The position numbers and the translations under genes are program-made. DNA of 64,000 bases from Microbacterium sp. AG1240 (GTDB lineage: Bacteria > Actinomycetota > Actinomycetes > Actinomycetales > Microbacteriaceae). Of the stretch, positions 1 to 64,000 are shown in pieces; the first letter of the stretch is position 1, and each line of letters opens with the position of its first letter. The notes under the pieces were generated by a model. It saw only the letters and a program-made list of their open reading frames with translations, searched no databases and was not told where the DNA came from. The stretch is taken from NCBI RefSeq assembly GCF_003635115.1, contig NZ_RBXJ01000003.1:11324-75323 (forward strand), given 5' to 3'.

Positions 1-600
1 GGGCGGGGAGCGAGAACGAGACCGAGATCTCGCCGTTGCCGGAGAACCCGGTGGTCTGGAAGGCGGTGATGGTCTGCGCGACCGGCGCGTCGGCGGGGTA
101 GGTACCCGTCGTCGACCAGACACCGTTGGAGACGACGGCCGAACCGGTGCCCGGGATGCGGTCACCGTTCTCGTCGAGAACGTTCACGAACGAACCGTTC
201 TCACCGGTTCCGGTGAACGTGATCGTGCGGGAGTCGACCGTCTCGCCGGACTTCGGGCTCGTCACCGAGAAGACGGGCTTCGGAGCGGGGAGCGAGAACG
301 AGACCGAGATCTCGCCGTTGCCGGAGAACCCGGTGGTCTGGAAGGCGGTGATGGTCTGCGCGACCGGCGCGTCGGCGGGGTAGGTACCCGTCGTCGACCA
401 GACACCGTTGGAGACGACGGCCGAACCGGTGCCCGTGATGCGGTCACCGTTCTCGTCGAGAACGTTCACGAACGAACCGTTCTCACCGGTTCCGGTGAAC
501 GTGATCGTGCGGGAGTCGACCGTCTCGCCGGACTTCGGGCTCGTCACCGAGAAGACGGGCTTCGGAGCGGGGAGCGAGAACGAGACCGAGATCTCGCCGT
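1..600 (-). repeat. Near-identical 282-bp tandem repeats encoding Ig-like domains
   Basis: The same sequence recurs with an exact 282-bp period: for example AGCGAGAACG starts at 9, 291 and 573. The two copies spanning 9-290 and 291-572 differ by only a few bases (such as a G/T change at 157 versus 439, Pro versus Thr context). The next unit (about 600-860) keeps the protein pattern but has drifted strongly in DNA sequence. Near-identity at silent sites indicates recent duplication or gene conversion, so copy number may vary between strains and short-read assemblies may collapse it. Confidence 0.85.
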
Positions 601-946
601 CGCCGGAGAACCCGGTGAGCTGGTTGACGTACACGGTTTGAGCCACCGGTGCGTCGGCGGCGTACGTGCCCTGGGTCGACCAGGTGCCGTTGACGACCGT
701 CGTCGAGCCGGTGCCCGGGATGCGGTCACCGTTCGCGTCCAGCACGTTGATGCGCGAGCCGTTGGTTCCCTTACCGGTGAAGGTGACGGTGCGCGAGTCG
801 ACCGTCTGTCCGGACGTGGGGCTCGTCACCGAGAGGTCTGCGGGTGCGGCCTGTGCCGCGCTCGTGCCGAGGAGGGCGCCGGCCGAGCTCAGTGCGATGA
901 CGGCCGCGACGGCCGCCATCTTCTTCCATGTGGAAGTGATTTTCAC
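1..946 (-). CDS. Secreted Ig-like repeat surface protein (3' end outside window)
   Basis: The reading frame is open from a GTG at 946 to the left edge (315 codons visible), so the C-terminus is missing. A GAAGGAT ribosome site lies 4 nt before the GTG. The N-terminus is a Sec signal peptide: Lys and Trp-Lys-Lys near the start, an Ala/Val/Leu-rich core and an AQA-A type cleavage site near residue 34. Repeats of 94 residues follow, each starting with a [V/L]-[F/S]-V-T-S-P-x-S-G motif and ending FSLPAPKP, which resemble bacterial Ig-like beta-sandwich domains. The first repeat is diverged; later ones are nearly identical. A role as a cell-surface adhesin or structural protein is inferred from the architecture; no enzymatic motif is visible. 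The anchor type cannot be seen. Confidence 0.85.
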   Translation of the reverse strand, partial: MKITSTWKKMAAVAAVIALSSAGALLGTSAAQAAPADLSVTSPTSGQTVDSRTVTFTGKGTNGSRINVLDANGDRIPGTGSTTVVNGTWSTQGTYAADAPVAQTVYVNQLTGFSGDGEISVSFSLPAPKPVFSVTSPKSGETVDSRTITFTGTGENGSFVNVLDENGDRITGTGSAVVSNGVWSTTGTYPADAPVAQTITAFQTTGFSGNGEISVSFSLPAPKPVFSVTSPKSGETVDSRTITFTGTGENGSFVNVLDENGDRIPGTGSAVVSNGVWSTTGTYPADAPVAQTITAFQTTGFSGNGEISVSFSLPA

Positions 947-1103
947 GTGAATCCTTCGTATCGGGTGGTTCGGAGCACGCACCGCCGATGCCATCGACAG
1001 AGGAGACCTCTTCGATGAAGCCAACGGTTGCTTGTGTGCAATTGTTAACCGAAGCTACCAGAGGTCATCCAATCGAATTCCGGTTTGACTTCGAAGAGGA
1101 AGT

Positions 1104-1586
1104 ATGGCGACAGATACGAACGCACCCGAGGTGGATGAGCACGACGAAGTCATGGGAGCTCTCCGCGCCGTCCTGGCGATCACCGCTCGCGCCGTCGCGA
1201 ACAATGCCGAAGGGGCGCGGTTCGACGACGTCCGCCTCGTCGCGCTCGCATCACGGGGCTGGCCGCTCGAGCATCTGCCCTCGCGTCTCAATCGACCCCC
1301 CGAGAAGATCGCCGACGACGTCGCCCGACTCGCCGCTGAGCGGTTCGTCGCCTCGGCAGGCGCGGCCGAGACCGCGACGCTGCGCATACTCCCTCGCGGC
1401 GCTCAGCTCTTGGAAGACATCGCCGCCCGGTATCGTGCCGAATTCGAACGGGTGCTGCGCCGGCTCGACGACCGCCAACGCGAGGAGTTCCGCGAGGCCC
1501 TCGACACGTTCCCGGTCATAGATGCGCTGGCGCGAACCGACATCCTCACACTCGGACTCGCCCGCGCGGAGTCCGAAGAGGTATAG
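1104..1586 (+). CDS. MarR-like winged-helix protein
   Basis: This 160-aa protein starts at ATG 1104, with AGAGGAA placed correctly upstream. Residues 20-100 read as a winged helix (a pairing helix, a PPEKIADDVARLAAERF-like recognition region, then a wing before LPRGAQLL). A long amphipathic helix (EFERVLRRLDDRQREEFREA) follows, as in MarR dimerisation regions. It is diverged, so the family call rests on pattern and helix layout. It is transcribed away from the Ig-repeat gene and ends 9 bp before the convergent MarR gene at 1596. Target genes are unknown. The 157-bp gap upstream (947-1103) must hold divergent promoters; it contains an A/T-rich patch near 1038-1050. Confidence 0.6.
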   Translation: MATDTNAPEVDEHDEVMGALRAVLAITARAVANNAEGARFDDVRLVALASRGWPLEHLPSRLNRPPEKIADDVARLAAERFVASAGAAETATLRILPRGAQLLEDIAARYRAEFERVLRRLDDRQREEFREALDTFPVIDALARTDILTLGLARAESEEV

Positions 1587-1595
1587 CGACCGCGA

Positions 1596-2069
1596 TCAGA
1601 GCACGGGCCACGAATCCGGCTGCGGGCCCGCCTCGCCGGCGGCGGCCGCGAAAGCCCCCAGCGCGCGCCGGAGCTGCTCCTGACGCTCGGGCGGCACGTC
1701 GGCCAGCACGATCCGCAGTTCCTCCTTCCGCCGACGCATCACTTCGTCGACGAGCTCCGCGCCGCGGGACGTGGCCCGCACGAAGATCTCTCGCCGGCTC
1801 GCCGCGCTGGTCTCGCGCTCGACCCACCCACCACCGATCATCCGCTCGATCATGCGCGTCACGGTCGACGGAGCCACCCCGGCCCGTTCGGCCAGCGCTC
1901 CCATGCGCGTCGGGCCCTCTCGATGCAGGATGACGAGAATGCGGAACTGCGCGACCGTCACCTGTTCGAGCGCGGGCTCGAGCGACCGCGCAATGATCGC
2001 GAGCAGCGCGCCTGACGCATCGATCGTCGCCTGCATGACCTCGTCGGGTACGGACGATTCGTCGACCAT
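1596..2069 (-). CDS. MarR family transcriptional regulator
   Basis: The protein has 157 aa. I start it at ATG 2069, preceded by GAGAGG; the frame is open further upstream but that stretch is low-quality Arg/Ser-rich sequence. The MarR core is clear: VAQFRILVILHREGPTRMG, then the recognition helix APSTVTRMIERMIGGGWV, a wing containing SAASRREIFV, and a C-terminal dimerisation helix. It diverges from the type III polyketide synthase at 2259 with 189 bp between the starts, so control of that cluster (perhaps relieved by a phenolic ligand, as for many MarR proteins) is a reasonable inference. Confidence 0.85.
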   Translation of the reverse strand: MVDESSVPDEVMQATIDASGALLAIIARSLEPALEQVTVAQFRILVILHREGPTRMGALAERAGVAPSTVTRMIERMIGGGWVERETSAASRREIFVRATSRGAELVDEVMRRRKEELRIVLADVPPERQEQLRRALGAFAAAAGEAGPQPDSWPVL

Positions 2070-2258
2070 CGTCAGCCTCTCAGCTACTCGGACCCCCCGC
2101 GCACTGCCCTGTCGTTGCAGGGGCGATCGGCCATGCGCGCTGCTCGACAGCATACAAGTGCGAGCTTCGATCGTCGGCGGAGCCGGACGCACCATAGACG
2201 CCGGCAAGATGGTCCGCCAGACCGACCCCGGAGCCCCCGGTTATGCCTATGGTGAAGC

Positions 2259-3404
2259 ATGACTGCCAGCATCCTGGGGATCGGCACTGCGGTACCCGCT
2301 ACGCGCCTGCGACAGGGCGACGTGCGCGACCTCCTCGCGGAGCAGCCCGCCATCGACCGACGCGCGCGCCGCCTGCTCGGCGCGGCCTTCGATGCCGCCG
2401 CGATCGATACGCGCTACACGGTGCTCGGTGAGCTCGGCGGCGGCGACGCATCGGGCCTGAAGCTGCGCGACGGCACCCCGGCGCTGCGCGTGCCGTCGAC
2501 CGGCGAGCGCAACGCCGAGTACCGCCGCGCGGTGCCGACGCTGTTCGCGGCCGCAGCCCGCGACGCCCTGGCCCGATCCGGTGTCGACCCCACGGAGGTC
2601 ACGCACGTCATCACCGTGTCGTGCACGGGGATGTTCGCGCCCGGCCCCGACTATCTGCTAGTGCGCGACCTCGGGCTCTCGCCTGCGACCGAGCGCTACC
2701 ACCTCGGATTCATCGGTTGCGCCGCGGCCATCCCCGGCCTCCGGGCCGCCGCCCGGATCGCGGCAGCGCAGCCCGACGCGGTCGTCCTCGTGGTGTGCGC
2801 GGAGCTGTGCTCCCTGCACATCCGCAGTTCGAACGACCCCGAGCAGATCGTCGCAGCATCGGTCTTCGCCGACGGCGCGGCCGCGGCGGTCGTGAGCGCC
2901 GATCCCGCCCGGCAGGTCGGTCGCCGCCTCGATCTCGACGGGTTCGGCACCCGCCTCACCGAGGACGGCGAGCAGGACATGGTGTGGACCGTCGGCGACG
3001 AGGGGTTCGAGATGACCCTCACCGCCCAGGTGCCGCGCATCATCGGACGCGAGATCGAGGCGGTCGCCCTCGACCTCTTCGGCGGCACCGCGGCCGTCGA
3101 CGCGTGGGCGGTGCACCCGGGCGGGCGCAGCATCCTGGACCGCGTCGAGGACGGCCTCGCCCTCGACCCGAGCGCTCTCGCCGACTCGCGCGACGTGCTG
3201 CGCGAGTACGGCAACATGTCGAGCGCGACCATCCTCTTCGTGCTGCGACGCATGCTGGAGCACGACCGTCGCGAGGGCGAGCGACTCGCGGTGCTCGCCT
3301 TCGGACCCGGACTCACGATCGAGGCCGCGCGGATGTCGGTGCGCGGGGTCGAGGCGCCCGCCGACGCGATCCGCGACCTGGTCTCGGGCGCCACCGGACT
3401 CTGA
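2259..3404 (+). CDS. Type III polyketide synthase (chalcone/stilbene synthase family)
   Basis: This 381-aa protein has the normal length for a type III PKS. The Cys-His-Asn triad is visible: C154 in GFIGCAAAIPG, H286 in WAVHPGGRSILD, and N319 in EYGNMSSATILF. Such homodimeric enzymes condense an acyl-CoA starter with malonyl-CoA units, often to alkylresorcinols or pyrones in actinobacteria. It is the first gene of a three-gene unit with a methyltransferase (7 bp downstream) and a flavin hydroxylase, followed by a convergent UbiA gene. This order resembles the Streptomyces srsABC phenolic-lipid genes. The starter unit cannot be read from sequence. A TATGGT box lies only 5 nt before the ATG, so translation may be leaderless or use the weak GGTGAAG. 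Confidence 0.92.
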   Translation: MTASILGIGTAVPATRLRQGDVRDLLAEQPAIDRRARRLLGAAFDAAAIDTRYTVLGELGGGDASGLKLRDGTPALRVPSTGERNAEYRRAVPTLFAAAARDALARSGVDPTEVTHVITVSCTGMFAPGPDYLLVRDLGLSPATERYHLGFIGCAAAIPGLRAAARIAAAQPDAVVLVVCAELCSLHIRSSNDPEQIVAASVFADGAAAAVVSADPARQVGRRLDLDGFGTRLTEDGEQDMVWTVGDEGFEMTLTAQVPRIIGREIEAVALDLFGGTAAVDAWAVHPGGRSILDRVEDGLALDPSALADSRDVLREYGNMSSATILFVLRRMLEHDRREGERLAVLAFGPGLTIEAARMSVRGVEAPADAIRDLVSGATGL

Positions 3405-3411
3405 TCGCGCG

Positions 3412-4104
3412 ATGAGCATGCGCGAACGTGCGGTCGATCTCACGGAGATCATGGACGACCCCGACTGCGACCCGGTACGCCTCGCCGCCACCTATCGTCG
3501 CTTCGACACCGTCAACCGGCTCGTCGCCGGATGGGGCGGCGTGTATCGCACACGCCTGCGGCCGTACCTGAGGAGCCTGGGCCGACCGGCGCGCGTGCTC
3601 GACCTGGGCTCCGGCGGCGGCGACCTCGTCGCCCGGCTCGACGCCCTCAGCCGGAAGGACGGGCTCGTCGCCGACTGGACGGGCGCCGATCCCGACCCGC
3701 GGGCGCATGAGGCCGCGCGAGGGCGGAGCTCGAGCAGCATCCGTTTCGTGCGCGCCGATTCGTCCGAACTCCTCGCCGCGGGCGAGACCTTCGACGTCGT
3801 CGTGTCGAACCACGTGCTGCACCACCTCTCCCCCGCGGCACTGACCCGCTTCGCCGCCGACTCGCTCGCCCTGTCGCGGGGCACCGTGCTGCACGCCGAC
3901 ATCGAGCGCGGGCGCCTCGCCTATGCGCTCTACGGGATCGGGGTCGCCCCCCTCGCCCCCGGCACCTTCCTTCATACCGACGGACTGCGGTCGATCCGCC
4001 GCAGCTACCGCGCCGCCGAACTCGCCGATGCCCTCGGCCGGCCGTGGCGCGTCGACCGACCCGCGCCGTTCCGTCTGCTCGCGACGGGAGCAGGACGTGC
4101 ATGA
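3412..4104 (+). CDS. Class I SAM-dependent methyltransferase
   Basis: The protein has 230 aa. Motif I (VLDLGSGGGDL, residues 62-72) binds SAM, an acidic residue follows in TGADPDP, and the later VVSNHVLHHL segment is typical of small-molecule methyltransferases. It lies between the type III PKS and the flavin monooxygenase; its stop overlaps the next start by 8 bp. O- or C-methylation of the polyketide ring is the likely role, by analogy with SrsB in phenolic-lipid clusters. ATG 3412 follows the PKS stop by 7 bp; an in-frame ATG at 3418 is an alternative. Confidence 0.85.
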   Translation: MSMRERAVDLTEIMDDPDCDPVRLAATYRRFDTVNRLVAGWGGVYRTRLRPYLRSLGRPARVLDLGSGGGDLVARLDALSRKDGLVADWTGADPDPRAHEAARGRSSSSIRFVRADSSELLAAGETFDVVVSNHVLHHLSPAALTRFAADSLALSRGTVLHADIERGRLAYALYGIGVAPLAPGTFLHTDGLRSIRRSYRAAELADALGRPWRVDRPAPFRLLATGAGRA

Positions 4105-5218
4105 CGCGGTGATCGTCGGTGCCGGGCCGGTGGGGATTTTGCTGGCCGGGCGCCTGCATCGCGCCGGGCTCGACGTCGTCGTGCTCGAGAAGAGGCCCGA
4201 AGCATCACCGGGCTCGCGGGCGATCGGCCTGCACGCCCCGGTTCTCGCCGCCCTCGAAGCATCCGGGGTCACCGAGCGGTTGTTGGCCGACGCGCTGCGC
4301 GTGGAGCGCGGCGAGGCACGATCGGGCGGCCGACTCCTCGGCGAGGTGCGCTTCGACCGGCTCTCTGCGCGGTTCCCGTTCGTGGCGACCCTCCCGCAGT
4401 CCGCCACGGAGGCGGTGCTGGCCGTCGACGCGCCGGCCGTCCGCCGTGGCGTCGACGTGACGGCCGTGCGCCCCCACGGCGACCGGGTGCGCGTGTGCGT
4501 GAACGGCGCCGAGCCCCTCTTCGCCCGCGTCGCGGTGGTGGCCGCCGGCGTCGGGGCGCGCGGTCTCGTGTTCCGCGAGGGCGGCGTGGCCGTGCGCGAG
4601 TACCCCGACCGCTATCTGATGGCCGATCTCACCGCCCCGGGCGGACCGGTGGCCGTCGTGCACCTCGACGACGGCGGCGTGCTCGAGTCGTTCCCGCTCC
4701 CCGGCGGACGACGACGGTTCGTCGCGTGGGACGCCGGTGAACACGACGGTCCCGCCGCCCGCACCGAGCGACTGCGCATCGCCCTCGACAGGCGGGGCGA
4801 GCACGAGGCCGCCGCCGAACTCACGGCGGCGTCGTCGTTCCGCGTGCGGCGCGCCGTCTCCTCCGGTCTCGTGCGCGACGGGCTGCTGGTCATCGGCGAC
4901 ACCGCCCACGAGGTCAGCCCGATCGGCGGCCAGGGCATGAACCTCGGCCTCCTCGACGCGGCCACGCTCGCCCCGCTCCTGATCGAGTGGGTGCGAGCCG
5001 ATCGCCGCCCCGACGCCGACCTGCGACGCTGGGAGCGCGGGCGCATCGCCTCGGCCCGGACTGCGGCGCGGCTGGCCGCGATGAATACCTCGCTCGGTCG
5101 TCCGATGGGCCCGACCGGTGACGCGCTCCGCCGCGCCGCCCTCCGCGTCGCGCTCGGCACCCCCGCGGGCCGCGCCGTCGCCCACGCCTACGCGATGGGC
5201 CTCGACCGCGCGGCGTGA
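4097..5218 (+). CDS. FAD-dependent aromatic monooxygenase-like oxidoreductase
   Basis: I use GTG 4097, which overlaps the methyltransferase stop and has GGGAG upstream. The frame is open to 3923, but that part duplicates methyltransferase sequence in another frame. The product is 373 aa. It shows the N-terminal FAD Rossmann motif VIVGAGPVGILLAGRLHRAG followed by a VLEKR acidic turn, and the second FAD motif GDTAHEVSPIGGQGMN. These are group A flavoprotein hydroxylase signatures (PHBH fold, FAD_binding_3). The central DG motif is degenerate. Ring hydroxylation or oxidation to a quinone is the expected step after polyketide formation and methylation. Confidence 0.85.
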   Translation: MHDAVIVGAGPVGILLAGRLHRAGLDVVVLEKRPEASPGSRAIGLHAPVLAALEASGVTERLLADALRVERGEARSGGRLLGEVRFDRLSARFPFVATLPQSATEAVLAVDAPAVRRGVDVTAVRPHGDRVRVCVNGAEPLFARVAVVAAGVGARGLVFREGGVAVREYPDRYLMADLTAPGGPVAVVHLDDGGVLESFPLPGGRRRFVAWDAGEHDGPAARTERLRIALDRRGEHEAAAELTAASSFRVRRAVSSGLVRDGLLVIGDTAHEVSPIGGQGMNLGLLDAATLAPLLIEWVRADRRPDADLRRWERGRIASARTAARLAAMNTSLGRPMGPTGDALRRAALRVALGTPAGRAVAHAYAMGLDRAA

Positions 5219-5239
5219 GAGGGTCACCCCGTCGACGGC

Positions 5240-6082
5240 TCAGCCGCTGAGCGCCGAACCCGTCGCCACCAGTTGCGCGGCCAGCAGCAGCGCTGCCAGC
5301 ATCACGAAGCGGAACACCGTGCGATCGGGCGGGCGCACGAGGGCACGGATGCCGGTGGCCACCGCCACGACGCCGACGGCCGCCGCGAACAGCCACCCGG
5401 GCCACGCGATCCGGCCGAGGTCGCCGTCGACGGGACCGAGGAGCACGGCGGCCGCTCCGATGAAGAGTCCCGCCACCGCGAGGAGCGCAGATGCACGGGG
5501 CCCGATGCGATGCGGGAACCCGCGCACCCCGGTCGCCCGGTCGTCGTCGAGGTCGGGGAGCACGTTGGTCAGGTGCACCGCCGCTCCGAGAGCCGCACCC
5601 GCGATCGCGGCCCAGAACGGGGCGAGGGTCGGCGAGGGAGCGGAGAGGGTCGCCAGCGACGGGAAGACCCCGAAGCTGACGAGGAACGGCACGAGCGAGA
5701 AGGCCGACGACTTCATCCCCGCGTTGTACGCCCAGGCCCCGGCGATCATGAGGGCCTGACCCGCCAGCATCCCCCATCCGAGCACCGCCGACAGCGCCAG
5801 CGACGCGACGACCGCACCGACCGCGACACCGAGTGCGAGCTGCACCGACACGACGCCCGCGGCGATCGGCTTGTCGGTGCGTCCCACGGCGCGATCGCGG
5901 CCGGCGTCGATGGCGTCGTTGGAGAGGCCGACCGAGATCTGGTTGCACAGCACCGACGCGACGAGCAGAGCGATGCGCGCGGCATCGAGTCCTGTCGCGA
6001 TGCCGAGCGCGAGCGAGAGAGCCGTGACGACGAGCGCCGGACCGGGATGAGTGGAGCCCCAGAGCGCCCGCGCCGTCTTCAT
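5240..6082 (-). CDS. UbiA family prenyltransferase
   Basis: This 280-aa integral membrane protein has about eight or nine hydrophobic helices. Both Asp-rich motifs of UbiA enzymes are present: N55-DAID-AGRD (to residue 63, followed by RTDKP) and DLDDD at 177-181. These bind the Mg-prenyl diphosphate. UbiA enzymes prenylate aromatic or quinone acceptors. It converges on the monooxygenase gene with a 21-bp gap, so prenylation of the locus product is a plausible but unproven link; a housekeeping role (menaquinone-type) is the alternative. A TAACGT box at 6089-6094 lies 6 nt before the ATG, suggesting a leaderless transcript. Confidence 0.88.
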   Translation of the reverse strand: MKTARALWGSTHPGPALVVTALSLALGIATGLDAARIALLVASVLCNQISVGLSNDAIDAGRDRAVGRTDKPIAAGVVSVQLALGVAVGAVVASLALSAVLGWGMLAGQALMIAGAWAYNAGMKSSAFSLVPFLVSFGVFPSLATLSAPSPTLAPFWAAIAGAALGAAVHLTNVLPDLDDDRATGVRGFPHRIGPRASALLAVAGLFIGAAAVLLGPVDGDLGRIAWPGWLFAAAVGVVAVATGIRALVRPPDRTVFRFVMLAALLLAAQLVATGSALSG

Positions 6083-6101
6083 GCTCCGACGTTACCCGCG
6101 C

Positions 6102-6917
6102 TCACTTCTTCTTCTTGCCCAGGCCGCTCGCGATGTCGGGCACGGAGCGGTGGAGGTCGCGCGGCGGTCGCTCGTAGTCGGCGACGGGCGGTCGGTCGGG
6201 GATCTCGATCTCGTCGGGTTCGAGTCGCTCGTAGGGGATGCTGCTCAACAGATGCGCGATCGCGTTCAGACGCGAGGCGCGCTTGTCGTCGCTCTCGATC
6301 GTCCACCACGGCGCTTCGTCGATGTCGGTGGCGTCGAACATGGCGTCCTTCGCCCGCGAGTAGTCCTCCCACCGCACGATCGACTCGAGGTCGGTGGGCG
6401 AGAGCTTCCACCGCCGCATCGGGTCGTTCACGCGGGAGGCGAAACGATCCTGCTGCACGCCGTCGGAGACCGAGAACCAGTACTTCAGCACGATGATGCC
6501 GTCGGCGACGAGCAGGCGCTCCACGATGGGCGTCTGCACGAGGAAGCGCTGGTACTCCTCGTCGGACGAGTACCCCATCACGCGCTCGACGCCCGCTCGG
6601 TTGTACCAGGAGCGATCCATGAGCACGATCTCCCCCGCCGCCGGGAGCCGCTCGATGTAGCGCTGGAAGTACCACTGCCCGCGCTCGCGATCCGACGGCT
6701 GGGGCAAGGCCACCACCCGCGCGTGGCGCGGGTTGAGGTACTGCATCACGCGTTTGATCGCGCCGCCCTTGCCCGCAGCATCCCGGCCCTCGAAGATGAC
6801 CAGCACCCGCGCGCCGACCGACGTCACCCACTGCTGCATCTCGACGAGCTCGATCTGCAACCGCTCGAGCTCCGCCTCGTACGCCTTCTTCGGAACCCGC
6901 TTGACCTTCTTCGACAC
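6102..6917 (-). CDS. ppk2: Polyphosphate kinase 2
   Basis: PPK2 transfers phosphate between polyphosphate and nucleotides. The roughly 271-aa length, the P-loop GRDAAGKGG near residues 46-54, and the downstream lid/Walker B segment MDRSWYNRAGVERVMG identify a one-domain class I PPK2. An upstream in-frame GTG exists at 6923, but it overlaps the GAAGGAG ribosome site, so I use the GTG at 6917, which has a 5-nt spacing. The C-terminus ends in four lysines. It is transcribed in the same direction as clpB, 57 bp downstream of the clpB stop, and could be read through from it. Confidence 0.92.
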   Translation of the reverse strand: MSKKVKRVPKKAYEAELERLQIELVEMQQWVTSVGARVLVIFEGRDAAGKGGAIKRVMQYLNPRHARVVALPQPSDRERGQWYFQRYIERLPAAGEIVLMDRSWYNRAGVERVMGYSSDEEYQRFLVQTPIVERLLVADGIIVLKYWFSVSDGVQQDRFASRVNDPMRRWKLSPTDLESIVRWEDYSRAKDAMFDATDIDEAPWWTIESDDKRASRLNAIAHLLSSIPYERLEPDEIEIPDRPPVADYERPPRDLHRSVPDIASGLGKKKK

Positions 6918-6974
6918 GTGCACTCCTTCGCCGCGATGCGTCTCGATCGACGGTCGAAGGAGGCACGCGCCAGC

Positions 6975-9143
<2,169 letters not shown>

Positions 9144-9169
9144 GCGGTCTCCTGGAAATCGGTGGGCAC

Positions 9170-9202
9170 TCGATAAAAGTTGAGTGCGTCTGACTCAACT
9201 TT
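9170..9202 (-). promoter_or_regulatory. clpB promoter with perfect HAIR (HspR) operator
   Basis: On the minus strand, -35 TTGAGT (9193-9198) and -10 TATCGA (9170-9175) are separated by 17 bp. The inverted repeat TTGAGT-N7-ACTCAA (9180-9198) matches the known HAIR consensus CTTGAGT-N7-ACTCAAG. Flanking bases extend it to 10-bp arms (9176-9202). It covers the -35 box and the spacer, so HspR binding would block RNA polymerase until heat shock. Confidence 0.88.
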
Positions 9203-9256
9203 ATCAGTGCCCCCTCCTTCCCACCAGCCCTGTCGGCGGAGGACTACGGTGATGCC

Positions 9257-10612
9257 GTGACGACGCCCGCACCGAGAGAACCGCGCACACCGCCGCCGAG
9301 CTCCGCAGACCGACGCGCCTTCGGACGGGAGGCTCGGCAACGGCTTCCGCGCCGCGATCTGGCGCTGCTCACCACGACCGGTCGCGACCCTCTCGGCGTC
9401 CTCGCCTCGCAGAACGCCTCGCGGGTGCCCGAGCTCGTGCCCATGCGCGCGGAGCGCATGTCGGCCAGCGTCTTCGCGTTCTATCGCGGAGCCGCCGCCG
9501 TCATGGCGGCCGACCTCGCGCGCGATGCGAGCACGGGGATCGCCGTGGCATCCTGCGGTGACGCGCACGTGGCGAACTTCGGGTTCTACGCCTCGCCGCA
9601 GCGCTCGCTCGTGTTCGACCTCAACGACTTCGACGAGGCCGCATGGGCGCCGTGGGAGTGGGACCTCAAGCGGCTCGTCACCAGCGTCGTCCTGGCCGGC
9701 CAGGAGACGTCCCGCGACGACCGCGTCGTGCGGGAGTCTGCGGCCGCGGCCGTGCGCACCTACGCGCGGGTGCTCGATCGCCTGGTCGAGCGCGACCCGC
9801 TCGCGCGATACTTCGAGCACTTCAGCCCGCACGAGCTGCTCGACTCCTACGACCCGCAGTCGCGGAGCGTCGTCGTCGAGGCCATCCGCGACGCCAAGCG
9901 CCGCACGGGCAAACGTGCGGTGCGCAGGCTCACGACCGAGGGGGACGGCGGCCGCCTCGCCTTCGTCGACCAGCCCCCGACCACCGTCCACGTCGACCTC
10001 GACACCACCCGCCTCATGCTCGCCGTCGACGGCGACTACCGCGCCTCGGTGAACGTCGACGTGCGGATGCTGCTCTCCCACTACGAAGCCGTCGACGTCG
10101 TGCTGCGCGTGGTCGGCGTCGGCAGCGTCGGCACGCGCTGCTTCCTCGTGCTGCTGCAGGACGGCGACGGGCACGCGCTCATGCTGCAGGGAAAGGAGGC
10201 GGGGCGGAGCGTTCTGGAGCAGTACGGCGGAGCCCACCAGCCCGCCGCGCTGACCGAGGTGGTCGCCGCTTCCGGCGAGGGCGCTCGCGTGGTCTCGCTG
10301 CAACGGGTGCTGCAGGCGGTGTCCGACCCGTTCCTCGGTCATGTCCGCGGCCCCGATCGCGACTTCTACGTGCGCCAGTTCCACGACATGAAGGGTGGGA
10401 TCGAGATGGTCGAACTCGACGACGCCCCCTTCCAGCGCTACGCACAGGCATGCGCGGCCACCCTCGCCCGAGCGCACGCCCAGTCGCCGAACGCCGCCGC
10501 CGTCGCCGGCTACGCGGGCGGCGGCCGGGCCCTCGCCGATCCGATCGTCGACTGGGCCTACGCGTACGCCGATCTCACCCGCACCGACCACGCCGCCTTC
10601 GCGGCCGCCTGA
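9257..10612 (+). CDS. DUF2252 domain protein
   Basis: The protein has 451 aa and matches the DUF2252 pattern throughout: R-x-x-R-M near residue 65, FYRGAA, a GDAHVANFG motif near residue 100, then VFDLNDFDEA and WEWDLKRL. The GDxHxxNFG and FDLNDFD motifs resemble phosphotransferase/kinase-like active sites, but no function is established for the family. GTG 9257 is preceded by TACGGT (9245-9250) at 6 nt, which fits a leaderless mRNA. It diverges from clpB with 113 bp between the starts; that gap contains the HAIR element, so an effect of HspR on this gene is possible. Confidence 0.85.
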   Translation: MTTPAPREPRTPPPSSADRRAFGREARQRLPRRDLALLTTTGRDPLGVLASQNASRVPELVPMRAERMSASVFAFYRGAAAVMAADLARDASTGIAVASCGDAHVANFGFYASPQRSLVFDLNDFDEAAWAPWEWDLKRLVTSVVLAGQETSRDDRVVRESAAAAVRTYARVLDRLVERDPLARYFEHFSPHELLDSYDPQSRSVVVEAIRDAKRRTGKRAVRRLTTEGDGGRLAFVDQPPTTVHVDLDTTRLMLAVDGDYRASVNVDVRMLLSHYEAVDVVLRVVGVGSVGTRCFLVLLQDGDGHALMLQGKEAGRSVLEQYGGAHQPAALTEVVAASGEGARVVSLQRVLQAVSDPFLGHVRGPDRDFYVRQFHDMKGGIEMVELDDAPFQRYAQACAATLARAHAQSPNAAAVAGYAGGGRALADPIVDWAYAYADLTRTDHAAFAAA

Positions 10613-10631
10613 CCCCGATCGGTCCGCTCGA

Positions 10632-11648
10632 TCAGGCGACGGGCACGAGCTCGGGCGTCGCGCCCGACCCCGCCCCGACGACGGCCTGTTGGGCCTCGTC
10701 GGTGCAGGCGAACCGGGCGCGGTACGCGGTCGGGGTGATCCCGAGGGTGCGCGCGAAGTTCTGGCGCAGCACCGCCGCCGAACCGAATCCGCTCTCGGCG
10801 GCGATGCGATCCAGCCCGAGCCCCGATTGCTCGAGCAGCCGTTGCGCGTGGATGATCCGCTGACGCCCCAGCCACGCGGCCGGTGTCGCACCGAAGTCGG
10901 CTTTGAAGCGGCGCGCGAATGTGCGCGGAGACATGTGCGCTCGCGCCGCGAGCTGATCGACCGTCAGATCGAGCGCGAGGTTCTGCAGCATCCAGTCGCT
11001 CACCGGAGCGAGCGAGAGCGAAGCCTCGATGGGAAGAGGCGCGACGATGAACTGCGCCTGCCCCCCGTCGCGCTGCGGCGGCACCACCATGCGTCGGGCG
11101 ATGATGTTCGTCATCTCGGCTCCGAGCTCCTGCCGCAGCAGGTGCAGGCACGCGTCGAGTCCTGCGGCGGTGCCGGCGCTGGTGATGATGCGTTCGTCCT
11201 GCACGTAGAGCACATCGGGATCGACGTCGATCGCGGGGTACATCGACGCCATCACGTCGGCGTACCGCCAGTGCGTCGTCGCCCGGTGACCGTCGAGAAC
11301 TCCCGAGGCGGCGAGCACGAACGCCCCGCTGCAGACGCTCAGCAGCCAGGCGCCGCGGTCGGCGGCCCGCCGCACGACATCGGCGACGCGCACGTCGACG
11401 CGCCCCCAGTCCTCGCGCGGGATCGGGGTGACGACCACGAGGTCGGCGTCGTCGGCGAACGCCAGGTCGTGCTCGACGTTGATGGAGAACCCGAGGTTGC
11501 TCGGGATCACACCGGGGTCGGGTGTCACGATGCGGAAGTCGAACGGCTCGATTCCGTCATCACTGCGGTCGAGTCCGAACGCCTCGCACGCGAGACCGAA
11601 CTCGAAGGGCGCGAACCCGTTCTGGACGACGACGGCGACCGTTCTCAT
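10632..11648 (-). CDS. GlxA-type AraC transcriptional regulator (DJ-1/PfpI + HTH)
   Basis: The protein has 338 aa. Residues 1-175 form a DJ-1/PfpI (class I glutamine amidotransferase-like) domain, with the nucleophile-elbow region LLSVCSGAFVLAASGLLDG-like (ending GVLDG) near 103-118. Residues 225-320 are the AraC double HTH (LTVDQLAARAHMSPRTFARRF, then LDRIAAESGFGSAAVLRQNF). This is the GlxA/FtrA architecture, usually an activator that senses a small molecule. The C-terminal 25 residues are a non-conserved tail. No obvious partner operon lies next to it; the divergent neighbour is a 38-aa membrane protein. Confidence 0.9.
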   Translation of the reverse strand: MRTVAVVVQNGFAPFEFGLACEAFGLDRSDDGIEPFDFRIVTPDPGVIPSNLGFSINVEHDLAFADDADLVVVTPIPREDWGRVDVRVADVVRRAADRGAWLLSVCSGAFVLAASGVLDGHRATTHWRYADVMASMYPAIDVDPDVLYVQDERIITSAGTAAGLDACLHLLRQELGAEMTNIIARRMVVPPQRDGGQAQFIVAPLPIEASLSLAPVSDWMLQNLALDLTVDQLAARAHMSPRTFARRFKADFGATPAAWLGRQRIIHAQRLLEQSGLGLDRIAAESGFGSAAVLRQNFARTLGITPTAYRARFACTDEAQQAVVGAGSGATPELVPVA

Positions 11649-11671
11649 GGTGCGACCTCACGATGTGTGAA

Positions 11672-11706
11672 TGGCAGGAAAGGGGCGATTCATGGCCATC
11701 CTGCCA
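11672..11706. promoter_or_regulatory. Inverted repeat between the GlxA regulator and a small membrane protein gene
   Basis: TGGCAGGA (11672-11679) and TCCTGCCA (11699-11706) form a perfect 8-bp inverted repeat with a 19-nt gap, in the 95-bp region between divergent starts. It is a candidate regulator site, though AraC proteins more often use direct repeats. Confidence 0.4.
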
Positions 11707-11743
11707 CTCGTGGCTGTAATCGCACAATCATAGCGTTACTGCC

Positions 11744-11860
11744 ATGATCGTTCTCCTCGCCTCCGCCCTCCTCGCCGTCCTCGCGATCGCGGCCTCCGTC
11801 CGCTCCATGTTCACCGACGGCTACCGCCGCCTCCCCACCGACCGCAACCGGCTGCCGTGA
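11744..11860 (+). CDS. Small single-pass membrane protein (38 aa)
   Basis: This short ORF has 38 codons plus stop. Residues 1-18 are a hydrophobic helix of Leu/Ala/Val/Ile, followed by a polar tail with DGYRRLPTDR. A TAGCGT box (11731-11736) lies 7 nt before the ATG, the same leaderless arrangement seen at several other genes here, which supports it being expressed. The DGYxRxPT tail recalls small membrane proteins I associate with Microbacteriaceae; function unknown. Confidence 0.6.
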   Translation: MIVLLASALLAVLAIAASVRSMFTDGYRRLPTDRNRLP

Positions 11861-11903
11861 GCTGACGGCTTCCCTAGACTCGTGCCGACGAGATGAGGCG
11901 ACC

Positions 11904-12275
11904 GTGACGAATCCCCCGTATGCCGGGCACCGCCCGCACACCGGCGGCCGCCGCGTGGGCAATCCCGGTGGGCTGATCTCGGTGATCCTCGTCGCCGCCG
12001 CCCTCGCTCTTCAGGTGGTGTCGGCGGTCGTGTCGGCGGCGGTCCTCGGGAGCGCCGCGACGCGCTTCGACCTCTACGGGCTGTTCACCACCGTCTTCGC
12101 GGTACTGCAGGGCATCGTCGCCGTCGCGGCGATCGCGCTCGGCGCGATGGGGCTCGCCGCCCGCGACCGCCCCAAGGCTCTCGCCGGCATCGGCCTCGGC
12201 GGCGGAACGGTCGTGCTGTTCGGCCTGCTGGCCGGGCAGCTCACGACCCTCCTGCTGTTCGCCTCCCGCGGCTGA
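11904..12275 (+). CDS. Four-helix hypothetical membrane protein
   Basis: This 123-aa protein starts at GTG 11904 with GAGG upstream. A Pro/Gly/His-rich cytoplasmic head of about 20 residues is followed by hydrophobic helices near 23-47, 58-82 and 93-118, resembling DUF4190-type small membrane proteins. No catalytic motif is visible. Its last 35 bp overlap the 3' end of the convergent glycosyltransferase gene, so antisense interference at the junction is possible. Confidence 0.65.
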   Translation: MTNPPYAGHRPHTGGRRVGNPGGLISVILVAAALALQVVSAVVSAAVLGSAATRFDLYGLFTTVFAVLQGIVAVAAIALGAMGLAARDRPKALAGIGLGGGTVVLFGLLAGQLTTLLLFASRG

Positions 12276-13533
12276 GCGAGATCGCCCGGTCGTACACCGC
12301 GAGCATCGCCGCCGTCCGGGACGACTGCCGGAACGCCTCGGCGACGGCCGCGTCGGGCCGAGGAGACGTGCCGTCGACGATGTCGGCGGCGGCGGCGCCC
12401 AGGGCGCGAGCGAGAGCGGTCGTCGAGGCGTCGGCGACCGCCCAGTAGCCCGAGCCCAGCTCCGCCGCGATATCGGGATCGCACACCACGGCCGGGGTGC
12501 CCAGCGACGCCGCCTCGAACACGGTCATGCCCTGCGTCTCGAAGCCGATCGAGGTCTGAACGACCGCGTCGGCCGCGCCGATACGGCGGAGCGTCTCGGC
12601 GTACGGAAGGCGCCCGGCGAACTCCACGCCCGTGGGAGCGGTGACCGCCTCGACGATCCGGCGGGCGGCGCGCCGCTGCCCGCCTCCGCCGATGATCTCG
12701 ATGTCGGCCGCGACCTTCGACTCGATGACCGCGCGCAGGAACGGCAGCAGTCGCTTCTCAGGGCTCATGCGCCCGACCCACACGAGACGAGGGCGCGATG
12801 GATGCTGCGTCTCGACCTGCGCACGGTCGAGCGCGGCATCCAGGATCTCGTCATCGATGCCGTTCCACACCACGTCGACCCGGGGGAAGACGCCGTGCTG
12901 CTCGAGCCTGCGCGCGAAGTGCGCCGAGGGTGCGGTGACGGCGTCGGCGCCCTCGGCCAGCATCCGCAGATACGCCCACCCGTCCCTGCCGCGCGGTGCG
13001 ATCCGCGTCGGAGAATCGTCGCGCGGGCGGAGCATCTCGGTGCGATCCTCCGACGAAGGCGCGATCCTCCGACGACGGACAGGGCCCAGCATCCGCCCCG
13101 CCCAGAGGTTCAGCATCCGCAGGACGAGCTTCGGGAAGGGGGCGGTCGCCTCGATACCGACGTCGACGCGGTTGTGCATCGTGTGGACGACCGGCAGGCC
13201 GTGCCGCCGCGCGAACCGGTGCCCGATGACGGCGCCCCAGAAGTCGGCTTGCACGTGCACCACGTCGACGGGAGGACGGCCGGTCATCGCGAGGTCGAGC
13301 CGCCGGTCGGTTCGGCGACCGGGCACGGTCATCGCGTACTCGCGATCGGGGGTGATGGGCACCGAGGGAAGGTCGAGGTACGCCGGATCGTCGACCCGTC
13401 GCGCATGAAGGCGCGGCGCGACGATCGTCACGGTGTGCCCTGCGCGCTCGAGGAAGCGGCGTTGCAGCCGCATGGACACCTGCGCGCCGCCCGAGGACTC
13501 GACGTGCTGGTCACCGAACATCACGACATGCAT
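12241..13533 (-). CDS. GT4 family glycosyltransferase
   Basis: The protein has 430 aa and a GT-B fold. The N-terminal half begins with a GDQHVESSGGAQVS glycine-rich loop and a later DVVHVQADFWG; the C-terminal half has LVWVGRMSPEKRLLPFLRAV and the donor-binding IGFETQGMTVFEAASLGTPAVV (the E-x7-E region). GT4 enzymes with this pattern transfer mannose or glucose from nucleotide sugars to lipids or glycans. It is 4 bp downstream of a second GT4 gene and thus in an operon with it; a joint role in glycolipid or wall-glycan mannosylation is inferred. A 15-bp tandem duplication near 13035-13075 encodes an insert (IAPSSEDRTEM) absent from the core fold. Confidence 0.88.
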   Translation of the reverse strand: MHVVMFGDQHVESSGGAQVSMRLQRRFLERAGHTVTIVAPRLHARRVDDPAYLDLPSVPITPDREYAMTVPGRRTDRRLDLAMTGRPPVDVVHVQADFWGAVIGHRFARRHGLPVVHTMHNRVDVGIEATAPFPKLVLRMLNLWAGRMLGPVRRRRIAPSSEDRTEMLRPRDDSPTRIAPRGRDGWAYLRMLAEGADAVTAPSAHFARRLEQHGVFPRVDVVWNGIDDEILDAALDRAQVETQHPSRPRLVWVGRMSPEKRLLPFLRAVIESKVAADIEIIGGGGQRRAARRIVEAVTAPTGVEFAGRLPYAETLRRIGAADAVVQTSIGFETQGMTVFEAASLGTPAVVCDPDIAAELGSGYWAVADASTTALARALGAAAADIVDGTSPRPDAAVAEAFRQSSRTAAMLAVYDRAISLSRGRRTAGGS

Positions 13534-13537
13534 GCGG

Positions 13538-14749
13538 TTACGAGGGGATCGGCTCGCCCCGGTAGAGGGCTTCGAAGGTGTCGAGGGTGCGGCCGATGTC
13601 GTGCACGGAGACGCCGTCGAGCGACGCCCTCTGCATGCGCAGCCGTTCCTCCGGGGAGGCGGTCAGCACGTCGGTGAGGCGAGCGGCGAGCTCGTCATCG
13701 TTTCCCGGTTCGAACAGGAACCCGTTCTCGCCGTCGTGCACGAGATGCGGCAGCGCGACCGCGTTCGCCGCCACGACGGGAAGACCCGACGCCATGGCCT
13801 CCATCGTCGCGATCGACTGGAGTTCCGCGATCGACGCGATCGCGAACACGCTCGCCCTCGTGTACAACGCGCGCAGGTCGGCCTCCGACGCGTGACCGTG
13901 GAAGGTGACGCGCGACCGGATGCCGAGCTGATCGCTGAGGGTCTCGAGATTCTTCCGCTGATCGCCACCGCCGACGAGGTCGACCGACACGTCGAGGGAG
14001 GGGTCGAGTTTCGCGACCGCCTTGAGCAGCACGTCGATCCCCTTCTCCGTCGTCAGTCGCCCGACGAACAGGATCCGGTTCGCGTCGCGCGGGGCGAGGT
14101 CGGCGGTGTAGTTCGCCTGATCGATGCCGCAGCTGATCGGGATGACGCCGTGGAGGTCGATCGTCGACTCGAGGAAGTCGGCGGCGTTGCGCGTCGGCGT
14201 CGTGACGGCGCGCGTCATGTCGAACGTGCGCTTCGCGTCGGCCCAGGCGAGCGCCAGGATGTAGCGGTTCAGGAACGCCGGGAGGGCGGTGAAGTCGAGC
14301 AGGTTCTCGGCCATCACGTGATTGGTCGCGACGATGGGGATGCCGCGCTTGCGCGCCTCACGGGCGAGGCCGCGGCCCAGCACGATGTGCGACTGGATGT
14401 GCACCACGTCGGGCTTCACCGCATCGAGCACCTGACGCGCGTAGTGCTTCGACCGCCACGGCCAGACGAATCGCAGCCAGTCGTGGGGCGGCCAGCGCAC
14501 GGACGGCATCCGGTGCAGCGTCATCGGCTGGTCTTCGACCACCTCGGTCCGCGGGGCGGCACGACGGTACTCGGTGTTCGGCGCCGCGACGTGCACGTCG
14601 TGGCCGCGGACGACCAGGCCGGCCGCGAGGCGCTCGGCGAAACGGGCGGCCCCGTTGATGTCGGGCGCGAAGGTATCGCAGCCGATCAGGATCGTGAGCG
14701 GCCGATCGGGGTCGGGACGAACGTGGTCAGGCGTCGCGGGGGAGGTCAC
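13538..14749 (-). CDS. GT4 family glycosyltransferase
   Basis: The protein has 403 aa and starts at GTG 14749. GT-B features: FAPDINGAARFAERLAAGL in the acceptor domain, KPDVVHIQSHIVLG, then ILFVGRLTTEKGIDVLLKAV and SIAELQSIATMEAMASGLPVV in the donor domain. It resembles the phosphatidylinositol mannosyltransferase / diacylglycerol glycosyltransferase branch. First gene of a two-gene operon with the GT4 at 12241-13533 (4-bp gap). The acceptor is not determinable. Confidence 0.9.
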   Translation of the reverse strand: MTSPATPDHVRPDPDRPLTILIGCDTFAPDINGAARFAERLAAGLVVRGHDVHVAAPNTEYRRAAPRTEVVEDQPMTLHRMPSVRWPPHDWLRFVWPWRSKHYARQVLDAVKPDVVHIQSHIVLGRGLAREARKRGIPIVATNHVMAENLLDFTALPAFLNRYILALAWADAKRTFDMTRAVTTPTRNAADFLESTIDLHGVIPISCGIDQANYTADLAPRDANRILFVGRLTTEKGIDVLLKAVAKLDPSLDVSVDLVGGGDQRKNLETLSDQLGIRSRVTFHGHASEADLRALYTRASVFAIASIAELQSIATMEAMASGLPVVAANAVALPHLVHDGENGFLFEPGNDDELAARLTDVLTASPEERLRMQRASLDGVSVHDIGRTLDTFEALYRGEPIPS

Positions 14750-14851
14750 GGATGGCGGCCAATCTGTGCGGCGGGATGAGTCGCACGGTGCGGTGCTTGC
14801 CGGTTCACTGTACCCGAGGCGTCGATGAACGCCGCCGACGGCCGCGGCATG

Positions 14852-16882
14852 TCAGCGGGCCGCCGATTCCTCCTCGGTGATCGCTTCGGTGGTCTCCGAG
14901 CCCGCCGCCTGCTCGAACTGCGATTGGTAGAGGCGCCAGTAGGCGCCCTCCGCCGCGATGAGCTCGGCGTGCGTGCCCTTCTCGACGATGTCGCCGTGCT
15001 CCATCACGAGGATGAGGTCGGCGTCGCGGATCGTCGAGAGCCGGTGGGCGATCACGAACGACGTGCGTCCTTCACGCAGCGCCGCCATCGCGTGCTGCAG
15101 GAGCAGCTCGGTGCGGGTGTCGACCGACGAGGTGGCCTCGTCGAGGATGAGCACCGAGGGCCGGGCGACGAAGGCGCGGGCGATCGTGATGAGCTGCTTC
15201 TCGCCCGCCGAGACGTTCGACGCGTCTTCGTCGAGCACGGTGTCGTACCCGTCGGGGAGCGAATGCACGAAGCGGTCGACGCGGGTGGCGGTCGCCGCAT
15301 CCAGGATCTCCTGGTCGCTCGCCGACGAGCGTCCGTAACGGATGTTCTCGCGGATCGTGCCGGCGAACAACCAGGGGTCCTGCAGCACCATGCCGGTGCG
15401 TGAACGCACGGCGTCGCGGGTGAGCTCGGCGATGTCCTGCCCGTCGAGCAGGATGCGTCCGCCGTCGAGCTCGTAGAACCGCATGATGAGGTTCACCAGG
15501 GTCGTCTTGCCCGCACCGGTCGGCCCGACGATCGCGACCGTCTGCCCGGGCTCGACCCGGAACGACAGGTCGGTGATGAGAGGACGGTCGGGCGAGTACG
15601 AGAACCGCACGTGCTCGAACTCGATGACCCCTTCGCCGTCGACCGGGGTGGGCGCGTCGTCGGCGTCGGGCTCCTGCTCGTCGGAGTCGAGCAGTTCGAA
15701 CACCCGCTCGGCCGAGGCGGTGCCCGACTGGATGACCGCGGCCATGCCGCCGAGCTCGGACAGCGGCTGCGTGAACTGCTGCGAGTACTGGATGAACGCC
15801 TGCACGTCGCCGAGCCGCAGGTTGCCGCTGGCCACCATGAGACCGCCGAGCACGGCGATGCCGACGTAGGTGAGGTTTCCGACGAACATCATGCCCGGCA
15901 TGATCATGCCGGAGAGGAACTGCGCCTTGAAGCTCGCCTCGTAGAGCTCCTGGTTCTCGACCTCGAACTTCTCGCGGGAGTCCTTCTCGCGGCCGTAGAC
16001 CTTCACCAGTGCGTGGCCGGAGAACGACTCCTCCACCCGGGCGTTCAGTCGGCCGACCTTGCGCCACTGGATGCCGAACGCCTTCTGCGACCGCGGACCC
16101 ACGATGCCGAAGATCACGGCCATCAGGGGCAGGGAGATCAGCGCGACGATCGCGAGCTGCCACGAGATCGTGAACATCATCACGAGCACGCCGACGACGG
16201 TCAGCACGGAGGTCACGACGGTCGACAGCGACTGCTGCATGGTCTGGGTGATGTTGTCGATGTCGTTCGTGACGCGGGAGATGAGCTCGCCGCGCTGCAC
16301 CCTGTCGAAGTACGACAGGGGCAGGCGGTTGATCTTCGCCTCGACCGACTCGCGCAGACGCCACATCGTGCGCACCATGATGATGTTGATCACGAAGCCC
16401 TGCACCCAGCTGAGGAACGACGACGCGACATAGATCGCGAGCACCGCGATGACCACCCCGCGGAGGCGGTCGAAGTCGACACCGGCGCCGACCTGGAAGT
16501 TCTGCATGGCCGAGACGACGTTCGCCAGGTCGCCCTGGCCGGAGTTGCGGAGGGACTCCACGACGTCGGCCTGCGACGTGCCGACGGGGAAGGAGTCGCC
16601 GAGCGCGCGGGAGGTGATGCCCTCGAAGATGAGGTTGGTGGCCTCGCCCAGCACCCGCGGCGCGATCACGGCGAGCACGACGCCGATCGCCCCGAGGACC
16701 GACACGAACGTGAAGGCCACGGCATGCGGGCGGAGGAGACCGATGAGGCGGCCGAAGCTCCTGCCGAAGTTCGTGGCCTTGCCGGGGGCGACGCTGTCCC
16801 AGTCGCCGGAGTTCTGACGCGCCTGCTCGGCGAGCTCGAGTTCGAGCCGTTCGTCTTCGGTCATCGCATCGGGAGCGCTCAT
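14852..16882 (-). CDS. ABC exporter subunit, membrane-ATPase fusion (multidrug type)
   Basis: This 676-aa half transporter starts at ATG 16882, overlapping the upstream gene stop as ATGA. An N-terminal six-helix ABC_membrane domain (about residues 55-390) is followed by an ATPase with Walker A GPTGAGKTT, signature VSAGEKQ and Walker B VLILDEATSSVD. The signature glycine-serine is altered from LSGGQ to VSAGE, common in one half of heterodimeric exporters. An extra periplasmic-side insertion (about residues 100-150) is present. With its partner it should form a heterodimeric exporter of drugs, lipids or peptides. Confidence 0.92.
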   Translation of the reverse strand: MSAPDAMTEDERLELELAEQARQNSGDWDSVAPGKATNFGRSFGRLIGLLRPHAVAFTFVSVLGAIGVVLAVIAPRVLGEATNLIFEGITSRALGDSFPVGTSQADVVESLRNSGQGDLANVVSAMQNFQVGAGVDFDRLRGVVIAVLAIYVASSFLSWVQGFVINIIMVRTMWRLRESVEAKINRLPLSYFDRVQRGELISRVTNDIDNITQTMQQSLSTVVTSVLTVVGVLVMMFTISWQLAIVALISLPLMAVIFGIVGPRSQKAFGIQWRKVGRLNARVEESFSGHALVKVYGREKDSREKFEVENQELYEASFKAQFLSGMIMPGMMFVGNLTYVGIAVLGGLMVASGNLRLGDVQAFIQYSQQFTQPLSELGGMAAVIQSGTASAERVFELLDSDEQEPDADDAPTPVDGEGVIEFEHVRFSYSPDRPLITDLSFRVEPGQTVAIVGPTGAGKTTLVNLIMRFYELDGGRILLDGQDIAELTRDAVRSRTGMVLQDPWLFAGTIRENIRYGRSSASDQEILDAATATRVDRFVHSLPDGYDTVLDEDASNVSAGEKQLITIARAFVARPSVLILDEATSSVDTRTELLLQHAMAALREGRTSFVIAHRLSTIRDADLILVMEHGDIVEKGTHAELIAAEGAYWRLYQSQFEQAAGSETTEAITEEESAAR

Positions 16883-18606
16883 GCCTCCACCCCCAGCTGC
16901 GACTCGACGATCTCGCGGTAGGTGGCGTTGTTCTCGAGGAGCTCCTGGTGGGTGCCGAGCCCCACCATGCGTCCGTCTTCGAGTACGACGATGCGGTCGG
17001 CCTCGGTGATCGTCGATACGCGCTGCGCGACGACGATCTTCGTCACCTCCGGCAGCTCCCGCCACAGCGCCTGTCTCAGCCGCGCGTCGGTCGACAGGTC
17101 GAGGGCCGAGAACGAGTCGTCGAAGACGAGGATGTCGGGCTGGTGCACGATGGCGCGGGCGATAGCCAAGCGCTGACGCTGCCCGCCCGAGACGTTGGTG
17201 CCGCCCTGGGAGATGCGGGCCTCGAGCTGCCCCTCCATCTCGGCGACGAAGTCGCTGCCCTGGGCGATCTCGAGCGCCTTCCACAGGTCGTCGTCGGTGG
17301 CCTCCTCACGCCCGAAGCGCAGGTTCGACGCCACGGTGCCGGTGAAGAGGAACGGGCGCTGCGGCACGAGCCCGATGCCCTTCCACAACTCGTCGAGATC
17401 GGCCTGGCGCACATCGACGCCGCCCACGCGCACCTCGCCGCCCGTCGCGTCGAAGAGGCGGGGGATGAGCGAGACCAGGGTCGTCTTGCCCGACCCGGTC
17501 GAACCGACGATTGCGACGGTCTCGCCTCGGGCCGCCTCGAAGCCGATGCCCTGCAGCACGGGCGACTCGGCTCCCGGGTAGGTGAACTCGACGTCGCGCA
17601 GCTGCAGCGACCCCGGCTCGGGGAAGCGGGTGACCGGGTCGGCGGCGCGCGTGAGGGTCGACTCGCTCGCGAGCACCTCGCCGATGCGCTCGGCGGAGAC
17701 CGCTGCGCGCGGGATCATGATCGTCATGAAGCTCGCCATGAGGACCCCCATGAGGATCTGACCGACGTACTGCATGAACGCGAACAGGGTGCCGATCTGC
17801 ACGGCGCCCGAATCGACCTGGATGCCGCCGAACCAGATGACGCCGACGACCGTCACGTTGAGCACGAGCATCGCCAGCGGGAACAGCAGCACGAAGAGGG
17901 ATCCGACTTTGCGACCGACCACGAGGATGTCGGTGTTCGCCTCGCGGAAGCGCTCCTCCTCGATGCGCTCCCGCACGAACGCGCGCACGACGCGCACGCC
18001 CGTGAGCTGCTCGCGCATGACCCGGTTCACGGCGTCGAGCTTCTTCTGGAAGCTGCGGAACAGCGGGACCATCCGACTGATGATGAGGCCGGCGACGACC
18101 AGCAGCAGGGGCACCGCCACACCGATGAGCCAGCTGAGCCCGACGTCCTGCTGCAGCGCCATGACCACCCCGCCGATCGCGAGGAGCGGAGCGGTGACGA
18201 GCATCGTCGCGCCCATCATCGCGAGCATCTGCACCTGCTGCACGTCGTTCGTGTTGCGGGTGATGAGCGACCCCGGCCCGAACTGCGAGACCTCGCGCTC
18301 GGAGAACGCGCTCACCTTGTCGTAGACGTCGCGGCGGATGTCGCGCCCGGCGCTCATCGCGGCGCGCGCGGCGAAGTAGGTGGCGATGATCGACGCGACG
18401 ATCTGGCAGAGCGAGATGCCGAGCATCATCGTGCCCGTCGACCAGATGTAGCCCGTGTCGCCCTGGGCCACGCCCTTGTCGATGATGTCGGCGTTGAGGC
18501 GCGGCAGGTAGAGCGAGGCCATGGCCGAGATGAACTGGAAGGTCAGAACGCCCGCGAGGAACCAGCGGTAGGTCTTGAGGTAGCGGATGAGCAGCTTGCC
18601 GAGCAC
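16879..18606 (-). CDS. ABC exporter subunit, membrane-ATPase fusion (partner)
   Basis: The protein has 575 aa. I choose GTG 18606 (TCGGAG 6 nt upstream) over the longer frame, whose extra residues are non-conserved. A six-helix ABC_membrane domain (1-300) is followed by an ATPase with Walker A GSTGSGKTT, the signature VSGGQRQRLA and Walker B ILVFDDSFSALD. In place of the catalytic Glu after Walker B it has Asp/Ser (DDSFSALD), so this half probably holds the degenerate site of the heterodimer. Translationally coupled to the downstream half by a 4-bp overlap. Confidence 0.92.
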   Translation of the reverse strand: MLGKLLIRYLKTYRWFLAGVLTFQFISAMASLYLPRLNADIIDKGVAQGDTGYIWSTGTMMLGISLCQIVASIIATYFAARAAMSAGRDIRRDVYDKVSAFSEREVSQFGPGSLITRNTNDVQQVQMLAMMGATMLVTAPLLAIGGVVMALQQDVGLSWLIGVAVPLLLVVAGLIISRMVPLFRSFQKKLDAVNRVMREQLTGVRVVRAFVRERIEEERFREANTDILVVGRKVGSLFVLLFPLAMLVLNVTVVGVIWFGGIQVDSGAVQIGTLFAFMQYVGQILMGVLMASFMTIMIPRAAVSAERIGEVLASESTLTRAADPVTRFPEPGSLQLRDVEFTYPGAESPVLQGIGFEAARGETVAIVGSTGSGKTTLVSLIPRLFDATGGEVRVGGVDVRQADLDELWKGIGLVPQRPFLFTGTVASNLRFGREEATDDDLWKALEIAQGSDFVAEMEGQLEARISQGGTNVSGGQRQRLAIARAIVHQPDILVFDDSFSALDLSTDARLRQALWRELPEVTKIVVAQRVSTITEADRIVVLEDGRMVGLGTHQELLENNATYREIVESQLGVEA

Positions 18607-18719
18607 GGGATACTCCGAGGTGTGAGCACGACGATCGCCCCCGACCCGGGGGCGTGGTGAACAGCCTGCCACTTACCTCCGACACCGCAAGACCACCGTC
18701 GACGCCTAACCTGGAAGGC

Positions 18720-19328
18720 ATGTCGACGCGATTGCAGGCAGAGGCCGATCCCGCCCGGTGGGTGGCGGTGACGGAGTCGCTGGGCCTGCGCGGTCGACGG
18801 CACCGCAAAGCGGCGATCCGGATGCTGCTGGGACAGGCCAACCGCGCCGTGGGGGCGACCGAGCGCCCCGGCAGCGGATTCCTGGCGTGGGCGGCGAGCC
18901 AGGCCGCGCCGCTGCTCATGCGGCGCGCCGCCGGACGCGTGCGGGTGTGGGTATGGAAGTCCGACCCCGAGCTCGTCGTCGCGATGGCGCAGCTGCAGGA
19001 GGCCACCCCTCAGCTGCGCACGGCCCGTGCCAGCATGCCGATGGAGTACGACGACACCGAAGACTTCCGCAATCCCCATCTGGGCGTCGGCGAGAAGCTG
19101 GTGATGGACCTGCCGGCCGACCAGCGCACACCGCCGTTCGCGACCTACACCTGGGACACCGGCAGCTACTTCGTCACGCTGACGGCGGTCTGCTCCGATC
19201 GGGCGCGGGTCGCCACGGTGCTCCCGGCGGTCGACGAGATCGCCCGCAGCCTGAGGGTGATCGACGACCTCTCGGTCGGCGAGTCGCCCACCGTGCTGCG
19301 CATCGACCCCGGGCCCGCGCCGCGCTGA
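18720..19328 (+). CDS. Hypothetical protein (202 aa)
   Basis: I do not recognise the family. ATG 18720 lies 7 nt after TAACCT (18707-18712), so a leaderless transcript is likely. The N-terminal 75 residues are basic and Ala-rich with a possible amphipathic helix; the rest alternates strands, including FATYTWDTGSYFVTLTAVCSD and a final helix VLPAVDEIARSLRV, suggesting a compact alpha/beta fold without a signal peptide. Divergent from the ABC exporter, and ends 6 bp from the convergent sugar kinase. Function not inferred. Confidence 0.6.
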   Translation: MSTRLQAEADPARWVAVTESLGLRGRRHRKAAIRMLLGQANRAVGATERPGSGFLAWAASQAAPLLMRRAAGRVRVWVWKSDPELVVAMAQLQEATPQLRTARASMPMEYDDTEDFRNPHLGVGEKLVMDLPADQRTPPFATYTWDTGSYFVTLTAVCSDRARVATVLPAVDEIARSLRVIDDLSVGESPTVLRIDPGPAPR

Positions 19329-19334
19329 CCCCGT

Positions 19335-20252
19335 TCAGACCCCGCCGGCCGCGACGGGCGCGTCGAGTGCGCGATCGATCTCGTCGCGCGACGGCATCGA
19401 TTCGGCCGCGCCCGCACGCGTGACCGTGATCGCCGCCCCCGCGACCGCGGCGTCGAGCGCATCGTCGAGAGACCTCCCGTCGGCGAGCCGCGCCACGAGC
19501 ACCCCCACGAACGTGTCGCCGGCCGCCGTCGTGTCGACCGCGCGGGCGGGGCGCGCCCCCACGCGCCGCACCACCGCTCCCCCGTGCGCCACGAGAGCGC
19601 CGCGCTCGCCCAGTGTCACGATGACCGTCCCGGCACGCCGGCTGAGCTCGATCGCCGCGGACTCGGCGTCGTCGCGACCGCTCAGCATCATCGCCTCGCC
19701 CTCGTTCGGCACGAGCACGTCCGCGAGATCGAGCAGCGCATCCAGGCCCGCCCTCGCGGGCGCCGGTGTGAGCACGGTCGTGACCCCGGCGTCGCGGGCA
19801 TGGCGCAGGGCCACCTCCAGCAGCTCGATCGGCCTCTCGAGCTGCACGACCAGATGGGATGCCGCCGCCACCGCCGAACGGTCGTCCTCGCTGAACGCGC
19901 GATCGGCGTTGGCCCCGGGCACGACCACGATCGTGTTCTCGCCGTCGTCGGTCACGGTGATCTGCGCGATACCGGTGGCACCGGGCACCGTCCGCATCCC
20001 CTCGACGTCGACCCCGTCGGCGACGAGCCGGTCGCGCAGGCGCTCGGCGAAAGCATCCGCCCCCACCGCTGCGATGAAGCGCACCGACGCGCCCGCGCGA
20101 GCCGCGGCGATCGCCTGATTGAGCCCCTTGCCGCCCGGTCCGGTCGAGAAATCCGTGCCGAAGAGCGTCTCACCCGGCTCCGCGCGGCGCGGCTGGCGCA
20201 CCACGAGATCCATGTTCGCGCTGCCGAGCACGACGACCCCCGAGCCGCTCAT
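19335..20252 (-). CDS. PfkB family sugar kinase, ribokinase-like
   Basis: The protein has 305 aa, typical of ribokinases. Family signatures: GSANMDLVV at the N-terminus, the GPGGKGLNQAIAAARAG motif near residues 38-54, and the C-terminal catalytic DTTAAGDTFVG (anion hole GAGD replaced by AAGD with catalytic Asp). It is last in the catabolic operon, 22 bp after the isomerase gene. The sugar could be ribose, a deoxysugar or another ketose; the operon already has an FGGY kinase, so two different phosphorylations may occur. Confidence 0.88.
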   Translation of the reverse strand: MSGSGVVVLGSANMDLVVRQPRRAEPGETLFGTDFSTGPGGKGLNQAIAAARAGASVRFIAAVGADAFAERLRDRLVADGVDVEGMRTVPGATGIAQITVTDDGENTIVVVPGANADRAFSEDDRSAVAAASHLVVQLERPIELLEVALRHARDAGVTTVLTPAPARAGLDALLDLADVLVPNEGEAMMLSGRDDAESAAIELSRRAGTVIVTLGERGALVAHGGAVVRRVGARPARAVDTTAAGDTFVGVLVARLADGRSLDDALDAAVAGAAITVTRAGAAESMPSRDEIDRALDAPVAAGGV

Positions 20253-20274
20253 CAGGCGGCCCCCGCGCCGCCGG

Positions 20275-21909
20275 TCACACCGTCACCCGGCCGACCAGAT
20301 TGACCGCGATGCCCATGCGTTCGAACATAGCGGCCTTCGCGATCAGCGCCCTGTCGGCGGTCGCGGCGTCGGGTGCGTAGACGACCTGGGCGTGGTTCGC
20401 CTTGTGCCGGGCCATGAACTGGTCGCGCGAGACATCGTGCAGCACCACGTGCGCGATGGGCCACTCGGGGTTGGTCGCCTCCTTGCGCCGACGCGTCTCG
20501 GCCTCGGGCAGCTCGACCGCACTGCCGCGGAAGATGTCGACCTGCAGGATGCCGTCGGCGATGAAGACGCGACTGATGACCAGCTCACCGGGGCGCGAGA
20601 CGCCGTTGATGGTGGCGCCGCCGGCGGGGAAGAAGACCGGCCCCTGCCGCCACCCCTCCGCCTTGTCCCATCCCCCGAGGTGCGACGCGGGAACCGACCC
20701 GGAGATCTCGTAGACCCACACGAACTCGCCGTCGTACTCCTCTCCCCACCGCACGTCGTGCAGCGTGTTGTCGGGCACGAGCCCCATCGCCGTCCAGACC
20801 CGGTCGGTGACCAGCGCGTCGACCGCGACGCCCTCGTCGGCCTCGTTGAAGTGCGGCATGGCTCGACCGGCGAACAGCTCGCGCCGACCGTCGCGCGAGA
20901 ACACCGGCGGGCGTTCGGTGGAGTTGAGCACCCCCTCGGCGAGGTCGGACGCCGGCACCAGGTCTTTCAGGCCCTGCTGGTACTGGATGCCGACGGCGTC
21001 GAGGCCGAAATCGTCGGCGATGCGCAGCGCCGCGATGTACATCTTCATCTGCCACCGCACCTGGCCCTCGGTGAGCTCCGTCGCCTCGTCCGTGCCGAAG
21101 CGGAAGGTCATCCCGCGGTCGATCAACCAGTCGCGCGCGGCATCCGCCTCCTCGTCGGAGACGACGAGCATCTCGGCGTACAGGGCCGACTGCGACAGGC
21201 GTTCCTTGTAGATGCCCGTCGGATTCAGCAGCTCGTCGTCGAAGATCGCGTTGTACATGCCCATGCAGCCCTCGTCGAAGACACCGATGATGGCCTTCTC
21301 GGCGAGCAGCTGGTCGCCCAGCGCGCGACCCAGATCGCGCTCGGGCGAGGGGGCAAGCTCCGGCAGCGGCCTGACGTGCGACGCGTCGTGGACGATCCGC
21401 CCGGTCTCGGTCCACTCCCGCAGCCCGTCACGGAACCACGGGTCGGTGAAGTCGACCGACCATATCGTCGAGTACTCGGTGCCCATCTTGGTCATGCCGG
21501 CGTTCAGGCCCAGCAGTCCGACGAGCCCCGGCCAGTCGCCGGCGAAGTTCGCGACCGTGAGGATCGGACCGCGGTGGGTGCGCAGGCCGGCGAGCACGTG
21601 GTGCGAGTACTGCCAGACGGCTTCGGCGACGATGAGGGGCGCATCGGCGGGGATGCTGCGGAACACCTCGAGCCCCATCCGCTGGCTCGAGATGAACCCG
21701 TGGCCCGTCTCGGGATCCACGCCGTTCGCGCGCACGACCTCCCAGCCGAGCTCTGCGAGTGCCGCCGACACGTCGGCCTCCATCCGGGCCTGCGTGGGCC
21801 AGCCCGCGACGTTCGCCGACTCGCGGAGGTCGCCGCTGGCGATGAGGTAGGCGGTGCGCGCGGGCGCGGTGAGACGGGGCGGCGGGGAGGGGAGGGTGTA
21901 CGTGGTCAT
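20275..21909 (-). CDS. L-fucose/L-arabinose isomerase-like protein
   Basis: The protein has 544 aa. The central and C-terminal parts read like the fucose isomerase fold: EAVWQYSHHVLAGL, LTVANFAGDWPGLVGLLGLNAGM, then FDEGCMGMYNAIFDDELLNPTG, and later PHFNEADEGVAVDAL. Such enzymes interconvert aldose and ketose with a divalent metal held by Glu/Asp/His. It is diverged enough that the substrate cannot be named; the annotated fold is more certain than the reaction. The start ATG overlaps the FGGY kinase stop (ATGA), so the two products are coupled, as expected for isomerase-then-kinase steps. Confidence 0.75.
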   Translation of the reverse strand: MTTYTLPSPPPRLTAPARTAYLIASGDLRESANVAGWPTQARMEADVSAALAELGWEVVRANGVDPETGHGFISSQRMGLEVFRSIPADAPLIVAEAVWQYSHHVLAGLRTHRGPILTVANFAGDWPGLVGLLGLNAGMTKMGTEYSTIWSVDFTDPWFRDGLREWTETGRIVHDASHVRPLPELAPSPERDLGRALGDQLLAEKAIIGVFDEGCMGMYNAIFDDELLNPTGIYKERLSQSALYAEMLVVSDEEADAARDWLIDRGMTFRFGTDEATELTEGQVRWQMKMYIAALRIADDFGLDAVGIQYQQGLKDLVPASDLAEGVLNSTERPPVFSRDGRRELFAGRAMPHFNEADEGVAVDALVTDRVWTAMGLVPDNTLHDVRWGEEYDGEFVWVYEISGSVPASHLGGWDKAEGWRQGPVFFPAGGATINGVSRPGELVISRVFIADGILQVDIFRGSAVELPEAETRRRKEATNPEWPIAHVVLHDVSRDQFMARHKANHAQVVYAPDAATADRALIAKAAMFERMGIAVNLVGRVTV

Positions 21910-23429
21910 CGGGGAGCGCCTTCCGTGTCGGTGAGGCTGCGTTGACGCGCAGCGAGATCGTGGGTGATGACGGCCGTTCCGTCGTAGAGGGAGAGATAGT
22001 GGGCGAAGAGGTCGTCGTAGAGAGCGGCGACCGCCGGGTCGGGGACGACGGTGCGCGCGACCGGGTTCCAGTCCTCGATGCGCGGGGCGTCGTCGCGCAA
22101 GGGATCGGAGGCCGCCGCGAGGAACGCCGCGCCGTAGGACGCGCCGATCGTGACCTCGGGGACCTCCTGCACGAGGCCGGTCACGTCCGAGACGATCCGC
22201 AGCCAGAGGGCGCCCTGGGTCCCCCCGCCGACGGCGACGATGCGTCGGATGTCGGCGCCGGCGGCGCGCATCGTCTCGACGTTGTGCCGCACGCCGAACG
22301 CGGTGGCCTCGAGAGCGGCGCGGTACAGATCGCCGCGGTTGTGCTCGAGAGTGAGACCGGCGATGACGCCGCGCGCGTCGGGGTCGAGGATCGGCGTGCG
22401 CTCACCGGCGAAGTACGGCAGCATCACCAGGCCCCGCGCGCCCGGCCCCGACTCCGCGGCTTCGGCGAGGAGGCGCGGGTAGTCCGCACCGGTGAGGTCG
22501 GCGATCCATCGGGTGATCGCGCCGGAGCTCGCCAGACCCCCCGCGAGGTTGCGAGACCCGGGGAACGCCCCGACGGTGCTCCACATCGACGGCGTGCGAA
22601 GGGTCTCGTCGCCGGTGGCGACGAGGAACATGGTCGTGCCGTACATGAGCATGAGGTCGCCGGCACCGTGGGCCCCGACGCTCACCGCCTCGGTCCACGC
22701 GTCGATGGTGCCGGTGATCACCGGCGTCCCCTCCGCGAGACCGGTCAGGTCGGCGGCATCGCGCGTCACGAGACCCGCGACGTCTCCCGCCCACCGCAGG
22801 AGCGGCTGCTCGAGCCCCGGCGCGATGAGCCGCCACCACGGTTCGTGCCACCGTTCGTGCTCGATGTCGTAGAGCGGTGTCATCTGGCTCGCCGACTGAT
22901 GGTCGAGCACGTACGCGCCGGTCAGGCGGTGCGCGAGCCACGACGCCGGCATGAAGAGGCGCCGCGCCCGCGCGTACGTCTCGGGCTCCTCGTCGCGCAC
23001 CCACGCGATCTTCGGCCCGCCGGCCTGCGTCGTGAGGGACGAACCCCCGACGCGCACGATCTCGTCCGCGCCGAGCTCATCGGTCAGGCGGCGCATCTGG
23101 TCGGTCGCGCGCGTGTCGACGCCGTAGAGGATCGCCGGCCGCACCGCGACCGCATCCGCGTCGGCGAGCAGCACGCAGGGACCCATGCCGCTGACACCCA
23201 CCGCGCACACCTCGACGCTCTGCCCCGAGACGCGCCCGAGGAGTTCGCGCGCGAGCGTCACGAACTCGTCCCACCAGACCGAGCCGTCCATCTCGACCCA
23301 GCCGGCACGCGGACGCGAGACCTCGTGCTCGACGGCCGCGGAAGCGATGATGCGGCCCTCCGCATCGACGAGCACGCCCTTGCTGCTGGACGTGCCGATG
23401 TCGACGCCCATCGTGCAGCGGACCGTCAT
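21906..23429 (-). CDS. FGGY family carbohydrate kinase
   Basis: The protein is 507 aa. ATG 23429 begins MTVRCTMGVDIGTSSSKG, the N-terminal phosphate-binding motif; a purine-rich GAGAGGGG lies upstream. Other FGGY features: GPCVLLADAD and ILYGVDTRA (xylulokinase-like), MYGTTMF, and the C-terminal IVAVGGGTQGALWLRIVSDVTG adenosine motif. Xylulokinase-like kinases phosphorylate ketopentoses or related polyols. It lies between the DapA-like lyase (28-bp gap) and the isomerase (overlap). Confidence 0.9.
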   Translation of the reverse strand: MTVRCTMGVDIGTSSSKGVLVDAEGRIIASAAVEHEVSRPRAGWVEMDGSVWWDEFVTLARELLGRVSGQSVEVCAVGVSGMGPCVLLADADAVAVRPAILYGVDTRATDQMRRLTDELGADEIVRVGGSSLTTQAGGPKIAWVRDEEPETYARARRLFMPASWLAHRLTGAYVLDHQSASQMTPLYDIEHERWHEPWWRLIAPGLEQPLLRWAGDVAGLVTRDAADLTGLAEGTPVITGTIDAWTEAVSVGAHGAGDLMLMYGTTMFLVATGDETLRTPSMWSTVGAFPGSRNLAGGLASSGAITRWIADLTGADYPRLLAEAAESGPGARGLVMLPYFAGERTPILDPDARGVIAGLTLEHNRGDLYRAALEATAFGVRHNVETMRAAGADIRRIVAVGGGTQGALWLRIVSDVTGLVQEVPEVTIGASYGAAFLAAASDPLRDDAPRIEDWNPVARTVVPDPAVAALYDDLFAHYLSLYDGTAVITHDLAARQRSLTDTEGAPR

Positions 23430-23457
23430 GGCATCCGCCCCTCTCCCCGCGCGCGGA

Positions 23458-24327
23458 TCAGCGGTAGGCGTTGATGACGCGATCGATCTCGACCAGCGCC
23501 TCGTGGTCGGGCTCCACCAGCGCCATGCGGCAGCGGCCGTCCGCGACACCCATCGAGCGCAGGGCGGCCTTCATGCGGGGCATGTCGCCCCCGATGACCC
23601 GCACCACGTCGTCGACGGCCGCTTGCGCGGTCGCGATGGTCTCGGGGTCGCCGCCGTCGGCCGCGGCGGCGAGCGCGCGGAACGGCTTCGGCAGCACGGA
23701 CGACACCCCGGAGACGACGCCCTGGGCTCCGACCTCGCCGGCTGCGACGAGGTCGCGGTCCGCGCCCGTGTACAGCACGAAGTCATCGTCGACAACGGCG
23801 CGGTAGGCGGCGATGTCGTCGAGGGTCATCTCGCTGATCTTCGCGCCGATGACGTTCGGCAGCGTCGCGAGACGGGCCAGGAGCGCGGGGCTGACCTCGA
23901 TGCCGCTGCGCTTCGGATACACGTAGACGAAGAGAGACCCGTCGCCGACGGCCTCGGACACCGCCTCGAAGTAGCTCTCCACGGCGGCCTCCGCCGAGGA
24001 GAGGTAGTACGGAGTGAGGGCCGCGAACTCGCGTGCCCCGAGCTCCCGGGCGATCTGCACGCGACGCACCGCCTCGAACGCGCTCGAGCGGCCGACGTGC
24101 ACGATCACGCGCATCCGACCGCCGAGATCCTCGACCGCGGCCCCGACCAGCGCGCGGAACTCCTCCTCGTCGATGGCGGGGAACTCCCCCGTCGTCCCCA
24201 GCACGAAGGCGCCCTCGTTGCCCGACTGGGCGACGTAGCGGAAGATCGCGCGGCTCCCCTCGATGTCCAGGCTCCCGTCGGCGTGGAAGCTGGTCGGGAT
24301 GGCGGTGACGATGTCGCGACGTGACAT
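23458..24327 (-). CDS. DapA/N-acetylneuraminate lyase family aldolase or dehydratase
   Basis: The protein has 289 aa, normal for this TIM-barrel family. GTTGEF (44-49) is the substrate carboxylate motif, Y135/Y137 in FVYVYPKRSG occupies the position of the catalytic Tyr, and K163 in GAKISEM is the Schiff-base lysine. Family members cleave or dehydrate 2-keto-3-deoxy acids. Its place in a sugar operon, away from lysine biosynthesis, points to a 2-oxo sugar-acid step rather than dihydrodipicolinate synthesis. Confidence 0.88.
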   Translation of the reverse strand: MSRRDIVTAIPTSFHADGSLDIEGSRAIFRYVAQSGNEGAFVLGTTGEFPAIDEEEFRALVGAAVEDLGGRMRVIVHVGRSSAFEAVRRVQIARELGAREFAALTPYYLSSAEAAVESYFEAVSEAVGDGSLFVYVYPKRSGIEVSPALLARLATLPNVIGAKISEMTLDDIAAYRAVVDDDFVLYTGADRDLVAAGEVGAQGVVSGVSSVLPKPFRALAAAADGGDPETIATAQAAVDDVVRVIGGDMPRMKAALRSMGVADGRCRMALVEPDHEALVEIDRVINAYR

Positions 24328-24367
24328 GTGGTGCGGCCTTTCAGATGGTGGAACGGATGACGAGGGT

Positions 24368-25102
24368 TCAGGCGTACGAGGTGTTGGCGGTGGGGGTGAG
24401 GACGAGCTCGTTCACGCAGACCCGTTCGGGGAGCGCTGCGATCCACCCCACCGCCTCCCCCACGTCCTCGGCGCGGAGCATCGACTCGCGCGCCTCGGCC
24501 GAGGGCGGGTTCGGACGGGTGTCGAGGATGTCGGTCGCCACTTCTCCCGGGCACAGGTGGGTGGCGCGCACCCCGTTCGGGTGCTCCTGGGCGTTGACCG
24601 ATTCCGCGAGAACCCCGAGGGCGGTCTTGCTCATCGAGTAGGCGGCGCCCGCGCCGGGGGAATGACGCCAGGCGGCCCACGACGAGACGAGCACGATGCG
24701 TCCGCCCCGGGACGCACGCATGCCGGGCAGGACGGCGTGCACCGCACGCACCGCCCCGTGCAGGTTCACATCCATGACGTGGTCGATCGCCGATGGGGTC
24801 ACGGCGTCCCAGAAGCGCTCCTGCACGTTGGTGCCGGCGCTGAACACGAGGGTGGCGACGGGTCCGTGCTCGGCCTCGATGGTCGCCACGGCCCGCGAGA
24901 CCGCACGGTCGTCGGACACGTCGAGCGCGAGCGGGGTCGCCGAGCCGCCGGCCGACCGGATCCCGGCGACCACCCGGTCGAGCTCGTTCCCCCGGCGGCC
25001 CGAGACCACCACGTGGCCTCCGAGCCCGGCCAGCGCCCGGGCGGATGCCTCGCCGATACCGGTGCCGCCGCCGATCACCCACGACACGGGGAGGACAGGC
25101 AC
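24368..25102 (-). CDS. SDR family NAD(P)-dependent oxidoreductase
   Basis: The protein has 244 aa. The cofactor motif GGGTGIGEA (residues 11-19), the catalytic Ser in VLVSSWAAW and YSMSK (Tyr-x-x-x-Lys) are present, and so is the CPGEVATDI segment. GTG 25102 lies 1 bp after the permease stop. Oxidation of a sugar or a sugar alcohol, feeding the DapA-like or isomerase steps, is the likely role in this operon; substrate unknown. Confidence 0.9.
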   Translation of the reverse strand: MPVLPVSWVIGGGTGIGEASARALAGLGGHVVVSGRRGNELDRVVAGIRSAGGSATPLALDVSDDRAVSRAVATIEAEHGPVATLVFSAGTNVQERFWDAVTPSAIDHVMDVNLHGAVRAVHAVLPGMRASRGGRIVLVSSWAAWRHSPGAGAAYSMSKTALGVLAESVNAQEHPNGVRATHLCPGEVATDILDTRPNPPSAEARESMLRAEDVGEAVGWIAALPERVCVNELVLTPTANTSYA

Positions 25103-25103
25103 G

Positions 25104-26006
25104 TCAGCCCTTCGTCGCGCCCGCGGTCAGACCGCTGACGACGTATCGCTGGGCGATGAGGGCGACGATCATGACCGGGACGGTGATGACGACGGCCGCG
25201 GCCATGAGCCCGCCCCAGTCGACCGCGGCGTAACTGGTGAAGTTCACGATCGCCACGGGCAGCGTCCTGGTGCCCTGGCTGGACAGCACGAGCGCGAACA
25301 GGAAGTTGTTCCAGCTGAAGATGAACGACAGGATCGACGCGGTCGCGATACCCGGTACCGACAGGGGGAGCACGACCCGCACGAACGCACCGATCCGGCT
25401 GGTCCCGTCGATCTGGGCCGCTTCCTCCAGCTCGTGCGGGATGCCGTCGAAGAAGCTCGACATGATCGCCACGACGAGCGGCATCGTCACGAACAGGTGC
25501 GTGAGGATCAGCACGGTGTAGGTGCCGACGAGCTGGATCTGCGAGAACAGGAAGTACCAGGGGATGAGCAGGCTCACGCCCGGGATCACGCGCGCCATCA
25601 GCAGGAAGGCGGTCGTACTGCGCACCCGGTAGCGGGCGATGCCGTATGCGGCGGGCACGCCGATCAGGAGGGCGAGCAGCGTCGCGCCGATGCCCACGAT
25701 GACGCTGTTGCCGATGATCGGCAGGAAGTTCTGCGCCCCGAAGACCGTGTCGTAGTTTCCGAGCGTCGGTTCGAAGTCGAACGTGCGGGAGGGGTCGACG
25801 ACGTCGCGGTTGCGTTTGATGCTCGCCAGGAACATCCAGGCCAGCGGCACGAGGAAGGCCAGCACGACGGCGACGATGCCGACGACGCGGGCGGTGCCGC
25901 CGATGATCTGTGCGCGTGTCCGCCTGCGCCGACGCGGCGTCGGCAGCGGGCGAGCGGCGGCGGGGGCGGCTCCTTGACGGGGCCGGATGGGGGCGGTGAC
26001 GCTCAT
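25104..26006 (-). CDS. Carbohydrate ABC transporter permease (MalG-type)
   Basis: The protein has 300 aa with six predicted membrane helices after an Arg/Pro-rich 40-residue head. The EAA loop, which contacts the ATPase, is ELEEAAQIDGTSRIGAFVRVVLPLS. ATG 26006 overlaps the first permease stop (ATGA). It pairs with the permease at 26003-26932 and the binding protein at 26991-28295; no ATPase gene is in the operon, so a shared MsiK-type ATPase encoded elsewhere is expected, as is common in actinobacteria. Confidence 0.93.
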   Translation of the reverse strand: MSVTAPIRPRQGAAPAAARPLPTPRRRRRTRAQIIGGTARVVGIVAVVLAFLVPLAWMFLASIKRNRDVVDPSRTFDFEPTLGNYDTVFGAQNFLPIIGNSVIVGIGATLLALLIGVPAAYGIARYRVRSTTAFLLMARVIPGVSLLIPWYFLFSQIQLVGTYTVLILTHLFVTMPLVVAIMSSFFDGIPHELEEAAQIDGTSRIGAFVRVVLPLSVPGIATASILSFIFSWNNFLFALVLSSQGTRTLPVAIVNFTSYAAVDWGGLMAAAVVITVPVMIVALIAQRYVVSGLTAGATKG

Positions 26007-26932
26007 GAGCGGTCTCCTCGTTTGCGAAGAATGGCCAGGGCGACGAGCACGATGACGATGAGCATGAAGAACAGCATCAGAAGGGCGGACGCCTTCCCGT
26101 ACTGCGAGAACTGGAACGCCTGCCCGTAGGCCAGGATGTTCAGCGTCTCGGCCTCGTGGCTCGATCCGCCGCCGATGCCCTTGGTCGCGTAGATGATGTC
26201 GAAGGTCTTCATGGCGTCGATCGCGCGCAGGATGGCGGCCGCGCCGATGACCGGCGCGAGGAGCGGCAGCGTGATGTGCCGGAAACGCTGCCACGCGTTC
26301 GCACCGTCGACCCGGGCGGCCTCGTCCGGCTCCTCGGGGAGCGTGGAGAGTCCCGCGAGCAGGATGAGGATGACCATGGGGGTCCACTGCCAGACGTCGA
26401 TGAAGATCAGCGTGTTCAGCGCGGTCGCGGGGTCGGACAGCCACCCCTGCGCGGGGAGGCCGAAGAACTGCATCACGACGTTCGCGAATCCGATGGTGGG
26501 CTCGAAGATGAGCAGCCACATCATGCCGACCGCGACCGGGGTGGCCACGAGCGGGAGCAGGATGAAGACCCGCACGATCCCCTGGCCTCGGAAGGTCTTG
26601 CGCAGCAGCAGGGCGATCGCGAGTCCGAACAGCAGCTCCAGCCCCAACGCCACACCGGTGAAGTAGGCCGTGCGTCCCACCGCCGGCCAGAACCGCTCGG
26701 TGTCGGTGAGCCACCCGACGTAGTTCGCCAGGCCGACGAACTCGAACGGCCGGTTGACCGACCCGGCGGAGTCCGTCAGCGACAGGAACACCGTGTACCC
26801 GATGGGGAACGCGATGAGCGCACCGATGAACACCACCGACGGTGCGATGAGGATCCACTTCAGGTGCGCGTCGACCCAGTCGACGGCGCGCGTCGCGGCG
26901 CTCGGGCGGCGCGGGGCGGTGATCGTTGCCAC
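26003..26932 (-). CDS. Carbohydrate ABC transporter permease (MalF-type)
   Basis: The protein is 309 aa and starts at GTG 26932 with a strong GGAGGAA upstream. It has six hydrophobic helices and the EAA motif EEPDEAARVDGANAWQRF. This is the first permease of a CUT1-like importer. Together with the second permease and the lipoprotein binding protein it should import the operon's carbohydrate. Confidence 0.93.
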   Translation of the reverse strand: MATITAPRRPSAATRAVDWVDAHLKWILIAPSVVFIGALIAFPIGYTVFLSLTDSAGSVNRPFEFVGLANYVGWLTDTERFWPAVGRTAYFTGVALGLELLFGLAIALLLRKTFRGQGIVRVFILLPLVATPVAVGMMWLLIFEPTIGFANVVMQFFGLPAQGWLSDPATALNTLIFIDVWQWTPMVILILLAGLSTLPEEPDEAARVDGANAWQRFRHITLPLLAPVIGAAAILRAIDAMKTFDIIYATKGIGGGSSHEAETLNILAYGQAFQFSQYGKASALLMLFFMLIVIVLVALAILRKRGDRS

Positions 26933-26990
26933 TTCTTCCTCCTCCGGTGAGCGGGGTCTCGGCGGTGCAGCCGCCGAGACCCCGGCCCGA

Positions 26991-28295
26991 TCAGTTCTCA
27001 GAATCCAGGAGGTCCTGGAACTGGGTGTTGGCCGACGCCGCCGCGTCGGAGACGTCTCCGCCCTCGATCGCGGCGATCACCGGACCGCCGACGATCTCGC
27101 GCGCCGCGGCGACCTGCTCGAGCTGCGGGCGGTCGTGACCGACGCCGTGGTCGGCGACGTTTCGGACGATCTCGACGAGTCCGGCCGGGAACTTCGCGAC
27201 CGCGGCGTCATCGTCCCAGGCGGACTGACGAGCCCCCGGCACGGTCTCGTTCTCGAGCAGCCACTTGGTGTTCTCCTCGTTGGTCACCCATTTGATGAAC
27301 TCCCACGCCGCATCCTTCTTCGTCGAGAACTCGTTGATGCCGACCGTCTGCGGCACGATGTTGTAGAACTTCGAGCCGTCGGGCCCCTCGGGGAACTGCG
27401 CGAAACCGACGGTGTCGACGACGCTGCTGTTGTCCTCGTCGAGGAAGGTGTAGGCCTGGCTGTCGGCGTCGATATAGAACGCCGCGCGCCCCTGGGCGAA
27501 CAGGGCGGATGCTTCGACCCAGCCCATGTTGGTCACTCCGGGAGGGCCGTACTGGCGCAGCAGGTTGCCGTAGAGCTCGATGGCCTCGACAGCCTCGGGG
27601 GTGTCGATCGATGCGTTGCCGTCGGCGTCCTGGAAGTCTGCGCCGAAGCTGTAGAGGAACGACGAGAGCTGCGTCACCAGCGGCACGCGCGAGCCGCGCA
27701 TGGCGATGCCGAAGACGCCGTTCTCGGGGTCGTTCAGCGTCGCGATCGCCGTCTCGAGCTCCTCGAGCGTCGTCGGCACCTCGAGGCCGGCCGCCTCGAG
27801 CAGGTCGGTGCGGTAGTAGACGATCTGGCGCTCGGTCATGACGGGGACGCCGTAGACGACGCCGTCGAGCTCCACCGCGTCACGTGCGGCGGGCTGGAAG
27901 TCCTCCCAGTTCCACTCGGCGTCGGACGAGACGTACTCCGTCATGTCGGCCAGCCAGCCGTTGCGCGAGAACTCGCGCATGACGTCCTGCACCTGGAAGG
28001 CCATCACGTCGAAGTCGGACGACGAGGAGTTCAACTTGACCTTGTAGTTGTCGTTGAGCTGCTCGTTGCCGTACGCCTCGATCGTGACCGCGATGCCGGT
28101 CTCTTCCTCGTACTTCGTGGCGAGGGTCTTCAGTCCCTCGGTCCACGGGCTGTTCGCGGCGACGACGGTCAGCTCGGTGACCTCGCCCTCCGCTTGACCG
28201 CCGCTTCCGCCGCCGCAGGCGGTGAGGCCGAGGGCGAGAACCGCCGCGGAGGCCAGGACGGCGAGAGAGCGCCGCGATCGCTGTGTGGTGAACAT
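26991..28295 (-). CDS. Extracellular sugar-binding lipoprotein of ABC importer
   Basis: The protein has 434 aa. A lipoprotein signal peptide ends LGLTACGGG (lipobox Cys near residue 27). The mature part is a class I sugar solute-binding protein: VTELTVVAANSPWTEGL, YEEETGIAVTIEAYG, VPVMTERQIVYYRTDLLEAAG and a C-terminal hinge region. ATG 28295 is preceded by AAAGGA. It is second in the operon, 38 bp after the dehydrogenase. Ligand unknown. Confidence 0.93.
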   Translation of the reverse strand: MFTTQRSRRSLAVLASAAVLALGLTACGGGSGGQAEGEVTELTVVAANSPWTEGLKTLATKYEEETGIAVTIEAYGNEQLNDNYKVKLNSSSSDFDVMAFQVQDVMREFSRNGWLADMTEYVSSDAEWNWEDFQPAARDAVELDGVVYGVPVMTERQIVYYRTDLLEAAGLEVPTTLEELETAIATLNDPENGVFGIAMRGSRVPLVTQLSSFLYSFGADFQDADGNASIDTPEAVEAIELYGNLLRQYGPPGVTNMGWVEASALFAQGRAAFYIDADSQAYTFLDEDNSSVVDTVGFAQFPEGPDGSKFYNIVPQTVGINEFSTKKDAAWEFIKWVTNEENTKWLLENETVPGARQSAWDDDAAVAKFPAGLVEIVRNVADHGVGHDRPQLEQVAAAREIVGGPVIAAIEGGDVSDAAASANTQFQDLLDSEN

Positions 28296-28333
28296 CGGTG
28301 TTCCTTTCGTGGGGTGTTCGGGTTGTGCGAAGG

Positions 28334-29326
28334 TCAGGCCACCAGCGCCGTGGGGACGCGGCCGGCGAAGACGTCGACGATGGCCTGGGCGGTGGCGAGG
28401 CCGATCCGCTCGTACGCTTCGCGACTGTCGGCCGCGGCGTGCGGGGCCACGACGACCATGGGGTGGGAGAAGAGCGGGTTGTCCTGCGAGGTGGGCTCGA
28501 TCTCGAACACGTCGAGGCCGGCTCCCGCGATGCGGCCCGTCGCCAGGGCGTCCACGAGAGCGCCCTGGTCGACGAGGCCACCGCGCGAGGTGTTGATCAG
28601 GATGGTGCCCTGCCTCATGCCGGAGATGAGCTCGGCATCGACGATGTGGTGCGTCGCCGCGATGTGGGGGGCGTGCACGCTGACGATGTCGACGTCGGCC
28701 ACCGCCGCAGCCGCCGAGTCGACGAGCGACACCCCGAGACGCGCCGCGGCGGCCTCGTCGGCGTAGGGGTCGTAGGCCTTGATCGAGACGTCGAAGCCGG
28801 CGAGACGGCGGGTGAGTAGCTGGGCGATGGCACCGAAACCGATCAGGCCGATCGACGTGCCTGCCAGTTCGCGGCCGACGAACCGGTCCCACCGGCCCGC
28901 CTTCGTGGCGGAGTCCATCTCGGGGATGCGGCGGAGCACCGACAGCATGAATCCGATGGCGAGCTCGGCCACCGCGGCGGCGTTCCCGCCGGGCACGTTC
29001 ACGACCTTCACGTCGCGGTCGCGGGTGGCGTCGAGGTCGATGTTGTCGAGGCCGACGCCGAGGCGGGCGATGATCTGCAGGCGCTCGGCGTGCGAGAGCG
29101 CTTCTGCGTCGTAGACCTCCACCCCGCCGACGGCGGCGTCTGCGTCGGCGATGAGCGCGTGCAGTTCGGCCTGCGTCCACGGGACAGTGGAGTCGTTCTC
29201 GACGAGGGTGAATCCGTGGTCGATGAGCAGCTGGCGGCCGGACGAGCAGAGCTCGGGGTAACGGACCGGCCCGACGATGACCGTGCGTCCCGTGCCGACA
29301 GGTATCAGGGGGGCGGTAGCAGTCAT
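28334..29326 (-). CDS. D-2-hydroxyacid dehydrogenase (C-terminal binding protein-like)
   Basis: The protein has 330 aa. The NAD Rossmann motif is GLIGFGAIAQLL (about 158-169); catalytic Arg lies in LINTSRGGLVD, Glu in EIEPTS and His in VVAPHAAA, giving the R-E-H set of the D-2-hydroxyacid dehydrogenase family. It reduces 2-keto acids or oxidises hydroxy acids. As the first gene after the operon promoter, it suggests a 2-keto or hydroxy acid intermediate in the pathway, in agreement with the DapA-like enzyme. Confidence 0.9.
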   Translation of the reverse strand: MTATAPLIPVGTGRTVIVGPVRYPELCSSGRQLLIDHGFTLVENDSTVPWTQAELHALIADADAAVGGVEVYDAEALSHAERLQIIARLGVGLDNIDLDATRDRDVKVVNVPGGNAAAVAELAIGFMLSVLRRIPEMDSATKAGRWDRFVGRELAGTSIGLIGFGAIAQLLTRRLAGFDVSIKAYDPYADEAAAARLGVSLVDSAAAAVADVDIVSVHAPHIAATHHIVDAELISGMRQGTILINTSRGGLVDQGALVDALATGRIAGAGLDVFEIEPTSQDNPLFSHPMVVVAPHAAADSREAYERIGLATAQAIVDVFAGRVPTALVA

Positions 29327-29391
29327 CTCTCGGAGGCCTTTCTGGACGGGTCAGGATTCCGAGGAATCGATCACCGTTGAACGATTTGTTT

Positions 29392-29434
29392 ACTGTTAAC
29401 AGTCACCATAGAGGCCCGGTCGTTGACATGTCAA
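29392..29434 (-). promoter_or_regulatory. Catabolic operon promoter with overlapping palindromes
   Basis: On the minus strand there is a perfect -35 TTGACA (29429-29434), an 18-bp spacer and -10 TATGGT (29405-29410). The -35 is half of a perfect palindrome TTGACATGTCAA (29423-29434). A second perfect palindrome, ACTGTTAACAGT (29392-29403), sits just downstream of the -10, over the expected start site. The latter shares TACTGKTRAC with a site before the GntR gene, making it the likely GntR operator. Confidence 0.75.
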
Positions 29435-29447
29435 GACGACGAAACGA

Positions 29448-29482
29448 GGGGGCGCCCGCGGCTGCATGCCGTGGGCGCCCCC
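29448..29482 (-). terminator. Terminator hairpin after the GntR gene
   Basis: GGGGGCGCCC (29448-29457) pairs with GGGCGCCCCC (29473-29482), 10 bp perfect, and the loop holds a further 4-bp stem (CGGC/GCCG). Reading the minus strand it is followed by TCGTTTCGTC. It separates the GntR gene from the operon promoter. Confidence 0.75.
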
Positions 29483-29506
29483 TCTGAGAGACGAGAGACG
29501 AGAGCG

Positions 29507-30160
29507 TCAGGAGTGGGCGAGACCGCGAAGAACGTCGCGCACGTGCCCCTTCGCCAGGGTGAGGTGCAGCCTGAGCCGCCGCACCGACGCCTCGACGTCG
29601 CCCGTGCGCACCACATCGAGGAAGCCCTGGTGGTCCTCGGTCGCCGAGGCGATGTCCGAGGTGTCGCTGAGCTCGAACAGGATCGCGAAGATGCGCTGGT
29701 AGGGCCGCCACGCGTCGAGGAGGCGACGGTTGCCTGAGTTCGCATAGAAGCTCGTGTGGAAGGCCATGTCGGCGTCGGCGAACCGCTCCCCGTCGTCATC
29801 CTCGGCAGCGGCCGCCATGGAGTCCACGATGCGCTGCACGTTGTCCCAGTCCTTCGCGCTCGCGTTCTCGATGGCGAGCCGGATGGCCAGCGACTCGAGG
29901 GCCTCGCGCACGGTGTAGAGCTCCTCGACGTCTCGGAGGTCCATGGCGCGGGCGTACAGCCTCTTGCGCCGGTCTTCCGCCAGCCCCTCGGTCTCGAGTT
30001 GGCGCAACGCGTCGCGCACGGGCCCGCGACTGACGTCGAAACGGGCCGCCAGGTGATCCTCGGCGAGATGGGTGTCGGGCGGGATAATGCCGCGGATGAT
30101 CTCCACCCTCAGGCGATGTGCGATCTGATCACCCATCGCCAACGGTCGAAGATCCGACAC
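29507..30160 (-). CDS. GntR family regulator with FCD ligand domain
   Basis: The protein has 217 aa. The winged helix (residues 8-70) contains DQIAHRLRVEIIRG, the FDVSRGPVRDALRQLETEGL recognition segment and a short wing. The FCD domain (80-210) has ELYTVREALESLAIRLA, the metal-binding DADMAFHTSFYANSGN (Asp and His) and a later DHQGFLDVVRTGD (His). FadR-type regulators of this group sense organic acids or sugar acids. It is expected to control the downstream nine-gene operon, whose promoter has a palindrome at its start site. Confidence 0.9.
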   Translation of the reverse strand: MSDLRPLAMGDQIAHRLRVEIIRGIIPPDTHLAEDHLAARFDVSRGPVRDALRQLETEGLAEDRRKRLYARAMDLRDVEELYTVREALESLAIRLAIENASAKDWDNVQRIVDSMAAAAEDDDGERFADADMAFHTSFYANSGNRRLLDAWRPYQRIFAILFELSDTSDIASATEDHQGFLDVVRTGDVEASVRRLRLHLTLAKGHVRDVLRGLAHS

Positions 30161-30176
30161 GGATTACCCCCTGAGA

Positions 30177-30193
30177 ATTGTCTACTGGTGACA
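30177..30193 (-). promoter_or_regulatory. Candidate GntR autoregulatory operator
   Basis: TTGTC (30177-30181) and GACAA (30189-30193) form an inverted repeat with N7, 17 bp before the GntR start. The centre TACTGGTGAC resembles TACTGTTAAC in the operon promoter palindrome at 29391-29400, so the same protein could bind both. Confidence 0.45.
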
Positions 30194-30228
30194 AAGCTAA
30201 CCCACGCTCCATGATCCGGGGCAATCCG

Positions 30229-31005
30229 TCACGAACGGGCGTCGGAACCGCCCGCCGCTCGCCGGGCGGTGCGCTCACCGGAGGCGCGCTCGTGCTCGAG
30301 CTCGCGCATCACCTCCTGCACGTCGGCTCGGGTGGCCGGCAGCTGGTCCTCGTGTCCTCGAGCGGCTCGCTCCACGACCCACGACGAGAAGGACGCGACG
30401 ATGAGGCCCACGAGCACCACGCCCCCGACCATCAGGAGCACCGCGATGACCCGCCCCGGGATCGTCACCGGCGTGTAGTCGCCGTATCCGACGGTGGTCA
30501 CGGTGCAGAACGCCCACCACACGGCGTTGCCGAAGGAGGTGATCGTCGCCCCGGGGGCATGGCGCTCGGCGTTCAGCACGGTCAGCGACGCCATCCAGAT
30601 CAGAAGCAGGGCCGCACCCGCGCCGTAGATCAGCAGACGAGCGCGCAGCGAGCTGCCGGCGGTGCGCGTGAACGAGGTGATGCGGGTGAGCGCGCCGAGC
30701 AGCCGCACGGGCCGCAGGGTCGGCACCAGCACGATGACGATGTCGAACAGGTGCCGCCGCACCCAGAGCCCGCGGGGACGGCTGAGCAGGAGGCGCGCGA
30801 GGTAGTCGACGATGAACATCACCCACGTCGTCACGACGACGACGGTGGTCACGCTCGACCACACGCCCCGCAGATCGCCGATGACCTGGAACGTGTAGGC
30901 GATGAGGAACGCGAGCGCGGCGATCGTCAGCGGCCAGTAGCTCGCCGCCTCCCAGCGCCGGGTCGCCGCGGTCTCCCCCGCGTCGCGCGGGGCGTTCGTC
31001 ACCAT
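30229..31005 (-). CDS. Voltage-gated-like potassium channel
   Basis: The protein has 258 aa. It has six membrane helices: S1-S3 up to residue 95, an S4-like helix with regularly spaced Arg (LRPVRLLGALTRITSFTR), then S5, a pore loop with the K+ selectivity filter TVGYGD (171-176) and S6. A coiled C-terminal tail (DVQEVMRELEHERAS) may help tetramerisation. ATG 31005 lies 6 nt after TAGAGT (31012-31017), so it is probably leaderless. Confidence 0.9.
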   Translation of the reverse strand: MVTNAPRDAGETAATRRWEAASYWPLTIAALAFLIAYTFQVIGDLRGVWSSVTTVVVVTTWVMFIVDYLARLLLSRPRGLWVRRHLFDIVIVLVPTLRPVRLLGALTRITSFTRTAGSSLRARLLIYGAGAALLLIWMASLTVLNAERHAPGATITSFGNAVWWAFCTVTTVGYGDYTPVTIPGRVIAVLLMVGGVVLVGLIVASFSSWVVERAARGHEDQLPATRADVQEVMRELEHERASGERTARRAAGGSDARS

Positions 31006-31125
31006 GCTCGCACTCTAGAGCAGGGCCGACCCGAGTCCGCGAGAGTTCAGCCTGACAACGAGACAGCGACCGTGCGCTGCGGTTTCGTCGCCGGGATGAA
31101 GTCTCGCGGATGCTGCGATCGCCGG

Positions 31126-31578
31126 TCAGTCGGAGTATTCGTCACCGGGGCGACGCGGCCGCCAGAGCACCACGTCGGTGGCACGCCGCACGCGGGCGCC
31201 GTGCCGGAGCGTCACGACCGACCCCGTGGCGCCGGCCGCGAAGACGCGCGCTCCCGGGCGGGATTGCCGCTCGGCGTTGAGCTGACGTTCGAGGTCGGTG
31301 ACGCGGCGGGTGAGGGCGTGGACGTGCTCCTCGAGCGCGAGCAGCCGGGCGATCGCCGGGAGGCTCATCCCCTCGCTCGAGAGCCGGGCGACCTCGCGCA
31401 GCTGACCGATGTGCCGGGAGGAGTAGCGGCGCGAGCCGCCCTGGGTGCGGCCGGGCACCACGAGCCCGAGTCGGTCGTACTGCCGCAGCGTCTGCGGGTG
31501 CATGTTGGCCAGCTCGGCCGCCACCGCGATCGCGAAGATCGGCGCATCCGCGTCGAGTTCGTCATCCACGCCTGTCAC
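31126..31578 (-). CDS. hspR: Heat-shock repressor HspR (MerR family)
   Basis: The protein has 150 aa. MerR-type HTH: FAIAVAAELANMHPQTLRQYDRLGLV, then the wing with GGSRRYS, and a coiled coil LEEHVHALTRRVTDLERQL. HspR represses chaperone genes by binding HAIR repeats, with DnaK as co-repressor in Streptomyces. It is the last gene of dnaK-grpE-dnaJ-hspR, the typical actinobacterial order, and HAIR elements occur at the dnaK and clpB promoters of this window. GTG 31578 follows GGGAGGACAG. Confidence 0.95.
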   Translation of the reverse strand: MTGVDDELDADAPIFAIAVAAELANMHPQTLRQYDRLGLVVPGRTQGGSRRYSSRHIGQLREVARLSSEGMSLPAIARLLALEEHVHALTRRVTDLERQLNAERQSRPGARVFAAGATGSVVTLRHGARVRRATDVVLWRPRRPGDEYSD

Positions 31579-31603
31579 CTGTCCTCCCTCTCCTCCGCTG
31601 GCG

Positions 31604-32593
31604 TCAGCCGCGCGCCTTCGACATCAGCTCGGCGCGGGGGTTCTCCTTCGGCTCGAGCTCCTGGAAGCGCACGAGCGCCTCGCGGGCTGCGTCGTCGAGG
31701 TGCGCCGGCACGGCGACCTGCACCTCGGCGAGGAGATCGCCGGTGCCCTTCGACGTCTCGACTCCCCGACCCTTCACGCGCAGCACGCGCCCCGACGGGG
31801 TGCCGGGTGCGACGCGGAGCTTCACGGGATCACCGCCGAGGGTCGGCACCTCGATCGTCGCCCCGAGCGTCGCCTCGGTGAACGTGACCGGAACGGTGAC
31901 CCTCAGGTTCAGCCCGTCCCGTACGAACACGGGGTGGGGGCGCACCGTCACCTGCACCACGACATCGCCGTTCTCGCCGCCATCGGGCGACGGGCGTCCG
32001 CGACCGCGGAGACGGATCTTCTGGCCGTCCGAGACCCCGGCGGGGATCTTCACCTTGAACGGCTTGCCGTCATCGCCCTGGAGCGAGATCGTCTCGCCCT
32101 TGGTGGCCGTGACGAAGTCGACCGTCGTGCGCGCCGTGACGTCGGAACCCCGGGTCGGGCCGCCGAAGCCGCGGTACCCGCCGGAGGTCTGCCCGAATCG
32201 TCCGGAGCCGAAGCCCCCGGGCTCGAAGTTCGCGAAGAAGTCGTCGAAGTTGCTCGACGACTGGGTACGCGGACCCCCGCGGCCCTGTCCGAACATGCTG
32301 AAGACGTCTTCGAAGCCGGCGTTTCCTCCGCCCGGGGCCGTGAAGCGCGGCGCCCCCGAGCCCATGGCGCGGATCTGGTCGTACTCCGCACGCTGCTCGG
32401 GGTCGCTCAGCACCGCGTAGGCCTCGCTGACCTCCTTGAAGGTCGCCTCCGCCTTCGCGTCGCCGGGGTTGGAGTCGGGGTGATACTTGCGGGCGAGCTT
32501 GCGGTAGGTCTTCTTGAGGTCGGCCTCCGAAATGTCCTTCGCCACGCCGAGCACCTTGTAGAAGTCCTTGTCGAACCAGTCCTGACTCGCCAT
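31604..32593 (-). CDS. dnaJ: DnaJ-type co-chaperone without zinc finger
   Basis: The protein has 329 aa. The J-domain (residues 8-75) contains the HPD tripeptide in KYHPDSN; a Gly/Phe-rich linker (about 85-150) follows, then C-terminal domains with GVSDGQKIRLRGRG. The four CXXCXGXG zinc-finger repeats of class A DnaJ are missing, so it is class B (CbpA-like), which in actinobacteria is the form found in the dnaK operon (DnaJ1 in Streptomyces may differ). It stimulates DnaK ATPase activity. Confidence 0.93.
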   Translation of the reverse strand: MASQDWFDKDFYKVLGVAKDISEADLKKTYRKLARKYHPDSNPGDAKAEATFKEVSEAYAVLSDPEQRAEYDQIRAMGSGAPRFTAPGGGNAGFEDVFSMFGQGRGGPRTQSSSNFDDFFANFEPGGFGSGRFGQTSGGYRGFGGPTRGSDVTARTTVDFVTATKGETISLQGDDGKPFKVKIPAGVSDGQKIRLRGRGRPSPDGGENGDVVVQVTVRPHPVFVRDGLNLRVTVPVTFTEATLGATIEVPTLGGDPVKLRVAPGTPSGRVLRVKGRGVETSKGTGDLLAEVQVAVPAHLDDAAREALVRFQELEPKENPRAELMSKARG

Positions 32594-32602
32594 ACGGTGC
32601 TC

Positions 32603-33232
32603 CTATTCCGCCGGAACGGCGACGACGACCTTCGCGGGTCGCAGTTCGACCGAGCCGAGGCGGTAGCCGACCTCGACGACCTCGAGCACGGTCGGCACCG
32701 TCACGCCCGGGGTCGGCGCCTGGAAGATCGCCTCGTGCTGCTGCGGGTCGAACTCCTCGCCGGCGACGCCGTACGAGACGACACCCAGGCGTTCGGCCAC
32801 GGAGCGCACCTTCTCGGCGATCGCCGAGAACGGTGTGCCGGCCTCGAGGTCGCCGTGCTTGACCGCGCGGTCGAGATCGTCGAGCACCGGGAGCAGGCCC
32901 TTCACGGCCTCGCCCTTGGCCCGCTCGATCTCGCGCTCGCGCTGGTCTTCGGTACGCCGACGGTAGTTGGCGTACTCGGCCTGGAGACGCTTGAGGTCGT
33001 TGAGCAGCTGCGACTCGAGATCTGCCAGGGTCGTGTCCTCGGCCTGCGCCTGAGCGGTCTGCTCGGCGCCGAGGATGTCGTCCACGGTCAGCTCGTCCTG
33101 CGACGAGGGGTCGGATGCTGCGGCGGACTCAGCGCCCGCGGGCTCAGCGCCCGACCCCTCCCCGTTCGGCCGAACCTCGTCGTCGCCCCGGCCGTTGTCG
33201 GCGCCGGGCTCTTCGAAGTTCTTCTTAGCCAT
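32603..33232 (-). CDS. grpE: Nucleotide exchange factor GrpE
   Basis: The protein has 209 aa. A long acidic, disordered N-terminus (1-60) precedes the dimeric coiled coil (LQAEYANYRRRTEDQREREIE region) and the beta-wing domain ending with VLEVVEVGYRLGSVELRPAKVVV. It releases ADP from DnaK. ATG 33232 comes 2 bp after the dnaK stop, so the two are co-translated. Confidence 0.96.
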   Translation of the reverse strand: MAKKNFEEPGADNGRGDDEVRPNGEGSGAEPAGAESAAASDPSSQDELTVDDILGAEQTAQAQAEDTTLADLESQLLNDLKRLQAEYANYRRRTEDQREREIERAKGEAVKGLLPVLDDLDRAVKHGDLEAGTPFSAIAEKVRSVAERLGVVSYGVAGEEFDPQQHEAIFQAPTPGVTVPTVLEVVEVGYRLGSVELRPAKVVVAVPAE

Positions 33233-33234
33233 GG

Positions 33235-35091
33235 TTACTTCTTCTCGTCTTCCTCGTCGACGACCTCTGCGTCCACCACGTCCTCGTCGGAGGAGGGGGC
33301 ATCGGCCGGAGCGTCGGGCGCAGCATCCGGAGCCTGCTGGGCCTGACCGGCGTTGTAGATGGCCTCGCCGATCTTGCCCTGGCTCTGGTTCAGCTTGTCG
33401 AAGGCGGTCTTCACCGCGTCGTCGTCGTCACCGGCGAGCGCGCTCTTGAGTGCGTCCACGTCGCCCTGCACCTCGGTCTTGACGTCCTCGGGCAGCTTGT
33501 CGGCGTTCTCGGAGAGCAGCTTCTCGATCGAGTACGAGAGGGTCTCGGCCTGGTTGCGCACCTCGGCCGACTCGCGACGCTTCTTGTCTTCGGCCGCGTT
33601 CTCCTCGGCCTCGCGCACCATGCGCTCGACGTCCTCCTTCGGCAGCGACGAACCGCCGGTGATGGTCATCGACTGCTCCTTGCCGGTGCCCTTGTCCTTC
33701 GCCGAGACGTGGACGATGCCGTTCGCGTCGATGTCGAAGGTGACCTCGACCTGCGGGATGCCCCGGGGGGCCGGAGCGATGCCGGTGAGCTCGAAGGTGC
33801 CGAGCGGCTTGTTGTCGCGGGTGAACTCGCGCTCGCCCTGGAAGACCTGGATCGCGACCGACGGCTGGTTGTCGTCTGCCGTGGTGAAGGTCTCGCTGCG
33901 CTTGGTCGGGATGGCCGTGTTGCGCTCGATGAGCTTCGTCATGATGCCGCCCTTGGTCTCGATACCGAGGCTCAGGGGGGTCACGTCGATGAGCAGGACG
34001 TCCTTGCGCTCGCCCTTCAGCACGCCCGCCTGGAGAGCGGCGCCGACGGCGACGACCTCATCCGGGTTGACACCCTTGTTGGCCTCCTTACCGGCCTCGC
34101 GCTTGACGAGTTCGGCGACGGCCGGCATGCGGGTCGAACCACCCACGAGCACGACGTGGTCGATGTCGGCCACCTTGATGCCGGCTTCGCGGATGACGTC
34201 CTCGAACGGCTTCTTCGTGCGGTCGAGGAGGTCTTTGGTGAGGTCCTCGAACTTCGCACGCGTGATCGTCTCGGAGAGCGACACGGGGCCCGAGTCGGTC
34301 AGCGAGAGGTAGGGGAGGTTGACCGAGGTCGACGTGGAGCTGGAGAGCTCCTTCTTGGCCTGCTCGGCGGCTTCCTTCAGACGCTGGAGGGCGATCTTGT
34401 CGCCGGAGACGTCGACGCCCGTGGTGTCCTTGAACTGCTTGATGAAGTACTCGACGAGACGCTGGTCCCAGTCGTCACCGCCGAGGCGGTTATCGCCGGA
34501 GGTGGAGCGCACCTGGATCGTGGAGAAGTCGTCGTCCTTGCCCACCTCGAGGAGCGACACGTCGAAGGTTCCGCCGCCGAGGTCAAAGACCAGGATGAGC
34601 TCGTCCTCCTTGCCCCGGTCGAGGCCGTAGGCGAGAGCGGCCGCGGTGGGCTCGTTGATGATGCGGAGCACGTTCAGCCCCGCGATCTCGCCGGCCTCCT
34701 TGGTGGCCTGACGCTCGGCGTCGTTGAAGTAGGCGGGAACCGTGATGACCGCGTCGGTCACGGTGTCGCCGAGGTACTCCTCCGCGTCGCGTTTGAGCTT
34801 CTGGAGGATGCGCGCGGAGATCTCCTGCGGCGTCCACTTCTTGCCGTCGACGTCGAAGCCCCAGGTGGTGCCCATGTGGCGCTTGACACTCGAGACGGTG
34901 CGGTCGACGTTCGTGACGGCCTGGCGCTTCGCGGTCTCACCGACGAGCACCTCGCCGTCCTTCGTGAACGCGACGACGGACGGGGTCGTGCGGAAGCCCT
35001 CCGCGTTCGCGATGACCTTGGGCTCGCCGCCCTCGAGGACGGAGACGACCGAGTTGGTGGTTCCGAGGTCGATTCCAACAGCACGTGCCAT
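33235..35091 (-). CDS. dnaK: Hsp70 chaperone DnaK
   Basis: The protein has 618 aa. ATPase domain signatures: [13 protein letters not shown] at the N-terminus, [15 protein letters not shown] and [13 protein letters not shown]. The substrate domain and helical lid follow, with an acidic C-terminal tail rich in Ala/Asp/Glu ending EEDEKK. It is first gene of the heat-shock operon, with AGAAGGAG before the ATG. Besides folding, DnaK probably serves as HspR co-repressor, giving feedback control. Confidence 0.98.
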
Positions 35092-35141
35092 GTTGATCTC
35101 CTTCTAGATGAGACGAGCGGATGCTGCGCCCCTGGGTTCGA

Positions 35142-35231
35142 TTCGAGTTCTGGGGGCTCAACCGCTCCTCGAGTTCACGAAGGGTTGAGCCGTGATGACT
35201 CAAGGCTATCGAACCCGGGAGCCGTGGTCAA
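35142..35231 (-). promoter_or_regulatory. dnaK promoter with two HAIR-like operators
   Basis: On the minus strand, -35 TTGACC (35226-35231), 17 bp, -10 TAGCCT (35203-35208). HAIR 1 lies at 35184-35204 (CTTGAGT-N7-GCTCAA, one mismatch) and overlaps the -10. A weaker HAIR 2 lies at 35143-35161 (TCGAGT-N7-GCTCAA on the plus strand). Their centres are about 42 bp apart, close to four helical turns. Several HAIR sites per dnaK promoter are known from Streptomyces. Confidence 0.85.
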
Positions 35232-35266
35232 ACGAACTTGCTATGAATCGGCTCAACTTCACGGGA

Positions 35267-35785
35267 TCAGATCGCGTGGGCGACCGTCTGCAGTCCGATC
35301 ACGAGAAGACCGAGGGCGAGCAGCAGCAGCAGGGCGAGCAGCTGCTGGCGGATGGGCAGGCGGGAGCGGCGCACACCGAGCCAGCCGATGAGGGCCAGCG
35401 TGCCGATGAAGACGAACGCGCACACCGTCAGCGCCGTGTCGATGTCGACCACGTCGACCCAGGAGAGCACGATGATGCCACCCGGGATGATCACCGTGCC
35501 CATCGCGCCGCCCGCCACTTTGAGCATCTCCTCGACGCGGCGTCGGTCGGGGAACTCCCGGTGCACCGCGAGATGCGAGATGATCTCCGACACGAACCCC
35601 GCCGCGGTGATGCCCAGAACGCCGAGCACGAGCGCGAAGAAGGCGTGGTCGGGTTCGGGGTGGAAGGCGGTAGCGGTCACGAGCACGATCGCCAGGCCGG
35701 TGAACGTCGCGTAGACGCGCTCCTTGAAGTAGGTCGCAGCCGCCCGCTCCTTGTCCACGTCGACCTGCGGCGTAGCATCCGGCAT
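35267..35785 (-). CDS. Hypothetical four-helix membrane protein
   Basis: The protein has 172 aa and starts at ATG 35785 with GGGAG upstream. An amphipathic N-terminus is followed by hydrophobic segments near 27-43, 46-70, 93-113, 119-135 and 148-170. The HLAVHREFPDRRRVEEMLKVAGGAMG loop between segments is the most conserved-looking part. No enzyme motif is apparent, and I do not recognise the family. Lies between dnaK (convergent spacing no: same strand, upstream) and a divergent MFS gene; no functional link is evident. Confidence 0.6.
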   Translation of the reverse strand: MPDATPQVDVDKERAAATYFKERVYATFTGLAIVLVTATAFHPEPDHAFFALVLGVLGITAAGFVSEIISHLAVHREFPDRRRVEEMLKVAGGAMGTVIIPGGIIVLSWVDVVDIDTALTVCAFVFIGTLALIGWLGVRRSRLPIRQQLLALLLLLALGLLVIGLQTVAHAI

Positions 35786-35904
35786 CTCCCGGCCCCTCTC
35801 GTCGTCGCGAGCCTAACGCCCGGCCGTACCCCCGCGAGGCGCGGCCGTCGGACGCGCGGCGGGGCATCACCGCGTGTTCACCGCGACGGCCTAGCGTGAC
35901 CGAC

Positions 35905-37275
35905 GTGAGCTCCCCCGATCCGTCCGACGCCGCCGTCATCCCCCGCTCGAGAGTCTGGTCGTGGGCGCTGTGGGATTGGGGCTCCGCGGCCTTCAACGCG
36001 GTCGTCACGACGTTCGTCTTCAGCACGTACCTGGCCAGCGGGCTGTTCGTCGACCCGGCCATCGTCGCCGCGGCCGGCGACGACGACCGCAACCCCGACC
36101 TGGTCGCCGCCCTCGCCGCCAACGCGAGCCTCGTCGGGGTGGCCCTGATGATCGCCGGCATCGTGATCGCCGTGCTCGCACCGGTGCTCGGTCAGCGCAG
36201 CGACGGCAGCGGCCGCCGCAAGCTCTGGCTCGGGATCAACACCTTCGTCGTCGTGCTGGCGATGGCGGCCATGTTCTTCGTGGAAGCCGCGCCGGGGTAC
36301 CTGGTACTCGGAGCCACCCTGCTCGCCGTCGGGAACGTGTTCTTCGAATTCGCCGGCGTCAACTACAACGCCATGCTCGTGCAGGTCAGCACGCGCGCGA
36401 CCGTAGGACGCGTCTCGGGCTTCGGCTGGGGCATGGGCTACGTCGGCGGGATCGTGCTGCTGATCCTGCTGCTCGTCCTGTTCATCCAGAACTTCGGAGC
36501 GGAGGGCACCGGGGGCGTGCTCGGCATCACGACCGAGAACGGGCTCAACATCCGCGTCGCCGTGGTCGCCTCGGCGATCTGGTTCGGCCTGTTCGCCATT
36601 CCCGTCCTCCTTCGGGTACCCGAGATCGACGCGCCGTCGCGACGCGTGCGCGTCGGGTTCTTCCGCTCCTACGCCGTGCTGTGGCAGACGCTCGCGTCGC
36701 TGTGGCACGGGAACCGCCAGGTGCTGCTGTTCCTCCTCGCCAGCGCCGTGTTCCGCGACGGCCTCGCCGGCGTCTTCACCTTCGGCGCCATCATCGCGCA
36801 GCAGGTCTTCGGCTTCTCCTCCACCGAGGTGCTCTACTTCGCCGTCGCGGCGAACCTCGTCGCCGGACTCAGCACCATCGCGTCGGGGCGCCTCGACGAC
36901 AGGTTCGGCCCGAAGAACCTCATCCTGTTCTCGCTCGTCGGCCTGGTCGTCACGGGCACCGCCGTGCTGTTCATCGGCTCGGCGCAGGGCGGATTCTGGG
37001 TCGCGGGGCTCATCCTCTGCGCGTTCGTCGGACCGGTGCAGGCGGCCAGCCGGTCGTTCCTCGCGCGCATCACCCCCGCGGGCCGGGAGGGTGAGATCTT
37101 CGGCCTCTATGCCACGACGGGGCGAGCCGTATCGTTCCTCGCGCCCGGCCTGTTCGCCCTGTTCGTCGGCGTGACGGGCGACACCCGCCTGGGCATCCTG
37201 GGCATCGTGCTGGTGCTGCTCGCGGGGCTCTTCCTCATGCTCCCCGTCAAGGCGAAGCAGGCCACGATCGACTGA
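35905..37275 (+). CDS. MFS transporter, UMF1/Atg22-like
   Basis: The protein has 456 aa and about 12 membrane helices. The N-terminal WALWDWGSAAFNAVVTTFVFSTYL segment and the GYVGGIVLL stretch are typical of the UMF1 (Atg22-like) branch of MFS efflux proteins. I start at GTG 35905, 7 nt after TAGCGT (35892-35897); an upstream in-frame GTG at 35896 lies inside that -10 box. Substrate unknown. Confidence 0.88.
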   Translation: MSSPDPSDAAVIPRSRVWSWALWDWGSAAFNAVVTTFVFSTYLASGLFVDPAIVAAAGDDDRNPDLVAALAANASLVGVALMIAGIVIAVLAPVLGQRSDGSGRRKLWLGINTFVVVLAMAAMFFVEAAPGYLVLGATLLAVGNVFFEFAGVNYNAMLVQVSTRATVGRVSGFGWGMGYVGGIVLLILLLVLFIQNFGAEGTGGVLGITTENGLNIRVAVVASAIWFGLFAIPVLLRVPEIDAPSRRVRVGFFRSYAVLWQTLASLWHGNRQVLLFLLASAVFRDGLAGVFTFGAIIAQQVFGFSSTEVLYFAVAANLVAGLSTIASGRLDDRFGPKNLILFSLVGLVVTGTAVLFIGSAQGGFWVAGLILCAFVGPVQAASRSFLARITPAGREGEIFGLYATTGRAVSFLAPGLFALFVGVTGDTRLGILGIVLVLLAGLFLMLPVKAKQATID

Positions 37276-37313
37276 GCGCGGCTTCCCGCAGCCGCACTAC
37301 CCGAGAGACCGCT

Positions 37314-37360
37314 TCTGCGCGACGAGACCCCGACATCGTGCCGGGGTCTCGTCGCGCAGA
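37314..37360. terminator. Bidirectional terminator, 19-bp perfect stem
   Basis: The arms 37314-37332 and 37342-37360 are perfectly complementary over 19 bp with a 9-nt loop. It sits midway between the convergent MFS and BCCT genes. No long T-run follows on either side, as is common for GC-rich actinobacterial terminators. Confidence 0.85.
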
Positions 37361-37373
37361 TCGGGTTTCGCGG

Positions 37374-39101
37374 TCAGGTGCTCGTCGGGCCGGCAGGAGC
37401 ATCGGATGCTGCGTGCGCAGCATCCGTCCGCTTCTTCCACGGCCACCAGTCGGGCGCGCGGAGGCCCGTCTCGTCGCGCGCCTCGACCTCGAGGCCGTAG
37501 TGCTCGCCGATCTGGTCGACGAACTGCGCCCGGCGCGCCCGCTCATAGGCGCGCCGCTCACGCTGGAACGCGAGGACGGTCGCCCAGCACATCGCGAGCA
37601 TCACGACGCTGAACGGCAGCGCGGTCGCGATCGCCGCCGCCTGCAGGGCGCCGAGACCGCCCGCGACGAGGAGCGCGATCGCCAGGAACGCGGTGACGAG
37701 CGTGAAGAAGATGCGCACCCATCGGGCGGGCTCGGGGTTGCCCCCGGTCGCGAGCATGCCCATCACCAGCGCCCCCGAATCGGCGGAGGTGACGAAGAAG
37801 ATCCCGATGAGGATGATCGCGCCGATCGTGAGGATCGCCCCGCCCGGCAGCGTGTCGAGCAGCTGGAAGAGCGCCCCCTCGACGTTGACCGAGCCGTCGG
37901 CCTCGGTGAGCGCACCGGGGCTGCGCATCTCGAGCGCGATCGCCGACCCGCCGAGCACGGCGAACCAGAGCACGCCCACGAGCGTCGGCACGAGCAGCAC
38001 GCCGACTACGAACTGGCGCACGGTGCGTCCGCGGCTGACGCGGGCGATGAAGATGCCGACGAAGGGCGCCCACGACATCCACCAGCCCCAGTAGAACGAC
38101 GTCCACGCGGCCTGCCACTCCTGACCCGCCTCGCCCTGGAACGCGCTGACGGTGAAGCTCAGACCGACGAAGTTCTGGATGTACGCGCCGATCGACTGCA
38201 CCCACTCGCGCAGCAGGAACGCCGTGTCGCCCGCGAAGAGGATGAACAGCATGAGGAGCCCGGCGAGCACCAGGTTGATCGACGACAGCCACTTCATGCC
38301 CTTCGTCACACCCGAGAGCACCGAGAAGAGCACCGCGATCGTGATGACGCCGATGATGACGATCTGCACGGGCAGCCCGGGCTCCGAGACGATCCCGCCC
38401 GCATCGAGACCGGCGCTGATCTGCAGCACGCCGAGGCCCAGCGACGTCGCCACACCGAAGAGGGTTCCGACGAGGGCGATCGCGTCGATCGCGTTACCCC
38501 AGCCGCCGCGCACGCGCTTGCCGAGGAGGGGCTCCAGTGCCCAGCGGATGGACAGCGGACGCCCGCGGCGGTGGATCGCGTAGGCCAGACCGAGACCGAC
38601 CACGACGTAGATCGCCCACGCCTGGATGCCCCAGTGCAGGTAGGTCTGGGTCAGCGCCGACTGGGCGAGCTGCGCGTCGGTGCCGATGACCCCGGGGCGC
38701 GGGTTCACGTAGTGGCTGAGGGGCTCGCTCACCCCGTAGAACACGAGACCGATGCCCATGCCCGCGGCGAACAGGAGGGAGATCCACGAGCCGGTCGAGA
38801 ATTCGGGCTCGTCGTCGTCCTTGCCGAGCTTGATGTCACCGAACCGGCTGAAGCCGACGAAGAGGGCGAACGCGACGAAGAAGGCGGCGATCAGCACGTA
38901 GTACCAGCTGAAGGTGTTCACGATGCCCGCCTGCACGGCGGCGAACGCGACCTCGGCCTGCGCGGGGAAGATCACCGCGAACAGACTGATCATCAGCGCG
39001 ACCGCACCGGCGGGTATCACCACCCATCTGGCGACCCCGAGCGGCGCCTTCGAGTCGGTCGTTACGGGCGATGGCTTTTCGGCAGGGATTCCGTCAGTCA
39101 C
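37374..39101 (-). CDS. BCCT family betaine/choline-type transporter
   Basis: The protein has 575 aa and 12 membrane helices. The BCCT signature TSFYWGWWMSWAPFVGIF, followed by RVSRGRTVRQF, is intact; the glycine-rich ligand segment GMGIGLVFYGVSEPL is present. These carriers import glycine betaine or related osmolytes, usually with Na+. GTG 39101 lies 6 nt after TACCGT (39108-39113), pointing to a leaderless start, and gives the N-terminus MTDGIPAEKPSP. The C-terminal cytoplasmic tail contains a 22-bp inverted repeat at DNA level (37404-37425). Confidence 0.93.
   Translation of the reverse strand: MTDGIPAEKPSPVTTDSKAPLGVARWVVIPAGAVALMISLFAVIFPAQAEVAFAAVQAGIVNTFSWYYVLIAAFFVAFALFVGFSRFGDIKLGKDDDEPEFSTGSWISLLFAAGMGIGLVFYGVSEPLSHYVNPRPGVIGTDAQLAQSALTQTYLHWGIQAWAIYVVVGLGLAYAIHRRGRPLSIRWALEPLLGKRVRGGWGNAIDAIALVGTLFGVATSLGLGVLQISAGLDAGGIVSEPGLPVQIVIIGVITIAVLFSVLSGVTKGMKWLSSINLVLAGLLMLFILFAGDTAFLLREWVQSIGAYIQNFVGLSFTVSAFQGEAGQEWQAAWTSFYWGWWMSWAPFVGIFIARVSRGRTVRQFVVGVLLVPTLVGVLWFAVLGGSAIALEMRSPGALTEADGSVNVEGALFQLLDTLPGGAILTIGAIILIGIFFVTSADSGALVMGMLATGGNPEPARWVRIFFTLVTAFLAIALLVAGGLGALQAAAIATALPFSVVMLAMCWATVLAFQRERRAYERARRAQFVDQIGEHYGLEVEARDETGLRAPDWWPWKKRTDAAHAASDAPAGPTST
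37404..37425. repeat. Inverted pair of the GGATGCTGCG decamer
   Basis: GGATGCTGCG (37404-37413) and its complement CGCAGCATCC (37416-37425) are separated by 2 bp, inside the 3' end of the BCCT gene. The same decamer occurs 16 times in the window on both strands, far above chance. Confidence 0.7.
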
Positions 39102-39152
39102 CGGAACACGGTATCCAAGCCTCTCCGCCCGCGCGAGGAACACCCTCCCGTG

Positions 39153-39665
39153 CTATGGACGCGGCCAGGCGTCGGCGAACTTCGCGAGCAGTCGGGCGAG
39201 CTCGCCGGCGTCGGCGTCGCTGAAGTCGGACAGGGCGGTGCGCACGGCGTCGCGCCTCTCGCCGCGGAACCCGCGCACGAGCGCCTCCCCGGGCTCGGTG
39301 AGCGCGATGCGGGTGCGTCGCGCGTCGGAGGGGTCCGCCTCGCGCCGAACGAGCCCGTGGTCGGCGAGCTGTTGCACGAGCCGTGACGCGCGCGGCTGGT
39401 CGACGCCGATCGCGGCGGCCGCCTCGCTCACCGTGAGGGGGTCGGATGCGGCGAGCAGCGCTTCGAGCAGACGCAGCCGCGCAGGCCCGCCGAACCTGCC
39501 GTGGTCACGATCGGCCCAGGGCGGGCCGCCCATCGCCGCGCGTTGACGCGGCCCCCCGTGACCCCACGGACCACGACCCGATTCCGGATCCCAGGGCGGA
39601 CGCGGGCGCGAACCCCTCAAGCGGGCGAGCGCGGCGGCGATCTGTTCGGCGGGGTCGGTGGTCAC
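39153..39665 (-). CDS. MarR family transcriptional regulator
   Basis: The protein has 170 aa. I choose GTG 39665, 7 nt after TAAATT (39673-39678), rather than the longer open frame. A Gly/Pro/Trp-rich head (about 20-60, with WGHGGPR and WADRDHGRF) precedes the MarR winged helix: LRLLEALLAASDPLTVSEA, IGVDQPRASRLVQQLADHGLV and the wing SDARRTRIALT. It diverges from a second winged-helix gene at 39783, and the gap holds two palindromes, so mutual or autoregulation is likely. Confidence 0.85.
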   Translation of the reverse strand: MTTDPAEQIAAALARLRGSRPRPPWDPESGRGPWGHGGPRQRAAMGGPPWADRDHGRFGGPARLRLLEALLAASDPLTVSEAAAAIGVDQPRASRLVQQLADHGLVRREADPSDARRTRIALTEPGEALVRGFRGERRDAVRTALSDFSDADAGELARLLAKFADAWPRP

Positions 39666-39687
39666 AGCATCCAATTTACATGCGACT

Positions 39688-39728
39688 TGACATGCAACCG
39701 GAATACATGTCACTCTACAACTAGTTGT
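39688..39728. promoter_or_regulatory. Two palindromes, probable MarR operators
   Basis: TGACATG (39688-39694) and CATGTCA (39706-39712) form a perfect 7-bp inverted repeat with 11-nt gap. ACAACTAGTTGT (39717-39728) is a perfect 12-bp palindrome of the TAGTTGT type often bound by MarR proteins. Both lie between the divergent regulator genes. Confidence 0.7.
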
Positions 39729-39782
39729 CATAAGACATGGAACAGGCGGCCCTCCCGGCCGCCACGACGAAAGGACTCCCTC

Positions 39783-40499
39783 ATGGAGAACTCCAATACC
39801 CACACAGAGAACACCTCCCCCTCCCCTCGACCGCTCGGCTTCTGGCTGCGCGTCGTCGACGGCCTGCTCGCCCGCGAGTTCGCCACGTCGCTCGACGACG
39901 CCGACGTCTCGCGCCGCGACGGGATGCTGCTGAACGCCGTCGACGGCAGCGTCGACGCGCCGTGGCTGGCCGAACGTCTCGCTCGCAAGAGCGGACGCGT
40001 GCGCCGGCTCGCAGACCGGGGCTGGATCGTCCAGACCGACGGCGTCTGGAGCCTGACCGAGGAGGGGCGCGCCGAGAAGGAGCGCCTCGCCGGTCTGGTC
40101 GACGGCATGCGCGAGCGCGTCTCGGGCGCCGTCTCACCCGAGGACTACGCCACGACCGTGGACTCGCTCGAGGCGATCGCCCGCGAGCTCGGCTGGGACG
40201 AGAACGCCCACGCCGGGCGCGGTCGGGGCTTCGGGCCCGGCCCCCGACCGGGCTCCCGCGGCTTCGGGCGCGGGTTCGCCGGCGGCTTCGGGCCCGGGTT
40301 CACCGGTGACCGCGACGTCGAGCCCGGCGAGCGGGGCTTCGGGCCCGGTCACCGCGGCTTCGGCCCGCGCCACGAGCACGGCTGCGGCGAGCACCGCTCA
40401 CGCGGTGAGCGCGGCGCGCACCGCGAGCGCGCCTACGAGCGCGGGTTCGCCGCCGGCTTCGAGCGCGGCCGTGCCGCAGCATCCGAATCGGTCGCCTAG
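39783..40499 (+). CDS. Winged-helix regulator with Gly/Phe/Arg-rich tail
   Basis: The protein has 238 aa and starts at ATG 39783 with AAAGGA upstream. Residues 18-140 form a MarR/PadR-like winged helix (SLDDADVSRRDGMLLNAVDG, LAERLARKSGRVRRLADRGWI, a VWSLTEEG wing) and a dimerisation helix. Residues 145-232 are low complexity, dominated by GFG, RGF, PG and His/Arg, resembling flexible or metal/nucleic-acid binding tails. It is probably the main target of the divergent MarR at 39153, which has a milder Gly-rich segment of its own. Confidence 0.75.
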   Translation: MENSNTHTENTSPSPRPLGFWLRVVDGLLAREFATSLDDADVSRRDGMLLNAVDGSVDAPWLAERLARKSGRVRRLADRGWIVQTDGVWSLTEEGRAEKERLAGLVDGMRERVSGAVSPEDYATTVDSLEAIARELGWDENAHAGRGRGFGPGPRPGSRGFGRGFAGGFGPGFTGDRDVEPGERGFGPGHRGFGPRHEHGCGEHRSRGERGAHRERAYERGFAAGFERGRAAASESVA

Positions 40500-40509
40500 C
40501 CCGGTCGAC

Positions 40510-40579
40510 CAGAATCCAGCACGGATCGCTGCCCGGGGGCCCGAAAGCCCCCGAGAGCGCGCATCGATCCTGGATTCTG
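40510..40579. terminator. Long interrupted hairpin downstream of the tail-rich regulator
   Basis: CAGAATCCAG (40510-40519) pairs with CTGGATTCTG (40570-40579), GATCG (40524-40528) with CGATC (40565-40569), and the apex holds GGGGGC/GCCCCC (40535-40540 with 40547-40552). It begins 10 bp after the stop codon. Likely a terminator. Confidence 0.7.
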
Positions 40580-40620
40580 TGCGTGCACGCGGCGCGGCGG
40601 AGCAGCTGCCGGGCCGAACG

Positions 40621-40661
40621 CAGGAGCGCCACGAGAGCGCGATGCTCCCGTGGCGCTCCTG
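40621..40661. terminator. Terminator hairpin after the hydrolase gene
   Basis: CAGGAGCGCCACG (40621-40633) and CGTGGCGCTCCTG (40649-40661) are perfectly complementary (13 bp) with a further GAGC/GCTC inner pair. It lies 23 bp past the stop of the minus-strand hydrolase gene. Confidence 0.75.
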
Positions 40662-40684
40662 AACGGATGCTGCGCGACCGGCGG

Positions 40685-42577
40685 CTACGCGGCGCTCACG
40701 CGATCGCGTCGGCGTCGCACGATCACCACGAGGACGAGCACGACGGCCGCCAGCAGCGGGAGGACGAAGCGCACCACCAACGCCAACGGACCCCACTCCT
40801 GCACGTCGCCCTGGATGGCCGTTCCGCCGACGACGTTCCACGTCACCAGAAGCGCCGACGCGAACGCTCCGGTCCAGATCGTGCCGGTGAGGTGGAAGAA
40901 GTACGTCGACATGATGCCCACGAGAGCCAGCACCACGATGAAGGGGTAGCCCACGATCGTGAGCAGCGCCTCGTCGATCGCCAGGCGTCCGGTGACGAGC
41001 AGCGGCACGTAGTTGATGATCTCGAGCACGAGGATTCCCGCGGGGAGCACGATGGCGTTCGCCAGCATCTCCTTGCCCCGCGAGATCGACCGTCCCTGCC
41101 AGCGCAGGGAGCGGTGCAACGTGAAGGTGAGCATCAGGAAGAACGCCGTGAAGGGGATCAGGTACACGAGGAACTGCGCGAATCGCGTGATGGTCAGCGG
41201 CTGCAGCTGCAGCACGTAGAGCCGGAAGTCGGTCTTGAACAACCAGTCTGAGAGGACGACCAGCAGATAGGCGGCACCGACCGCGATCGTCGCGACGAGC
41301 GCCGCGCGCCCGATGACGGCACGTGTACGCGGAGCGGCGACGTCACCATCGACCTCCGGCAGGTTCGGGAGCACCCGGTTGCCCGACGACCGGCGCGCCA
41401 GAGCCGCACCGATGGCGTAGATGACGAGACCGATCACGCCGTTGAGAAGTGCCCACACCGCGATCCCGGTCGCGAAAGTCTGACCGAAGACGGGCCCGGC
41501 GGGGATCCACAGCGCCCCCCAGGTGTTGAACCAGAAGAAGGTCAGCGCGGGGATGCCCGCCGTCAGCAGCGCCGATACGGCCCACGGCCAGCCCCATCGG
41601 CTGCCGGCGGCAGCCGGGACGGGACGACGCATCTGCGAGAAGAAGGGAGCGCGCAGCAGCAGCCCACCGGTGGCGAAGATCATCAGAACCGCGCCGACCA
41701 TCGCCACGAACGTTCCGGCCTCTTTCAGCCACCAGATCTGTCCGGCCGCATCGTGGCCACCCTCGAGGGTCTGCCCGAACCAGTCGATGATGTGCTGCGT
41801 GGCCGCGAGATCGTGCGTGACGCCGGGGTGGTTGTTCACCGGACGCACCAGCTCGCGCGCGGTGCCGTCGGCGATCGATCCGTAGAGCTGGTCGGGCACC
41901 ACGTCGTCGGTGGTGCCGAACGTCGCCTTGAGCGCTTCGCTCGCGGGGATGTCGCGCGTGTTGGCCTCGCCCCACATCGACCCGGAGAACTCTTCGAACT
42001 CGGCGAACTGCACGAGCAGGTTGCGCGGGAAGTCGGGGGTTCCGGGAGGGCCGAAGAACCCCGTGGCCGAGTCGAGCAGGACCATCGACTGGTACCCGTC
42101 CGGGAACGCCGCGGCGGCGTTCATGATCGTCGAGCCGCCCAGCGAGTGCCCGGTGAGCCCGATGTTGTCGGTGTCGACGATGTCGAGCGATCGGAGGTAT
42201 CCGAGACCGGCCGGGCCGTTGAAGGCGTTGCCGAAGGCCGGTGCGTCCGAGCGACCGTGGCCCGACTGGTCGATAGCGAGGACGACGTAGCCACGACGGC
42301 TGAGCTCGATCGACGATGCCTGCTGCATCTCGCGCGAGTTCACGTATCCGTGCACGGCCAGCACCGCGGGCGCCGGCGACTCGGCCGTGACGCCGTCGGG
42401 GACGAAGAGGAGCCCCGAGACTGTCTTGCCGTCGGCCGACGTGAATGCGACGTCACGCACCTGGACAGACCCGAACGAGGTCTGCGCCATCGCGGCGGTC
42501 GAGCCTCCCGCGAGAACGAGGGCCAGGGCGACCAAGAACAGCGACCACAGGCGGTGGTGCCTTCGGGATGAGGGCAT
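40685..42577 (-). CDS. Exported alpha/beta hydrolase fused to a polytopic membrane domain
   Basis: The protein is 630 aa, starting at ATG 42577 with AAAGGAG 8 nt upstream. A signal/anchor helix (residues 10-30) is followed by an alpha/beta hydrolase domain: oxyanion-hole HGYVNSR near 76-82, the nucleophile elbow GHSLGG (143-148, Ser145), and a later HDLAATQHIIDWF that may hold the catalytic His. From about residue 295 to the end there are seven or more hydrophobic helices ending in an Arg-rich tail. The hydrolase domain would face outside. Substrate unknown (ester, lipid or peptide). Fusion of such a catalytic domain to a large membrane domain is uncommon. Confidence 0.82.
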   Translation of the reverse strand: MPSSRRHHRLWSLFLVALALVLAGGSTAAMAQTSFGSVQVRDVAFTSADGKTVSGLLFVPDGVTAESPAPAVLAVHGYVNSREMQQASSIELSRRGYVVLAIDQSGHGRSDAPAFGNAFNGPAGLGYLRSLDIVDTDNIGLTGHSLGGSTIMNAAAAFPDGYQSMVLLDSATGFFGPPGTPDFPRNLLVQFAEFEEFSGSMWGEANTRDIPASEALKATFGTTDDVVPDQLYGSIADGTARELVRPVNNHPGVTHDLAATQHIIDWFGQTLEGGHDAAGQIWWLKEAGTFVAMVGAVLMIFATGGLLLRAPFFSQMRRPVPAAAGSRWGWPWAVSALLTAGIPALTFFWFNTWGALWIPAGPVFGQTFATGIAVWALLNGVIGLVIYAIGAALARRSSGNRVLPNLPEVDGDVAAPRTRAVIGRAALVATIAVGAAYLLVVLSDWLFKTDFRLYVLQLQPLTITRFAQFLVYLIPFTAFFLMLTFTLHRSLRWQGRSISRGKEMLANAIVLPAGILVLEIINYVPLLVTGRLAIDEALLTIVGYPFIVVLALVGIMSTYFFHLTGTIWTGAFASALLVTWNVVGGTAIQGDVQEWGPLALVVRFVLPLLAAVVLVLVVIVRRRRDRVSAA

Positions 42578-42770
42578 GGCGATTACTCCTTTGTACCGAC
42601 GGGTGAGGCGACGCTCGGGGGCGTCCGGCTCATCGGCCACCGTGCGGCCGGCCGAGCCAGGGTCGAGTGTAGGGATGTGCGCCGAAGCTGGGAGAACACT
42701 CCACGCAATATGCACATACGTGCAAATGCGCGTGTCGCGCCTCGCCGTAACGACCGAGGGGCGGTAAGGG

Positions 42771-43376
42771 CTACCCGCCCACCGACCCCGCGTCGGTGAC
42801 GCCGACGTCGGTGCGGTGGAAGTTGAGGAACGAGCGCGACGCCGTCGGCCCCCGCTGGCCCTGGTAGCGGTTGCCGTAGGGACCGGAGCCGTACGGGTTC
42901 TCGGAGGGCGAGGTCAGCTGGAAGAAGCAGAGCTGGCCGATCTTCATCCCCGGCCAGAGCTTGATGGGGAGCGTGGCGACGTTGGAGAGCTCGAGCGTGA
43001 CGTGGCCGGTGAACCCGGGGTCGATGAACCCGGCCGTCGAATGGGTCAGCAATCCGAGCCGGCCGAGCGACGACTTCCCCTCGAGCCGCGCGGCGATGTC
43101 GTCGGGCAGTCCGATGAGCTCGAACGTCGAGCCGAGCGCGAACTCCCCCGGGTGCAGGATGAACGGCTCGTCGGGTGCGACCTCGATCAGGCGCGTCAGC
43201 TCGGGCTGATCCTCGGCGGGGTCGATGAACGGGTACTTGTGGTTGTCGAACAGCCGGAAGTACCGGTCGAGTCGCACGTCCACGCTCGACGGCTGCACCA
43301 TCGCGGCATCGGAGGGTTCGAGCACGATGCGCTTCGCATCGAGCTCACGGGTGATGTCGCGGTCGGAGAGCAGCAC
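42771..43376 (-). CDS. dcd: dCTP deaminase
   Basis: The protein has 201 aa. Core motifs: [12 protein letters not shown] at the N-terminus, [11 protein letters not shown], then the active-site [28 protein letters not shown] and QLCFFQL. It deaminates dCTP to dUTP for thymidylate synthesis; some actinobacterial forms also have dUTPase activity, which cannot be decided here. GTG 43376 lies 6 nt after TAGGCT (43383-43388), so the mRNA is probably leaderless. It flanks the tRNA-Gly gene used by the genomic island. Confidence 0.95.
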
Positions 43377-43576
43377 GGCATCAGCCTAGAGCCGGCGCGA
43401 TGCTCCCCGCCTCCGCGACGTCGCCTCGCCCCCTTCCCGCCGGGACGATGTCGGCTCGCCGACCCGACATCCGCTTCACGTCGACAGCGTGGCCACTCGC
43501 CGAGTCCATGACGGATCGAGAGGATGCTGCGGCACAGAGGCCCCTGTTATGCTGGCCCGACGCCGAAAGGTTGCCC

Positions 43577-43650
43577 GGGGATGTAGTTCAATGGCAGAAC
43601 TTCAGCTTCCCAAGCTGATAGCGCGGGTTCGATTCCCGTCATCCCCTCCA
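43577..43650 (+). tRNA. tRNA-Gly (anticodon CCC), CCA encoded
   Basis: The cloverleaf is complete: acceptor GGGGATG/CATCCCC, D-stem GTTC/GAAC, anticodon stem TCAGC/GCTGA with loop TTCCCAA (anticodon CCC, reads GGG), T-stem GCGGG/CCCGT with TTCGATT loop, discriminator T and CCA. A TATGCT -10-like box lies at 43548-43553. The 3' half is the integration target of the island; the gene stays intact at the left end. Confidence 0.95.
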
Positions 43651-43651
43651 C
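43607..43651 (+). repeat. Left attachment site (in tRNA-Gly 3' half)
   Basis: The 45-bp sequence from TTCCCAAGC to CCTCCAC is identical to 53596-53640. It covers the anticodon loop, anticodon 3' stem, T-arm and acceptor 3' strand, the classic site for tyrosine integrases. Confidence 0.93.
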
Positions 43652-43810
43652 TGTCTCGACTTACCACCACAGGCGGTGGCATGGTCGCGTGTTGCGGCGG
43701 CTACACACAACTGAGTCGCATGCCACCCGTATGCCATAAGACCAATGCGTCTGACCGAACGTTCCTTTTCCGCCATCGGGTCGTCGAGCAACGGCAGCTA
43801 CGTGACAGAC

Positions 43811-43859
43811 GTGCCCGTATTCCCGGGCACATCAGGCTTCCTGTCTGGGCAGCCCTGAT
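43811..43859 (-). terminator. Tandem hairpins ending the Toprim operon
   Basis: GTGCCCG (43811-43817) pairs with CGGGCAC (43824-43830), and ATCAGG (43831-43836) with CCTGAT (43854-43859). They lie 6 to 55 bp past the Toprim gene stop on the minus strand. The rest of the gap (43652-43810) holds no recognised feature. Confidence 0.6.
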
Positions 43860-43865
43860 GACGAC

Positions 43866-44489
43866 TCACTCGCCCTGGAGAGCGAGAGCCGCAGCTACTT
43901 CGAGGTCAGCCACGAATTTCTGCCAGGACGGAAGTTCTGCAACCACGCCGTCAATGTCGAGCCTCTCTAATAGAGTCGCTCGCCTGACATCGAATTGGGA
44001 GGACTCCTTACGTCGACGAGCGCCGCTCTTCTCGCTCGCGAGGAGGCAAGCAGCGCGAAGAATCTCCTTTGGGCTGGGCGTGGCTTCGATGCGCCCCACC
44101 GTAGGCAGACCCAGAGAGGCCCGTCCGCTCGGCTTGCCAACAACGGCACGGATGGCCGATTCGTCGGTGAGCAACCAGGCCTCGAGCTCCTGGACTGGGA
44201 CAACCGCCACCACTTGGTCGACGCACCCCATCGCATCAGCCGCCTTCACGATCTCGGCCTGACGGGAGGATGCGTCTGAGGAGTCCGAATCTCTGTGCAC
44301 AAAAATCAAGCCGGGTCTGATTGGTTCCTGCAGTACCTGTTGGATCTTCTCTAGAACTGTGCCCCTGTACTGTCGCGGTGCCCCGACAACTTGAGTAGCA
44401 CCAGCACGGATCAAGAGTTCCCGAATGTGGGTGACGAGGCCGTCGTCGGACGAGCCTTCACGCACAAGAGCGAACTGCAGGTCCCCCAC
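43866..44489 (-). CDS. Toprim-like nuclease (DUF4276/RloB-like), candidate defence effector
   Basis: The protein is 207 aa. E11 in LVREGSSD and the D67-x-D69 pair in IFVHRDSD are spaced like the Toprim metal site (Glu, then DxD). ELEAWLLTDE (101-110) resembles the conserved segment of DUF4276/RloB proteins. GTG 44489 directly abuts the ATPase stop codon (0-bp gap), so translation is coupled. In PARIS (AriA/AriB), OLD and related defence systems an ABC-type ATPase controls a Toprim nuclease; the same relation is inferred here. Target (DNA, tRNA or other) unknown. Third gene of the candidate defence operon. Confidence 0.72.
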   Translation of the reverse strand: MGDLQFALVREGSSDDGLVTHIRELLIRAGATQVVGAPRQYRGTVLEKIQQVLQEPIRPGLIFVHRDSDSSDASSRQAEIVKAADAMGCVDQVVAVVPVQELEAWLLTDESAIRAVVGKPSGRASLGLPTVGRIEATPSPKEILRAACLLASEKSGARRRKESSQFDVRRATLLERLDIDGVVAELPSWQKFVADLEVAAALALQGE

Positions 44490-45887
44490 TTATGCGATCC
44501 CTTCGATCTCGCGACCGGGGTAGTCGAGCAGCATCGGTGCATCGTCGGGGGCGGTCAAGTAATCGCCGATCACGCCCTTGGAGACGACATCACGGCGGCC
44601 GAGAGCACGCCACGTATCCCACAGCGGAGCGAACGACACGGTCTGCACTGTCTCGCCATCGCGAACAATCGTCTTGGGAAGAGCCAGCAGCATGTCGCTG
44701 TCGTCTTGGAAGACAACGAACCTCGGTGAGTGCGTGTTCACCACCACTTGACGAAGCGGGTTGTCGGAGCCGGGTTCTTCCGCTGGATCGACGGCGAGAT
44801 CGCGAAGCAAGCTGACCATGGCCTCGATCTTCGCGGGATGGATCCCGTTCTCGGGCTCCTCCATACAGATGACGCCGCCAAACGACGCATCGGCCTCAAT
44901 CACAGAAAGAGCCACGAAGCGCATGGTGCCATCGGAGAGGGCGCGAGATGGCAAGAATGGGCCTGCCCCTAGACGCGCCTCGAGCGTCAGAATGTCCCTC
45001 TTCGCGTCGAAGTCGACGTTGACCGCCCGGACGTCTGTTAGCGCCGACGCAGTCGCCGCAACGCCGGCGTACACGTTGGAATCCTGGCCCTGGTCCGCCA
45101 TCCGAAACAGCGCGGCAGCCAGATGTGAACCGTCGGAACCGATCTCCGAAGACCCCGTAATGGAATCTGGCCTCCGCATAGAAGACGGTTCGAGCGCGAG
45201 CTTCCGCCATTGCTGCATCTCACGTCGCGCAGCAAGAGCGGTTGGGTCGTCCGACGTATTGATCGTGGACAGGACAGTTCGTGGAGCGGCTGCCGACCGA
45301 CGCGGCTGGCCACGACTACCGCCATCTTGATGGACTTGAAACGCGCCATCCGAACCCGTCGAGATAAACCCAGTGCCCTTGCGGTCGTTCTTAACAATTC
45401 TCTGTCGGAACTTTGGCGAGTGTTTCCAACGGAGGCGCGCGGCAGCCTTCGACTGCGTTATGTAGGTGAGGTCCTCGTTGAGCAAGCGAACAGAGCCCAT
45501 CGGTACCGGCCCAGCACCGGTGGCGGCGACGTATTGAAGAGTCAGCTCGTAGCGAAGAAACGTGCTGGTCGCCTTGGCCTCCTGCCCGAAGTCGTCATAG
45601 ACCGAGTCCGCGACGACCATCTCAGCTGCCAAGTGCATGAGGGGTGGCGGGCCAGATCCACCCATCCAGAACAACGTTCGCGGATCCCCCATTCGAGTGC
45701 CGGCGGATCTGATGTCCTGCGCGGCTTCCATGAACGGACGGTCTGCTACGAGGGACAGGAACTCGATTGCATCAAACAGGTTCGACTTTCCGAGAGCATT
45801 CTGCCCCGCAATGCAGGTGTACGGCCCAAACTCTACCGTGACGTCGAATAGGTTCTTAAACCCGTCTACCTCTAGCCGCGTCAGCAC
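44490..45887 (-). CDS. ABC-type AAA ATPase (AAA_21/OLD-like), candidate defence sensor
   Basis: The protein has 465 aa. Walker A is GQNALGKSN (28-36), an ABC signature-like ALSDGTMRF lies near 316-324, Walker B ICMEEPENG spans 340-348 with two Glu, and the H-switch is VVVNTHSPRF (H386). Order and spacing match the RecF/SMC-like ATPases AAA_15/AAA_21 used by OLD, PARIS and retron-associated systems. The central part (about 95-310) is a poorly conserved helical/sensor insertion. It lacks its own Toprim domain, which is encoded by the next gene. It begins 58 bp after the reverse transcriptase stop. Confidence 0.85.
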   Translation of the reverse strand: MLTRLEVDGFKNLFDVTVEFGPYTCIAGQNALGKSNLFDAIEFLSLVADRPFMEAAQDIRSAGTRMGDPRTLFWMGGSGPPPLMHLAAEMVVADSVYDDFGQEAKATSTFLRYELTLQYVAATGAGPVPMGSVRLLNEDLTYITQSKAAARLRWKHSPKFRQRIVKNDRKGTGFISTGSDGAFQVHQDGGSRGQPRRSAAAPRTVLSTINTSDDPTALAARREMQQWRKLALEPSSMRRPDSITGSSEIGSDGSHLAAALFRMADQGQDSNVYAGVAATASALTDVRAVNVDFDAKRDILTLEARLGAGPFLPSRALSDGTMRFVALSVIEADASFGGVICMEEPENGIHPAKIEAMVSLLRDLAVDPAEEPGSDNPLRQVVVNTHSPRFVVFQDDSDMLLALPKTIVRDGETVQTVSFAPLWDTWRALGRRDVVSKGVIGDYLTAPDDAPMLLDYPGREIEGIA

Positions 45888-45945
45888 GTGTCCACGTTAG
45901 CGCTCGATGCCACGTCGCGCCCTGCCCTCAGCCCACCACAAGTCT

Positions 45946-47640
45946 CTAGCCGTGGAGCCTCTGCGCTCGCTGGCCACCGAACAACATGGAGGGCAGGTCG
46001 TCGTGCGCACGCAGGTACTGAATGGTGCGTTCCATCCCCGGGAGGCGTTTGGCGCGGTCGGCCGTCGTACGATCTAGTCGATCCACGCGACGCAGTGCGA
46101 CAAGAGCACCTCGAACGACCCCTGGATCGTATTCCCGGTCCACCACTGCTTTCAGGCGGGCTAGATCAGATGACTGTCGGCCGAGTGCCGTGACCTGCAT
46201 GGCGATCGCGCGCTGGGAGCTAGGCTGCGACCGGTCGAACGCCCTGGACCTCGCGAAGTTCACTAGCCGTGGTCGCGCGGATCTCGGCTCGTCCGCGATA
46301 GCCGCCAACAGCCAGGAACTCAGAAAGTCCGCCGTGTTGCGCTCTGGGTCTTCCAGGTAGTCCGCAATTCGATCACCGACACGGGGCCGAGTCAGCCAAG
46401 GAGCCAGGTAGGCGGCGACGTTCCAGCCGAGACCCGAGACTGTTTCCAGGTTGCTGAGCACCTTAGATAGTACGGACTTTTCTCGTAGGGCCCGCAGGCG
46501 GTAGAGACTGAATCGCGCACGCCGGCTATTCACCGTGCCGTCATCGTTGATGGCGGCACGGAAAAGGTCGGAGAGAGTCCTCCGAGATTTGGCGGACGAT
46601 TCATCATGGTTGAACTCGTATTGCGCGTCATCGAGCGCGGAGTCCTGGAGCGCGGCAAGCGCCGCGGATGCAGTCCTGAGTTCAGTCTTCTTCGTCGAGA
46701 GAACTAGACCCCGCTGCTTACACTCGTCGTCGAACTGATGAAGCGCCCGAATGGCTAAGTGACGACTCGGCGCAATAATTCGGACGTCGTCCATGTATCG
46801 AAAATACGAGACGCCGGGAATGCGCGCCATCACGTCGTCGACGGCCTTCATGTAAAAGTTCCCGAGTAGTCGAGACGCGTCGGGCCCCTGCGGCAGACCG
46901 GTTCCGGGAGCGACCCCCCACGTCCTCAGCATGCGACCAAGTACATCCGCAAGCGGCGCGGGCACCCCAACGGCGCGGACTTCCTGCATGAGGACAGTGT
47001 GCGAAATGCAATCAAAGTAGGCGGTGACGTCCGTCTCAACCACGTACCCGTCGACTTCCTCCGCCTTCTTCTTCACAGCAGCTTTCCACCGCGCGTAGGC
47101 GCCGTCTGACTTAAGGAACCGTCGGGAGTTTCCCAAGCGTGCGGCGAACGCTTGGGTGCCCACAGCGGCGTCGAGCGCAGGCGCCATCGCCAAGACCACG
47201 GCGTGGTAGGCCAAGCGGTCAGGAAGTGAGAGATTTACTGCATTCCGCAGGAAGATCGGGCTCTTCGGTACAGGCACGGGCACTGCGGGGTCAAGTTCCG
47301 CGAGTCCGTCAATGCGGGCAGCCGCCGCGTCCGTAAGCCAGGAAACATCGTTCAGATCGTCTTCGAAGCGAAGGACGTCTGGAATCCAGAGATCGCGCTG
47401 CAAATCGCGGTCTCGCAAGTGCCGTAGGGCCGAGTTAAAGTCGACGAGCCCCGAGGGTGCCCCGGTCGCGCGTGGTGTCCTCGGAACAACCGGGGAGGGC
47501 AATCCCGCTGCGCGTATGACCCAGTTTCGCCCGTTCTTCACCGCGTCGAGCGTGCCCTCTCGGGCTCGCCTCTTCACTGTCGCGGTCGAAATGCCGAGAC
47601 GCGCGGCTGTTTCCTCGACGGTCAGTAACTTCTCGCTCAT
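45946..47640 (-). CDS. HTH-reverse transcriptase fusion with helical C-terminal domain
   Basis: The protein is 564 aa. Residues 4-46 form an excisionase/MerR-like HTH (LLTVEETAARLGISTATVKRR, then NGRNWVI). Residues about 85-325 form a reverse transcriptase: motif A VETDVTAYFD (D204), the GLPQGPDASRLLGN motif (248-261), catalytic YMDD (282-285) and the following GLVLSTKKTEL. Residues about 340-564 are predominantly helical, HEAT-like (VSGLGWNVAAYLAPWL, VVRGALVALRRVDRL). No maturase/HNH of group II introns and no integrase is fused. A helical C-terminus is known in Abi/UG-type antiviral RTs; a fused N-terminal HTH is unusual. It heads the operon with the ATPase and Toprim genes. Confidence 0.85.
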   Translation of the reverse strand: MSEKLLTVEETAARLGISTATVKRRAREGTLDAVKNGRNWVIRAAGLPSPVVPRTPRATGAPSGLVDFNSALRHLRDRDLQRDLWIPDVLRFEDDLNDVSWLTDAAAARIDGLAELDPAVPVPVPKSPIFLRNAVNLSLPDRLAYHAVVLAMAPALDAAVGTQAFAARLGNSRRFLKSDGAYARWKAAVKKKAEEVDGYVVETDVTAYFDCISHTVLMQEVRAVGVPAPLADVLGRMLRTWGVAPGTGLPQGPDASRLLGNFYMKAVDDVMARIPGVSYFRYMDDVRIIAPSRHLAIRALHQFDDECKQRGLVLSTKKTELRTASAALAALQDSALDDAQYEFNHDESSAKSRRTLSDLFRAAINDDGTVNSRRARFSLYRLRALREKSVLSKVLSNLETVSGLGWNVAAYLAPWLTRPRVGDRIADYLEDPERNTADFLSSWLLAAIADEPRSARPRLVNFARSRAFDRSQPSSQRAIAMQVTALGRQSSDLARLKAVVDREYDPGVVRGALVALRRVDRLDRTTADRAKRLPGMERTIQYLRAHDDLPSMLFGGQRAQRLHG

Positions 47641-47868
47641 ACTCCTGCGCTCACATGATCGTTATCGCTCACGTGAGCGTAACACCCTTTAGACGAAGCC
47701 GACCGTAGTTGCTGCACAGCCGTAACCGGCCGAGTCATCGGCTCGAAGGGGCCCTGAAGGGCAGCCCTATGATTCAGTGCGGAGAAGGCTTCTCAGCCCC
47801 CGGGCGACGCGGAAGCTCGGCTGGGCGCAGCCTCTCGACGGCCACGGGCAGGCGTCCTGCGAAACGGC
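47641..47868 (-). other. Structured noncoding gap upstream of the reverse transcriptase
   Basis: These 228 bp between the integrase stop and the RT start contain no convincing ORF but many short hairpins: GCAGG/CCTGC (47849-47862 region), GGCTG/CAGCC (47818-47832), GAGAAG/CTTCTC (47782-47794), GCCCT/AGGGC (47751-47766) and GCCGA/TCGGC (47729-47742). It may simply be terminator plus promoter. An ncRNA template, as retrons and some DRT systems carry beside the RT gene, is a possibility only. Confidence 0.4.
47649..47679 (-). promoter_or_regulatory. Palindromic operator next to the RT start
   Basis: CGCTCACGTGAGCG (47666-47679) is a perfect 14-bp palindrome, extended by GTTA/TAAC with one bulge. 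A related half-site GCTCACATGA (47649-47658) lies 18 bp closer to the RT start codon at 47640. The RT's own HTH domain is a candidate ligand, giving autorepression. Confidence 0.6.
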
Positions 47869-48990
47869 CTACGACGCTCGCCGGTTCCGACTCTCAGTGA
47901 TTGCGCGTTCGAAGGCGTCCGAGGATGCTCGATCCATCTGGCTTGCGAGGTGCTGGTACTTGAGAGCGGCGGCATCGGTGGAGTGGCCAGCACGGGCCTT
48001 GATCTCTTGCGACGGGAGGCCGGAATAGGCCAGCACGGTCAACCCGGTGTGCCGGAGGTCGTGGAATCGGAAGTGCGGCAGCCCCACCGCGTTGCGGGCG
48101 CGTTTCCAAGCCGAAGCGACGTGCCAGTGCCGCATGGCGGTACCGTCCGCTCGGAGGAAGACCCGGTCGTTTGGGCGGTGCAACTCCTGACGCAGCAAGG
48201 CGCATGTTTCATTGTCAATGCTGACCGTGCGTGCCTTATTGCTCTTGGTTGTGGTCTCGATCTGCTCGCCTGCGACCTCACTTACTGAGCGGCAAACCCT
48301 GATGGTGCGGGCGTCGAGGTCGACGTCACCCCAGCGCAAGGCGAGTGCCTCCCCCAGTCGCATCTGGGTGTGGAGGGTGACATTGGCTAGACGCCCCTCG
48401 GGGGATGTCATATGGGCGATGATCGATTCGGCCTTATCCAGGCTCATGAACGGGCGCGAGTCGTATGCGTCTTGACCAGCACCTTTGATGCGGCAAGCGT
48501 TCGTACGGATGATCTCCTCCTCGACTGCCATGCTGAGGATGGCGCGGAGAAGTGAGTAGACCTGTCGGCGGAGGGAGGAGCTGCCAGGCAGCTGTGCGTG
48601 CCAAGTGCGGACAGCGGCCAGGGTAACTAGATCGAGAGGGCTTTCGCCAAACGAAGGCAGGATGTATCTCTGCAGCTGCCCGTCCGCCAACTGGCGCGTT
48701 CGCGGCTTGACCGGTCCCCCACCACGGCCTCGGCGCACCAGGTGGAAGTGCTCAATGTACTGACCCAGTGTTGGGGCCCGGTGATTTGGATCCAGCCAGG
48801 TCCGGTCCTCCTGTTGGATGCGAATGCGGTTCAGGGCCGCATCAGCGTCGGTCTTGGTTCGAAATGTGCCCTTGACGGCTCTCGCGGTTCCGTCCGGGGC
48901 TGTGTACCGAGCTAGGAACCGGCCCGAGGGGAGCTTCTTCACGTTGCCGAAGGTACGGCGGCTTGCTCGTCTTGCAGATGCGTCGGCCAT
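47869..48990 (-). CDS. Tyrosine recombinase (island integrase)
   Basis: The protein is 373 aa. I start at ATG 48990 (AAGGAAAG upstream). It has an N-terminal AP2-like arm-binding domain (GRFLARYTAPDG with FRTKTDADAALN), a core-binding domain (TLGQYIEHFHLV to NACRIKG) and a catalytic domain with R in QMRLGEALALRW, HDLRHTG (H-x-x-R), GHS and the nucleophile Y in ALKYQHL. Likely catalyses integration at the tRNA-Gly 3' end. It is placed mid-island (over 4 kb from either att site), which is unusual since integrases normally sit next to one end. Confidence 0.93.
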   Translation of the reverse strand: MADASARRASRRTFGNVKKLPSGRFLARYTAPDGTARAVKGTFRTKTDADAALNRIRIQQEDRTWLDPNHRAPTLGQYIEHFHLVRRGRGGGPVKPRTRQLADGQLQRYILPSFGESPLDLVTLAAVRTWHAQLPGSSSLRRQVYSLLRAILSMAVEEEIIRTNACRIKGAGQDAYDSRPFMSLDKAESIIAHMTSPEGRLANVTLHTQMRLGEALALRWGDVDLDARTIRVCRSVSEVAGEQIETTTKSNKARTVSIDNETCALLRQELHRPNDRVFLRADGTAMRHWHVASAWKRARNAVGLPHFRFHDLRHTGLTVLAYSGLPSQEIKARAGHSTDAAALKYQHLASQMDRASSDAFERAITESRNRRAS

Positions 48991-49138
48991 CTTGTCTTTC
49001 CTTAGGTGCTCCGCGTCGTGCGCGGCTACTCGTACTACCTGTGAACGCGTGGTCGAGACCGCCCTGATGAGCAATTCACAGAATCTCGTCGCTACCTTGT
49101 GGTCGCTTTGCTTCCACGCTGGAGCGGCCTGAGGCGTG

Positions 49139-49711
49139 TCAGGCGATCAGAAGCTTGGCGGCTTCGAATGCTCGGTAGACGGTGGCTCGGGAGCACTTAA
49201 GCGTGGAGGCGATCTCGGATGGACTAAAACCCGCCTCACGGAGGCTCCATGCCTGACGGATCTTGGCTTCGTCCAGTGCCCGTGGGCGTCCAGTCTGCTT
49301 TCCTCGAATACGTGCGGCCTCGCGTGCAGCCTCGGCACGCTCGCGGATGAGGGCTCGTTCATACTCGGCAAGGGAGGCGAAGATGCCGGCGAGCATCCGG
49401 CCGACGGGCTGAGTGAAGTCCACCCCCTCGCGAAGCGACCGGACGAGTATGCCCCTGCTTTGGAGCTCCTCGATGGTGAGGATGACGTGGGTCATGGAGC
49501 GACCCAGGCGGTCGAGTGCCACGACGGTGATGGTGTCACCTTCTCGTGCGTACTCCAGGAGGGTCTTCAAGCCGGGACGATCGGCTCTCGAACCACTCAT
49601 TACGTCTTCGAAGATCCGGGTCACTCCGGCGGCTTCGAGTGCGTCCCGTTGCTGGTCGGTGGTCTGCTTACTTGTGCTGATTCGGGCGTAGCCGATCTGG
49701 TGGTTGCTCAC
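49139..49711 (-). CDS. Small serine recombinase (resolvase/invertase family)
   Basis: The protein has about 190 aa. The catalytic domain has IGYARISTSKQ (nucleophile Ser), the VVALDRLGRSM segment with conserved Arg residues, and an E helix; the C-terminal HTH is FSPSEIASTLKCSRATVYRAF. GTG 49711 lies 5 nt after TATGAT; a TTG at 49717 is an alternative start. An inverted repeat overlaps its promoter. It could resolve dimers, invert a segment or be left from another element. Two recombinase types in one small island suggests a composite origin. Confidence 0.9.
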   Translation of the reverse strand: MSNHQIGYARISTSKQTTDQQRDALEAAGVTRIFEDVMSGSRADRPGLKTLLEYAREGDTITVVALDRLGRSMTHVILTIEELQSRGILVRSLREGVDFTQPVGRMLAGIFASLAEYERALIRERAEAAREAARIRGKQTGRPRALDEAKIRQAWSLREAGFSPSEIASTLKCSRATVYRAFEAAKLLIA

Positions 49712-49719
49712 GTCCAATC

Positions 49720-49736
49720 ATACCCTAGGCGGGTAT
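49720..49736. promoter_or_regulatory. Inverted repeat over the serine recombinase promoter
   Basis: ATACCC (49720-49725) and GGGTAT (49731-49736) form a perfect inverted repeat with N5, beside a consensus -10 (TATGAT on the minus strand). Resolvases often bind and repress their own promoter within a res site, so this may be one subsite. Confidence 0.5.
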
Positions 49737-49874
49737 CAAAATGCAGGAAAATACCAGATGAGACGGCAATACTTTGGGTACAGACTTCTGGAACGCTCTC
49801 AACCCTTGGAAGGCCGTCTCCGCCAGTCTTCTATCACCGTCTCAGAAGCCCTGCTAAAGGACACTGGTCGGCGC

Positions 49875-49961
49875 CCCTCCCGGCGAGGCCTGTAATCCAA
49901 TGTCGGGAGGGACGTTCGGGGTGGTGGCTCGGTCGCGCCGACGTGGACGACCGAGCCACCA
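49875..49961 (-). terminator. Two strong hairpins ending the small-gene operon
   Basis: TGGTGGCTCGGTCG (49922-49935) pairs perfectly with 49948-49961 (14 bp), and CCCTCCCG (49875-49882) with CGGGAGGG (49904-49911). They lie just past the stop at 49992 on the minus strand. The rest of 49737-49991 shows no gene. Confidence 0.7.
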
Positions 49962-49991
49962 TTAGCGGGTCCTACTAAGCCCGCTCCGTCC

Positions 49992-50393
49992 TCAACCCGC
50001 GATGCCGGCGACAGGTCGAGGAGGTCTTGGGGGTTCCGGAGCCTCGCCGCGCAAGATGCGGGCAAAGGTCCGGAGCGGCATGAGGGCGTAGGAGTCCTCC
50101 GTCTCGTGGCCTCGACGGCGGAGGATTGCTGCTCCCCACTCGGTGCCAGCCGCACGTGCAGCGGTGTCTACGTCGGAAAGCGCCTCGGACAGGACATCTC
50201 CGGTTGCGCCGCCGCGGACGTGCACTACCCATGGGTGGACACCCGCGATGTGGGTCCACTGATCCGCGTCGGTTCGCATGGAGTGGAAGGCGCTCGACTG
50301 GTCGGAGGGGTCGAAGGCGATCAGGCCGTTCTGTAGGAGATAGATGAGGGCTTCGGCACGAAATGCCTGGCCGGTTTGACGGTTGCTGGTCAT
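49992..50393 (-). CDS. Uncharacterised island protein (133 aa)
   Basis: I do not recognise it. ATG 50393 overlaps the previous stop (ATGA), so it is co-translated with 50390-50857. The first 90 residues look like a small alpha/beta domain (FRAEALIYLLQNGLIAFD, WVVHVRGGATGDVLSEALSDVD, WGAAILRRRG), and the C-terminus is Pro/Arg-rich (PPRPPRP). No signal peptide or membrane helix. It is the last of three ATGA-linked genes, an arrangement typical of phage-like or satellite gene modules. Confidence 0.6.
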   Translation of the reverse strand: MTSNRQTGQAFRAEALIYLLQNGLIAFDPSDQSSAFHSMRTDADQWTHIAGVHPWVVHVRGGATGDVLSEALSDVDTAARAAGTEWGAAILRRRGHETEDSYALMPLRTFARILRGEAPEPPRPPRPVAGIAG

Positions 50394-50857
50394 AGCGGCG
50401 CACCTCCGGGCTCGAAACCGAGTGTCATGATGGCGGTCGGTGGGGTGCCGTACTCGGCGCGCAGCTCTGCGCGGCGCGCGTTGCGGACCTCGCCGTAGGG
50501 CAGATCCCATACTGCCGCCCAGTCTTCCGCCTTCTTCTCGTCGGCCTCGGGGCTACCCGGCAGGTGCTTGGGCTTTCCGTTGGGCCAGGGTCCACGGGCG
50601 AACCGCACCACCCCCCACTGCGCGAGCTGCAACGCGGGCTCGTCGAGGACATCCAGCCAGCTAGCGCCGTTGCGGTCTTCCGAGAAGGCCCAGATCAAGG
50701 GCGTGATGGTGAACTCGTCACCGCGGACGAAAACATGCGAGTTGAGGTCCGCTATCCGAACCGTCATCGGTGCGAGGAAGTGCACGGTGAATGGCTCGAA
50801 GGCACGAATGCCCTCGCTGCCCGGGGCGGTCTGCGGTGTGATCTCTTGCCTAGTCAT
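50390..50857 (-). CDS. Uncharacterised island protein (155 aa)
   Basis: ATG 50857 overlaps the upstream stop by ATGA and has AAAGGA upstream. The first half contains strands (FEPFTVHFLAPMTVRIADL, VFVRGDEFTITPLIWAF), and the second half is charged with helices (EADEKKAEDWAAVWDLP, RNARRAELRAEYG). No recognised domain. The overlap on both sides implies a joint complex or stepwise assembly with its neighbours. Confidence 0.6.
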   Translation of the reverse strand: MTRQEITPQTAPGSEGIRAFEPFTVHFLAPMTVRIADLNSHVFVRGDEFTITPLIWAFSEDRNGASWLDVLDEPALQLAQWGVVRFARGPWPNGKPKHLPGSPEADEKKAEDWAAVWDLPYGEVRNARRAELRAEYGTPPTAIMTLGFEPGGAPL

Positions 50858-51381
50858 CTCGGGTCCTTTCGATAGGTGAGCTCCATGGCAGCGGCAACCT
50901 CGTGACCGCCCGCCTCGCGAACGAGCCAGGCCAGCGTCTCGACTTCCGCGGGGAGCCCGCTTGACGACAGCCGGTGGACGGCCCGAATGAACGCCTCGCA
51001 CTCGGCTAGCAGGTCATCGGCCTGCAGGTTCGAGAGGTGGAAGATCGTCGCGAGCGCAGCCGCGGCCGCGGCCCGTGACTCAACCGCGCGGAACATCAAG
51101 TCGACGCTTCCCGACTCCTCAGCAACGTCAGAACGAGCTGCGGTCAAGCTAGCGATGCGGAGCAGCCGAACAGCAACCTCGTGAGCAGTTGCCTCGGAGC
51201 CGGGAAGTGCCGACTCAATGTTCCGAGCGGGGAGGTGGTGCTTCGCATGCGACAGCCCGACCGCCTCTGAGAACCCGGTGATGGCCGACACCGCCGCCAG
51301 CGGCATCCCGTCGGCAAGAAGCCCGTCCCAGTGAGATGCGCTTGTACTGATGCACCAAGCACATCCCTGCTTTCTAGCCAT
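50854..51381 (-). CDS. Uncharacterised island protein with N-terminal CxxC (175 aa)
   Basis: ATG 51381 follows a very strong GGGAGGTGG. The N-terminus has C-x-x-C (CAWC, residues 7-10) and then a helix-turn-helix-like region (LAAVSAITGFSEAVGLSHAKHHLP) that ends in HLP; this C-x-x-C plus RHxxHLP pattern resembles small zinc/HTH proteins or terminase small-subunit-like proteins on actinobacterial mobile elements. The remainder is helical and Ala-rich. First gene of the three-gene set; role in DNA recognition is a guess. Confidence 0.6.
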   Translation of the reverse strand: MARKQGCAWCISTSASHWDGLLADGMPLAAVSAITGFSEAVGLSHAKHHLPARNIESALPGSEATAHEVAVRLLRIASLTAARSDVAEESGSVDLMFRAVESRAAAAAALATIFHLSNLQADDLLAECEAFIRAVHRLSSSGLPAEVETLAWLVREAGGHEVAAAMELTYRKDPR

Positions 51382-51692
51382 CTGGCCACCTCCCTTCTGA
51401 CGGGAACTACGGCGGCCAGCCTTCTCAAGCCTGGGTACGCTCACCCGCTGGCGTGTCGCACCGGGTGGGACTCAGGCTCTCTCTCATGTATCAACCCGGC
51501 GGCCTCACTGTGTCCTTTCGGCTGGAGCACGTAGCAACTCAGCCCGACACGCCGAAAAACGGGAAAGTCCCCGTCAATCCGGGGCTAAGCGGCCGTAGGC
51601 GGCGGAGGTGCTGGCTCGCGGGGAAGCTGTGGAGGTTGCGCCCCACTCATACTGAGGACGGCCTACGGCGGAGGTCGATCCGACGAGCTAGA
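51382..51692. other. 311-bp gap without recognised gene
   Basis: It should hold the promoter for the 51381 operon and the end of the 51693 gene. A CCCCG/CGGGG hairpin lies at 51569-51584, and a GGCGGAGGT direct repeat (near 51602 and 51669) is visible. An ORF at 51453-51734 on the plus strand has no supporting feature. Confidence 0.5.
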
Positions 51693-52562
51693 TCATTCAC
51701 ACGTATGCCGATAAGCCAGCCAGCAGTCCGGTGAGGGCGAGCCGGTTGGGCACAGGCAACCCTCGGGCGCACCGTCGCGCAGCCACGGAAGGTTGGGTCG
51801 TCGATTTTCTGTCAGGGGCTCATTTTCTGTCCACGTTACGACCCCTTCAACGCCGAATGCGCCCGGGAACGAATCCTCCACGTTGTGGCCGTACATCTCG
51901 CGGTAGACATTCATCAACGAAGGGCCAGTGACTTCTCGTTCTGTCTCAGCGACTAGAGGCACAGGTGCAGGAAGGAACGAAGGATCGCCAGGTAAAGCCT
52001 CGGGGCGCCAAACGAAAGTCTCGGGTTCACCCTCGCGAGGCAGATCAAACCCGAGCTTTCCCCAAGAGGGAGGGAAAGGCCCCTTGACGCCGTCGAAGCT
52101 CCACTCGAAGGGCTGCGGTGCCGACATTGCGTTGCAGCAAGTGAAGACGAGGAAGTGGGCTGCACGATGGACGGAGTCTTCCTTGAAGGCACACCAGTAG
52201 AGCCGAACGCGGCCATCATCGTCCAGACGAATCCTCACGTAGTGGTTCGCGTCAGGCCTCGGCGGGAGGTAGGCAAGAATGAAGCGGACGAGATTGTAGG
52301 TCCCCCACTTCTCGTGCTCCCAGACAGCGGGCACGACGAGTCCCGGTTCGCTCGCTCCAACTCCTTCATCAGCCAGACCGTCGGCATAAACGATTCGATC
52401 GATATCCCGTCGCAGCTTCCGAGCGAGGCTCCACAGCCCGTGTATTGGGTCGGTAGCCGCGTGCAGCTTTCCTGTCGCCGGGAGCCTCACCATCGGATAC
52501 TTCGATGGCCGACCGCGGCCAGTCACCCGGAGCAGCCTTTCCAGCCGGAAAGAGCGGGGCAC
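51693..52562 (-). CDS. Uncharacterised island protein (about 289 aa)
   Basis: I do not recognise the family. GTG 52562 is preceded by GGGGTGAGG; an ATG at 52493 (MVRLPATGK) is an alternative. The sequence is soluble, Trp/Pro-rich and Cys-containing, with a FEWSFDGVKGPFPPSWGKLGF stretch and a Cys-rich end (CLCPTGSPSPDCW). No signal peptide, HTH or nucleotide motif is evident. Placed between the HTH pair and the three-gene set, all on the minus strand. Confidence 0.5.
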   Translation of the reverse strand: MPRSFRLERLLRVTGRGRPSKYPMVRLPATGKLHAATDPIHGLWSLARKLRRDIDRIVYADGLADEGVGASEPGLVVPAVWEHEKWGTYNLVRFILAYLPPRPDANHYVRIRLDDDGRVRLYWCAFKEDSVHRAAHFLVFTCCNAMSAPQPFEWSFDGVKGPFPPSWGKLGFDLPREGEPETFVWRPEALPGDPSFLPAPVPLVAETEREVTGPSLMNVYREMYGHNVEDSFPGAFGVEGVVTWTENEPLTENRRPNLPWLRDGAPEGCLCPTGSPSPDCWLAYRHTCE

Positions 52563-52638
52563 CCCTCACCCCTAGCCAACCAGAATTGGTGCGCCGGAGC
52601 AGGCTTCTGCGGCTTGGTACCTGTCTTCCATGAGCCGC

Positions 52639-53031
52639 TCATTCGTAAAGCTCTCGGAACAGCATCCGGTGGTAGCTCTCAACAGATGACCTGAGAATGC
52701 AAAGCACTCCGTTCTCGTCTATACCGACTTCCAGAAAACCCAAAGCGATCGAGTCGCGGACGTACGGAATTGACTGATCTAGCTGTTCGGCTACCGCAGC
52801 GACATTCACAAGTGACAGCGTCGCGAGCACATCCCCGTCGAGAACCTGGAAAGCGGTTTGCGCTCTGTGGAGCTCGAACCGTTCCAGCTCGTCAAGCGTG
52901 ATCCGAGCGTCGTCGTAGTAGGCAGCGTCTAGCTCGCCGCGGTCGATGTGCTCGTAGACCTCGTCCTCTGAGATCCCGAGGAGAGCCGCCGCGCGGGGGA
53001 CGCTCAGGGGAAGGTCGTACCAAGCAATCAT
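52639..53031 (-). CDS. HTH (excisionase-like) DNA-binding protein, 130 aa
   Basis: Residues 7-50 (LSVPRAAALLGISEDEVYEHIDRGEL, then DDARITLDELERFE) match the MerR-like/excisionase HTH_17 pattern. A second half of 75 residues (LSLVNVAAVAEQLDQSIPYVRDSI) resembles another HTH. ATG 53031 overlaps the preceding HTH stop (ATGA). Excisionase or regulator of the island is the likely role. Confidence 0.65.
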   Translation of the reverse strand: MIAWYDLPLSVPRAAALLGISEDEVYEHIDRGELDAAYYDDARITLDELERFELHRAQTAFQVLDGDVLATLSLVNVAAVAEQLDQSIPYVRDSIALGFLEVGIDENGVLCILRSSVESYHRMLFRELYE

Positions 53032-53231
53032 GAGAGAGCCGCCCGCTCGTTAGCGAGCTGGAAGCGGTCCAGCTCGTCGTAGGAGATCCGGACCGATCTA
53101 CCCACGTGGACATCACCAAGAAGGCGGTTTCGAACAAGGCGACGGACGGTCGAGACGCTGACTTTTAGGTGAGCGGCCGCCTCGGGAACGGTCAGCAGGG
53201 GTTGCCGCGATGGCGGCTGCGAGATGGGCAC
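53028..53231 (-). CDS. Small HTH protein, excisionase/AlpA-like (67 aa)
   Basis: The HTH_17 pattern LLTVPEAAAHLKVSVSTVRRLVRNRLL is followed by the wing HVGRSVRISYDELDRF. At 67 aa it has the size of excisionases (Xis) and AlpA regulators. It is the first gene at the right end of the island, coupled to the next HTH gene, and so well placed to control excision. Confidence 0.75.
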   Translation of the reverse strand: MPISQPPSRQPLLTVPEAAAHLKVSVSTVRRLVRNRLLGDVHVGRSVRISYDELDRFQLANERAALS

Positions 53232-53595
53232 GAGTGCACTCCGGACAGTAGGAGAAAACAGGGTGCAACAGACTCCGGGGAACTGATCTGCCCACCCCCA
53301 GAACTCTCAACGTACGTGTCCTGCTACGTGCGAATCGTGGGGTACTCGGTAGGGTCCGGCACAACGATCAGGTTGCTCAACAGCTCTGAACGCGCCTTCG
53401 ACGGAGAGACTAACACCCGGCTGAACAGCCCGCAACGGCCCGCAGTGGAGGCCCGCCGCATGCCGTTCAGCGTGCCAGAAATATCCACTACAGAGGCATC
53501 CTGGTGGCTATTCGTGACCGCTCGTGACGTGAGAGCTGACCCAAGACGTCAACGGGCGCCTGCCAGGAAGTCGATCCTTGCGAGAGGCTCCCGAA
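53232..53595. other. Right-end noncoding region of the island
   Basis: These 364 bp hold no gene I can support. They should contain the promoter of the HTH pair and may carry integrase arm sites. The plus-strand frame 53169-53954 crosses the attachment site and overlaps genes on both sides, so I treat it as chance. Confidence 0.5.
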
Positions 53596-53640
53596 TTCCC
53601 AAGCTGATAGCGCGGGTTCGATTCCCGTCATCCCCTCCAC
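53596..53640 (+). repeat. Right attachment site (tRNA-Gly 3' fragment)
   Basis: A perfect 45-bp copy of 43607-43651. The sequence upstream (53541-53595) does not continue the tRNA, so this is a 3' fragment left by integration and not a functional tRNA gene. Confidence 0.93.
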
Positions 53641-53704
53641 ATCGCGAAGCCCACCGTAGGTGGCGCATCGCCTCGCATCCGTCGCGGGACGTTCCTCGTC
53701 GCGG

Positions 53705-54487
53705 TCAGGCCGGGGCGAGACGACGAGTGTTGGCGCGCACCGAGGGTAGTCGGCGCCGGTGCAGCACGATCTCGCGCACCGCGGTGATGCGGCGGCGCAG
53801 GCCCCAGACGGTGACGTTCCACAGCGACTCTCGGACGATGCCGCCGCTCATCTTGCTGACGCCGTGCTCGCGCTCGACGAAGGTGATCGGCACTTCGACG
53901 ACGCGCAGGCCGCGCTCGAGCCCTCGCCAGAGCAGGTCGAGCTGGAAGCAGTAGCCCTGCGACGCGACCCCGTCCAGTCCGATGACGTCGAGAGCGCCGG
54001 CGCGGAACGCGCGGTAACCCCCCGTCGCATCGCGCACGTCGATCCCGAGGGCGAGGCGGGCGTAGAGGTTTCCGCCGACGCTGAGGGCCTTCCGGTGCAC
54101 CGGCCAGTTCACGACGCTCCCGCCCGGCACCCATCGCGACCCCAGCACGATGTCGGCGTCGGCCAGCTCGTCGAGCATGGTCGGCAGCGATTCGGGCTGG
54201 TGCGAGCCGTCGGCGTCCATTTCGACGAGCACGTCGTACCCGCGTTCGCGGCCCCACGCGAAACCGGCGAGGTACGCGCGGCCGAGACCGTCTTTCGCGG
54301 TTCGGTGGAGCACGTGCACGCCGGGATGCTGCGCGGCGAGGCGATCGGCGAGCACACCGGTGCCGTCGGGCGACGCGTCGTCGACGACGAGAACGTCGGA
54401 GCGTCCGACGGCGAGCACGCGATCGACGATCGCTTCGAGGTTCTCGATCTCGTCGTAGGTGGGGATGACGGTGAGCGCGATGTTCAT
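53705..54487 (-). CDS. Polyprenyl-phosphate mannose synthase-like GT2
   Basis: The protein has 260 aa. GT2 motifs: [39 protein letters not shown], the metal-binding [12 protein letters not shown] (DAD) and [16 protein letters not shown]. This is the catalytic Dpm1/Ppm1 form without membrane domain. It makes polyprenyl-phosphate-sugar (usually mannose), the donor used by GT-C enzymes such as the one at 57091. It lies 43 bp after the GH8-sortase gene and probably belongs to the same operon. Confidence 0.9.
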
Positions 54488-54530
54488 ATCGGGTCCTTCC
54501 TTCGGCTGCGAGGCGGGGGTTCTCGACGTG

Positions 54531-56138
54531 TCAGGCTGCCACGGCGGTGACGACCACGTTGTCGACGTAGTGCCCTGTCTGGGGGTCCCACGCGCCGCCG
54601 CAGGTCACGAGCCGCAGTTCCGGGGTCGGCACCGGGGCGTAGATCGACTCCGTCGGGAAGCTGTCCTTCTCCACCGCCTGGATGCCGGTGACGACGAAGT
54701 CCGCCGTGCTGCCGTCGCTGCGGGAGACGGAGACGGTATCGCCCGGGACGAGCTTCGGAAGGTCGTAGAAGACAGCGGGCGCCGTCGGGGAATCGACGTG
54801 CCCCGCGATCACCGCCGGTCCGATGGCGCCGGGCACGACGCCGTTCTCGTACCAGCCCACGGCGTCGAAGTCGGCAGGGGCCTCGATCCAGCCGTCGGCG
54901 CCCAGCCCGAGGCCGATGAGGTCGGAATCGACGCCGATCGCGGGAATCGAGATGTGTTCGGGAGTGGCGTTCGACGCCGCCGCCGGGGCGACCGGGTCTT
55001 GGAACCCGTCGGCAGCGGAAGACGAGGCGCCCGCCGCCGACGTCGCCGCCTCGAGCGGTGGGCATCCTCCCAGCACGTCGTCAGTGAGCATCGCGCCCGC
55101 GAGGGCGCTCCACGCATCGCCGTAGTACGTCGGCGTCGCCACCGCCGTCTCGGTCATGCGCGAAAGATCGTCCCGCGCAGCATCCGTGCTCGAATCCGCC
55201 GCGTACGCGGCGGCGCGCGCGGCGTACGCGACGGGATGCTGGTCGCTCGTCACTGCCCCGGCGCCCGAATCGAGCTCGGCCGGCAGCTCGTCGCCCTCAG
55301 GCAGGGCGGCGGCGATCCGGGCTGCCACCGCGCGGTCGGCGGGGTCGCACGACTCGGCGTAACGGATCGATGTGCGGGTGGCGTCGTAGCCGTATCCGGG
55401 CTCGCCCTCACCGCTCGCCGAACCGGCGATGGCGACCGAGCCGTCGGCGGCGACCGTGGCCCAGTTGGTCGGAAGCGCATTGACGTCCAGGAGCGCCTCG
55501 GTCGCGGCTCGACTGCCGCTGGCGAGCTCATCCCACCGAGCGTCTCCCGAGGCATCCGACAAGACGGCGTACGCCGCGGGCGAGGAGTACGACGGGTTGT
55601 ACGCGTGCGGGGATGAGGTCGCCCACGGCCCCGGCAGGAGGATCCGCCCGATCTCGGTCGACGCCGTCATCTCGTCGAGCAGCGCCTCGCCCAGCGCGAC
55701 GCCATCCTGTCGAAGGTCATCCCGCCCGAAGGCGTCGCCGGCGAGTACGAGAGCGCGCGCAGCGTCGAGATCGGCGTCGGAGGCCGGCTGGTCATCGACC
55801 ACGGCCCCCTCCTGCCACCGCCACGCGAGCAGGAGATCGTCGCGCTGCAGGTGAGTGGTGGTCCACTCCCAGATCTCGTCGAAGGTCTCCTCGTCGTCGG
55901 CGGCGACGGCGAGGAGCAGGCCGTACGCCTGTCCCTCGCTCACCGTGTCACCGCCCTGGTCGGTGCGCACCACGCGCCCGTCGTCGGCGTACTGCTCGAG
56001 GAAGTCCGCCGCCGCCGAGGCGGATCCGTCCGTCTCTTCGGAGACCGGCTCGGCGACCGGGCCCGCGCACGCCGCGGCCACGAGGGCGACCGCGACGGCG
56101 ACGGACGATGCGGCGAGCGCGCGCCGAAGGCCGATCAC
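54531..56138 (-). CDS. Lipoprotein fusing GH8 glycosidase and class F-like sortase
   Basis: The protein has 535 aa from GTG 56138 (overlapping the DUF4397 stop, GTGA). A lipoprotein signal peptide ends VAAAC (C24). Residues 60-360 show GH8 motifs: [15 protein letters not shown] with the proton-donor Glu (E68), [16 protein letters not shown] (D121-D125), [13 protein letters not shown] and [13 protein letters not shown]. This is the BcsZ/endo-glucanase family. After a Ser/Ala/Pro linker, residues 393-535 form a sortase of the small actinobacterial class F type, with the catalytic His in AGHVDS (H447) and Cys in RLVTCGG (C513). A glycan-cutting domain joined to a transpeptidase suggests cutting and anchoring of an exported polysaccharide or protein. 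No such combination is known to me. Confidence 0.85.
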
Positions 56139-57034
56139 ACGGTTCCCGAGGTGGCGTGACGACGACGCACGATCAGAGCGACGACGGCTCCTCCGAGGAG
56201 GAGTCCCGCGGCCGCGACGCCGCCCAGGGCTCCGGTCTGACCGTTGGCCGTACCGCCCCCGCCGGTGTGGATGCCGCCGACGGGCATGTCGGCGAGAGTC
56301 GCGGAGTCGGTGATGGCCTGCGCGGTCAGCGCACCCGCAGCGGTATCGAGCACGAACAACGTCGACACCGAGCCCGCGGGCAGGTCGACCGCGGAAGACG
56401 ACACCGCGTCGGCTCCGGTCAGCTCGAGGTCCCACTCACCGGCGGCCACGGAGGCATAGCCGGTCGCCGCGCCGGTCGGAACCTCGCGGGCGATCGAGCG
56501 GCCTTCGACGGTGTCGACGTCGACGCGGGGTTCGACGGTCGACGCCTGTACGACACGCACGCGCGCCTGCCCCTCGGCGGGGGCGGAGAGGTCGTCCTGA
56601 AAGACGGTGGTCTGGAGGTCGTCGTTGCGACCGTATGCGGCGACGGTGACCGGCCCCCCGGCGGCGACGTCGACCGACTGCTGCACGATCGGTTCGGCGT
56701 CGTCCGCCGCATCCGACGGCACCATCGAGACGACGTAGGTCCCCTCGGCGAGCGGGATGTAGTCGCTCACCGCGCCGTACGCGACGTCTTCGAGCTCGTA
56801 GACGACAGCACCGCCCGATAGAGCGGTCATCTGCACGTCGACCGACTTGGTGTCGGGTGAGAGGTGGGCGACGCGGGCCCACCCGCCGGGCTCGGTGGGA
56901 GCGGCGGATGCTGCGGGCGCGACCGCGACGCCGAAGGCGACCGGGAGGACGGCCGCGGCCACGAGGGCAAGGCCCCGGACACGGCGCCGAAGGGTGGGCC
57001 GCGCGGAGTCGGGAGTGGAAGCGTTCGGAATCAT
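56135..57034 (-). CDS. DUF4397 protein, exported and membrane-anchored
   Basis: The protein has 299 aa; ATG 57034 has GAAAGGAT upstream. A twin-Arg-rich N-terminus leads into a signal peptide ending ASAAP. Two DUF4397 beta-repeats follow (VAHLSPDTKSVDVQMTAL, and ARVRVVQASTVEPRVDV). The C-terminus is a Gly-rich linker, a hydrophobic helix and RRRH, an anchor resembling sorting signals but without a clear LPxTG (VGGIHTGGGG precedes). It is coupled to the GH8-sortase gene by a GTGA overlap, so it is a natural candidate substrate or partner of that sortase. Confidence 0.82.
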   Translation of the reverse strand: MIPNASTPDSARPTLRRRVRGLALVAAAVLPVAFGVAVAPAASAAPTEPGGWARVAHLSPDTKSVDVQMTALSGGAVVYELEDVAYGAVSDYIPLAEGTYVVSMVPSDAADDAEPIVQQSVDVAAGGPVTVAAYGRNDDLQTTVFQDDLSAPAEGQARVRVVQASTVEPRVDVDTVEGRSIAREVPTGAATGYASVAAGEWDLELTGADAVSSSAVDLPAGSVSTLFVLDTAAGALTAQAITDSATLADMPVGGIHTGGGGTANGQTGALGGVAAAGLLLGGAVVALIVRRRHATSGTV

Positions 57035-57090
57035 GGTGATCCTTTCTTCGGGGGGGTCGTGGAGACGGAGTCGGGTGCGGCGGCGGCAGG

Positions 57091-59100
57091 TCACGCCGCG
57101 GGTCGCGGCAGCAGGTTCACCGGTTCGACGGGAGAAAACGTGATGACCACCCCCGCATCGCTGCGCACGGCGGACAGGGGCGCCAGCTGGCCGGTGAGGG
57201 ATTCATAGAAGCGCAGTGCCGCGTCGGAACCCGGGCCATCGGCACGCGCGTCCTCGCCGGCGAACGCGCTGATGACCAGCTGACGATGCACGCCGGAGGG
57301 ATCGCCGTCGAGCTGGACGATGTCGGCGATGTCGATGCGTCCGATGGCGGCGAGCTGGCCGAGCGTGAGCAGGATGCGGCCGTCGACGACGCCCGAGGTG
57401 AGCAGGTCCTGCTCCTCGGCGGGGACTCCGACCGCGGGGTTCTGCAGCAGCTGCTGGCCGGCGATCGACCGCGCGGCGTAGAGGCCGTCGTCGCTCGCCT
57501 GCGCCAGACCCGACTGCTCGCTGTCGATGAAGCGCACATCGACCTGCTGCGCACCCTCGCCGAAGGAGGCGACGACCACACTGTTCTCGATCGCCTGGCT
57601 CACCGTCGGGAACTCCGTCGGGAAGGTGCGCATCGAGTCGGTGGTGACGACGTAGTCGTAGTCCCGCCACCCGTCGGGGGCGAGCGCCTGCACGTCGGAG
57701 TCGGTGTCGGCCTTGTAGTACCAGACCACGTTCTCGCGGGTGAAGCCCTCGTCGACGAGATCGACCCACATGGCGTCGTCGACGAGCATCCGGGAGTCGG
57801 CCGCGGCGTTCTCGGCCATCCAGGTCTCCGCGTCGCGCAGCGGACGGTCGAGGTCGGCGAGCAGGAAGCCGCGCAACTGCGCCGTCCAGAGCGGAGCGCC
57901 CGCCACCAGCGCGATGACCAGGCCGGCGGCGACACCGGCACCGCCCACGCGGGAGAGCAGCCGATGCCGAGTCGTCCGGGCGCGAACGCGCTCGACGGCG
58001 ACCTGTCCGATCCCGGCGACCACGATCGCCGCGAACGGCAGCAGCATGATCACATACGGCACGGGGAGGTACCCGCCGCGGAACATGAACGCGGTGAGCG
58101 CGAGCAGGGTGATCGCCCACGGACGCAGGCGGCGCACGAAGAGCGCCGCCACCGCCGCCGCGAGAGCGGCGATGATCAGCACGGAATCGAGCTGCCACCA
58201 CATGCCGACGGTGCGCGACATGAGGCTGTCGGGGTCGAACAACGATCCGCTGCCTTCGCGGGAGGCCAGCTGGAATGCCAGCCCTTCGAAGAGGCTGACC
58301 CGACCGGCGCCGGGAGCGACCTCGCCCTTGACGAGCGCGAAGGCGACGTAGGTCAGTCCGATGAGAACCAGCACCGCCGATGCGACGGAGAGCGTATAGC
58401 GACGCGTCGTGCGGTCGGCGCCTCGCCACATGAACCACGCGATGAGCGGCAGGGCGAGGAGGTAGGTCTCCTTGGTCAGGACGGCGATACCGAATGCCCC
58501 CGCCGCCCCGATGTACCCGAGCAGCTGCTTGCGCCGGCTCATCGCGAGCAGGAGGGCCCCGAGAAGCCACGCCGTCGCGATGTTGTCGAGGTACACCTGG
58601 CGGTGGAACTGCACCGCCAGCGGCGACAGCAGGAACAGCGCGGTCGCGACGGATGCGGTGAGTCGTGCGAAGCCGATGCGCCGCACCAGGAACCACAGGA
58701 GGATCCCCGCGATGGCTGTCGCGACGAGCATGGCCTCGCGCGCCGCGACGACGGCGACGTCGTGCCGGTCCCACGCCCCCGTCAGACCGGCGTACCCCGC
58801 GATCTGAATCCACCCGAGAGGCGGATGGTCGTACCAGTACGTGTAATGGGTGAGCTCGCCGAGGTTGCCGATGGCCCAGGCCTGCGCGGTATAGGTGCCC
58901 TCGTCGTCGATACGCTGCGGCGAACCGCCGAGATTGATCGCGTTGACGACCATGCCGATCGCCAGGGCGGGGAGCAACCAGGCGAGGTCGGTCAGCCGCG
59001 CACGCCAGGAGCCCCGGGGGAGCGTCGCCGCCGTACCGCCGGCATTCGCGGGCGGCACGGGAGCGGACGCGGTGGGCGTGCGTTCGAGCGTCGAGGTCAT
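57091..59100 (-). CDS. GT-C membrane glycosyltransferase (ArnT/PMT-like, GT39/GT83)
   Basis: The protein has 669 aa. ATG 59100 overlaps the GT2 stop (ATGA). A first loop with RIDDEGTY (D65-D66-E67) after helix 1 is the GT-C metal/catalytic motif, and YWYDHPPLGW follows, typical of ArnT/PMT enzymes. About 11 membrane helices reach residue 440; the last 230 residues are a soluble extracytoplasmic domain. It should transfer a sugar from polyprenyl-phosphate-sugar (see the synthase at 53705) to a polymer or protein outside the membrane. Confidence 0.88.
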   Translation of the reverse strand: MTSTLERTPTASAPVPPANAGGTAATLPRGSWRARLTDLAWLLPALAIGMVVNAINLGGSPQRIDDEGTYTAQAWAIGNLGELTHYTYWYDHPPLGWIQIAGYAGLTGAWDRHDVAVVAAREAMLVATAIAGILLWFLVRRIGFARLTASVATALFLLSPLAVQFHRQVYLDNIATAWLLGALLLAMSRRKQLLGYIGAAGAFGIAVLTKETYLLALPLIAWFMWRGADRTTRRYTLSVASAVLVLIGLTYVAFALVKGEVAPGAGRVSLFEGLAFQLASREGSGSLFDPDSLMSRTVGMWWQLDSVLIIAALAAAVAALFVRRLRPWAITLLALTAFMFRGGYLPVPYVIMLLPFAAIVVAGIGQVAVERVRARTTRHRLLSRVGGAGVAAGLVIALVAGAPLWTAQLRGFLLADLDRPLRDAETWMAENAAADSRMLVDDAMWVDLVDEGFTRENVVWYYKADTDSDVQALAPDGWRDYDYVVTTDSMRTFPTEFPTVSQAIENSVVVASFGEGAQQVDVRFIDSEQSGLAQASDDGLYAARSIAGQQLLQNPAVGVPAEEQDLLTSGVVDGRILLTLGQLAAIGRIDIADIVQLDGDPSGVHRQLVISAFAGEDARADGPGSDAALRFYESLTGQLAPLSAVRSDAGVVITFSPVEPVNLLPRPAA

Positions 59101-60605
59101 CGGTTCTCCTCCGAAGCGGCGGCGGGGACCAGCTCGGCAGAAGCGGGTCGAAGCGCGGACGACGTCGGGGCCGAGGAATCGCGGTGCGCCCCGGTGTGCT
59201 CCGTCTTCTCCCAGCTGCCGTCGCCGCGCAGCTGCCGGACGACCGATCGCACGGCCGCCGCGGCGAGGAAGATCTGGTAGGGCACGAGACCGAGCACGAG
59301 CTTGACGTAGTCGCGCACGCGCACCTTCTTGGCGTACACACGTCCGAACTCGGTGAGCCCGGCGGCTTCGGCGACGAGAGTGATGACGGTGGGCACCAGC
59401 GGAAGGAAGGTGATGAGCGCGACGACCGTCGGCACCTTGACGAGCAGGATGAAGGCCACCGAGATCGGGATCAGGATGCCGGTGGCCGCCTGCAGGAACG
59501 GCATGTTGAGGAGGTAGCGGGCGTACATGCGCTGGCGGAGGGTCGGGAGCTTCTTCCACTCGCCCTTGCCCAGCACCTGCAGGAAGCCCTGGTTCCAGCG
59601 CGTGCGCTGCTTGTACAGCGATTTCAGCGTCGGCGGCGTCTCCTCACGGGTGACGTACTCGGGGTTGTAGGCGACGACGACCTTGGCCCCGTCGCTCGAG
59701 AGGCGCACACCGAGCTCGCAGTCCTCGGCGAGGCACTGGTCGTCCCACCCCTTCGACCATTCGAGGCGGTCGCGGGTGACGAAGACGGTGTTACCGCCCA
59801 GGGGGATGAATTTCGACCGCGCGTGGAAGTGCAGGCGCGAACGGAACCAGAAGTAGTACTCCAGCACGTTGCGCAGCGACCACCAGCTCGTCTCGAAGTT
59901 CATCAACTGCACGCCGCCCTGGACGACGTCGGCGCCGGTCTCCTGGAACTTCGAGTCGACGACGGTGAGCAGACCCGGATGCACTTCGTCCTCGGCATCG
60001 AAGACGCCCACGACGTCACCGGTCGCGATCTCAAGCGCGCGGTTCAGCGCCTTCGGCTTGTTCTTGGGCACGCTGTCGTCGACGACCACCTTGATGAGGC
60101 GGGGGTGGCGAGCCGCGGCCTCGCGAACGACGAGCTCCGTGCCGGGGTCGTCGTGACCGACGATCGCGATGATTTCGAAGTCGGGGTGGTCCTGCTGCGC
60201 GAGGCGGTCGAGGGTCTGCCCCATGACCTCCTCCTCATGACGCCCGGGCACCAGGAGGGTGAAGCGATGGCGGGCGGGGCGCGGCGAGGAGCTGAACTGC
60301 GTGGCGCGGAGGTCGTCGGCCGATCGCCAGGCGTGCAGCATCCACCACAGCGTCGTCGTCGCGACCGCGGTGAGCAGCAGCGCCAGAACGATGATGCCGC
60401 TGTAGCCGAGCCACTCGCCGATCGACCAATCGGGCAGGAATCCTCCCATCACGGAGGTGCCGGACTGCGCGGGGACGGGCACGTCGGTCACGCCGGAGGG
60501 CTGCTGCCCCGGCGCTGGGGCGACGGGGGTGAGGAGGGGTTCGGGGGTCTGACCCGGAGCGGTCTGGGCGAGAAGAGACACGGGTGCGTCGAGGGGCGGG
60601 ATCAC
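59097..60605 (-). CDS. Processive GT2 (cellulose synthase-like)
   Basis: The protein has 502 aa. An N-terminal Pro-rich stretch precedes one helix (65-90), then the GT-A domain with D-x-D region VFDAEDE (201-207), AEDCE (293-297) and QRTRW (333-337), and further helices (360-450). D,D,D,QxxRW is the signature of processive GT2 synthases such as cellulose and hyaluronan synthase. There is no PilZ domain. Together with the GH8 domain protein this mimics the BcsA/BcsZ pair. GTG 60605 overlaps the stop of a 51-aa ORF (GTGA). Confidence 0.9.
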   Translation of the reverse strand: MIPPLDAPVSLLAQTAPGQTPEPLLTPVAPAPGQQPSGVTDVPVPAQSGTSVMGGFLPDWSIGEWLGYSGIIVLALLLTAVATTTLWWMLHAWRSADDLRATQFSSSPRPARHRFTLLVPGRHEEEVMGQTLDRLAQQDHPDFEIIAIVGHDDPGTELVVREAAARHPRLIKVVVDDSVPKNKPKALNRALEIATGDVVGVFDAEDEVHPGLLTVVDSKFQETGADVVQGGVQLMNFETSWWSLRNVLEYYFWFRSRLHFHARSKFIPLGGNTVFVTRDRLEWSKGWDDQCLAEDCELGVRLSSDGAKVVVAYNPEYVTREETPPTLKSLYKQRTRWNQGFLQVLGKGEWKKLPTLRQRMYARYLLNMPFLQAATGILIPISVAFILLVKVPTVVALITFLPLVPTVITLVAEAAGLTEFGRVYAKKVRVRDYVKLVLGLVPYQIFLAAAAVRSVVRQLRGDGSWEKTEHTGAHRDSSAPTSSALRPASAELVPAAASEENR

Positions 60606-60757
60606 GAGAAACCTCCGGCGTCCGGGCGGACGAGTCGAGGGGCGGGGAGCGAGAGGCGCGGGGTGCGCGTGCGCGGGGAGACGACGAGACGCCGAGGGGC
60701 GACGGAACGGAAGATGGCGCGCAGAACGGCGAAGAGGGAGCCGGCCTGCTCTGACAT
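60602..60757 (-). CDS. Small basic ORF coupled to the GT2 gene (51 aa)
   Basis: The ORF runs from ATG 60757 to TGA 60602 and overlaps the GT2 start by GTGA, the same coupling used by the other genes of this operon. The product is amphipathic at the N-terminus (GSLFAVLRAIFRSV) and Arg/Pro-rich afterwards. It has no clear ribosome site, so it may be a real small subunit or a leader peptide controlling GT2 translation. No family recognised. Confidence 0.5.
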   Translation of the reverse strand: MSEQAGSLFAVLRAIFRSVAPRRLVVSPRTRTPRLSLPAPRLVRPDAGGFS

Positions 60758-60958
60758 GGACGGGGCGGCTGCGGCGGCGCTCCCGGTGTTCCTGATTTCT
60801 TCCGTATCGATATTCGTCCGCACGGGTGGTGATGCGGAACGAACACGGAGACGGTTTGGAGCGGTCAGGTGTTTGCCAGGGTGGCGAAACCCTCTGTTCA
60901 CCTGCGGATGGCCCGCTCGCGGTCGCGAATCCGCTTATGCGGAAATATGATGTGCCTC
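60758..60958. promoter_or_regulatory. Divergent promoter region, polysaccharide operon and mod operon
   Basis: It contains a TATGAT box (60946-60951) that lies 7 nt before the TOBE regulator ATG (leaderless). The A/T-rich stretch around 60795-60817 is the likely promoter area of the minus-strand polysaccharide operon. No clear operator is visible. Confidence 0.5.
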
Positions 60959-61366
60959 ATGACGCAGATTCGTATCCGAGACGCGGCCGCGTTTCTCGCC
61001 GTGAGCGACGACACCGTTCGTCGGTGGATCGAGGTCGGCGTGCTGGAGAGCACGCGGGATGCGTCCGGACGCACCGTCGTCGACGGCCTCGCCGTCGCCC
61101 TCCTCGCCCGGAAGAACGCCGTGCTGCCGGCGGACCCCTCCGAGATCGGACGATCCGCCCGCAATCGGCTCGTCGGCGTGGTGACCGATATCCGTATGGA
61201 CACCGTCATGGCGCAGGTGGAGATGCAGTGCGGTCCCCACCGGATCGTCTCGCTCATGAGCAGCGACGCGGTGCGCGAGCTGGCGCTCGAACCCGGGTCC
61301 GTCGCGATCGCCGTCGTGAAGGCCACCACGGTCATCATCGAGACCCCCGAAGCGAAGGCCCCGTGA
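60959..61366 (+). CDS. HTH-TOBE molybdate-responsive regulator
   Basis: The protein has 135 aa. Residues 3-50 form an excisionase-like HTH (IRIRDAAAFLAVSDDTVRRWI, then GRTVVDGLAVALL), and residues 70-130 form a TOBE/Mop domain (RNRLVGVVTDIRMDTVMAQVEM, LEPGSVAIAVVKATTVIIE) that binds molybdate. ATG 60959 lies 7 nt after a consensus TATGAT. Its TGA overlaps the modA ATG by one base, so it heads the modABC operon and probably senses Mo to control it. Confidence 0.9.
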   Translation: MTQIRIRDAAAFLAVSDDTVRRWIEVGVLESTRDASGRTVVDGLAVALLARKNAVLPADPSEIGRSARNRLVGVVTDIRMDTVMAQVEMQCGPHRIVSLMSSDAVRELALEPGSVAIAVVKATTVIIETPEAKAP

Positions 61367-62142
61367 TGACCCGCATCTCCACGCTCGCGGCGACGCTCCT
61401 CGCCGCCGCGCTCACCCTCACCGCGTGCGCCGGGGGAAACGCGCCGACGAACACCGCGAAGACGGAGGGTTCCATCACCGTCTTCGCCGCGGCATCCTTG
61501 ACCGCGACATTCACCGAGCTCGCGGCGGAGTTCGAAGCCGCGAACCCCGGCACGACCGTGCAGCTGACCTTCGCCGGCTCCTCCGACCTCGTGACGCAGA
61601 TCACCGAGGGCGCCCCCGCCGACGTGTTCGCCTCCGCCGATGAGAAGAACATGACGAAGCTGACCGATGCGGCCCTGATCGACGCCGACGCCCCGGTCGA
61701 CTTCGCGACGAACGTGCTCGAGATCGCCGTGCCACCGGGCAACCCCGCCGGTGTGACGACTCTCGCCGATCTCGCCGACCCGGCGGTGAAGACCGTGATC
61801 TGCGCCGCACAGGTTCCCTGTGGAGCTGCGACGGCCGCCATCGAGCAGGCAACAGGTTCGGACATCGTTCCGGTCAGCGAGGAATCATCGGTCACCGATG
61901 TGCTCGGCAAGGTCGTCTCGGGCGAGGCCGACGCCGGACTCGTCTACGTCACCGACGTCATCTCAGCCGGAGACGCCGTCGAGGGGATCGAATTCGCGGA
62001 ATCGAGCGAGGCGGTCAACACCTACCCCATCGCGGTGGTGAAGGACTCCGCCCGCCCCGACGTCGCCGCGGCGTTCGTGGCGTTCGTCACCGGCTCGGTC
62101 GGCGAAGATGTGCTCTCCGCCGCCGGCTTCGGGAAGCCGTAG
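61366..62142 (+). CDS. modA: Molybdate-binding lipoprotein ModA
   Basis: The protein has 258 aa. The lipoprotein signal ends LTLTACAGG. The mature chain has [22 protein letters not shown], the molybdate contacts [24 protein letters not shown] (Ser residues), and [29 protein letters not shown], all typical of ModA. It delivers molybdate or tungstate to ModBC. Confidence 0.95.
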
Positions 62143-62150
62143 GCGACCGC

Positions 62151-62975
62151 ATGGCACCCCGGAGAACCTCCCCTTTCGCGGGCGTACCCGCGTGGGTCGT
62201 CGCCATCGCCGTCATCGGTGCCGCGTTCGTCGTGGTGCCGCTGGTGGCGATGATCTCCCGCGTCAACTGGGCGGAGTTCTTCCCACTCGTCACCTCGCCG
62301 TCGTCGATGGACGCGCTCTGGCTGAGCCTTCGCACGTCGCTCACGGCGACGGCGCTGTGCATCGTCGTCGGGGTGCCGATGTCGCTGGTCCTCGCGCGGA
62401 CGCGCTTCTGGGGGCAGAAGATCCTGCGGTCGCTGGTGCTCCTCCCCCTCGTGCTTCCGCCGGTCGTGGGAGGAATCGCGCTGCTCTACACCTTCGGGCG
62501 GCGGGGACTCCTCGGGCAGCACCTCGAGGTTCTCGGGATATCGATCGCCTTCTCGACCACCGCCGTCGTCCTGGCGCAGACCTTCGTCGCCCTCCCCTTC
62601 CTGGTGCTGAGCCTCGAGGGCGCCCTGCGCACCGCCGGCACGCGGTACGAAGCGGTCGGCGCCACCCTCGGAGCCCGCCCCACGACCGTGCTGCGCCGCA
62701 TCACCCTGCCGCTCGTCCTCCCCGCGGTGCTGTCGGGCGCGGTGCTGTCGTTCGCGCGGGCCCTGGGCGAATTCGGGGCGACGCTGACGTTCGCCGGATC
62801 CCTGCAGGGGGTCACGCGCACCCTGCCGCTGGAGATCTACCTGCAGCGCGAGACCGACCCCGACGCGGCGGTGGCGCTGTCGCTGGTGCTCGTCGTCGTC
62901 GCCATCATCGTGGTGGCGATCGCCCATCAGGCCGGCGAAGCGCGCCTCCCCCGGCTCGGGAAGGTGCGCTCGTGA
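62151..62975 (+). CDS. modB: Molybdate ABC transporter permease ModB
   Basis: The protein has 274 aa and five to six membrane helices. The EAA-type loop [25 protein letters not shown] and the [19 protein letters not shown] segment are characteristic of ModB. It starts 8 bp after modA; its stop overlaps the modC GTG (GTGA). Confidence 0.95.
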
Positions 62976-64000
62976 GCTTCTCCTTCACCGCGACCGTCGC
63001 CGACCGCGGCTTCGATGTCGCCATCGATATCGCCGCCGGCGAGACCGTCGCCGTTCTCGGCCCCAACGGGGCGGGCAAGTCGACATTCCTGAACGTCACC
63101 GCCGGTCTCCTCCGCCCGACCACCGGCCGCGCGCGACTCGATGACCGAACGCTGTTCGACATCTCGCCCGGCCGCAGCGGAAACCGCTGGCTCGCCCCGC
63201 ACGAGCGGGGCGTGTCGATGCTCGCGCAGGACGCTCTGCTGTTCCCGCATCTGACGGCCCGCGACAACGTGGCCTTCGGTCCCCGCAGCAAGAAGGTCTC
63301 GCGCGAGGCGGCGAACCGTACGGCGATGCAGTGGCTGGAACGCGTCGACGCCGCCGAGCTGCACGACAGGAAGCCGGCCCAGCTCTCCGGCGGGCAGGCG
63401 CAGCGCATCGCCGTCGCCCGCGCGCTGGCCTCCGACCCGGCGCTCCTGCTGCTCGACGAACCGATGTCGGCCCTCGACGTGTCGGTCGCGCCGGCTCTGC
63501 GCCGGATGCTGCGCGACGTCCTCGCCGACCGGACGGCCGTCATCGTCACCCACGACGTCCTCGACGCGTTCACCCTCGCCGACCGCGTCGTCGTCCTCGA
63601 AGCGGGGCGCATCGTCGACACGGGGCCGACGCGCGACGTGCTCCACCGCCCCGCCACACCGTTCGCCGCGGGACTCGTCGCCCTGAACCTCCTCGTCGGC
63701 ACCCGCACCGCCGACGAGATCCGCACCGACGACGGCCACTCGCTCGGCGCACGCGGCGTCGACGCGATACCGGTGGGCGCACGGGTCGGGGTGTCGATCC
63801 GTCCGTCGTCGGTCACGGTCACCACCGGGACGCGTCCTCCGCACGACTCCGCCGCTGTCACGATCTCGGGAGAGATCACTGATCTCGAACCGCGCGGCGA
63901 CCTCGTGCGCGTGCGCTCGACCGGCATCGCCGCCGACGTGCTCCCGGTTCGCGTCGCCGAGCTGGATCTCACGCCGGGAACGACGGCATGGTTCACCTTC
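62972..64000 (+). CDS. modC: Molybdate ABC transporter ATPase ModC (3' end outside window)
   Basis: GTG 62972 overlaps the modB stop. 343 codons are visible and no stop occurs before the right edge. Walker [10 protein letters not shown] (30-38), Q-loop [18 protein letters not shown], signature [10 protein letters not shown], Walker [13 protein letters not shown] and H-loop IVTHD are complete. A C-terminal TOBE/Mop domain begins (about residue 295), as in typical ModC. It energises molybdate import. Confidence 0.95.

Follow-up and report, generated by a model that had tools for sequence, protein, structure and literature searches.

The minus strand of the window, by which we mean the whole stretch of 64,000 nucleotides analysed here, carries an operon in the order GT2 synthase, GT-C glycosyltransferase, DUF4397 surface protein, GH8-sortase fusion and polyprenyl-phosphate sugar synthase. 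The GT2 and GT-C genes overlap by 4 bases, as do the DUF4397 and fusion genes, where the GTG start of the fusion overlaps the DUF4397 stop; the other two gaps measure 56 and 43 bases. The fusion, at 54531-56138, is one gene for a predicted lipoprotein of 535 residues, in which a disordered linker connects a GH8 domain to a class F sortase domain. A sequence-only reading of this DNA had placed a GH8 glycosidase and a sortase within one lipoprotein at these coordinates. The coordinates are correct, the gene lies on the minus strand, and the domain composition is borne out by Pfam, NCBIfam, a lipobox-like pattern and an AlphaFold2 model. The features of the locus are as follows.

59097 to 60605, minus strand: GT2 synthase with DAED, AED and QRTRW motifs (Pfam Glyco_tranf_2_3, 138.7 bits; alignment).
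57091 to 59100, minus strand: PMT-like GT-C membrane glycosyltransferase (Pfam PMT, 21.7 bits, just under the cut-off of 22.7; conserved in cassettes); its ATG start at 59100 was read from the gene junction.
56135 to 57034, minus strand: DUF4397 surface protein (ATG at 57034) with beta-sandwich domains and a C-terminal sorting signal (PF14344, 118.3 bits; pLDDT 85.4).
56255 to 56284, minus strand: sorting motif PVGGIHTGGG, with a hydrophobic stretch and RRR behind it (motif scan).
54531 to 56138, minus strand: GH8-class F sortase fusion, 535 aa, GTG start at 56138 (Pfam, NCBIfam, AlphaFold2 model).
56067 to 56138, minus strand: signal peptide with lipobox-like AAAC, Cys24 (read from the sequence).
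55113 to 55988, minus strand: GH8 domain, residues 51-342, with E68, the D121-D125 region and D252 (Pfam PF01270, alignment to 1wzz and CelA, 1wzz fold match).
54990 to 55037, minus strand: disordered linker, residues 368-383, model residues 344-359 (pLDDT below 50).
54540 to 54953, minus strand: class F sortase domain, residues 396-533, with H447, R509, C513 and N527 (Pfam, NCBIfam, alignment, fold match).
53705 to 54487, minus strand: polyprenyl-phosphate sugar synthase-like GT2 (Pfam Glycos_transf_2, 97.3 bits).

The AlphaFold2 model of the fusion, built from an alignment of 104 rows, has two confident domains joined by a floppy linker (mean pLDDT 93.1, pTM 0.69). Pfam assigns residues 51-342 to GH8 (113.1 bits, cut-off 24) and residues 396-533 to the Sortase family (73.6 bits, cut-off 26.6), and the class F sortase model of NCBIfam (NF033748) gave 182.3 bits with a cut-off of 166. 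In a Foldseek comparison with the PDB, the top match of the model was CMCax of Acetobacter xylinum (1wzz; E 7.4e-19, TM 0.80 by target), followed by other GH8 enzymes including CelA and BcsZ, and by sortases from rank 48. A lipobox-like pattern, judged by pattern match only, is present at the N-terminus of 24 of 25 distinct fused proteins, L009 being the exception.

The residues listed in the sequence-only reading (E68, D121-D125, H447 and C513) are all present; D252, the aligned base within YDATR, was missing from that list. In the alignment, E68 and D252 fall on SEG and YDATR of 1cem, and we take this Glu and Asp to have the catalytic roles of their CelA counterparts. E68 is conserved in 69/69 GH8 rows (66 distinct) and D252 in 67/69, with Glu in its place in L026 and L050. 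H447 and C513 are conserved in 77/77 sortase rows (74 distinct). Loss of catalytic residues in homologues, which had been named as an outcome that would speak against the fusion's function, was thus not observed for E68, H447 or C513.

The sortase head carries Asn (N527) at the position expected for the last-strand arginine, as do all 77 rows; this position was placed by reading the alignment, as the solved-structure alignments end before it. By the same reading of the 77-row alignment, the canonical last-strand Arg of the His-Cys-Arg triad is absent from the fusion. In 76/77 rows an Arg (R509) stands at Cys-4, four residues ahead of the catalytic Cys. Class F sortases from other families show the same arrangement, with Arg at Cys-4 in 28/29 and the Asn in 27/29 (25 by pattern, L171 and L178 added by eye); L169 and L175 have Ser. 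Our guess from the alignment is that R509 could take over the work of the usual arginine. An excerpt of PMC13257024 assigns His-Cys-Arg to all sortases and gives LPXTG as the signal used by the class F enzyme of Cutibacterium acnes, and according to a figure legend in PMC8361268 the triad is conserved in 5UUS, a class F structure. Either these statements speak against the substitution or they refer to more distant enzymes; the latter may apply to 5UUS, because it matches the window's sortase profile at only 19.6 bits.

The fusion therefore shares with class F sortases the NF033748 score, the Cys-4 Arg and the last-strand Asn, and differs from them in that its sortase sits C-terminal to a glycosidase and would be anchored through the lipoprotein end of its partner. 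Transpeptidase activity of this head is predicted. The source genome has three class F-like sortases, of which only the window's exceeds the model cut-off. According to an excerpt of PMC13251363, deletion of all four class F sortases of Actinoplanes missouriensis gave no visible phenotype, which weighs against the role proposed below.

On genomic grounds the sortase goes with the DUF4397 protein, because the signal is encoded next door and occurs once in the genome: the only occurrence of GG[VI]xTGGG (or GGMxTGGG) is in the cassette's DUF4397 gene, with 0 in the backwards control. The pattern P.GG[VI].TG.G stands exactly near the end of 86/95 distinct DUF4397 frames and in a looser form in 8; frame L074, which ends early, has neither. 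Among 6,517 frames (those of the fetched loci, re-fetched genomes included), 130 carry the pattern within their last 90 residues, and the reversed motif gave 0. Of these 130, 12 have no DUF4397 BLAST match or belong to a locus outside the BLAST; a profile identifies L174 and L179 as DUF4397, with L177 matching weakly. Pfam, run on 8 of the 12, placed 2 in CHRD over the cut-off and 2 just below it, called 1 ice-binding-like, and gave no match for 3. The same C-terminal signal was thus seen on other neighbours of class F sortases, namely CHRD proteins (L003, L084) and an ice-binding-like protein (L163), and L166, L173, L177, L178 and L182 are further signal-bearing neighbours with weak CHRD matches or no Pfam match.

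An exclusive pairing of DUF4397 with class F sortases was considered and rejected: within the roughly 1.5 kb flanks of 29 fetched class F loci from other families, only 4 had a DUF4397-like frame, two of them strongly. In the source genome, two of the three class F-like sortases have a motif-bearing neighbour, and the third lies beside a DUF4397 gene whose product ends differently. This second DUF4397 gene (contig C2, about 1160-2550; L150, L005) ends without GGxxTGGG, and the sortase beside it has Val, not Arg, at Cys-4.

The DUF4397 protein resembles GVDTG sorting-domain proteins in its C-terminal GG[VI]xTGGG, hydrophobic stretch and basic tail, and its score of 27.2 bits against GVDTG_CTERM (NF058571, NCBIfam) falls just under the cut-off of 29, with the motif present. 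In contrast to GVDTG proteins, 55/94 distinct relatives with the motif lack a hydrophobic tail behind it, as judged by simple hydropathy. Counting the DUF4397 C-termini of L004-L138 and L190, with related genomes counted individually, we found the tail in 26/26 distinct fused cassettes (two of these rows being the window's own genome), as well as in G743 (L190). It was present in 7/53 frames counted as split, including the broken fusion of G273 (L112) and the borderline L121; the 46 other split frames have the signal and a short helix-less end, an uncommon arrangement among sortase substrates. Two more split cassettes, L191 and L192, also have a tail. The DUF4397 model is a beta-sandwich whose best matches are the PepT2 extracellular domains 5a9h and 5a9i (TM 0.68 and 0.72 by target), with far weaker matches to adhesin-like folds. 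We assign no function from the fold.

The operon is a conserved gene set. The identical order, with the two enzymes as separate genes, was found in Curtobacterium, other Microbacterium and other genera; the Nocardioides loci differ. This conserved cassette, together with the family matches, supports the earlier proposal that a processive GT2 and a DUF4397 protein bearing a C-terminal anchor belong to one gene set. To count its members, we took distinct DUF4397-sortase cassettes whose upstream sequence reached at least 4.5 kb and dropped shorter flanks and identical sortases, which left 68. An intact GT2 was present in 53/55 cassettes with GH8 versus 0/13 without GH8, and the sugar synthase in 42/55 versus 1/13. 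Genomic evidence therefore ties GH8 to GT2, although the tie weakens after correction for kinship: on starred (well-supported) branches there were 5 independent pairs, of which on average 4.4 agreed and 0 were opposite (sign test, median p 0.125). Three exceptions were noted. L046 has its GT2 elsewhere in its genome; G040 (L138) has GH8 and no GT2 match at 1e-40; and G338 has GT2 and GT-C elsewhere with no GH8 in the 1.5 kb flanks, its DUF4397-sortase cassette also being GH8-less. The only GT2 homologue in the GH8-less group (L135 / L189, G198) is devoid of DAED, AED and QRTRW.

Cellulose was considered as the product and is not claimed. The cassette GT2 shares with BcsA the motifs D, D, ED and QxxRW, and the first GT2 profile hit BcsA at 119 bits, but that profile contained the cellulose-synthase-like rows L048 and L056. 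Once these, L051 and the degenerate L135 were removed, only 30.7 bits over about 100 positions were left of the BcsA match, and the best match became 6yv7, another GT2 (54.9 bits). Unlike BcsA, the cassette GT2 also scored far below the NCBIfam cellulose synthase model CelA (24.6 bits, cut-off 699.1). The sugar synthase reached 62 bits with NCBIfam AglJ, below the cut-off of 325. As for the GH8 head, it has in common with BcsZ and CMCax, the GH8 enzymes of cellulose synthase operons, the fold, the catalytic residues, a GT2 synthase nearby and predicted secretion; unlike these, it has a predicted lipid anchor and a fused sortase. Its score against the BcsZ equivalog PRK11097 (NCBIfam) was 120.7 bits with a cut-off of 299, and among the five operon proteins no Pfam match to a BcsB or BcsC family was found, in contrast to BcsZ and CMCax systems.

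In some actinobacteria, then, the cassette seems to serve two ends, the synthesis of a sugar polymer at the cell surface and the anchoring of a surface protein. We consider it probable that the fusion is a lipid-anchored enzyme with two catalytic heads that trims the polymer and anchors the DUF4397 protein within a conserved actinobacterial surface-glycan cassette. The GT2 would make and export the polymer, and the polyprenyl-phosphate sugar synthase and GT-C might add sugars on the outside, either to the polymer or to the DUF4397 protein. On its exit from the membrane the polymer would meet the GH8 head, which would trim or release it in the way that BcsZ and CMCax act on cellulose. The class F sortase head would recognise P-x-GG-[VI]-x-TG, cleave the DUF4397 protein there and join it to the cell wall, the presumed acceptor. 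Tethering by fusion would put trimming and anchoring at one exit site.

Against this stands first the possibility that the fusion arose by read-through within the operon, losing the GH8 stop and the sortase signal, and that its product still acts like two separate enzymes. Among the split and fused relatives listed, the sequences, compared by eye, agree with such an event. Where the genes are split, the sortase starts with a signal of its own, either a lipobox or a membrane helix, and a GFQDP-like element comes next; GH8 there frequently has an N-terminal membrane helix. In the fused protein, the GH8 end (GGCPP or similar) runs through a variable Ala/Ser/Gly-rich linker, modelled as disordered, into the mature sortase start (GFQDP or similar); the sortase signal has been dropped, and the lipobox now precedes GH8. 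Gene order is unchanged in split relatives, and outside the lineage most relatives have two separate genes. The existence of split relatives shows that the fusion is dispensable for the gene set as such.

The distribution of the fusion bears on the same question from both sides. At 1e-45, 42/366 genus genomes match, of which 25 (window included) have a single open frame across both domains, 1 has a broken fusion (G273), 10 have separate GH8 and sortase genes and 6 have the sortase only. The separate genes are adjacent in 9 of the 10 split genomes; in G478 the sugar-synthase gene lies between them. In a family sample of 199 genomes, the fusion occurs in 2 (the window's own and G090, of another genus), versus a strong separate GH8 match in 16. 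An order sample of 396 genomes added G743, from another family; in G868, two pieces abut but differ in reading frame. Among loci from named genomes, 12/51 are fused (L007-L016, L020, L053). However, the fused state has been kept in the 25 genus genomes, and dN/dS in 11 comparisons with fused relatives was 0.07-0.19 for GH8 and 0.11-0.22 for the sortase, at or below 0.22 in both domains, which argues against a neutral event. The best GH8 and sortase trees each give 2 fusions, and the concatenated tree including L190 needs 3, with starred branches forcing 3, which likewise speaks against a neutral event. A single fused clade is not rejected by any of them (p 0.226, 0.623 and 0.126 for the GH8, sortase and concatenated trees), and for the sortase the tree held to a single clade was better by 7.25 log units. 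A fixed number of origins is therefore not proposed: the best trees say 2-3, and the one-origin constraint is compatible. Overall, we judge a fusion with no new function to be unlikely, though with an appreciable chance of being correct.

A second alternative concerns the acceptor: the sortase might join the DUF4397 protein to the GT2 glycan and not to peptidoglycan, yielding a protein-polysaccharide conjugate. The presence of a synthase, a cutting enzyme, a signal-bearing protein and a sortase in one cassette is consistent with this, and the sequence-only reading had proposed covalent attachment of a polysaccharide at the surface, which we only infer. The conjugate would need an amine on the polymer, of which there is no sign here, and we know of no sortase that uses an amine-less glycan as acceptor. 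In addition, 15/68 DUF4397-sortase pairs occur without an intact GT2 nearby. These points make a conjugate distinctly improbable.

The GH8 head might instead be a nutritional or wall-remodelling glycosidase that lies in the operon by chance. Its PDB relatives comprise chitosanases and xylanases as well as endoglucanases, which would allow such a role, but the closest solved relatives are CMCax and a Komagataeibacter endoglucanase, membrane anchoring is predicted, and GH8 goes with GT2 across cassettes. Distant GH8 relatives likewise follow a GT2 directly in L048, L055, L056 and L057, loci without a match to the window's sortase; L048 and L056 also have a PMT_2 GT-C. We therefore regard a chance association as very unlikely. 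Finally, a sequencing or assembly error that joined two genes through a missed stop or frameshift in the linker, raised as a risk in the sequence-only reading, can be dismissed, because the search for the same fusion that it had suggested recovered a frame open across the linker in independent genomes (25/366 of the genus, G090 and G743); nothing was found in support of such an error, and the frame break inside the GH8 domain of G273 (L112, L130) is the opposite type of defect.

Returning to a two-headed enzyme that trims and anchors, a more specific version can be put forward tentatively. One tethered enzyme would cut the new glycan and covalently anchor the protein that carries or holds it, setting length and wall attachment in one place, with P-x-GG-[VI]-x-TG as a natural class F signal within a defined pathway; we think this fuller version rather doubtful. 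According to an excerpt of PMC13251363 (2026), what class F sortases do physiologically is still unknown, and an excerpt of PMC5148588 gives sorting signals for classes A to E and none for F. The cassette offers a candidate substrate, a candidate signal and a candidate pathway for these enzymes. GH8 and class F sortases are both known kinds of protein; the novelty is the merging of a synthase-plus-GH8 operon with a class F sortase and its neighbouring substrate. Judged by titles and the beginnings of abstracts, no publication among the literature matches listed concerned a GH8-sortase fusion or the cassette. The fusion may serve as a Rosetta Stone, linking the putative trimming enzyme of a glycan synthase to surface-protein anchoring.

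Two further features flank the operon. A few kb from the cassette, at 47869-49717 on the minus strand, lie integrase-like and resolvase-like frames, named by eye from their translations. On the plus strand at 60869-62975, divergent genes resemble those for molybdate uptake. The first encodes a TOBE-domain protein whose MerR match in Pfam is sub-threshold, and the binding protein and permease that come next were named by eye.
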